Below, in pieces: positions 1 through 28,923 of a DNA stretch of 28,923 nt; the stretch's first letter is position 1; each line of letters starts with the position of its first letter. This DNA is from a virus. The notes below the pieces were generated by a model. It was not told where the DNA came from. It saw only the letters and a list, made by a program, of their open reading frames with translations, and ran no database searches. The position numbers were made by a program, and so were the translations under genes. The stretch lies in IMG/VR virus record IMGVR_UViG_3300001450_000181, positions 1 to 28,923 of that record; one strand, 5' to 3'.

Positions 1-71
1 TCTATCCCCTTAAGTTGGAGCTGAGATATCTCGCCGTACATTAAATCGTTTATGTCTATCTGGAAACTCAT
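1..71 (-). CDS. Partial gene, N-terminal 23 codons only (3' end outside window)
   Basis: An ATG at 69-71 opens a frame that runs without a stop to the window edge; the peptide begins MSFQIDINDLMYGEISQLQ. Its ATG overlaps the TGA of the upstream structural gene in an ATGA arrangement, the same translational coupling used by many gene pairs in this window, which supports the start. The product cannot be named from 23 residues. It lies just downstream of a carbohydrate-binding-like structural protein, so another virion or fibre protein is plausible. If the genome is circular it could be the 5' end of the gene cut at the right edge, but the two reading frames do not join directly. Confidence 0.6.
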   Translation of the reverse strand, partial: MSFQIDINDLMYGEISQLQLKGI

Positions 72-1438
72 GGTGTATCTTGATCTAAAAGAGGGCTTCC
101 GGTAGGAGTAATAATATTTACTATTCCGTTAGGCGCTTTATTGGCTGTGATATAATCCGCTGGAGCTGGAGGTGCAGCTGTAGGACCTTGCGACCCATTC
201 ATCCTCCACCAACGCTCTAAGTTCCCACCGCCCACTTGGGTGAGGGTGACGTTAGTTATTACGCAGTCTACGTTGGAGGCATTTCTGGTGATAGCAAAAT
301 TAGATCCTGTGGTAGCCGTTAGAGTCACAGTATTAAATCCTTCGGCTAAACTTGAGGACTCGTCCCCTCCAACATAAGCCTTGACCGCACCACTTCCCGA
401 AGCATAAGCTACATTACATGTTACAGTATAAGACTTCCCAGGCGTTATAATTCCATCCTGTCTTAACCACAACTGAGGGGATGTACTGCCAGAAACATAC
501 CTCGCCCCTACTCCTGGAAACTCTACGTAGTGAGTAGCGTCTGATCCAACAATAGTCCAATTTTGTCCGACTTCCTGAAGAGTTACGTTTGAAACTGAAA
601 AATCAGAAGTACCTAATGCGTATAAATAAAGTATTGCCGATACACCCCAGACATCATAAAAAGTGAACTCTCCATTAGTCGTTACATTCCCAACAATATT
701 ACCCGCACTAAATTCTATTTGCAATTCACTACCAGCTACGAGATTACTTACCTCAAGGCTGATTTTATACGACTTCCCAGTGACAACACTTAAAGAACTT
801 TGTGACAAAAGAGCTGTACTTACATCATCAACTGTTGCTTTATTTTCTCCAATACTCCAACCAGTTCCAACTGACCAATCCTCTCCGAGTTCTTTAACGG
901 ATATGCTGTTAATTATACTCCCATCACCATTATTAACACCGATATAATTATTTAACGTACTATTAACTAAGTATAAAGTGTTTACTCCCGCATTTAATGT
1001 TGGCTGTAACCCCCCTAAATAAAACGTTAATCCGCTTCCATTTTTTTCAGCTACATCTACTACAACCTTCCAAGACTTAGCAACCGAAAGGTCTACGTTG
1101 TCTTTATAAGATAAACCTACACCTGTTTTAGTTAGTTGTCCTCCTGAAACAGTGTTAGACCCAAGCCAACTTCCACTCATTACAGGCGCACCATCGGGAA
1201 CTTGTTCACTTCCCGTATCCGTAAAGTTTGGATTTGTGATAAGGTTGCTACCCGTAGCACTAAAATCTCCATTCGTTACAAGCTCAGAACCTATTTGAGC
1301 AAAGTCACCATTCTGAACAAGGTCTGAACCTAACTCAGAGAAGTCACCATTTTTAACCAGTTCCCCCTCCCCTATACCTTCATAGCCTTCTAAATGTATC
1401 GCGAATTTTCTTGCTGCTGTAGAATCTAACTGTATCAT
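68..1438 (-). CDS. Virion structural protein with carbohydrate-binding-like modules
   Basis: This 456-aa protein probably sits on the virion surface (fibre or decoration). Residues 25-83 hold four to five copies of a 13-residue unit, G-S-x-L-V-x-N-G-D-F-x-x-x. After them come about three beta-rich modules of roughly 100 aa (about 84-190, 190-295 and 295-400), each ending in a short V-x-(L/V)-x-(E/Q)-x-G-(E/Q/G) segment, the first two followed by (D/N)-W. The 'LVxNGDF' start and the 'GTGWSIGENKA' strand resemble CBM_4_9-like jelly rolls seen in phage tail proteins. Composition is Ser/Thr/Gly/Asn rich, as in fibres. The gene at the right window edge has the same module type. The start is an ATG after an AT-rich leader. 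The family call is by pattern; the ligand is unknown. Confidence 0.7.
   Translation of the reverse strand: MIQLDSTAARKFAIHLEGYEGIGEGELVKNGDFSELGSDLVQNGDFAQIGSELVTNGDFSATGSNLITNPNFTDTGSEQVPDGAPVMSGSWLGSNTVSGGQLTKTGVGLSYKDNVDLSVAKSWKVVVDVAEKNGSGLTFYLGGLQPTLNAGVNTLYLVNSTLNNYIGVNNGDGSIINSISVKELGEDWSVGTGWSIGENKATVDDVSTALLSQSSLSVVTGKSYKISLEVSNLVAGSELQIEFSAGNIVGNVTTNGEFTFYDVWGVSAILYLYALGTSDFSVSNVTLQEVGQNWTIVGSDATHYVEFPGVGARYVSGSTSPQLWLRQDGIITPGKSYTVTCNVAYASGSGAVKAYVGGDESSSLAEGFNTVTLTATTGSNFAITRNASNVDCVITNVTLTQVGGGNLERWWRMNGSQGPTAAPPAPADYITANKAPNGIVNIITPTGSPLLDQDTP
1190..1366 (-). repeat. 39-bp tandem repeat encoding GSxLVxNGDFxxx units
   Basis: Codons 25-83 of the structural protein encode four good copies and one decayed copy (GSEQVPDG) of a 13-residue unit. 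The copies vary at third positions and at residues 3, 6 and 11-13, so the array is not a recent perfect expansion. The unit matches only the first strand of a carbohydrate-binding-like domain. Confidence 0.8.
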
Positions 1439-1467
1439 ACCTTTATATATAAATAATTCAGTTTCGT

Positions 1468-2214
1468 TTACAAGACTGTAGCCTTTTGTGTATGTGTTCT
1501 TTTTTTACCTAGCTCCATAGGTACATTTATGCATGTGTGGTTTCCTAATATAACCGCTACCCCTAAAGCCTGTTTACGGAAATGTTTTGCGTACTGTAAA
1601 GCGTAAGCGTCCCTATCTATTAAGCATCCTACTTGACAGCCAAAAATTTTATAGTTCGCGCCAACAAAATACTCTGTATACATTTGAGTGTGTATATGAC
1701 CTTGAATTGTACTCATTAGGTCGTTTTTTGCTTTTGTACGAGCCGTACCCCCTTCCCCATGTACAAACTGCATATCGTCTATTACTAGCCTTTCAGTCCA
1801 AACCCAGTTTGGAGTATTTAAAACATCGTTGTAATGCTTAATCCACTCTCTAGGTATACCACCACTAAATGCTTTACGAGCTACGATGCGGTCATGGTTT
1901 CCGATAATTACCGTAGCTTCTGGAAAAGCCTTATACCATTTTGCTACGTGCTTTTTCGCTAGTTGTAATTCGTCACCTGCTCCCATACCATCGGGGTCTG
2001 ACTCATGGAAAGAATTTGCGCTTGAGTCCAAAACATCACCTATGAAGATAACCATATTACAGTTAAACTTTGCATACGTCTCCTGAGCGTGTTTTAAGGC
2101 TCTAGGGTGGTCGAACGGACAATGCAAGTCCCCTACTACCAGTATGCGGTTCTCGTCGCTTGTAAGGTGTTCAAAAGCCTTTAAACGGTTTCCCGATAAT
2201 CTTGGTCTAGTCAT
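1468..2214 (-). CDS. Calcineurin-like metallophosphoesterase
   Basis: This 248-aa protein carries the full metal-binding signature of the calcineurin-like phosphoesterase family: GDLH (Asp29, His31), GD (Asp60), GNHD (Asn106, His107), an isolated His152 in VHGEGG, and GHIH (His173, His175). It should hydrolyse a phosphomono- or phosphodiester in the host cytoplasm; the substrate cannot be told from sequence. It is the first gene after the terminator at 2227-2256, so it must be transcribed from its own promoter or by read-through. I see only a weak TATATTTA match just upstream. Placement next to virion genes rather than replication genes is odd for such an enzyme. A role in nucleotide or signal-nucleotide turnover or nucleic-acid processing is possible. 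Confidence 0.85.
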   Translation of the reverse strand: MTRPRLSGNRLKAFEHLTSDENRILVVGDLHCPFDHPRALKHAQETYAKFNCNMVIFIGDVLDSSANSFHESDPDGMGAGDELQLAKKHVAKWYKAFPEATVIIGNHDRIVARKAFSGGIPREWIKHYNDVLNTPNWVWTERLVIDDMQFVHGEGGTARTKAKNDLMSTIQGHIHTQMYTEYFVGANYKIFGCQVGCLIDRDAYALQYAKHFRKQALGVAVILGNHTCINVPMELGKKRTHTQKATVL

Positions 2215-2226
2215 TTTGTTAAATAT

Positions 2227-2256
2227 AAAAAGGGGCAGCCGTTAAGCCACCCCTTT
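2227..2256 (-). terminator. Rho-independent terminator after the head/tail unit
   Basis: Read on the minus strand, GGGGTGGC pairs with GCTGCCCC (8 bp, two G-U pairs) around a 6-base loop, flanked by AAA and followed by a T5 run and TATATTT. It lies between the stop of the tail-tube-like gene and the start of the metallophosphoesterase gene, so it closes the long head/tail transcription unit. Confidence 0.8.
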
Positions 2257-2280
2257 CAATTTATATTATCAACAGGTTTA

Positions 2281-2826
2281 TTAAGCTACTACAGCTCCCG
2301 TTACGTTGTCAAGTGGGTAGTTTGCATCTCCTACAGTTGGTGCTGTAGCTTGATAGTAAACTTCCTTTTCTTTTCCCTGTAACTCGATACTGTACCCAGT
2401 TAAATCTCCCATTGCTGTACCTGATTGTACTGAGCCTCCTGTAACATTCATTCCAAATTCTGCTCCTAAAAGCATAATTGCTCCGTCTTGAGTTTGCACC
2501 CAAATATTCGGGCGACCCTGACAAAGAATCCTAATGTCTTTTATGTCCGTTGAGTCTAATTTTTGGAAAACCAAAGATAAGTTTTGCTCAAAGAACGTAG
2601 TTCCATTTGTAGGATTTGCCTGAAGGTTAATAGTAAGGCTTGACGTTTCTGGACGTACATCAAACTGATAAAAAGTTTCTGCTGCAATAGCAGTTACTAC
2701 TCCTTCTGTATCAGCAAAAGTAGAGTTGTTTATCATATCTTGGTAGTTGCCTATGAAGACAGAGATAATACCTCCTACTCCATCTTTACATCCTACCGTT
2801 CTTCCTGAATTTAAATCACAAGCCAT
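2281..2826 (-). CDS. Tail-tube-like major structural protein
   Basis: This 181-aa protein opens MACDLNSGRTVGCKDGVGG and contains 'NGTTFFEQNLSLVFQKLD' and 'SGTAMGDLTGY' segments. I recognise these from a conserved structural family in Bacteroidetes phages, always near the capsid gene and sometimes described as a tail-tube or other abundant virion protein. It directly follows the major capsid gene and precedes a terminator, which fits a highly expressed virion component. The beta-rich sequence and length fit a tail-tube monomer. The function is inferred from family resemblance and position only; a head-decoration role is the alternative. Confidence 0.65.
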   Translation of the reverse strand: MACDLNSGRTVGCKDGVGGIISVFIGNYQDMINNSTFADTEGVVTAIAAETFYQFDVRPETSSLTINLQANPTNGTTFFEQNLSLVFQKLDSTDIKDIRILCQGRPNIWVQTQDGAIMLLGAEFGMNVTGGSVQSGTAMGDLTGYSIELQGKEKEVYYQATAPTVGDANYPLDNVTGAVVA

Positions 2827-2852
2827 TTTATTCTATTTTAGAGGTTAAACAA

Positions 2853-3926
2853 TTAGTCTCCGATAACTGCATCGTAAGCACCTACTACTACATCTGAAGG
2901 TAAACCTACCTGCATACCTAGACCGAAGCGCATTGCGATTTTAACATTATCTGAACCGTCAAACTGCCAAGCGTCAATATACTGAGCTGTCTGATAGTCC
3001 GTACCAAGATTTGAACCTACTACTAAGTTCTCCTCGTAAGTTAAAATTAGTACATCGTCAAACATACCTTGACATACGTGAATTGGAATACCTAAGTATT
3101 GCAATGTATCAAACGCTTGGTTTGTAGCTTGTAAATTTACACCTTGAAAAGAACCACTATTAGATAATGCTTGCATATAGTTTCCTGCTGTCTTTGGAGA
3201 GCAGTAGAAAGCAATATCTGGACGGTTTAGAATAGCAGGACAAGAAGCTAAAGCTTTATTGTATACTTCGTGAAAAGCTCCTGCATTAGTTATAATCTTA
3301 GGGTCTGCTGCTGTTCCTGCATTAAATCCACCTGCTGTAACAATTTTCTCGTTAGTATTAGGTGAAGCTTCAGTACCTCCTGCGGCTAAGATAGAAAGTC
3401 TGTAACCTGCGTTATCTAAACTTCCATCGTTAGATAAAAAACCAGTAACGTCAGAATCCGTACCTGTAACGTCTAGTCCTTTCCATATAGCGTTTTCAAC
3501 TCCTTGTGCAGCATATCCAGCTACAGTAGCCATAGTAAAGTTTACAAACTCAGGTGAACCTGCGGTCATAGTCTCTCTTGCTCCTGTCATTCCAGCCCAT
3601 GTAGGGAGTAATGTTCCACGACATAGCTCCTCCATAACAGCTAAGTCAGAAAGAGTTAATACTCTCTCTCCTAGTGTTAGTGAGTTGTTGTCATTCCAGT
3701 CACAGTTAGCAGCCTGAATAACGCCCGAAGACGAAAGGCTTGAAATTACGGCTTTGTTTTGAATACCGTCGATTTGACGCACAAAACCTTGTGTTAAGGT
3801 ATTGGCGAGCTTGAGAGCAGGAGCTACAAACGGAGCTGCGTGTACTCCTGCGTAAGTTGTAGCAGGTGATACAGCAGGGTTAGCGAACTCTCTGCGCTTT
3901 TTAGTTAGTGAACGTGAATAGCTCAT
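2853..3926 (-). CDS. Major capsid protein (HK97-fold type)
   Basis: This 357-aa protein follows the scaffold gene and a prohead protease further upstream, the standard position of a capsid gene. The basic N-terminus (residues 1-15) is followed by a segment containing 'GERVLTLSDLAVMEELCRGT' (about 87-106), typical of the Bacteroidetes-phage capsid family, and a C-terminal beta-rich part ending 'GMQVGLPSDVVVGAYDA', which would form the A-domain and P-loop end. The protein forms the icosahedral shell. The ATG overlaps the scaffold stop by one base, a coupled arrangement. No N-terminal delta domain is evident, which is consistent with the separate scaffold. Confidence 0.85.
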   Translation of the reverse strand: MSYSRSLTKKRREFANPAVSPATTYAGVHAAPFVAPALKLANTLTQGFVRQIDGIQNKAVISSLSSSGVIQAANCDWNDNNSLTLGERVLTLSDLAVMEELCRGTLLPTWAGMTGARETMTAGSPEFVNFTMATVAGYAAQGVENAIWKGLDVTGTDSDVTGFLSNDGSLDNAGYRLSILAAGGTEASPNTNEKIVTAGGFNAGTAADPKIITNAGAFHEVYNKALASCPAILNRPDIAFYCSPKTAGNYMQALSNSGSFQGVNLQATNQAFDTLQYLGIPIHVCQGMFDDVLILTYEENLVVGSNLGTDYQTAQYIDAWQFDGSDNVKIAMRFGLGMQVGLPSDVVVGAYDAVIGD

Positions 3927-4420
3927 TATTTACTTAAATTTTTATTAATCATATTAAATGCCTGACTTGTAGCTTTACCCATTGTAGTATTGCTTTCCTC
4001 AGTTACCTCTCCATAAGGAGCGTTTCTGAGTGGCTTGGTTGCAGGCGACTGACCAAACTCACGAAGCTGCTTGCGCAACTCAATGTTCTGACGGCGTAAA
4101 CGGCTTAACATACGAGCCTCACGACCCTCTTTACTAAGACCTCTACGAGTCCTTGAACCTCCTCTACGTCCTCTACGCTGACGAGAAGCTTCAATTTTTT
4201 CTTCAATTTTTTCTTCTTTCACTTCTTCTTTTATTTCGCCTTCGCTTGCATCAATTAAATCCATTGCCATTTGATGCACAGCTTCAGCTTGTTCTGCCGA
4301 AAGCCCCATTTCGACTAAAATATTTACAAATGTTTCGTGGGAGTCTGGGGCTGACTCCTCTACTGTAGTTTCTTCGACTTTCTCTTCTACTACTTCTTCT
4401 TCAAATTTATACTTACTCAT
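3926..4420 (-). CDS. Capsid scaffolding protein
   Basis: The 164-aa protein has the split charge typical of scaffolds. Residues 1-78 are strongly acidic (repeated EEVVEEK, EEVKEEKIEEK). Residues 79-120 are strongly basic (SRQRRGRRGGSRTRRG, then a helical RLRRQNIELRKQLRE coiled-coil stretch). It lies immediately upstream of the capsid gene with a one-base overlap. It would direct procapsid assembly through its basic C-terminal part and be removed or cleaved by the upstream protease. The call rests on charge pattern and position, since scaffolds conserve little sequence. Confidence 0.8.
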   Translation of the reverse strand: MSKYKFEEEVVEEKVEETTVEESAPDSHETFVNILVEMGLSAEQAEAVHQMAMDLIDASEGEIKEEVKEEKIEEKIEASRQRRGRRGGSRTRRGLSKEGREARMLSRLRRQNIELRKQLREFGQSPATKPLRNAPYGEVTEESNTTMGKATSQAFNMINKNLSK

Positions 4421-4434
4421 ACTTATATATATAA

Positions 4435-4450
4435 AGGTGTTTATTCACCT
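4435..4450. terminator. Hairpin between acidic cassette and scaffold; possible attenuator
   Basis: AGGTG-TTTATT-CACCT forms a 5-bp stem. On the plus strand it is followed by G and T7, giving a terminator shape, although no plus-strand gene reads into it. On the minus strand it is preceded by A7 and followed by TTTATATATATAAG, a much weaker U-tract. It could partially separate the acidic cassette from the scaffold and capsid genes. Confidence 0.35.
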
Positions 4451-4456
4451 GTTTTT

Positions 4457-4717
4457 TTAATAGCCAAATTCGGCTTCGTCAATAATTTCCATAAATAATT
4501 GTCCGTCTATAGTACGGAGTGTTTCAGGGGCATACTTCTGGAAAAGTAAGCGTACCCTCTCGTAGTCTTCATCGTAAATAGCGTCTTCAATCTGTCCTGC
4601 TACTGCTAAGAATCTAGTGTCGTAATCATAGTCGTATGCGAACTCTTCTAGCATAACGATTAACTCCTCTTGTGCTGAGTTAGTCCATACGTCCCATATT
4701 CTATTTATTAAACTCAT
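4457..4717 (-). CDS. Small acidic protein, unknown function
   Basis: The 86-aa product has about 20 Asp/Glu against 6 Lys/Arg. Aromatic-acidic runs such as FAYDYDYDTRF and IYDEDYERV lie in a probably all-helical sequence. It is the last member of a run of acidic genes between prohead protease and scaffold and is followed by the hairpin at 4435-4450. Its ATG is directly adjacent to the stop of the next acidic gene. I do not recognise a family. DNA-mimic or anti-defence activity is a guess from charge only; a structural or head-assembly helper role is equally open. Confidence 0.75.
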   Translation of the reverse strand: MSLINRIWDVWTNSAQEELIVMLEEFAYDYDYDTRFLAVAGQIEDAIYDEDYERVRLLFQKYAPETLRTIDGQLFMEIIDEAEFGY

Positions 4718-4969
4718 TTATAAAAAGATTATTTCTACTTCGTCCTCTGAGTAGTCATCCGCTACCTCCTCAAATAATTCTACTAAACCGTCCTCTACAT
4801 CGAAAGAAGCTCCAGCAAATCCTATTTCTACCATAGGGCGGTTGTCGATAGGAGCGTCAGCTAACCCAAAGTCATCAATGAAAATGTCATCCTTTTCTTC
4901 GTCATACCCTGCGTCAGTTACCAGTTGGTACACCTCATTGTATGTTAGTCCTTTAATAACTATTGTCAT
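4718..4969 (-). CDS. Small, extremely acidic protein, unknown function
   Basis: The 83-aa product contains about 24 Asp/Glu and only 3 Lys/Arg, the strongest negative charge in the window. Acidic residues are spread through the chain (DEEKDDIFIDDFGLADAPID, then VADDYSEDEVEIIF) between hydrophobic positions, which suggests a folded acidic protein rather than a simple tail. Its start lies in the 18-base sequence duplicated at the start of the neighbouring 44-aa gene. No family is recognised. Position inside the head gene block suggests co-expression with capsid genes. Confidence 0.7.
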   Translation of the reverse strand: MTIVIKGLTYNEVYQLVTDAGYDEEKDDIFIDDFGLADAPIDNRPMVEIGFAGASFDVEDGLVELFEEVADDYSEDEVEIIFL

Positions 4970-4979
4970 ATTCTTTTTA

Positions 4980-5114
4980 TTAGTGACTATTTATAGTGTC
5001 TTCGATAATTTCAAATATCTCATAAGAAATGTTTGGAGGCAATAGCCTAGCATCGTCAAGATATATTGATAGGTTGTCTTCTAGTTTGTCAATTAAGTCT
5101 TGTTTATCTCTCAT
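4980..5114 (-). CDS. 44-aa acidic protein, unknown function
   Basis: This short frame begins MRDKQDLIDKLEDN and ends IIEDTINSH, with 11 acidic and 4 basic residues and a probably helical structure. It fills the gap between two acidic genes and has the same leader as its downstream neighbour (TAA stop, TAAAAAGAAT, then ATG). That makes translation likely even though it is small. No family is recognised. Confidence 0.6.
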   Translation of the reverse strand: MRDKQDLIDKLEDNLSIYLDDARLLPPNISYEIFEIIEDTINSH

Positions 5115-5124
5115 ATTCTTTTTA

Positions 5125-5421
5125 TTAGAAGTTATCCATTATCTTTTCTTCTAGCTGCTCCTTAACGTGGCGTTCTATCTCATACCAATCTATAAGAGAC
5201 AATGCTCCACCCATTAAGTCTGACTCAATACCGCTTCGAGGCATTTCAATAATATCCTCAAACATAGACTGCAAGTCTCTTGAGTCTACATCGTCTGGTT
5301 TTTCTTCATTATCGTAATATGTATCTACAAAGTATTCAATGTACTCCCATACTGATATTAACCATGTCTCACGATTCGCCCAGCCGTTGTAGCCTAGCTC
5401 TGTTTTTTTATTTTTATTCAT
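5125..5421 (-). CDS. Acidic protein with a YNGWANRETW motif
   Basis: The 98-aa protein carries 'GYNGWANRETWLISVW' at residues 10-25. I recognise this as the hallmark of a widespread phage/plasmid family of unknown function (the 'YNGWxNxETW' proteins, DUF7249-like). About 24 acidic residues face 10 basic ones; the few basic residues cluster at the N-terminus (MNKNKK). It lies in the middle of the acidic cassette. The family is often found on mobile elements with accessory genes, so a host-takeover or anti-defence role is possible, but nothing in the sequence proves it. Confidence 0.75.
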   Translation of the reverse strand: MNKNKKTELGYNGWANRETWLISVWEYIEYFVDTYYDNEEKPDDVDSRDLQSMFEDIIEMPRSGIESDLMGGALSLIDWYEIERHVKEQLEEKIMDNF

Positions 5422-5425
5422 TATC

Positions 5426-5683
5426 TTAAAATATTGCTTCTTGCAAAGCGTCTAGTAAATCAAACTCTATTCCGTAGCCGTACTCTTTGTAGGCTAACTC
5501 TTGTGCTTTAAAAAGCAGGTCTGCCGCTTTGTATTTGTCTCCGTCTGCTAGGGTGTCCGAAGCCTCGAACATTAAGTCTAAAAGCTCTCCTGAAGCCCCT
5601 ATTTCGTCCATAGCAATATCCATGATAACTATGTATAGCTCCCATGTACCTAGATAATCTTGTACTATTCTTTCTGCACTCAT
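5426..5683 (-). CDS. Small acidic helical protein, unknown function
   Basis: The 85-aa product has about 19 Asp/Glu and 5 Lys/Arg and reads as two or three amphipathic helices (LLDLMFEASDTLADGDKYKA, then DLLFKAQELAYKEYGYG). It is loosely similar in composition and length to the gene at 4457-4717, but I cannot show homology by eye. The leader before its ATG (GGAAATTAAAATGAG) is identical over 15 bases to that of the next upstream acidic gene. Unknown function. Confidence 0.7.
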   Translation of the reverse strand: MSAERIVQDYLGTWELYIVIMDIAMDEIGASGELLDLMFEASDTLADGDKYKAADLLFKAQELAYKEYGYGIEFDLLDALQEAIF

Positions 5684-5694
5684 TTTAATTTCCT

Positions 5695-5955
5695 TTAGTC
5701 TATATTAAAAGCTACTAATCCATAATATGTTCGCATACCCCAATTATCTTCGTCATAATCCCAATCTATTTTTTCCATTTTTATACCTATTTGTCGGACT
5801 AGATATTCTGCTTCTTTTTCAAAATCATCAGGTATTGTTGTTTGCACCCTATACTCTACCCAACCCCCTTGTTCAAAGTTGGTTTCCCAATCAGCCGCCC
5901 ACTTGTCTAAGAAATCTTCTATGTCTGCTCTTTTCCAATCTGTATCTAAACTCAT
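5695..5955 (-). CDS. Small acidic Trp-rich protein, unknown function
   Basis: The 86-aa product has about 22 acidic and 9 basic residues and six tryptophans (WKRAD, KWAADWE, GGWVEY, IDWDYDEDNWG). The central segment 'WVEYRVQTTIPDDFEKEAEY' looks like a beta hairpin followed by a helix. It is the first member of the acidic cassette, starting two bases from the end of the prohead protease gene, so it should be co-translated with head genes. No family is recognised. Confidence 0.7.
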   Translation of the reverse strand: MSLDTDWKRADIEDFLDKWAADWETNFEQGGWVEYRVQTTIPDDFEKEAEYLVRQIGIKMEKIDWDYDEDNWGMRTYYGLVAFNID

Positions 5956-5956
5956 T

Positions 5957-7039
5957 TTAATTTCCGTATTTTGCTTTTATAGAACCGCAAATCTTTTCTG
6001 CTGTTTCTTTGTTTCCGTAGCGTTTCATTTGGTCAGCTATACACTCGTCCCAAGGGTAAGAAGCTAATTCAATATACTCTTCTTCTAAGTTGCTGAAGTT
6101 TTCGTAACTCCCAAACATCTTCTTAAATCTTCCTTTTAGTAAGGCTTTGTAGTACTTGACTTTCATTTTGTCTAATTCTACTTTTTCCATTTCTACTTCT
6201 ACCTCCTCTTCTATCTTATCTTCTACAGCCTGAACCTCTCCATCGTACTCTATAAGGACACCTTCAAATACTTCTAGCTCAATTCCTGCTACAGTCTTAT
6301 ACGTTCCGTTATCTATCTCTATAGGTAGCCCTTCGTCATCTAAAGTAAAGACCTTCGCACCTGCTGTAAGAGCCTCACCATCGGTAGCTATTACTTTTCC
6401 GTTCTCTAGGTTTACCTCTGCGTAGAACTTGCGCTTAAAGAAGCCCCAGAGCTTTTTAACTATATCGGACATATTAGAGCGTTTAACCTTAGTAGACATT
6501 TCCTGTACTGAATCAACGAAAAAACCCTCTATAGAAAACCCACGAATAGAACCCTCCTTGACAGCTTCCCACATTTCATCGTTTCCTACGTGAACGCGAA
6601 CCATCCAAGTACCTACAGGCATACTCATACCGTAGTGCTTAGACTTATCCATTTCTGGGTCTTCTACTATCCAAGACTCTACTACGCTTACTCCGTCCAC
6701 CTTTTCTTGGTGTTCAAATGTATGCTCGTTAGTACGGTTAGATTTTAGGAATAACTCAGAAGCTAGTTTAACGGTATCTTGAGAAAAGAATACATCGTAC
6801 TCTTCGTAACTCATTTCATCGTAACGTGGTATGTTCTTATCTGGAATAAGAGCCGCCCCTATTAAGGTACGCTTGTCCTCGTCTATAGCTGCTAGACTTA
6901 AAGCCTTTTGCTTCTTGTCCTTAGAGAAAAAGATAAAGTTCTCTTCTATTGCAGGAAACTTAACAAGGCTAATAGCCTCGACTCCAAAAGCGTCTTGGTC
7001 TTCTTCTATAAGTAGTTCTACTAGTTTTCTGTTAGCCAT
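5957..7039 (-). CDS. XkdF-like prohead protease with C-terminal extension
   Basis: The 360-aa protein begins with the conserved 'QDAFGVEAISLVKFPAIEEN' stretch (15-34) of XkdF-like phage serine proteases. His110 in TFEHQ and Ser169 in IRGFSIEGFF are the likely catalytic residues. The protease domain covers about 1-180; it would mature the prohead by cleaving scaffold and perhaps capsid. Residues 185-290 form a beta-rich middle part with an acidic stretch (EDKIEEEVEVEMEK). Residues 324-360 contain 'YPWDECIADQMKRYG' and 'AEKICGSIKAKYG', a short domain I have seen appended to several phage head proteins. Position upstream of scaffold and capsid supports the call. Confidence 0.8.
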   Translation of the reverse strand: MANRKLVELLIEEDQDAFGVEAISLVKFPAIEENFIFFSKDKKQKALSLAAIDEDKRTLIGAALIPDKNIPRYDEMSYEEYDVFFSQDTVKLASELFLKSNRTNEHTFEHQEKVDGVSVVESWIVEDPEMDKSKHYGMSMPVGTWMVRVHVGNDEMWEAVKEGSIRGFSIEGFFVDSVQEMSTKVKRSNMSDIVKKLWGFFKRKFYAEVNLENGKVIATDGEALTAGAKVFTLDDEGLPIEIDNGTYKTVAGIELEVFEGVLIEYDGEVQAVEDKIEEEVEVEMEKVELDKMKVKYYKALLKGRFKKMFGSYENFSNLEEEYIELASYPWDECIADQMKRYGNKETAEKICGSIKAKYGN

Positions 7040-7056
7040 CTTTAAGTTGTTTTATG

Positions 7057-7290
7057 TTATAACCAAGAATATCCATCGTCCAAAATCTCCCTTACTTTTT
7101 CCCTGTCTATGGAATCTCCCCCACCCCATTGTGAGGCTGTTATAGAGTTTAAGTACTCCTCTACACCTGCCTCTAGTTCGTCTATACTGAAGCCTCCATT
7201 GAGTTGGTCTGCATAAATCCCGTCATACCCATAGAACTCATCTATGTATTCTATGAAGTCGTTATATTCGTTATTGCCTATTCTTACCAT
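7057..7290 (-). CDS. Small acidic protein, unknown function
   Basis: The 77-aa product has about 18 acidic and 4 basic residues, with 'DFIEYIDEFYGYDGIYADQ' near the N-terminus and a C-terminal helix 'DREKVREILDDGYSWL'. It lies between the tape measure and prohead protease genes, separated from the main acidic cassette by the protease. It has the size, charge and Tyr/Asp richness of cassette members and may be an outlying copy. No family is recognised. Confidence 0.7.
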   Translation of the reverse strand: MVRIGNNEYNDFIEYIDEFYGYDGIYADQLNGGFSIDELEAGVEEYLNSITASQWGGGDSIDREKVREILDDGYSWL

Positions 7291-7325
7291 TTTTATTGTC
7301 TTTATACTATTCTATATAAGGTCGT

Positions 7326-9152
7326 TTATCCACCTCCTAATGCTGTTTGACTATACAACTGATTTGCTTGCAAGGCTGCCCCCTCTAAGTCGCTCTGAAC
7401 TACAAACGCTTTACCTGTTGTCTCTGTCCTAGACACTTGTTCAGGAACTAAAGGCGTAGTGCTGGGTACTCCTCCACCTCCTCCACCTGACGAAGTACCT
7501 GCTTCATTTAGTATAGCATCAACCCCTACAAACGCTCCCATTACTGCAGAGATAGCGGTTATAATTCCTGCTGCCATATCATAAGGAGTAGCTGCTGACT
7601 TCGTAGCTACTTTAATTCCATTAGCTAAGGAAACGGCTTGAGATAAAAGAACGTCTGTTATAGCTAGGGCTTTTGCTTGCTCAGAACCATCCTCTGCCAT
7701 TCTACCCATTGTACTAAACAACCCTCTAGCTGCACTTACTGTAGCCTTTATTCCTGCTTCTTTTATGCTCTGATTCTTTTTCTCTGAGTCCTCTGTCAAA
7801 GCCTCCATGTCAGCTAAGAAAATCTTTTCAGCTTCTAGCTCTAGTTCGTGGTTTCCATTTGCTAACTCTATACGTCTATCATACTTCTGCATAAGCAAAG
7901 TCTCCTCCCTATCTTTTTCATTCATTAAAGCTAAGAATATCTCGTCTTGGAGAGCTTGCTGTTCTTGGGCTACTTGCTCTGGGCTTTTCTCGTCAAAATC
8001 TTCTTCTCTATAGCTCTCCTTTAAATCAGCTAAATCCATTAAATACTTATCCTCTATTAAGAGTAGCTGCTCTGAAGTCGCGCCAGCCAATGTAGCCTTA
8101 TCCAACATCTCTATATGACGTATCTCTAACTCTGCTTCTGCTCGCTTCTGCTCGTCCTCAATCTTAGCCAACATAATCTCTTCGCTAATTCTCTTCTCTA
8201 AATCTGCTAAGTATTTTGCGTCTGCTTCGGCTTGTCTAGCTATGTCGGCTGCTATTTTAGCAAGCTCTCTTTCGCTTAACTCTTGTTCAGAAAGTGCGTT
8301 ATTCCTATCTCTTATAGTGCTATTTGTTTCCTCTATAAGACCTTTTAATACCGCTTCCGCTTGTATCTGTATATCCAGTCTCTTAGCAGCTTCATTATCT
8401 AACTTCCTTATTTCTTTATCTCTTTGCTTTCTAAACTCAACGGCTGAAATTTCAAACTTTTCTAAAACGTTTAAATCCTCATACCTAGAAGCTCTTAAAA
8501 TATCACCTTCTTTTTGTGCTTTATTTTCAGCGTAGATAGCTTTTTTTCTCGCATCAATAAGAACATTATTTGCTTCTAGCAAAGCATTTGCCTGTTTCAT
8601 TTGCGTTTCCCTGTCTGCCTCAACATCTATCCCACCTCCTAGAGCTTTGTTAAGTTCTTCGACTGCTGCCGCCCTCTCTATTTCTGAAGTCGCAATATTC
8701 CTTATCTGTGTCGCGTAAATTATAAGCTCTCTTGAAAGTTTAGCTTGGTCGTTAGCTATCTCTTGGTTTAATACTTTAGTAGCTTCAGCTTCTTTATTAT
8801 AGTACCCTAGAGCCTCTGTTATCTTGTCCCAATTTTCTACTATTTGCTCTAAAGCTATAATTATAAGACCAATACCAATAGAAGCCCACGCAGCTTTAAG
8901 AACCTTAAAACTTTTAGATAACCTACCTACTGACCTGTTGGTAGATTTGAACTGCCTCACAGTCCTTTGCAGCCCTCTAGGAAGGACGCTACTGAAAAGG
9001 TCAGTTACACCACCCCAATCTTTTTTAGTCTCCCTAGAAGTCCTCCTAGCGGCGTTTTCTACCGCCTCCATATTTTCTACTGCTTCGCTCGTAGCTGTGT
9101 CGGTTTCGTTTACACCTCTTAACCTAATTAATAAATCTGTTGGTCTAACCAT
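7326..9152 (-). CDS. Tail tape measure protein
   Basis: The 608-aa protein has the usual tape-measure architecture: a basic N-terminal part with 'RQFKSTNRSVGRLSKSFKVL', a hydrophobic segment at about 88-104 (WASIGIGLIIIALEQIV), a long charged coiled coil over roughly 120-470, an Ala/Ile-rich hydrophobic region near 500-560, and a Gly-rich linker before a short C-terminus. It sets tail length and may form the channel for DNA entry. By the usual rule of about 0.15 nm per residue the tail would be near 90 nm. It follows large tail genes, and no contractile sheath gene is visible, which fits a siphovirus. Confidence 0.85.
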   Translation of the reverse strand: MVRPTDLLIRLRGVNETDTATSEAVENMEAVENAARRTSRETKKDWGGVTDLFSSVLPRGLQRTVRQFKSTNRSVGRLSKSFKVLKAAWASIGIGLIIIALEQIVENWDKITEALGYYNKEAEATKVLNQEIANDQAKLSRELIIYATQIRNIATSEIERAAAVEELNKALGGGIDVEADRETQMKQANALLEANNVLIDARKKAIYAENKAQKEGDILRASRYEDLNVLEKFEISAVEFRKQRDKEIRKLDNEAAKRLDIQIQAEAVLKGLIEETNSTIRDRNNALSEQELSERELAKIAADIARQAEADAKYLADLEKRISEEIMLAKIEDEQKRAEAELEIRHIEMLDKATLAGATSEQLLLIEDKYLMDLADLKESYREEDFDEKSPEQVAQEQQALQDEIFLALMNEKDREETLLMQKYDRRIELANGNHELELEAEKIFLADMEALTEDSEKKNQSIKEAGIKATVSAARGLFSTMGRMAEDGSEQAKALAITDVLLSQAVSLANGIKVATKSAATPYDMAAGIITAISAVMGAFVGVDAILNEAGTSSGGGGGGVPSTTPLVPEQVSRTETTGKAFVVQSDLEGAALQANQLYSQTALGGG

Positions 9153-9309
9153 TGTCTTTTAGTAGTTTTAGTTTAGTTAAAACTGAAGTCTCTAAATCAT
9201 AACGTCCATACCACGTTTTAAGTAAGGGGCTTCCCTTATATATATACGAAGACCCCAATCTAATCATTGAGGGTAATCCGTAGCCTACTGCGTTCATCCA
9301 ATGCTTCAT
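9145..9309 (-). CDS. 54-aa protein between tail protein and tape measure
   Basis: I place the start at the ATG at 9307-9309, which overlaps the stop of the large tail gene as ATGA; the longer frame from 9378 would overlap 73 bases of that gene without need. The product begins MKHWMNAVGYGLPSMIRLGS, is basic and Tyr-rich, and has no clear membrane segment. Its end overlaps the tape-measure start by 8 bases. Small proteins in this position can be tail-assembly factors, but I recognise no family. Confidence 0.6.
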   Translation of the reverse strand: MKHWMNAVGYGLPSMIRLGSSYIYKGSPLLKTWYGRYDLETSVLTKLKLLKDNG

Positions 9310-12300
9310 AGGTTCCAAGTTAAATAATCTTCTCCTGTAAGGTTCAAAGTTATAAGAGGTTCTTTGGCTAAATTCCATATAGCTAAGTCGTTTCTATTAG
9401 TGCTGTCAGGAAAAGTAAGCTGTAGCATCTTAATCTCTAAGAGCCATGTAATATTTTTATTTGTTTCTCCACGACAAAGCATTTGCCAGTAAGCTATCTC
9501 TCCTGCTCCGTCCTGCTTTTGATTTATAGTAATAGAACGATTTGCCCCTGCGTCTGCCTCAGAGTTTAGCAGGACACTTCCTACAGTCCTAGAAGTTCCT
9601 GCGGTATTTCCTAATGTAGCTTGATAGCGAAGAGTTGCTGTGTCCCCTACAGTTCCAGCAGAACCACCTGTGTCTACGCTTATAATGTCTGCTGTAATAA
9701 GGTATATGCAGTTAGGGTTAAACGGTAATTCTATCTCCCCCCCTATTCCTTGTGCTGCGGTGTTTGTTGCATCTGTCGTAGTAGCAGTCATTAGGAATTG
9801 CTGAGTGCTTCCCAGTATTCCATTTGCGTTAAGAGACTTCCCTTCAGAACTTGCTATGTCTCCTATTACTTTTCCACCTGTATTACTTGTACCTAAATTT
9901 TTCGTTGCGTCTTGAGCTGGGTTGCTTCCACCCCCATTAGGGTTTGGAGAACCTCCTCCGTTAGCTCTCCAAAAACATACGCTATTTGTATTGTCCCAAG
10001 TATAACCATACGCAGTACAACAATCCTGTGTAGGGCTTGCTGAAGCTCCTGTATCTAGCTCGGTAAAGTTTACCGTTCCGTCGGTGTTAAAACTAGTAGG
10101 AGCCAAGTCGCATAAAGGCGTAGAATTATAGTTGCTGGAGTTTATCAATTTAACTAACTCCAGAGTGCAGGGGTCGTTACCTCCTGTAGCAAAGTTCGAT
10201 ACCTTTACTACTCTCCAAAAGGTTTCGTTTATAAATATTTCGTCCTGCCATTGTAGCTGGTTAATATCTTGAGGAGTTAAATAGGCTTTACAAGTCATTA
10301 TACGAGACTCACTAGAATACTCTTCATGTAATCTTCTAGCCCAGTATTTTCTTACTGCGTATAGGTTAGTTATGCCTGCTGTAGTTCCTGCGTTAATTAG
10401 TGGATGGTCTATATTATCTGGGTAGTCGTAACCCCAATTTAACGCCACACTAGAAGAGGTCACAGGGGTTGTGTTATACTGAGAAAAGAAAGGGTAAGTA
10501 GTTACGTCTTCGTACCCTGCTAAGTCTGCTCCAATTCTAAATCCACCACCATTTTCAATGTTTTGCTCCCCATGATAAAAGGCTAAAATAGGTTTAGCTT
10601 TTACCACCTCCTTTATTGAGGTAATATTCCATCCTAACTCATAAAGTCTAGGAACAAGTACGTTAGGTATTACTGTAGTTCCGTTCTGAAAGGTAGAAGG
10701 TATATGCGCTAATCTTAGGGGTTGGAACATACCACCTATTCTCTGCTCCCCTGTAGCAAATGAGTTTACGTTCTCTTCTATCCACCGTCCTTTAACAAAA
10801 CCATAATGTTTTTGCCACCATGCGTTTCTCCAGTCACCTCCCTCTGCGTCTTCAAATCTTAGTATTTTCTTTTGATATTTTAAAGTTGGCTCTATCGTGA
10901 TACTATCAAGGTCTACCTTTTCTGACCAGTCTTTCTGCTCTGTTCCTGCGTCGAGAAGATTGTTGTATGTATCAATGTATAAAACTGTGGGAGCTTCGGG
11001 GGTAGTGTATACTACTAGATTAAATCTGTTAAAAATTTCAGCTAACCACTCCCCTACTTTTACATCTGGAAAATTTGCTGAGACATCTACAAATAACCCA
11101 GTAGAGGTGTATGACTCTAACTCCACAAAGCTGACATTTACTCCTACCGTTTCTTTAATTGTTACCGCGTTATTTACATTGGTTGCCCCAACATACCAAG
11201 TTACCGTATCACCTATATTGCAGGTTATAGTTATGCCCGTTCCTATAAGCGTTGAATTTGTTCCGTAAACACAATCGTTATGTTCGTGGTAGTATTCAAA
11301 AGTGTTAGTTGTAGTATTATTTTTATAAGCCCAAACTGTTACGCTAAAAGCACCAGTATCAGGTGTAGCCAGAGAGGTAACATAGAGGTTGTACTTAAAT
11401 GTAAAACTCCCGTTAAATGGAGCTACAAAAACTCCAGAAGTAAATAATCCGTCTACGTCATTAAATGGTAAACCTTCGTTATTTAAAGGTATTTGGTTTT
11501 GTTCTACAGAAGCTGAAGTTGGAATTAAGTAGTCATTTGTTAGCCCTACCTTAGAACCATAAACGGGTCGTCCTGCTGTTCTCTCTAGCTCAGTTGCTAG
11601 AAACATATACAAGGTACTAAATTCAGCACCCACTAAGAAAGTAGATGAGATTGTGAATCCTGCTTTTTGAGCTATGCGCTTTATTAAATAGTAGACATTA
11701 ATAGAGGGTTTAAAATTAAACGCTCTGAGCTGCTCTCCAGCCCACCCTGTTCCCATACCTCCCCCTTCAGAGTCATAGTAAAATCCATATCCTTGAGGGT
11801 CGTTTCCTCCTAACCCCCAGTCAGAAAGTGGGTAAACTATAGTACCGTCTCCTACAGCTCCCGAAGTAATATCGTTATTTATGTCCCAGCTATCTACAAT
11901 ATTTGCGGCTGTTAAAGCGTGGTCTAAATCCGTATCTACGTTACCATCGGAATCAATAAATACCTCGTTAAAACTTATGTCTTTTACCGCATCGAAAAAA
12001 GCTCCGACTTCAGAAATTATACTAGCACTATACTTTTTAGCTGTAGGGTCTACAGAGTGGAGCTGTAATACCCCTATCATAATTACTACCCCAGAATCGT
12101 ATACCTCTACATTCGTTTTTACCCCTACATCAAATTTCGCACTAACAAAGTTTACGTTATAAAACTGTCCGAAAAACTGATTGTTATTATCAGTCATAGG
12201 CATATCAAAGCGTAACGAGTGTGGAGAACGAGCGTAAGAAACATCTCTCATTTCCTGAATAGAGTAGTTAAACTCTACAGGCATTTCCTGCACATCTAAG

Positions 12301-12347
12301 CTGAATACGGCTGCCCCTGTCTGAGCGTTAGCTACTATCTCTATCAT
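9306..12347 (-). CDS. Large tail/baseplate structural protein
   Basis: The 1013-aa protein opens with a beta-rich domain containing 'EMPVEFNYSIQEMRDVSYAR' and 'SPHSLRFDMPMTDNN', typical of Bacteroidetes-phage tail proteins whose N-terminus resembles baseplate hub domains. Residues 776, 777 and 791 are cysteines in a small 'DCCTAYGYTWDNTNSVCFW' motif, followed by a Gly/Asn/Pro linker (about 797-809) and a separate C-terminal beta domain (about 825-980). It probably forms the tail tip or baseplate. It starts in an ATGA overlap with the previous tail gene and lies directly before the tape measure side of the cluster. Name by resemblance and position. Confidence 0.7.
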   Translation of the reverse strand: MIEIVANAQTGAAVFSLDVQEMPVEFNYSIQEMRDVSYARSPHSLRFDMPMTDNNNQFFGQFYNVNFVSAKFDVGVKTNVEVYDSGVVIMIGVLQLHSVDPTAKKYSASIISEVGAFFDAVKDISFNEVFIDSDGNVDTDLDHALTAANIVDSWDINNDITSGAVGDGTIVYPLSDWGLGGNDPQGYGFYYDSEGGGMGTGWAGEQLRAFNFKPSINVYYLIKRIAQKAGFTISSTFLVGAEFSTLYMFLATELERTAGRPVYGSKVGLTNDYLIPTSASVEQNQIPLNNEGLPFNDVDGLFTSGVFVAPFNGSFTFKYNLYVTSLATPDTGAFSVTVWAYKNNTTTNTFEYYHEHNDCVYGTNSTLIGTGITITCNIGDTVTWYVGATNVNNAVTIKETVGVNVSFVELESYTSTGLFVDVSANFPDVKVGEWLAEIFNRFNLVVYTTPEAPTVLYIDTYNNLLDAGTEQKDWSEKVDLDSITIEPTLKYQKKILRFEDAEGGDWRNAWWQKHYGFVKGRWIEENVNSFATGEQRIGGMFQPLRLAHIPSTFQNGTTVIPNVLVPRLYELGWNITSIKEVVKAKPILAFYHGEQNIENGGGFRIGADLAGYEDVTTYPFFSQYNTTPVTSSSVALNWGYDYPDNIDHPLINAGTTAGITNLYAVRKYWARRLHEEYSSESRIMTCKAYLTPQDINQLQWQDEIFINETFWRVVKVSNFATGGNDPCTLELVKLINSSNYNSTPLCDLAPTSFNTDGTVNFTELDTGASASPTQDCCTAYGYTWDNTNSVCFWRANGGGSPNPNGGGSNPAQDATKNLGTSNTGGKVIGDIASSEGKSLNANGILGSTQQFLMTATTTDATNTAAQGIGGEIELPFNPNCIYLITADIISVDTGGSAGTVGDTATLRYQATLGNTAGTSRTVGSVLLNSEADAGANRSITINQKQDGAGEIAYWQMLCRGETNKNITWLLEIKMLQLTFPDSTNRNDLAIWNLAKEPLITLNLTGEDYLTWNL

Positions 12348-13732
12348 TTTACGTTTGGCTTTTTACGGCTTATTTCTACCTCTATAGTGTAGTTAGAAAT
12401 CTTATCGTTTACGGCTGTTTTATAGCCTATTTGCGCTCCCTTAACAATACACCTTAACCATGTATTACTCTTAGTCAAACCAGGCTGCTGTAATGAGTTG
12501 CTATAGAGGTATACTCTAGGAGAGTTTACTAGAGACATAATTAAGTTGTTTAGGTTAGTGGGGTTATTTTCCCTTGTATTTAAAGTAATCGAAGTAGTAG
12601 TGAAATTTCCTACACTTGTCATACCTCCGTCTTGAGAGCCTTTGCTATAAGGTACAGTATTACTAGCTTGAAATGCGTTACCCCCCATAGACCTAAAGCT
12701 GCTTCTTTTTATGCTTTGTGTGACGTTAGAAGCTCCGTCACAAACTAAGTTGTCTATGCCGCCTACTTCGTTCCACCAGCTTAAAAAGTATTGACTCGGT
12801 ATGTTGGAATCCGATTGGTTGTATCTAGTATCACAAAATTTATTAAACCTATAAACTATACTTGCTTCATTCCCTGAAAGCGTAGTGCTAGAAGCTGCTT
12901 GAACCTCGTAATAGTCCCAACCTGAATTGTTTAAAGGTCGTAAGTCTACAGCTATCTGTTGAAACGCTAGGTTAAGGGGAAAAGCTCCAAAGTATAAAAT
13001 AGAAGCCTCGTCCGATAACCCTGCTGCTGGAACTACACCTCCGTTTGTAGGGTTGTTTTCAAAGTAGCCTGCATTTAAAGCTCCTCCTGCTGCATCAAAA
13101 TACGATACGTGAATATAGTTGCACTCATCACTACCTACATCGTCACCATTAAGAAAAGCTAAAGCTCCAAACTGGTCTTCAGAAACCCATTGCTCTATTT
13201 TATTGTTTAAGGAAGAGGTTGTTACAGAAAGAAACCTATTGGACGCACTAGTTAGCCCAAAAACTCCTGCTGTATTACTATCGTTAGAGTTTTTAGTTAA
13301 AGGTCTAAGACTTCCGTTTATAGCTTTTAGCGTAGTGTTTAGTGAAGGCTCAAATGTTTGTACTGGAGCGTCATTTACTGTAAGAGCTTTTTCGTACCCA
13401 AACTCTACTGAAACAGTTTCTATAGCTTTTTTATTTAGACCAAATATTTTAGTATAATCTACTGAATCGTCTGCATCATATAATCCTAGCCTTAGTATGG
13501 TTTCGTCTTGCTGTACATAGTCAGAGATAATATCCTGTATTCTAAATACTGCACAGTTCGCACTATTAGGCAGTTGCTTAAACGTACCTATCACTACTGA
13601 GTCTATCGTTAGTCTAACTAGATACCTGTATTTTGGAGCAGCAAAGTTAGTAGTGTCTCTTACTTGGTAGTAAATATCGTCTGCTACTCCTTGAACTCCT
13701 TGTCCTGAACTTTGGTCTACTGTGTATGCCAT
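12344..13732 (-). CDS. Tail structural protein, probable distal tail component
   Basis: The 462-aa protein begins MAYTVDQSSGQGVQGVADD and then shows 'DIYYQVRDTTNFAAPKYRYL', with a C-terminus 'KISNYTIEVEISRKKPNVK'. This pattern occurs in a structural family that precedes the large baseplate-like protein in Bacteroidetes phages. It is beta-rich with Asn/Ser/Thr-rich loops and no catalytic motif. It overlaps both neighbours by a few bases, so its dose should match theirs. A distal-tail or tail-tip adaptor role is inferred from position only. Confidence 0.6.
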   Translation of the reverse strand: MAYTVDQSSGQGVQGVADDIYYQVRDTTNFAAPKYRYLVRLTIDSVVIGTFKQLPNSANCAVFRIQDIISDYVQQDETILRLGLYDADDSVDYTKIFGLNKKAIETVSVEFGYEKALTVNDAPVQTFEPSLNTTLKAINGSLRPLTKNSNDSNTAGVFGLTSASNRFLSVTTSSLNNKIEQWVSEDQFGALAFLNGDDVGSDECNYIHVSYFDAAGGALNAGYFENNPTNGGVVPAAGLSDEASILYFGAFPLNLAFQQIAVDLRPLNNSGWDYYEVQAASSTTLSGNEASIVYRFNKFCDTRYNQSDSNIPSQYFLSWWNEVGGIDNLVCDGASNVTQSIKRSSFRSMGGNAFQASNTVPYSKGSQDGGMTSVGNFTTTSITLNTRENNPTNLNNLIMSLVNSPRVYLYSNSLQQPGLTKSNTWLRCIVKGAQIGYKTAVNDKISNYTIEVEISRKKPNVK

Positions 13733-14337
13733 TATAAAACTATTTCAATATTTATTGTTTTGGAAAACTCCTTATCTAAAAACTCTCCATAATCTTCAAC
13801 ATACGCCTCCTCCAATTTTGGTCTGTATTTTTTTAAGGTTCTGACAAAAGCATCTGTATAGAAGTCTGAGTTGGCTATACCATATAGATAAACTTTACGA
13901 CTTATTAAACTAGTCATTTGGTCGTAAGATAGAAACCTTCCAGAAGTTAGGCTTTTCCATTGCTTAATAGGTTTGGTATTTATCCACTCTCGTATGCCTT
14001 TCGTTAATCCTCCGTTTGTATTTCCCGTTCCAAACTTAAATGGAGAAAGGGGTGCCAGAGCGTCACTTATCTTTCCTTTAACCCCGTAGTTCACATACTC
14101 CCAGTAAGGGGCGTTAGGGGCATCGAAAGTCATTGAGAACTCATTGTCATCTACGGTAACGGAATAGGCTAAAGACTCCCTCAAGTTTCCTGAAGCATTT
14201 TTCTTTTTCCTATCTAAATTCTTTTGCGCTCGTTTGACCACCTCCTTACCGAAGTCGTTAAGAATGTCTGTAAACTCATTTAAGGGTAGAAAGTAGTTTA
14301 CCCCTGCTATTTCTATGTTAAGACGTATAAGGCGCAA
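13732..14337 (-). CDS. HK97 gp10-like tail completion protein
   Basis: The 201-aa protein has the pattern of the HK97 gp10-like family: an N-terminal helix (FGKEVVKRAQKNLDRKKKNA, about 30-49), a 'SGNLRESLAYSVT' turn and strand, then 'APYWEYVNYGVKGK', the conserved region before the C-terminal part. These proteins sit at the head-proximal end of the tail and complete the tail or neck. The gene overlaps its upstream neighbour by 20 bases and its downstream neighbour by one base. The C-terminal extension beyond residue 110 is longer than the core family and is of unknown role. Confidence 0.7.
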   Translation of the reverse strand: MRLIRLNIEIAGVNYFLPLNEFTDILNDFGKEVVKRAQKNLDRKKKNASGNLRESLAYSVTVDDNEFSMTFDAPNAPYWEYVNYGVKGKISDALAPLSPFKFGTGNTNGGLTKGIREWINTKPIKQWKSLTSGRFLSYDQMTSLISRKVYLYGIANSDFYTDAFVRTLKKYRPKLEEAYVEDYGEFLDKEFSKTINIEIVL

Positions 14338-14791
14338 TGCAGAGGTTTATAGCGTTAGGTACTCGTATCTCAAAAGAGGTCTGCCAACCTGTTAGAAGGT
14401 TAGAAAACCTAGCTGTAAAAGGGTCGCATGAAATGGGTGTAGTGAAGCCCCAATGCTGGGTGTCATTATCTAAAATAGATTGGCTGTTCATACTCAGAAC
14501 GAACTGAGCTATTACGTCCTGCATAATTAACAGCGTTTCAGCATACACTTGCGTAAGTAAATCTGACTGCTTTTCTATTACTAGGTCAGCTACTATTACC
14601 TCATAGGTAAATACAGTTACACCTCCGTCAATAGAAGCCCCTGTACATTGTGCGTACAGAAGTGGAAATAGGTCTACGGTAATTTTATCTATGTCTATTT
14701 CGTCTAAACTAAACGTATAGAACTTTTGTAACTGAAGGTGCTTCGTTACAATTTCTTTGAAGACGTTATTAATATCAACTACGGTGTCCAT
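14318..14791 (-). CDS. Probable neck/tail-terminator-type protein
   Basis: The 157-aa protein begins MDTVVDINNVFKEIVTKHLQ and has alternating helix and strand character, with 'VFTYEVIVADLVIEKQSDLL' in the middle and 'LTGWQTSFEIRVPNAINLC' near the end. Size and position next to the gp10-like gene fit a tail terminator or neck protein. I do not recognise a definite family. It starts 17 bases inside the end of the frameshift extension of the chaperone-like gene. Confidence 0.45.
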   Translation of the reverse strand: MDTVVDINNVFKEIVTKHLQLQKFYTFSLDEIDIDKITVDLFPLLYAQCTGASIDGGVTVFTYEVIVADLVIEKQSDLLTQVYAETLLIMQDVIAQFVLSMNSQSILDNDTQHWGFTTPISCDPFTARFSNLLTGWQTSFEIRVPNAINLCIAPYTS

Positions 14792-15020
14792 TTACATTAA
14801 GATTTTTAGAGGTTTGTATGTCTTTCTCATAAGCTAAAAAGGTTAAGGCTTCCTCTATATATATAAGAGTTACCGTTTCCATTTTAGTAAGGTCACCATC
14901 CGCTAACTCATACATAATATTGTACCAACCCCATTTGCTGTGTATTTTACTTTGGTTTGACTTCTCTACGGTTTCAAAGAGTGTCGCGAATCTTTCGCTA
15001 ATATCGTCCCGATACGATAA
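14775..15020 (-). CDS. -1 frame extension of the chaperone-like gene
   Basis: This open frame supplies the C-terminal 81 residues (starting LSYRDDISERFATLF) of the predicted frameshift fusion. It has no convincing start of its own: the only upstream ATG, at 15059, lies deep inside the zero-frame gene and would give an odd Cys-rich leader. The codon content is protein-like (regular amphipathic helices, 'KMETVTLIYIEEALTFLAYE'). It overlaps the start of the next gene by 17 bases. Confidence 0.55.
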   Translation of the reverse strand, partial: LSYRDDISERFATLFETVEKSNQSKIHSKWGWYNIMYELADGDLTKMETVTLIYIEEALTFLAYEKDIQTSKNLNVNGHRS

Positions 15021-15538
15021 AAAAAAACCATTGCAGAAACCGCAACATCCATTTTGCATTCTAACATAGCTTGCTGTTTTTCATGGTTTGGGTTATAGGG
15101 TTCTATCGTATAGCTGTCTACACTCCTTTTTATTATCGGTCTGTATAGAACTGAGAGTATGCTTTCTAATTTATCATACGCTCCTAAGCCTGTGTATGTT
15201 TCTAGGTCTGCGAACTCTCCTAAAGTTAGCTTAGTCCAATTCGGTATGAATCCGTACTCTACTCCTTTCAAAGTGAACTCCCGAATCAAAGGGTTTTTCT
15301 TAGGGCTGGTATCTGGCTCTTGCGTTATCCAGCTTACCATATTCATTACTTTATTTACGCCCTCCCATTCTGCGTTCTCTAAATCTTCTTTACTAATATC
15401 ACAGAGAGCAGAAACGACTAATAAAGAAAGTTCCTTTTCTGGTAGTTTCTTATCGAATAGCTTGAGCATATTCTTGTACTGCCTTACGCTTACATCTTGG
15501 TAGCCTTCAGGTACGTATAGGGTTTTTTTCTTATTCAC
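14966..15538 (-). CDS. Tail-assembly chaperone-like protein, short form
   Basis: The zero-frame product is 190 aa, with 'PEGYQDVSVRQYKNMLKLFD' near the N-terminus and 'NWTKLTLGEFADLETYTG' at about 100-117. At residues 171-173 (Val-Phe-Phe) the gene crosses a T9 run. After it the zero frame continues only 17 residues and ends, while the -1 frame stays open for 81 codons to 14775 and contains 'SKWGWYNIMYELADGD', which I associate with the C-terminal part of the same family. A -1 shift on T TTT TTT would give a 254-aa fusion. This short/long design is typical of tail-assembly chaperones located upstream of tail genes. A homopolymer sequencing error is the alternative. Confidence 0.6.
   Translation of the reverse strand: MNKKKTLYVPEGYQDVSVRQYKNMLKLFDKKLPEKELSLLVVSALCDISKEDLENAEWEGVNKVMNMVSWITQEPDTSPKKNPLIREFTLKGVEYGFIPNWTKLTLGEFADLETYTGLGAYDKLESILSVLYRPIIKRSVDSYTIEPYNPNHEKQQAMLECKMDVAVSAMVFFYRIGTILAKDSRHSLKP
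15002..15027 (-). promoter_or_regulatory. Putative -1 ribosomal frameshift site (T9 run plus hairpin)
   Basis: On the minus strand the codons GTT TTT TTT TAT contain the slippery heptamer T TTT TTT in the zero frame. It is followed directly by a perfect hairpin TATCGT-ATCGGG-ACGATA (15002-15019); a second hairpin GCGAA-AGA-TTCGC lies at 14986-14998. Slippage by -1 leads straight into TTA TCG TAT. The first hairpin is closer to the site than is usual for a stimulator, so its role is uncertain. Confidence 0.5.
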
Positions 15539-16689
15539 GATACATAGTATTTTCCTGTTTTCCTTAAAATCTTATTTAAACAAACGTAGCGCACCGCATC
15601 TATTAAATGGTTGTATGCGTCTACAGGGGTAGCTAACATCTTCCCGTTTTTGTCTGTTTTCCATTTGTAGTTTCTAAACTCCTTTTGAGCGTTTAGGCTG
15701 TCATCTTTAATAAATAGCTTGTGCCTACGCATAGTATCTATTCCTACCCTTATGCTGTCAGCTCCTTTCTTAGAGGGTTTTATATTAAAGTGTAGCCTGT
15801 GTATAGTCTCTATACTTTTAGGCTCTGCGGAGTCAGCTATTATCTCGTCATGCCTAGTTACTCCATAATCTGTTAATCTCTCTGCTATGTCGCTATTGGT
15901 TAGACCTCCTTGATAAATCATTTCTTCTATGTAAATCTCATTATCGTGCAGGTATACTTTAGCTAAAGCCGTAGGGTCATTACTGAAACCAAAGTCTAAT
16001 CCATAGGCTACGAGCTTTGCGTGTTCTGGTAGCTCAGTATAAATCTCAGTTTGAAATATAGTCTCTCTACTTTTACCCCTTATTCCTAGCCCGTAAACTC
16101 TCCAGTAGTTTTCGTCCGTTTCCTTGAGCCGTTCAATCTCCTTAATCGTTTCATCTCCTAAGAAGGGGTTGTCTCTGTAAGTACTCCTATAGAAATTTGA
16201 GTCTTCTCTAGGTATAACCTCATCGTAAATCCAATGGTATTCGTCTGAAGGGTTGTAGTCTAAAATCATACGTATAGAAGTTCTCAGTATTAATTGTCTG
16301 AAGTCCTCCAGCGTTAATTCATTGCACTCGTTTATAAAACAAATCTCTCTTTTAGCTCCACGTATTTTAGAGGGCTGGTCTATTGAAATAAACTCCCATC
16401 TTGTACCCCATAGGTCGTAGGTGTTCTCTGTCTTGTTGTGATACTTCTCGCTATACCAATTCTCTGATTTGAGTATGTATATGAAATCTCTAAGAACAGA
16501 AGCTCTGAGGCTTGGAAACGACTTACGTACTACTGTAATCGTATAACCTGAATTGCTATTGTTTAAGCACCACTCTATAAGCAGTAAAATAATAGAGTAC
16601 GTTTTCCCACTACGAGTTCCCCCTTGAAAAATTGCTACCCTCTTCTTACAGGCTTTGAGGTCGTAGTATGTTTTAGGCTGTGGGAGCAT
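15535..16689 (-). CDS. terL: Terminase large subunit
   Basis: The 384-aa protein has both terminase domains. ATPase: Walker A GGTRSGKT (23-30), Walker B ICFINE with Glu121, and LDYNP (143-147) at the coupling motif position. Nuclease: Asp232 in GLDFGFSNDPTA, Asp286 in IIADSAEP and Asp364 in NHLIDAVRY, the three metal-binding acidic residues of the RNase H-like fold. It packages DNA at the portal during head filling. The ATG follows immediately after the stop of a small membrane-protein gene (TAAATG). The TerS-like gene lies two genes upstream. Start and length look complete. Confidence 0.95.
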   Translation of the reverse strand: MLPQPKTYYDLKACKKRVAIFQGGTRSGKTYSIILLLIEWCLNNSNSGYTITVVRKSFPSLRASVLRDFIYILKSENWYSEKYHNKTENTYDLWGTRWEFISIDQPSKIRGAKREICFINECNELTLEDFRQLILRTSIRMILDYNPSDEYHWIYDEVIPREDSNFYRSTYRDNPFLGDETIKEIERLKETDENYWRVYGLGIRGKSRETIFQTEIYTELPEHAKLVAYGLDFGFSNDPTALAKVYLHDNEIYIEEMIYQGGLTNSDIAERLTDYGVTRHDEIIADSAEPKSIETIHRLHFNIKPSKKGADSIRVGIDTMRRHKLFIKDDSLNAQKEFRNYKWKTDKNGKMLATPVDAYNHLIDAVRYVCLNKILRKTGKYYVS

Positions 16690-16836
16690 TTACCATAACG
16701 AAGCTATAACTCCAAATAAAGAAAAGGCTACACAAATAGCGTTGTTACTATCTATCATGTCGTACTCTTTAATCTTATAAATTAAGTCAGCAGTACATAG
16801 TATAAACACCACCCCAAAACAAAATCCTTGTATCAT
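16690..16836 (-). CDS. 48-aa membrane protein with two predicted transmembrane segments
   Basis: The short frame begins MIQGFCFGVVFILCTADLIY and ends ICVAFSLFGVIASLW, giving two hydrophobic segments (about 3-20 and 33-48) around a short charged loop (KIKEYDMIDSN). The ATG overlaps the upstream stop (ATGA), and its TAA abuts the terminase ATG, so translation is likely coupled on both sides. A membrane protein between small and large terminase genes is unusual; holin-like or superinfection-exclusion roles are possible but unproven. Confidence 0.6.
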   Translation of the reverse strand: MIQGFCFGVVFILCTADLIYKIKEYDMIDSNNAICVAFSLFGVIASLW

Positions 16837-17090
16837 AGGTCGTTTAAATATATTGGGGAGTTCTCTGTTTCTAGGAGTGGAAGCCTTACCTCTAACTCAA
16901 ACGTTTTAAAAGCTTCGTTTCTATCTATATCGTTTTCCTCCATAATCTGAGCTATGATTTTAGATAGGCTGTAAATTGCTCTAGGTTTAGCTTCATGGCT
17001 TATACCTAAAAGAGCATCTTTTAACCCTGTAAGCTGAAGTACATTGTATTCCTTTTGCTCGGTAAATTCTACCTCTTCTATACTATCCAT
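16833..17090 (-). CDS. 85-aa conserved-looking protein of unknown function
   Basis: The product begins MDSIEEVEFTEQKEYNVLQL and is mainly helical, with 'KPRAIYSLSKIIAQIMEEND' in the middle and an acidic N-terminus. It overlaps the TerS-like gene by 8 bases and the small membrane-protein gene by 4. Placement in the terminase block suggests a packaging or regulatory accessory, but no motif supports a specific role. Confidence 0.65.
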   Translation of the reverse strand: MDSIEEVEFTEQKEYNVLQLTGLKDALLGISHEAKPRAIYSLSKIIAQIMEENDIDRNEAFKTFELEVRLPLLETENSPIYLNDL

Positions 17091-17394
17091 CTATCGAGTC
17101 CTTTTGGTCTTCACGTTCTAATACGTCTGCAAACCAACTAGGCTCAGTTCTAGGTTCGTTTACCGTTATCTGAGTCTCTGTCTGTTTAGGTATAATGTAC
17201 GGTAAATATGTAGCTAGTATTTTTAGGTACTCCTTTCCATTAGACTCACGTAGTAAATCAAATTCGTTTTCTACGTATTGTATCTGTCCGTCCAGAAGTT
17301 TAAGCAGTAAATTTCTAGCTGCTTCTGTAGTTTTATTTTTTATTCCTTTTGGTTTCCCTTTAAGGTTTCCTGACTCTCCTTTTTTATATGCCAT
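17083..17394 (-). CDS. Putative terminase small subunit (DUF5681-like N-terminus)
   Basis: The 103-aa protein starts MAYKKGESGNLKGKPKGIKN, the Gly/Lys-rich N-terminal motif seen in DUF5681-like and many small-terminase-annotated phage proteins. A helical segment follows (TEAARNLLLKLLDGQIQYVE), then 'YLKILATYLPYIIPKQTE' and an acidic tail. It would bind the packaging site and regulate the large subunit. The position two genes upstream of terL fits. It is shorter than many small terminases, and a clear helix-turn-helix is not visible, so a different DNA-binding role is possible. Its start lies beside the palindrome at 17394-17423. Confidence 0.55.
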   Translation of the reverse strand: MAYKKGESGNLKGKPKGIKNKTTEAARNLLLKLLDGQIQYVENEFDLLRESNGKEYLKILATYLPYIIPKQTETQITVNEPRTEPSWFADVLEREDQKDSIDG

Positions 17395-17423
17395 TTGACT
17401 GAATTTGACTGATATTATCAGTC
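17394..17423. promoter_or_regulatory. Palindrome with phased direct repeats upstream of the TerS-like gene
   Basis: TTTGACTGA occurs twice on the plus strand exactly 10 bases apart (17394-17402 and 17404-17412). The second copy is part of a perfect 17-base palindrome, GACTGATATTATCAGTC (17407-17423). Repeats one helical turn apart next to a start codon look like a protein-binding operator, or a packaging-recognition site, as small terminases often bind near their own gene. Confidence 0.5.
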
Positions 17424-17432
17424 GGTTTTCTA

Positions 17433-17690
17433 CTAAATCGCGTCTAATAGACTTAGTTGGTTTCCGTTATTATTCTCCATAAGTTTGTATTCAGCTACTT
17501 TAGTAGTTGAGCCAAACCTATTAGGTACTTCTACTGTTTTAGTCTCGAAGTAGTACCCTTCTTCTTTGAGGTTAAATATAGAAGCTGAGAGTCTGGTGTT
17601 ACCTAAATCTCGTATTGCTTCTAGTGAAGTTATTGTACTGTGGGTACGTAGGTAATCTAGTAACCTGCTTGTGTGTGTTTGTTTACTCAT
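17433..17690 (-). CDS. Winged helix-turn-helix protein
   Basis: The 85-aa protein has the layout of the small HTH_39-type winged-helix proteins: helix 'TSRLLDYLRTHSTITSLEAI' (8-27), recognition region 'RDLGNTRLSASIFNLKEEGY' (27-46), then a wing of strands 'YFETKTVEVPNRFGSTTKVA'. It probably binds DNA and regulates phage transcription. It ends nine bases before the palindrome at 17407-17423, an obvious candidate site, though this link is inferred. It overlaps the upstream gene by 8 bases. Confidence 0.75.
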   Translation of the reverse strand: MSKQTHTSRLLDYLRTHSTITSLEAIRDLGNTRLSASIFNLKEEGYYFETKTVEVPNRFGSTTKVAEYKLMENNNGNQLSLLDAI

Positions 17691-18048
17691 CTTCTAGTTT
17701 GTTTTTAAAGTGTTGTATTATTTCTTCTGTCTTTTGCTTGTAAAATTTCTTAAAGTCTCCCTTTTCCCCCTCTTGTTTCCATAGGACGAATAGTACAGCC
17801 CTTAACCTTTGTGACTGTGATTTTGGTTCGTCATATAAATCTAGGTCTATGTTATCCAGCTCCTCTATTTCGTCTGCGTTCATTTTCTCTTCCCCTCTGA
17901 AATAAAGAATACCAAATTGGTCAAGTGCTGAATCTATATTCATAATCTCTTGACTTGTCTTCTCTTGAGTTATAAATGTTATTGACGCTGTTCTGTCTTT
18001 GCGCCTAGAGAATCTGTCAAATACTACAGGGAAGCACAACTTACTCAT
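17683..18048 (-). CDS. Conserved phage protein, unknown function
   Basis: The 121-aa product contains 'FSRRKDRTASITFITQEKTS' (13-32), a strand-rich segment that I have seen in similarly sized proteins of Bacteroidetes phages, then an acidic stretch (DADEIEELDNIDLDLYDE type) and a C-terminal helix rich in Lys and Glu. No catalytic motif is visible. It is overlapped by 8 bases on both sides in the sigma-like/terminase operon. Confidence 0.65.
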   Translation of the reverse strand: MSKLCFPVVFDRFSRRKDRTASITFITQEKTSQEIMNIDSALDQFGILYFRGEEKMNADEIEELDNIDLDLYDEPKSQSQRLRAVLFVLWKQEGEKGDFKKFYKQKTEEIIQHFKNKLEDE

Positions 18049-18460
18049 TACATGAGGCTTCGTATGCTTTTTCTATTTGCTTCATGTAACCGAGCATACA
18101 AGAACCGCATCGTGTTTTCTTCTTACGTTGTGAAAATACCCTTTCGTATACGTCCACTACTAATTGCATTTCTCCATCGTATAGACGGTTGCGTGACATA
18201 GCAGGTTTTAGGGTGTCTTCAAAAATCTTCTTGTCCCCTTCGTTCATAGGTTTCGCATAAGGAAAGCGTTTATTTAACCACTCCTTACGTTTGCTACATC
18301 CACAGTCTTCTCCTAAAACTGTTTCGACTACTTTCTTTATTCCTGTAGCTTCAGTTATCTTCTCTATCGAGTCCCCTATACCCTTTGACTTTTTCTTTGA
18401 CTTCTTCTTGGGCTTTTTTGAGGGCGTTGTAGAGGGTGCTTTTTGAGATACCTGTGGCAT
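18041..18460 (-). CDS. Conserved phage protein with GIGDSIEKIT motif and Cys pairs
   Basis: The 139-aa protein has a Lys-rich N-terminus (KKPKKKSKKKSK), then 'GIGDSIEKITEATGIKKVVE' and 'GEDCGCSKRKEWLNKRFP', a signature common in Bacteroidetes phages. A second pair, CGSC, lies near the C-terminus (about 117-120), so a Cys2-Cys2 metal site is possible. The first 110 bases overlap the end of the sigma-like gene in another frame. The conserved motif begins only near residue 27, so the overlap is probably genuine, though the exact start is uncertain. Function is not known. Confidence 0.65.
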   Translation of the reverse strand: MPQVSQKAPSTTPSKKPKKKSKKKSKGIGDSIEKITEATGIKKVVETVLGEDCGCSKRKEWLNKRFPYAKPMNEGDKKIFEDTLKPAMSRNRLYDGEMQLVVDVYERVFSQRKKKTRCGSCMLGYMKQIEKAYEASCNE

Positions 18461-18887
18461 TAGATAATGATTTTAATGAGTGACTATGAAGATAGTATAT
18501 GCGGAAAATCTCTGCATTGAACCAATCCATGTCTTGCAATATAGTGTTAATATATTTAATAGTCTCCGTTGTATCGTATTCGTTATCAACATCTTCATCA
18601 ACAGCTCTCAATAGAGACGGAGGGTAGTTTACTAATTTCTCGCTATGTTTTTTATATTTGTAGTAGAATCTGGTTGTGCTGCTGAAACCACATATAGCCA
18701 TTGTTCTGCATATGTATTTCATTAAATCTCCGTCTTCACACATCTTCTCCAAAAGTGGTCTGGGTTCTTCTAAATAGTATACAGCTAAATCGTGAAGTAA
18801 GTCGCCCCCATATCCTCCAACGTAACGGTTTGAAACTTTTAACAGTTCGTCGTAGTTCTCCTTAAAGAATTTGTTAAGGCAGCTCAT
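18351..18887 (-). CDS. Sigma-70-like transcription factor
   Basis: The 178-aa protein resembles the compact sigma-like factors of Bacteroidetes phages. Residues 15-80 form a region-2-like helical part (GGDLLHDLAVYYLEE, then KYICRTMAICGFSSTTRFYY). Residues 118-165 form a region-4-like helix-turn-helix (AEIFRIYYLHSHSLKSLSNA, GISKSTLYNALKKAQEEVKE). It would direct host RNA polymerase to phage promoters, most simply the late head, tail and lysis genes. It follows the NinG-like gene with a 14-base overlap. A key gap is that no repeated late promoter is visible, and it could instead be a non-sigma regulator. Confidence 0.65.
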   Translation of the reverse strand: MSCLNKFFKENYDELLKVSNRYVGGYGGDLLHDLAVYYLEEPRPLLEKMCEDGDLMKYICRTMAICGFSSTTRFYYKYKKHSEKLVNYPPSLLRAVDEDVDNEYDTTETIKYINTILQDMDWFNAEIFRIYYLHSHSLKSLSNATGISKSTLYNALKKAQEEVKEKVKGYRGLDREDN

Positions 18888-19272
18888 TAAATTTTCGCGT
18901 AAAGTGTTCTCTCAATTCTATCATTTCTTGTGTAGAAAACTTGCGTGTTTTATTGCTCATAATTTCAATCTTTTCGGCTGTACCTTTTCCAAACACTTCG
19001 TCCAAGCGTTTACTAAAAAGATACTGTTCTCCCCCTCTCATATTACACCTCTTACATTGGGGCATGACATTAACCATACCATGTTCAGGTTCGTAAAGAA
19101 ATCTTGTACTCATCTTTGACCTGCTTTGAAAGTGACCGCAATCGGTTTCATACTTCCAGTCCTTTTTCGCACCACAAGTAAAACAGTTTATAAAGCCGTT
19201 TTCATCTGCGTTGCTCTTACGCACGTACTTGCTTAGGGCATCGTCTAGTTTCTTTTTCTCTCGCTTTCGCAC
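18874..19272 (-). CDS. ninG: NinG-like recombination protein
   Basis: The core 'ADENGFINCFTCGAKKDW' (about 45-62 of the long frame), 'TDCGHFQSR', 'PQCKRCNMRGGEQYLFSKRL' gives the CxxC, His and CxxC zinc-site pattern of the lambda NinG family, which acts in recombination on branched DNA. The frame opens from a GTG at 19341, but that longer N-terminus would be translated from a terminator hairpin and T9 run (residues 11-22, ISLSFFFLYF). I therefore prefer the GTG at 19270-19272, giving RKREKKKLDDALSKYVRK. No ATG exists before the core, so the start is uncertain. The gene follows the terminator and leads into the sigma-like gene. Confidence 0.75.
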   Translation of the reverse strand: MRKREKKKLDDALSKYVRKSNADENGFINCFTCGAKKDWKYETDCGHFQSRSKMSTRFLYEPEHGMVNVMPQCKRCNMRGGEQYLFSKRLDEVFGKGTAEKIEIMSNKTRKFSTQEMIELREHFTRKFNELP

Positions 19273-19285
19273 AGCGAAATATAAG

Positions 19286-19312
19286 AAAAAAAAAGAGAGG
19301 CTAATGCCCCTC
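19286..19312 (-). terminator. Rho-independent terminator ending the replication unit
   Basis: On the minus strand GAGGGGC pairs with GCCTCTC (7 bp, one G-U) around an ATTA tetraloop and is followed directly by T9. It lies 73 bases after the stop of the gene at 19386 and before the NinG core. It is the best-formed terminator in the window. Confidence 0.8.
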
Positions 19313-19385
19313 CCTTTAAACAAACGCACACACTTATCCACAATACCGAAAGAACAACCGATACTATGAATAGCGTAAAGATAGG

Positions 19386-19976
19386 TTACTTCTCTTCGTT
19401 ATGCGACTTATTTTTATTTTTTAATCTAGTCCCTAACCTATCGAAACTTCTATCGGGTGTAGGCTCGTTGAGTACGTCCTTTAAAAATTCTCCTAAAGGC
19501 TTGTAATCCTTTGAGCGTTCTATAGGCTTAAACGTTTCTGACTTACGTTTTTTATGTAAAGTCTCCATTACTTCGGTTCGTACTTCACCTTCGTACTTTC
19601 TCAAGCAATCTAAAATCTCTGCTGTTTTTAGCCTTTCAAATAGTTTACCAAATTTCCCTTGTCTAATCATAACGAAACAAACCCGTATCTCTTCTAGCTT
19701 TAAAGTGGGGTGTTCTTCTAAAATACTCCTACAACAGAATTGTATCTCTTCGTCTGTAGAGAGAGTTTTATTTGCGTCCACTTCTTTTATAAGCCTACCT
19801 ACCTCTGCCATAATCCAGCCCCTTATAATTTGTGGGTTGTGCTTTACGGCTGTCTGTATATTCGTTCCCGACTCCCATGCCTCTGTCGGTTTGACTAAGG
19901 TTTTGTTATCCGTTATTAACGAAATCGTTAAGGGCTTCAGGTGTGAAGTTGTTTGTATTAAATCCTTTTTTTCCAT
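19386..19976 (-). CDS. Probable replication accessory protein (DUF6633-like)
   Basis: I place the start at the ATG at 19974-19976 (MEKKDLIQTTSHLK), giving about 196 aa; the longer frame from 20063 would overlap 158 bases of the initiator gene. The core, 'GWIMAEVGRLIKEVDANKTL', 'SILEEHPTLKLEEIRVCFVM' and 'RQGKFGKLFERLKTAEIL', resembles a family that follows replication initiators in Bacteroidetes phages. The last 50 residues are basic. It may load or tether the replisome (helicase-loader-like), inferred from position. The chosen start still overlaps the initiator gene by 71 bases. It is the last gene before the terminator. Confidence 0.6.
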   Translation of the reverse strand: MEKKDLIQTTSHLKPLTISLITDNKTLVKPTEAWESGTNIQTAVKHNPQIIRGWIMAEVGRLIKEVDANKTLSTDEEIQFCCRSILEEHPTLKLEEIRVCFVMIRQGKFGKLFERLKTAEILDCLRKYEGEVRTEVMETLHKKRKSETFKPIERSKDYKPLGEFLKDVLNEPTPDRSFDRLGTRLKNKNKSHNEEK

Positions 19977-20538
19977 GCGTGTTTTGTTTATTTCTGCGTT
20001 TCCATTGTCGAGCGCAAGCTTTCCAGTCTTTAATTGAATTACCGCCTTTGACTTTCCACCCAACTGAGTCGTACCAATCTACGAATTTTTGTGCTTCGTC
20101 CAATAACATTCCTAAATCTTTAAAGTAATCTAAAACCTCATCAAAATTTTTAGGTCGCCCTTTCATTGGTTTAGGTAGTTGGTTAAAGTTATTGGTTATA
20201 GTAGTCCTCACCTGAGTGAGGTCAGTACCCTCAGTAGAGTGAGGTATGCTCCCACACTTGAGTGAGGTAGGCAACCTCATTAGCCTGCGGTTAGCTCCGT
20301 TAATAACGGTACGCTTTCTTTCTAGCCTTTTACTATCTACTAAACTACGTATAGCCTTTTCTATTCCACTCTCAGAAATTCCTATTAATTCTGATAAATG
20401 TTCGTTGCTTACAAAGCAGTCTAAATTATTCTTAGAAAAGGAATCTACCTCCAGTAGAATAATCTTCTGCGTCCAAGTTAAGTTTGTATCTAAATACAAG
20501 TCTGCTGGAATCCATACCCCTTTGAAGTTTCTACCCAT
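19906..20538 (-). CDS. Replication initiator, O/DnaD-like with N-terminal winged helix
   Basis: The 210-aa protein has an N-terminal winged-helix domain (about 5-90) with 'GVWIPADLYLDTNLTWTQKI', 'CFVSNEHLSELIGISESGIE' and 'KAIRSLVDSKRLERKR', like initiators of the lambda O / phage replication type. A linker (about 91-130) and a helical C-terminal domain follow ('VLDYFKDLGMLLDEAQKFVD', 'GNSIKDWKACARQWKRR'), the part that usually contacts host helicase or loader. It should bind iterons and open the origin. The linker DNA contains three repeats at 23-bp spacing (20206-20282), the lambda-like arrangement of origin inside the initiator gene. It overlaps the preceding small membrane-protein gene by 8 bases. 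Confidence 0.75.
   Translation of the reverse strand: MGRNFKGVWIPADLYLDTNLTWTQKIILLEVDSFSKNNLDCFVSNEHLSELIGISESGIEKAIRSLVDSKRLERKRTVINGANRRLMRLPTSLKCGSIPHSTEGTDLTQVRTTITNNFNQLPKPMKGRPKNFDEVLDYFKDLGMLLDEAQKFVDWYDSVGWKVKGGNSIKDWKACARQWKRRNKQNTHGKKGFNTNNFTPEALNDFVNNG
20206..20282. repeat. Putative replication origin: three iterons at 23-bp spacing
   Basis: GAGTGAGGT occurs on the plus strand at 20214-20222, 20237-20245 and 20260-20268, exactly 23 bases apart, with CCTCA or CCACA half-sites recurring at the same phase (20206-20210, 20229-20233, 20252-20256, 20275-20279). CCTCAC-CTGA-GTGAGG is a perfect dyad at 20206-20221. Because 23 is not a multiple of 3, the same 9-mer is read in three frames (Thr-Ser-Leu, Pro-His-Ser, Leu-Thr-Gln), so selection is on DNA. 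AT-rich sequence (TTGGTTATAGTAG) adjoins it. Confidence 0.75.
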
Positions 20539-20635
20539 AAAGCCGTTGTATAAGCCCTAATAAAAGGAAAGTCCCTATAACTATAATAACTACTGTAGTA
20601 ATCTTATTGGGTGTAGAAGACGGTTCACTTAACAT
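20531..20635 (-). CDS. 34-aa single-span membrane protein
   Basis: This short frame reads MLSEPSSTPNKITTVVIIVI and then GTFLLLGLIQRLYG, giving one strongly hydrophobic segment (about 13-29) with a soluble N-terminus and a single positive residue at the end. It overlaps the upstream helix-turn-helix gene by 11 bases and the initiator gene by 8. Such tight packing makes expression plausible. Its role in a replication operon is unknown; membrane tethering or host-envelope targeting are guesses. Confidence 0.5.
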   Translation of the reverse strand: MLSEPSSTPNKITTVVIIVIGTFLLLGLIQRLYG

Positions 20636-20855
20636 CCTTAATAGCTTGCACGTCATCACATCTTTGATTAATCATTTCAAGTATATTTTCCGTAGTCTCG
20701 TTACTCCACTTCTGGAGTTGCGGTAGGTACATATAGAATCGTTTAGGGTTAGAGTTATACCATCTATTTACAGTATTCTTACTTAATCCTAACGCATCGT
20801 TTAACCTTTCGTGTGTTCCAAAATGTATCTTAATGAACGCTCCCATTGACCTCAT
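20625..20855 (-). CDS. Small helix-turn-helix DNA-binding protein
   Basis: The 76-aa protein carries a Cro-like helix-turn-helix: 'THERLNDALGLSKNTVNRWY' (14-33), followed by 'NPKRFYMYLPQLQKWSNETT', the common form in small phage regulators. Possible start codons are Met1 and Met4. It probably binds operator DNA and represses early transcription; the phased ACTTGTA repeats at 23299-23331 are a candidate target. It sits between the small WAI-motif gene and the replication initiator. Confidence 0.7.
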   Translation of the reverse strand: MRSMGAFIKIHFGTHERLNDALGLSKNTVNRWYNSNPKRFYMYLPQLQKWSNETTENILEMINQRCDDVQAIKDVK

Positions 20856-21072
20856 TGCTTAGTTCTTTTAAAGTTAATAATATCTCTTTTGCATAACGCT
20901 TTACCCTGTTGAAGTACGCCTCCGTAGGCTCGAAGTCTAAACTCCCTACAGAGTTTATAGCGTTTTCTATAGCCCACTTTATCTCTGCATTTGTAACAGG
21001 CATATAATCTGTTTCATAAATGTAGTTATTTTCTTCCTGTGCTTTTACAGCTTGTTCTGACATTTTACTCAT
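20830..21072 (-). CDS. Small protein sharing a helical motif with the SSB-like protein
   Basis: Residues 31-66 (IKWAIENAINSVGSLDFEPT, then EAYFNRVKRYAKEILL) match residues 98-132 of the SSB-like protein at 21266-21805 at many positions: the WAI, A-I, S-x-G-x-L, Y-x-N-x-V and E-x-L-L residues. The first 25 residues are charged and probably disordered. This looks like a stand-alone version of the C-terminal helical domain of the SSB-like protein, probably interacting with it or with the same partner. Function is unknown. It overlaps the helix-turn-helix gene by 26 bases. Confidence 0.7.
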   Translation of the reverse strand: MSKMSEQAVKAQEENNYIYETDYMPVTNAEIKWAIENAINSVGSLDFEPTEAYFNRVKRYAKEILLTLKELSNEVNGSVH

Positions 21073-21263
21073 TTTATTCTTTTCTGAATTAATTTAGTTA
21101 AGTGGCTCATCCTTGTTTTTTTTTCACTACAGCATACTTTTAAAAAATCTTCAATATCCGAATACTCTGCGTTAAGATGTACTTCTATTGTTATGTCAGC
21201 CAAATTTGAGTCTGTGTATTTATTTCCTGCTGTTGGTGTTATAGTAAGTGTGTCTTTATTCAT
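21069..21263 (-). CDS. 64-aa protein, unknown function
   Basis: The product begins MNKDTLTITPTAGNKYTDSN and ends HLTKLIQKRIK. A short beta segment (ADITIEVHLNAEY) is followed by a helix with two adjacent cysteines (LKVCCSEKK) and a basic end. It lies between the SSB-like gene and the WAI-motif gene, with two bases or a four-base overlap on either side. No family is recognised. Confidence 0.6.
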   Translation of the reverse strand: MNKDTLTITPTAGNKYTDSNLADITIEVHLNAEYSDIEDFLKVCCSEKKTRMSHLTKLIQKRIK

Positions 21264-21265
21264 GG

Positions 21266-21805
21266 TTAAAAAGGTAGGGAGTTAGCACTTGGTTCTGGTA
21301 GCTCTACCTCCGCAACCGACTCTGCTCTATTCATGTCTTCGTCACTCCATCGAGTAGAGGAAGAAGCCACAGGCTCGTTGTAAGGCGTTTTAACTATGCT
21401 GTCGCGTCTTAAAAGAAGTTCCCGACCCATAGCCTCCACCTTGTTTAAGTAAGTGTCTTTATCACCCTTTAAAATGCCTAGAGAGCTTATTGCTGCATTT
21501 ATAGCCCAAGACGCTTCTATTCTTCTAGTAGTCTCGTCTTTGTTAGTTGGCTTTGCTTTACTGCTAGAATTATTAAATTGTAAATTCTCAGGTCGTTTAA
21601 CTTGACCCCATGTAAAATTACCGTTTGTACCTCTTACAATTACCTCAACTTCGTCACCTACTTTAAACGGTGGTGTCGTTGTTTTATGATTTGCACCTAT
21701 TGTAGTCTCATCTTCAAAGGTGTAGTCAAATTTGTAAAGTAAGCCATGTGGACTTTCGTAAGTTCCTGCACCCTGTATAGATGCTACTGTTTTTAAGTTA
21801 CTCAT
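21266..21805 (-). CDS. SSB-like protein with C-terminal LPF tail
   Basis: The 179-aa protein has an N-terminal beta-rich region (about 1-75) with 'YKFDYTFEDETTIGANHKTT' and 'PPFKVGDEVEVIVRGTNGNF', consistent with an OB fold. Residues 93-135 form a helical domain with a WAINAAISSLG motif. The C-terminus (EVELPEPSANSLPF) mimics the acidic tail ending in Pro-Phe of single-stranded DNA-binding proteins, which recruits partner enzymes. It lies in the replication operon and probably coats single-stranded phage DNA. The OB fold is not certain from sequence, and the helical insertion is not part of canonical SSB. Confidence 0.6.
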   Translation of the reverse strand: MSNLKTVASIQGAGTYESPHGLLYKFDYTFEDETTIGANHKTTTPPFKVGDEVEVIVRGTNGNFTWGQVKRPENLQFNNSSSKAKPTNKDETTRRIEASWAINAAISSLGILKGDKDTYLNKVEAMGRELLLRRDSIVKTPYNEPVASSSTRWSDEDMNRAESVAEVELPEPSANSLPF

Positions 21806-21810
21806 ATTGT

Positions 21811-22287
21811 TTATTTATAAAGTGAATTTCCTTGTTTATCGTATAAAGATTTGCATTGAATTTGTATAGGTCTACCTGACTTTGGTAGTTCGTGACCAAA
21901 ATAAGTTCCTAAATATCTTTCTTTATCTTTTTTAGTTTTAAAGACCTCGTTATTTCTCTTAGAGTTTAACAGCTCTTCTACGTCAGCACCCTGTAAACAA
22001 TGCTGCATCATTTGGTGATACCTACACCCTGCGTTACCCCAGTAGGTTACGTCTTCTACTTTTTTTAAATGCTTTCCTTTATTACAGTAGTAGTTTATAA
22101 ATCCTACTTCACTAGCCCACCCCACAAAATTTCCATCTACTCTAGCTGTGACTTTTTTATTATAGGTTTTAGCTAAATCTACATCTGTAAGACCAGCAGA
22201 AGTTAGTACACCTCCACTTAAATCTAACCCTTCCCCTCTAGTTACAATGTACTCTGCTCCAAAATACTCTCTGTTACTTTCACTCAT
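21811..22287 (-). CDS. 158-aa early protein, unknown function
   Basis: The product starts MSESNREYFGAEYIVTRGEG and shows 'VDLAKTYNKKVTARVDGNFV', 'WGNAGCRYHQMMQHCLQGAD' and a Lys-rich helix. Cysteines and histidines in the middle (YYCNKGKH, GCRYHQMMQHC) could bind metal, but the spacing fits no family known to me. It precedes the SSB-like gene by five bases, so a role in recombination or replication is possible by position only. Confidence 0.65.
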   Translation of the reverse strand: MSESNREYFGAEYIVTRGEGLDLSGGVLTSAGLTDVDLAKTYNKKVTARVDGNFVGWASEVGFINYYCNKGKHLKKVEDVTYWGNAGCRYHQMMQHCLQGADVEELLNSKRNNEVFKTKKDKERYLGTYFGHELPKSGRPIQIQCKSLYDKQGNSLYK

Positions 22288-22424
22288 TTTGTTCTTGCTT
22301 TAATTATTGATTGTTTAAATTGTTCTATTACCCTCTTTTCGTCAGCGTCTAAAACCTGCTGACTTATCCAACGCCTCCACTCGTTATAGTCTTTGATTGG
22401 TTCTTCTGGGTATGTTGTTTTCAT
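22284..22424 (-). CDS. 46-aa charged protein, unknown function
   Basis: The frame reads MKTTYPEEPIKDYNEWRRWI and then SQQVLDADEKRVIEQFKQ, all helical and amphipathic. Its ATG directly follows the stop of the small Cys-rich gene (TAAATG), and its TGA overlaps the next ATG (ATGA), so it is embedded in a coupled operon and likely expressed. No family is recognised. Confidence 0.6.
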   Translation of the reverse strand: MKTTYPEEPIKDYNEWRRWISQQVLDADEKRVIEQFKQSIIKARTK

Positions 22425-22529
22425 TTACTCTTCGTCTTCGTTAAATTCGCAATGCTCTAAACATTGAGGGCATATACCCATTTCGGTTTCGGTAGTTTCT
22501 GCTCCGCAGCAATCTGAGTATGGCATCAT
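22425..22529 (-). CDS. 34-aa zinc-ribbon-like miniprotein
   Basis: The peptide MMPYSDCCGAETTETEMGIC continues PQCLEHCEF and an acidic end. The Cys-Cys-Gly-Ala ... Cys-x-x-Cys pattern is a small zinc ribbon of a type common as tiny genes in phages (CCGAx ... GICPxCxEHC). Either of two adjacent ATGs (22529 or 22526) may be used. Function is unknown; binding to nucleic acid or a host protein is possible. Confidence 0.65.
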   Translation of the reverse strand: MMPYSDCCGAETTETEMGICPQCLEHCEFNEDEE

Positions 22530-22530
22530 G

Positions 22531-22743
22531 TTAGTGAGTTAAAGGTGCTACGTGCTGTATGTAGTCGTGATTAAATTTAACAGGTACTACAGACCATATT
22601 TCTAACTGTCCTTTTAAGTACCTTTTATTAGCTTCGTCTTCAGCTTGCTCCTTGCTTCGGAACTTAGCTGTCTTACCCCCTGCTATTTTTACGGTGTTTA
22701 AAGTCCGTAAATTGATAACAATAAAAAGATTTGTATATTTCAT
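22531..22743 (-). CDS. 70-aa early protein, unknown function
   Basis: The product begins MKYTNLFIVINLRTLNTVKI and has a central 'KFRSKEQAEDEANKRYLKGQ' helix and a strand 'LEIWSVVPVKF'. This beta-alpha-beta outline recurs in tiny early phage proteins, but I cannot name it. It is basic and five bases from the upstream gene. Confidence 0.6.
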   Translation of the reverse strand: MKYTNLFIVINLRTLNTVKIAGGKTAKFRSKEQAEDEANKRYLKGQLEIWSVVPVKFNHDYIQHVAPLTH

Positions 22744-22747
22744 GGTA

Positions 22748-23029
22748 TTAGCAGTATAGTGATTCAGGTATGCTATCCTCTAGTCTTCGTATATTTTCAA
22801 TATGCTTAAACCATATAAGAGTTGTAGTGGCTTCGTCTTTCATGTTTTTCCAATCTTCTTCGTTAAGACATTCCCCAATAGATTCTCTTAAACCTTGTAG
22901 CTGGTAAAGCATCTCATCGTTATAATTATAACCTCCATGCTCATGGAAAATAGCGTAGCATTGGTCACTCATTTCTACTACGCTTGCCATCATTTGAGAC
23001 ATAGTAGCACTTATTGCAGTTTTTTTCAT
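22748..23029 (-). CDS. 93-aa early protein, unknown function
   Basis: The product begins MKKTAISATMSQMMASVVEM and is mostly helical and mildly acidic, with 'DEMLYQLQGLRESIGECLNE' and 'MKDEATTTLIWFKHIENIRR'. It is the second gene of the early unit after the control region. There is no motif of a known family. Early position suggests host takeover or regulation. Confidence 0.6.
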   Translation of the reverse strand: MKKTAISATMSQMMASVVEMSDQCYAIFHEHGGYNYNDEMLYQLQGLRESIGECLNEEDWKNMKDEATTTLIWFKHIENIRRLEDSIPESLYC

Positions 23030-23041
23030 TGTGATGTTTGA

Positions 23042-23236
23042 TTATTTAATTAACGATTCCATCTTTACGCTTTCAAAGCAAATGTCACCCTCACCCCATC
23101 TGTTGCGAAATTGAATTTTTGCTTTTCCATTTTTTAAAATTTTTACTACCGTAGCTCGTTGGAAAATAAAACTTTCGTGCATTGATAGTTTCCAGTCTAC
23201 GCTGTCACCTACTTTAATTTTTTTTGTGTTTTTCAT
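23042..23236 (-). CDS. First early gene: 64-aa beta-barrel-like protein
   Basis: The 64-aa product has a basic N-terminus (MKNTKKIKVGDSVDWKLS) and alternating strands, 'RATVVKILKNGKAKIQFRN', which suggests an SH3/KOW-like small barrel. It is the first gene after the promoter at 23259-23266, with a leader of roughly 20 bases. Such a fold often binds RNA or polymerase, but the function here is unknown. The ATG at 23234-23236 follows an AT-rich leader without a clear Shine-Dalgarno sequence. Confidence 0.65.
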   Translation of the reverse strand: MKNTKKIKVGDSVDWKLSMHESFIFQRATVVKILKNGKAKIQFRNRWGEGDICFESVKMESLIK

Positions 23237-23258
23237 TGTGTTAATTGTTTGTTTAACG

Positions 23259-23266
23259 CAAATATA
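23259..23266 (-). promoter_or_regulatory. Early promoter, Bacteroidetes-type -7 element
   Basis: TATATTTG on the minus strand matches the Bacteroidetes -7 consensus TAnnTTTG exactly. It lies 23 bases before the ATG of the first early gene. A good -33 TTTG is not visible; TTTATTAG lies at about the right distance. An RNA start a few bases downstream would give a very short leader. Confidence 0.6.
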
Positions 23267-23298
23267 GGGTATTTAATCTAATAAACCTAATTACCCTT

Positions 23299-23331
23299 AC
23301 TTGTATTTACTTGTATACAAGCTGTACAAGT
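23299..23331. promoter_or_regulatory. Operator-like phased half-sites upstream of the early promoter
   Basis: ACTTGTA occurs at 23299-23305 and 23309-23315, exactly 10 bases apart, and its inverse TACAAG(T) at 23316-23321 and 23325-23331. TTGTATACAA (23311-23320) is a perfect 10-base palindrome. Four half-sites on one face of the helix beside a promoter are typical of a dimeric repressor or activator site. Confidence 0.55.
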
Positions 23332-23342
23332 TTGTCTAATTA

Positions 23343-23474
23343 GTGAACACACTCACCTAATAGCATAACCAGAAGTGAACACGCACGTTTTACGTACGTT
23401 TCCCGTAAACCCGTACGTTTCCCGTAAAATACCCTAATCCCAGTAAAACCAAGCAACCCCGCAAACCCCGTAAA
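23343..23474. repeat. Direct repeats: GTGAACAC pair, 17-bp pair, CCCGTAAA triplet
   Basis: GTGAACAC is at 23343-23350 and 23375-23382. The 17-mer CGTACGTTTCCCGTAAA is at 23393-23409 and 23412-23428, identical and 19 bases apart. Its end CCCGTAAA recurs at 23467-23474. On the minus strand these read as TTTACGGG boxes in a G-rich stretch. They may be binding sites for a regulator or a second replication-related site. Confidence 0.6.
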
Positions 23475-23510
23475 TACCACCTTTTTTACCGCAACCTAAT
23501 TACAGGGCAT

Positions 23511-23540
23511 AAAAAAAGGGCAACCCTAAAGCTGCCCCTT
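23511..23540 (-). terminator. Rho-independent terminator after the lysis genes
   Basis: Minus strand: GGGGCAGC and GTTGCCC arms (GGGCA pairs with TGCCC, plus flanking wobble) around a TTTAGG loop, followed by T7. It is 64 bases past the stop of the holin candidate, so it ends the late unit and shields the early promoter. Confidence 0.75.
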
Positions 23541-23603
23541 CTAATTTAACGAGTGAAGAACTATGAATAACTACAATCACTATGTACTCTCGTTAAAATG
23601 TTA

Positions 23604-23765
23604 TTACTTTCTTCTGCTCTTACCAAATACTACTGCTTGTAAAACTCGTTTTAAGATATTGATAATCTTATCGTCTTTCGTAGTTTCAGTTAAGGCTGTG
23701 TAAGTACCTAGAAATGTTACAAGGGCTAAAGCAATCTCTACCCAATTAGCTGTTAAAAATTCCAT
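23604..23765 (-). CDS. 53-aa holin candidate
   Basis: The product begins MEFLTANWVEIALALVTFLG and ends KRVLQAVVFGKSRRK. One clear hydrophobic segment (about 8-25) follows a short N-terminus. The second half is amphipathic and ends in a positively charged tail, a common layout of small phage holins. It starts two bases from the end of the amidase gene and is the last gene before the terminator, so it belongs to the lysis cassette. Having only one clear span leaves open a different membrane role. Confidence 0.55.
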   Translation of the reverse strand: MEFLTANWVEIALALVTFLGTYTALTETTKDDKIINILKRVLQAVVFGKSRRK

Positions 23766-23766
23766 G

Positions 23767-24186
23767 TTATTCTTTTATTAAAAATTTATATTTGCTTTGA
23801 ACATCAAAAGACGGACAAGCTTTGTTAGAAAATTCGTTGTGACCATGCAGGTCTAGTTTGCCAAATGTAACGCTTAAAGACTCAAACAACCGCATGAACG
23901 CAATATCTTGGTATAGAGACATGGTGTCTTTTGGCTTTCCTTTTTCGTCTAATCCTCCTACGTAGGCTACTCCTATGCTGTCTTCGTTTTCTCCTCTTGT
24001 ATGGCTTCCCTGCGTAAATAGGTTACGTCCTAAAGCTATGTCTCCATTGAGTAGAATTACGTAGTGGTAGCCAATATCCTGCCAACCGTTTCCTACTACG
24101 TGCCAACCTCTTATTGTTTCCAGCGAAATGTCTTGACCTTCTTTAGTTGCTGTACAATGTAATATGACTCGGTTTATCTCTCTCAT
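23767..24186 (-). CDS. Endolysin: N-acetylmuramoyl-L-alanine amidase (amidase_2, T7 lysozyme-like)
   Basis: The 139-aa protein is a compact amidase_2 domain with T7-lysozyme-like residues: zinc ligands His10 (VILHCTAT), His116 (LHGHNEF) and Cys124 (NKACPSFDV), and catalytic Tyr40 (DIGYHYVI) and Lys122. The spacing from His116 to Cys124 equals that in T7 lysozyme. It cleaves the bond between muramic acid and the peptide stem. There is no signal peptide, so it needs a holin for access; the holin candidate follows immediately. Length matches a single-domain endolysin without a cell-wall-binding domain, as expected for Gram-negative hosts. Confidence 0.93.
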   Translation of the reverse strand: MREINRVILHCTATKEGQDISLETIRGWHVVGNGWQDIGYHYVILLNGDIALGRNLFTQGSHTRGENEDSIGVAYVGGLDEKGKPKDTMSLYQDIAFMRLFESLSVTFGKLDLHGHNEFSNKACPSFDVQSKYKFLIKE

Positions 24187-24492
24187 CTAATCGTAATAAC
24201 CTCTAAACGCAACGTATAAATCTAAGTTGCCTAAATTATCTTCTAGTAAATACCTAAATTCTAATTGACTATACCGTTTAACCATATTCTCTATTTCTTG
24301 CATTTCAGACGAAGTAAATAAAATCCAAGCAGGTGAGGTTTGTTCTCCATGGTGGTTAATTATTAAATGTCCTACAGTATCTTGACCACCATCGTAACCT
24401 TTAATTACATCCCAATCTCTAGGCATATATCCTGCGTCAAATAGGTCGTCTTGCAAGTCGTATAATATGTCTTCAAAGTCTTCTCCGTACAT
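24187..24492 (-). CDS. 101-aa acidic protein in the lysis cassette
   Basis: The product begins MYGEDFEDILYDLQDDLFDA and has about 21 acidic and 6 basic residues, rich in Tyr and Asp as are the acidic proteins near the capsid genes. The middle has 'DTVGHLIINHHGEQTSPAWI' with a HH pair, and the end is beta-like (DNLGNLDLYVAFRGYYD). It overlaps the upstream gene by one base and abuts the endolysin. No family is recognised; it could be a further member of the acidic set or a lysis accessory. Confidence 0.65.
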   Translation of the reverse strand: MYGEDFEDILYDLQDDLFDAGYMPRDWDVIKGYDGGQDTVGHLIINHHGEQTSPAWILFTSSEMQEIENMVKRYSQLEFRYLLEDNLGNLDLYVAFRGYYD

Positions 24493-24692
24493 TACTTTAT
24501 TCCTTTTTCTGCTAAGAGCAATTTAATATCCTGCATACCTTCACACAGTTCTTTTAAGAGCGTTTTAACTTCTCCCTCTTGTTTTTCAAGTGAAAATATA
24601 CGAGCCTTAATTTTAGTGACATCGTTAGTCATTTTAATCCACGTACCGAGTATACCTGTAAAGGCTGTCGCTGCTACTGCTATTAGTTCCAT
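24492..24692 (-). CDS. Membrane-anchored coiled-coil protein (holin/spanin-like)
   Basis: The 66-aa product has an N-terminal membrane segment (MELIAVAATAFTGILGTWIK) followed by a coiled coil (TKIKARIFSLEKQEGEVKTL, LKELCEGMQDIKLLLAEKGI). This layout resembles inner-membrane spanin subunits or XhlA-like lysis helpers, though XhlA has the reverse order. It sits two genes upstream of the endolysin and shares a TAATG junction with its neighbour. The membrane and coiled-coil calls are seen directly; the lysis role is inferred. Confidence 0.6.
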   Translation of the reverse strand: MELIAVAATAFTGILGTWIKMTNDVTKIKARIFSLEKQEGEVKTLLKELCEGMQDIKLLLAEKGIK

Positions 24693-24856
24693 TATTTCTT
24701 TTTAGGTTCTAATGCTACAATCCTTGCTTCAAGTTCGTTGAGTCTTTTAATAATTTTACCTAATACATCGGACAACATTTCTTCCGTTGTAATTTGGTCT
24801 TGTTCTTCAGTAGTCGTAAAGTCTACAAGTTCTTGTGGTTTTTGCCAGTCTTTCAT
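24692..24856 (-). CDS. 54-aa coiled-coil protein
   Basis: The frame reads MKDWQKPQELVDFTTTEEQD, then a helical C-terminus 'LGKIIKRLNELEARIVALE' with a heptad pattern and a Lys-rich end. It is joined by TAATG overlaps to both neighbours, a strong sign of translation. It may pair with the coiled coil of the following membrane protein. No family is recognised. Confidence 0.6.
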   Translation of the reverse strand: MKDWQKPQELVDFTTTEEQDQITTEEMLSDVLGKIIKRLNELEARIVALEPKKK

Positions 24857-25407
24857 TATATTTTCTTTAATAATACTGTTAAACTTAGTCCCAAAAGATT
24901 AGATGTACTATCTACGGTAATACCCATTCTATCTCCAGCAGCAAAATTATATGTAGCCGAATTAAATGTAGAAGTGTAAACAACACCAGTATTATGTGCT
25001 GCTTGATTTACTGTGCCAAGAGCAGTCGCTGAACTAACAAGTTGATTGTATGAAGTTGGTTTATAAACACTAATATCTGTACTTCCTCCACTATTTTGAC
25101 TTTGTGTAATTACATTTACAACCCTACAATCTATCGGAATTAATACAGTTGTAATATAATTAAAAACATTTGAATCTCCAGTAGATAACCAACCAACCGC
25201 CATTTCATTTACGGTTGAAATATACCCACCTCCAGCTAAAATAAAATGGTCATCACCTCCTGCTCCTATTCCTAAATTTGCATAGGTAACTTTTTTACTT
25301 GTCCCTTCTGCTCCTCCTGTAGTGTCATCTACATCGACTAAGGTTAATAAATCTCCTGCGGCTGGTGTAGTGCCTAATGCGGTTAAGTCTGTTAATTTTG
25401 TGGACAT
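24856..25407 (-). CDS. Phage appendage / fibre-like structural protein
   Basis: The 183-aa protein opens with 'KLTDLTALGTTPAAGDLLTL' and 'SKKVTYANLGIGAGG', the common N-terminal adaptor motif of phage tail-fibre or decoration proteins (about 4-50). A beta-rich domain then ends with hydrophobic strands (LGLSLTVLLKKI). It lies between the connector candidate and the lysis genes. The N-terminal motif is well known; attachment site and receptor are not. A hairpin ATGCTC-GACTTA-GAGCAT lies at 25418-25435, just before its start. Confidence 0.65.
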   Translation of the reverse strand: MSTKLTDLTALGTTPAAGDLLTLVDVDDTTGGAEGTSKKVTYANLGIGAGGDDHFILAGGGYISTVNEMAVGWLSTGDSNVFNYITTVLIPIDCRVVNVITQSQNSGGSTDISVYKPTSYNQLVSSATALGTVNQAAHNTGVVYTSTFNSATYNFAAGDRMGITVDSTSNLLGLSLTVLLKKI

Positions 25408-25440
25408 TTTTCTATGTATGCTCTAAGTCGAGCATGGTTT

Positions 25441-26016
25441 TTAAGCGTTAAAATATTTAATTCCGAGCGCACTTGCAAGGGCTTTGATTTGGTTGTCGTT
25501 TGTGATTTTCGGGTATAAGTTGAGTCCTCCAAAATAGTTTCTTTGTGATGGTGAAAGGTCTGAGCCTGTGTTTTGATTATATTCTGGCAAGGTAGCTGTA
25601 TTATTTCTAATAAAAGAAATCATGCGCTCTCTGTAAAACATAGCTATTTCATTTGACCTAGTAACTACTTCGTTTATATCTCCTATACTAGCAGGAGAGC
25701 CTTGTTCTGAAGTGGGTACGGTTACTGAGTTATTAGAAAAGCGTAAGCGCACTACATAAGCTACTTCACAAAAGGCAAATTGAACTAGAGCAGGTTGTAT
25801 GTATTCATTTACTAAAGTAAGGTAAGAACCTGTTAAGGCTGTACCTGCTTTAATTTGAGTTTTTAGGTATTCGTCTAACTCCGTTCCTAAAGCTGGGAGA
25901 ATCCATCTGTCTTGAGAGATATTTATGTATGGGGTTAGCAGGTTATCGTCTACTGCTGAACCTAGAGCTGTATCTCTTTTTAGCTTACTAGCTGAAATGT
26001 ATAATGTAGTTGCCAT
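25441..26016 (-). CDS. Head-tail connector candidate (DUF6712-like)
   Basis: The 191-aa protein follows the portal directly with a one-base overlap. The N-terminal 'YISASKLKRDTALGSAVDDN' and 'YINISQDRWILPALGTELDE' are helical, and the middle 'VNEYIQPALVQFAFCEVAYV' fits the helical fold of gp6-like connector proteins; I associate the pattern with DUF6712-type proteins of Bacteroidetes phages. It would form the ring under the portal. Position is the strongest support. Confidence 0.6.
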   Translation of the reverse strand: MATTLYISASKLKRDTALGSAVDDNLLTPYINISQDRWILPALGTELDEYLKTQIKAGTALTGSYLTLVNEYIQPALVQFAFCEVAYVVRLRFSNNSVTVPTSEQGSPASIGDINEVVTRSNEIAMFYRERMISFIRNNTATLPEYNQNTGSDLSPSQRNYFGGLNLYPKITNDNQIKALASALGIKYFNA

Positions 26017-27863
26017 TAGTTTACTGGGTTAGGGTATTTAAGTGAGCCTCTGTTTGGCATATCTATCGGAGCTATGGTTTCGTACCCCTCGTTTACTACG
26101 TAAGGGTTGTCGCCTACCCTATTCATAACCGCATCGAAGTCGCCTTGAATCTCTACGTTCTGTTCCTCGCTAAATTCTGCTATCTCTCCGTCTGGAGCGT
26201 ATATAAAGATATTTCTCTGAAAGGCATGGCGACAGAAGCAACCGCCTTTATACTTTAGAATATCGTACTTTGATTGCCCCGCAGGTGCAAATTGGTCGTT
26301 TACTCCGTCTTCACCCATTTGGACTATATCCTCATATCTATACATAGCACCACCGTTAGATAAATCCATCATAGCTTCACAAAAGTCTCTGCTCTTGTAG
26401 TTAGGGTTTTCAGGTGGTGTTTTAGCGTTCTCCATATAGCTATAACGAACTGCAAATAAATATCCTTTAGGGCTAATTACATCGTAGCCTAAATCATTCC
26501 TGTCACCATAATTTACAAAGTCAGAGGTATTTTCTTCGTAGTTTACATAGTCTTGAGAATCAAAAGCTCGGTGCATCTTCTTAAACGAGTGAAACCATTT
26601 ATCTTGCTCAGTATCTTCTGCTACCTCCGTTCTCCACAGTTGCCACCCTTCTTTCATGGTAGTAGCTTTGTCTGAAAGGTGCATAAGCCAAGCCTCTGAA
26701 TCTTCTAAAGAAATCTTCTTTGTATCTTCAGAAAACATCATAGGTCTAACCTCCTCCTTTTCTTCGCTTTCTTCTAGGAAATTAGCAGGTACAAGTTTCT
26801 TAAAGTGTAAAGGAATTGTTATAGAGCTTGCTGCTAGTATAGGTCGTAACCCATCTAAAAATAACTCCTGCATAGGTTTAATTACAGTACGGAAAAACAA
26901 GTCGTAACCGTCTTTCATTTCGTCAGCGTTAGAACCAAATCCTCCACCTTCGGTACGTATTCCAAATAACAAAGGAGTCGTTATTCTGTGACCCGAAAGT
27001 ATTTTTGTTTGTACCTCCCTAGAAAGGAAGTCGTAAGTCTTATGAGCCTCCGATAAATTTAAAGGCTCTATTGTAGGGGCGTTTTCTTTACTGTCAGAAA
27101 AAGTCATTAGAATCTTTCCTGCGTTAGTAGCTCCTCCAAACTTGTTATAGATAAGTCTTTCTAGCTCTGCTCTCTCTTGCTCTGTAGGAACTCCGTCTGC
27201 GAAGTTAATCATACAGCTAGGAAACAGCCCGTTAGTTATATTTGACTGGTGATACGCAGCTAAGTCGCAGTCTACTTGTATGTAAGGTGTAGAACTCAAG
27301 TAGTCTGGGAGTCCGTATGCGTAGCTTAGTGGGCTGTAAAGTTTAATATGAAGTAGTTGGCTCGCTGCCGTTCTATCCGCTACGTTAAAGGCTGGTATAG
27401 GCTGCGGTTCTTTATTTGAATACCAATCTACAGAGTGGTAGTATAAAGGAAATTTATCCTCATCGTCAGGCACTCCACATCGAATTGTAGAAGCAGGAAT
27501 ATGGTGTACCTCTGAAATAGTAGAACGGTCTTGACTCCAAATAATATTTAGATAGCATTGACCGTATAGCTTTAAATCAAAAGTCGCTCTGCGTAAGCAA
27601 TCTCCACTTCCAAATATTTGTTTTACTTTTAACCATTGCTCTATTTGCGAATCCTTATCTACAGAGTCTAAGCCGTCTCCATAAATCATTTCTGCGCAGC
27701 CTTTTACTACTGCTCCGTTTATAGAGCTAGAGGCGAATAAAGACTCTAGGTAATGAGGGTAGTGGTTGTCTGCCCCCATTTCAATATACTTCTTATTGTT
27801 CGACTCAGTAAAGTGAGGCGTATTCGTGCTTTGGTAATTTAGTACCGAGAGATTTTGTTTCAT
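26016..27863 (-). CDS. Portal protein with C-terminal Cys/His extension
   Basis: The 615-aa protein has a portal-like body (about 1-380), starting 'SVLNYQSTNTPHFTESNNKK', with 'ASSSINGAVVKGCAEMIYGD' and 'REVQTKILSGHRITTPLLFG', a pattern of Bacteroidetes-phage portals. It forms the dodecameric vertex for packaging and tail attachment. The C-terminal about 230 residues go beyond a usual portal. They contain 'KSRDFCEAMMDLSNGGAMYR' (490-509) and 'YDILKYKGGCFCRHAFQR', a Cys...Cys-x-Cys-Arg-His pattern like that near the C-terminus of phage minor head proteins. It may be a fusion of portal and minor head domain. Confidence 0.75.
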   Translation of the reverse strand: MKQNLSVLNYQSTNTPHFTESNNKKYIEMGADNHYPHYLESLFASSSINGAVVKGCAEMIYGDGLDSVDKDSQIEQWLKVKQIFGSGDCLRRATFDLKLYGQCYLNIIWSQDRSTISEVHHIPASTIRCGVPDDEDKFPLYYHSVDWYSNKEPQPIPAFNVADRTAASQLLHIKLYSPLSYAYGLPDYLSSTPYIQVDCDLAAYHQSNITNGLFPSCMINFADGVPTEQERAELERLIYNKFGGATNAGKILMTFSDSKENAPTIEPLNLSEAHKTYDFLSREVQTKILSGHRITTPLLFGIRTEGGGFGSNADEMKDGYDLFFRTVIKPMQELFLDGLRPILAASSITIPLHFKKLVPANFLEESEEKEEVRPMMFSEDTKKISLEDSEAWLMHLSDKATTMKEGWQLWRTEVAEDTEQDKWFHSFKKMHRAFDSQDYVNYEENTSDFVNYGDRNDLGYDVISPKGYLFAVRYSYMENAKTPPENPNYKSRDFCEAMMDLSNGGAMYRYEDIVQMGEDGVNDQFAPAGQSKYDILKYKGGCFCRHAFQRNIFIYAPDGEIAEFSEEQNVEIQGDFDAVMNRVGDNPYVVNEGYETIAPIDMPNRGSLKYPNPVN

Positions 27864-28923
27864 TATGGTATGTAAACGTAGTCAGGGTTATCGTCCCCTG
27901 TAGTGTATTCTTTGTATTCGCTTTCTCCTAGTGGCGGTGTTCCTGTCGTAATATACGCAAGAGTTTCTGCGTAGGTAGTGGAATCACCTGTAAATTTTAT
28001 CAAATACATTCCCTCAATTAAGCCTGTGGGCTGGTAGGAAAATTCTGTATAGCGACCATTTGACAAAAGTGGAGTTAAATTTACTGTAGTTACTTTTTCT
28101 GTTAGTTGGTTAGTTAGCGTTAGTGTTACTGCTCCAGTATTTTTTAGTCTTACCGAAACGTTGTCAAGAGTAACATTAAAGTTTCCCGTCCCCGTAAAGT
28201 CTAATCTTCCAGAAGGTGAAGTGCCTGCCTTAATTAATTCAGTATAATCATTTGAAGTTAATCTTGAAACACCTGACGTTCCACTAAGGTTAGCGTGTAA
28301 AGTTCCTTGTGTAAAATCTGTTAGTTTATAAGATACTGAGTATGTTTTATTATCCTCTACAACATTGCTTTGAAATATTGCCGCACTGCTTGTTCCATCT
28401 GCTATTGCGCCCTCACCACCAATAGACCAATTTGAGTTTAAAGCCCAATATCCATTCGGGTCAAGTTGTTGGACTATTATGTTTGTTATTGAACCATCAA
28501 AATCGTGTAAATCAGAAAAATAAAGCCTTCCATCTGCCGTAGCCGAATTACCAGTGGTTGTAAAATAATGAGTGTAAGTTCCGCTTTCTGTTTCATCTCC
28601 AAAAAATTGTGAGCCAGTTTTACCATTAATAAAAACGGAAAACGCACCACTATCAACTGTAATAGTGTAAATTAATTTGTAATATTTGACCGAATTTTGG
28701 TCATATACATTATCTTGATAAAGATAACCAACTGCTGGAGATGCCACTGCTTTATTTTCTTCAACAGTCCAACCATCTCCAACTCTCCAATCTTGTCCGA
28801 CTTCTTTAATAGATATGTCACTTATTGAGCCAGTAAAAGAATTTTCACCCTGAATATATAAAGTTGTATTTGCTGTGTTTATTGTAATATATTCCGTAAA
28901 AGTTCCGTTTGAAGAACGATTTG
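27863..28923 (-). CDS. Structural protein with carbohydrate-binding-like modules, 5' end outside window
   Basis: The frame is open from the right edge; a GTG at 28747 is an internal valine, since another 58 in-frame codons upstream continue the same module (ISDISIKEVGQDWRVGDGWT and VEENKA). The protein has at least two jelly-roll-like modules, each marked by 'W-x-(V/I)-G-x-x-x-(T/A)-(V/I)' starts such as NSNWSIGGEGAIADG, and a C-terminal domain ending 'TGDDNPDYVYIP'. It is the same module type as the protein at 68-1438. Likely a fibre or virion-surface protein. It ends one base into the portal start. Confidence 0.75.
   Translation of the reverse strand, partial: NRSSNGTFTEYITINTANTTLYIQGENSFTGSISDISIKEVGQDWRVGDGWTVEENKAVASPAVGYLYQDNVYDQNSVKYYKLIYTITVDSGAFSVFINGKTGSQFFGDETESGTYTHYFTTTGNSATADGRLYFSDLHDFDGSITNIIVQQLDPNGYWALNSNWSIGGEGAIADGTSSAAIFQSNVVEDNKTYSVSYKLTDFTQGTLHANLSGTSGVSRLTSNDYTELIKAGTSPSGRLDFTGTGNFNVTLDNVSVRLKNTGAVTLTLTNQLTEKVTTVNLTPLLSNGRYTEFSYQPTGLIEGMYLIKFTGDSTTYAETLAYITTGTPPLGESEYKEYTTGDDNPDYVYIP

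Follow-up and report, generated by a model that had tools for sequence, protein, structure and literature searches.

In bacteriophage lambda, the origin of replication lies in gene O, whose central part carries four palindromic iterons followed by an AT-rich tract (PMC7466680), and a partner gene overlaps the initiator gene downstream. In RepA_N plasmids such as pSK41 and pTZ2162, the origin is central in rep, and the protein segment encoded there is dispensable (PMC5703833); the origins of these plasmids contain semi-palindromic iterons (PMC7145576). Here we describe a locus in viral DNA, in a stretch of 28,923 nucleotides (the window, meaning the whole stretch that was analysed), which resembles in-gene iteron origins of the lambda ori type in having tandem palindromic sites between the two domains of an initiator, an AT-rich tract adjoining the array, and an overlapping gene downstream.

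The initiator gene and its neighbours

The minus-strand gene at 19906-20538 encodes a protein of 210 aa, which PHROG and Pfam profiles identify as a replication initiator. Its Pfam match to HTH_36 (4.5e-07) lies above the cut-off, with 30 bits against 25 bits; DnaD_N and Phage_rep_O score weakly, the latter below its curated cut-off in the Pfam profile search (16.5 against 28.7 bits). Matches to PHROG families annotated as replication initiation, DnaD-like loader or O-like extend from 3e-11 to 4e-4, with the replication-initiation families phrog_270 and phrog_428 at 3e-11 and 4e-11, respectively, and O-like families at 1e-6 to 8e-5. The Pfam family RepA_N did not match the protein at E 0.1, and it is absent among the 25 families listed for the initiator's alignment.

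In the AlphaFold model (mean pLDDT 71), an N-terminal winged helix at residues about 12-88 and a helical C-terminal domain at about 132-185 are joined by a linker, of which residues 96-118 fall at pLDDT<50 and which is probably disordered. It is these linker residues that are encoded by the repeat array described below. In fold comparisons, the winged helix matched, among others, the RepA structures 5kbj, 4pql and 4pt7 and the DnaD structure 2v79; the matches include DNA-binding domains of RepA plasmid initiators, one of them a Rep-DNA complex. Many transcription regulators score as well as initiators, so that the fold by itself does not prove an initiator, and a sequence search of solved structures returned mainly MarR-type regulators.

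The gene downstream (19386-20063, minus strand, 225 aa) overlaps the initiator gene, as does a downstream ORF at the related locus L047. It matches phrog_35728 (5e-06) and, weakly and below the cut-off, DUF6633. Placed like P relative to O in lambda, its product is a candidate helicase-loading partner. Further downstream of the initiator, a gene for a NinG/Rap-like endonuclease (18874-19341) adjoins one for a sigma-factor-like HTH protein (18351-18887), a pair that recalls the lambda nin region.

Upstream of the initiator gene, next to region 23343-23474, a conserved stretch near 23259-23283 has the minus-strand sequence TTAGATTAAATACCCTATATTTG, a TAnnTTTG-type sequence which we take to be a Bacteroidota promoter, and it looks like the promoter of the operon containing the initiator. 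Within 23259-23343, this promoter of the Bacteroidota type (TATATTTG on the minus strand, 23259-23266) has upstream of it CTTGTATACAAG, a palindrome resembling an operator, and two TTACTTGTAT repeats; the segment is likely an early promoter with its repressor site. Because of the TAnnTTTG motif, and because some relatives occur in Bacteroidota genomes, the host probably belongs to the Bacteroidota. A short unlisted minus-strand ORF (about 23600-23765, starting MEFLTANWVEIALALVTF...) lies between this promoter and the amidase gene and was also found in L171 and L173; a terminator-like stem follows it, and by position it is holin-like.

A repeat array under selection at the DNA level

An exact search located GAGTGAGGT at 20214-20222, 20237-20245 and 20260-20268 on the plus strand, with start-to-start spacings of 23 and 23, and at no further position in the 28,923 bases. 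Each copy sits within a 16-bp palindrome, CCTCACTnnnnTGAGG. As the period is 23 bp, the coding-strand form ACCTCACTC is translated as T-S-L, P-H-S and L-T-Q across the copies in the minus-strand ORF 19906-20538. Both the three exact copies at 23-bp intervals and their three translations had been reported in a preliminary description of this DNA, and both were recovered here. In the coding direction, the array starts with a degenerate iteron on the minus strand at 20275-20290, which has two mismatches to CCTCACTnnnnTGAGG and keeps the 23-bp register. Iteron 2 (CCTCACTCAAGTGTGG, 20252-20267, minus strand) is in the same register and has one mismatch, and iterons 3 (CCTCACTCTACTGAGG, 20229-20244) and 4 (CCTCACTCAGGTGAGG, 20206-20221), also on the minus strand, match the palindrome exactly, the last of them adjoining a putative opening tract. 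The array covers about 92 bp (20206-20297); the span given earlier, 20206-20282, had the right location and was slightly too short, the fourth, degenerate copy having extended it. It is the top-scoring tandem array of the window (TRF scores 78 and 103; next best 56).

With the protein held fixed, none of 300 synonymous-codon shuffles reached the self-similarity of the array, and none of 100 reached its dyad symmetry, which holds at 18/24 positions against a shuffle mean of 11.7. The earlier statements that protein selection cannot explain the repeats, and that CCTCA half-sites give rise to dyads, thus agree with our results. Two groups of homologues with CCTCA iterons, about 53% alike in protein, could also be compared. 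At conserved residues, third-base identity between them is 0.85 in the iterons versus 0.43 in the N-terminal and 0.55 in the C-terminal domain, with amino-acid identity at 0.55 in the iteron stretch and 0.60 in the N-terminal domain. These comparisons indicate that the array is under DNA-level selection and that neither protein nor codon use explains it.

Distribution of the array among relatives

Well over 100 related loci, partly overlapping, came from scanning contigs of viral and genome collections, and the linker self-similarity of 95 distinct relative proteins was compared with that of 200 synonymous shuffles each. In 64 of the 95, the linker repeat was reached by at most one shuffle in 200. 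The repeat lag among these 64 was 23 in 31, 22 in 27 and another value in six; a few of the six are low-complexity stretches in proteins whose match is restricted to the C-terminal domain. L030, L065 and L066 gave no significant array in the synonymous-shuffle test. Arrays comprise three to seven tandem sites at a constant 22-23-bp period, and the iteron unit varies by lineage (CCTCACT..TGAGG, ACCCA..GGGT, CCGTA..TACGG, CCGAAA..TTTCGG, CCCCAAAATGGGG, GACAAAATGTC and others). The dyad is usually kept, being reached by at most 5/100 synonymous shuffles in 28 of 33 representatives. The comparison of homologues proposed in the preliminary description thus turned out in its favour: the 22/23-bp period holds across homologues in which linker residues, and even iteron letters, vary. 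Since related phages keep the layout while the repeat letters change, the in-gene iteron arrangement is old and widespread, as in lambda, and not one genome's curiosity. The window itself is without a near match in the phage collection, and no report of arrays of this type in Bacteroidota phages was found in the open-licence literature.

Because a period of 22 or 23 bp is not a codon multiple, copy number is expected to change in threes or with a one-base correction. The arrays of L118 and L106 differ by one 66-bp insertion, equal to three 22-bp units. Differences of 45 bp separate L078 from L072 and L094 from L120, and one of 24 bp separates L067 from L068, corresponding to one unit or two with a single base added or removed. 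A strict rule of three iterons at a time fits L118/L106 but was rejected and widened, because L078, L094 and L067 show steps of one or two units, corrected by 1 bp. As read from these pairs, arrays grow either in steps of three units or, if a single base is adjusted, by one or two, preserving the reading frame. In L067, the extra unit shifts the frame of the following tract (IPIPTTKP versus HNNTRNST), and the DNA is still G-free.

The N-terminal domain varies with the iteron. Among pairs of proteins with C-terminal domains at least 90% identical, N-terminal domain identity averages 87% where the iterons are the same and 67% (maximum 71%) where they differ, a correlation based on iteron classes assigned by eye. 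Winged helix and iteron type thus go together, as would be the case for a domain that reads the iterons. In L060 and L064 (gene positions about 248-270), a CCGTnGnATTTTACGG palindrome, which is the iteron type of another lineage, is kept upstream of the CCTCA iterons and is possibly a relic of an iteron switch.

Other gene arrangements were also encountered. In Staphylococcus phage IME1323_01 (L164, 2489-3567), an ORF for a short helix-turn-helix protein lies next to one annotated as a replication initiation protein, and this second ORF contains a strong 23-bp array (38/46 matches, 0/200 shuffles). In Bacteroides phage C3_41T2LP (L161, 3001-4132), the winged-helix domain has a separate gene, of 93 aa, in which the same synonymous-shuffle test detected no array; the origin of this phage is probably located elsewhere.

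The AT-rich tract beside the array

Directly abutting the last iteron is a putative unwinding tract of 41 bp (20165-20205, minus strand), AT-rich and G-free on the coding strand; no other 36-nt stretch of the gene is as poor in G. Across nearly all array-bearing relatives, the segment of 36 nt that follows the array has both the lowest G content and the highest AT content in the gene. Among relatives with GC-rich third positions, 51 of 239 tract codons end in G or C, where 148 would be expected for the same amino acids, and this codon-choice test favours a DNA-level constraint on the tract. As a duplex the window's tract is only moderately weak, 17% of window positions being weaker, so melting energy alone does not single it out.

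Many relatives carry TACTAATACAA just past the last iteron, to which GACTACTATAA is the weaker match in the window, and lambda has the similar CACTATTACAA near its last iteron. We propose TACTAATACAA as a putative functional motif; part of its conservation may be that of the protein, because it is usually read in one frame (Thr-Asn-Thr). The DnaD Recognition Element consists of two or more TnnT motifs on the strand that is opened beside initiator sites (PMC10201434). The window's 42-nt coding-strand tract has one TnnT, and relatives have 2.6 versus 1.4 expected.

It is conceivable, though we rate it as rather unlikely, that winged-helix initiators from a broad range of phages, lambda O included, share an origin design in which iterons with a period of about 22 or 23 bp are abutted by a conserved TACTAATACAA-type opener. 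Just as tentatively, such an opener might be read as a single strand by the initiator or its partner, by analogy with DnaA-trios or the DnaD recognition element. The further idea that iteron letters and winged helix drift together, with period and opener unchanged, is no less speculative.

A proposed origin and alternative explanations

We propose, with a probability of about 0.86, that the array serves this phage as a theta-type origin to which its own initiator binds, like lambda ori/O and pSK41 rep. Replication would start at the array. By analogy with these systems and with DnaD (PMC10201434), the winged-helix N-terminal domain, probably dimeric, would bind each palindromic iteron, and at three to four sites with a strict 23-bp period the bound initiators could align as an O-some-like complex. 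This complex would destabilise the adjoining AT-rich, G-free tract, and the helical C-terminal domain, perhaps aided by the protein from the overlapping gene downstream, would recruit or load the host replicative helicase. An origin can lie in this gene because the interdomain linker, which seems to be disordered, accepts many different residues and leaves the DNA free to dictate its sequence. The slope of the GC skew keeps its sign near 20.2 kb; with nearly all genes on one strand and a linear record without completeness estimate, which the relatives' records also lack, GC skew could not decide the origin.

The palindromes might instead be operators at which the initiator, or another winged-helix regulator, represses or pauses transcription, the origin being elsewhere. 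The N-terminal domain does resemble MarR-type regulators as well as initiators, and intragenic sites could serve as a roadblock. Three to seven tandem sites at a constant 22-23-bp period deep in a gene, beside an AT-rich tract under codon-level selection, are nevertheless what is expected of an origin, and we regard operators alone as unlikely; autoregulation could coexist with origin function. Somewhat less probable still is that the origin lies in the intergenic region 23343-23474 and that the linker array does something else. This region falls in the longest gap between ORFs and holds a 17-bp direct repeat, CGTACGTTTCCCGTAAA, present twice and 19 bp apart. The preliminary description had named it as the alternative site, but it is mostly absent from L008/L050, whose 92%-identical initiator keeps the array, and its sequence varies, unlike that of the conserved promoter part next to it, which favours an origin in the linker.

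Inverted repeats could also form mRNA hairpins controlling expression or decay, and the RNA does fold better than shuffles (z -3.3), but every DNA palindrome also folds as RNA. Moreover, G-U is depleted at dyad mismatches (0.065 versus 0.132 expected), although selection on RNA would tolerate it, and hairpins do not predict constant spacing or the coupling to the winged helix; we consider this highly improbable. Least credible of all is that the repeats reflect selection for a repeated peptide or a recent, functionless tandem duplication. The copies probably do arise by tandem duplication, but they lie in three frames, synonymous shuffles never reproduce them, their third bases are more conserved than those in the rest of the gene, and divergent lineages retain period and dyad while the sequence changes.

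The proposed assignment places an origin with base-level precision in an uncultured group of phages, and comparing linker self-similarity with synonymous shuffles is a simple test that, where GC skew fails, can locate such origins with no more than the sequence. Pairs of initiator and iteron in which the C-terminal domains are nearly identical offer a natural set for learning how winged helices read iterons. The locus also shows clearly how a function of the DNA can dictate the sequence of a protein, with indels that restore the frame.

Comparison with known systems

The preliminary description held that the arrangement mirrors lambda O and its origin, and the same shuffle test flags lambda O: as a positive control, it gave a lag of 23, reached by 2/200 shuffles, with a signal that coincides with the annotated iterons. 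The lambda iterons differ in sequence and are annotated as 18 bp at spacings of 20, 24 and 23, whereas the spacing in the window is uniform. RepA_N initiators have a structurally DnaD-like N-terminal domain, and it is to this group that the window's matches 5kbj, 4pql and 4pt7 relate; these systems differ in belonging to plasmids and not phages, in their C-terminal domain, and in the RepA_N profile that the window protein does not match. Among phages, Pseudomonas phage Skulduggery and Oceanospirillum phage vB_OliS_GJ44 have related winged-helix initiators with 22-/23-bp arrays (0/200 shuffles) next to a DnaC-type or AAA-type gene. They differ from the window in iteron sequence and C-terminal domain, and their arrays are unannotated in their records. 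An origin within the initiator gene is thus known already from lambda and pSK41-type plasmids; what is new is its assignment for this initiator family, the 22/23-bp period maintained across lineages with changing sequence, and the frame-restoring changes in copy number.
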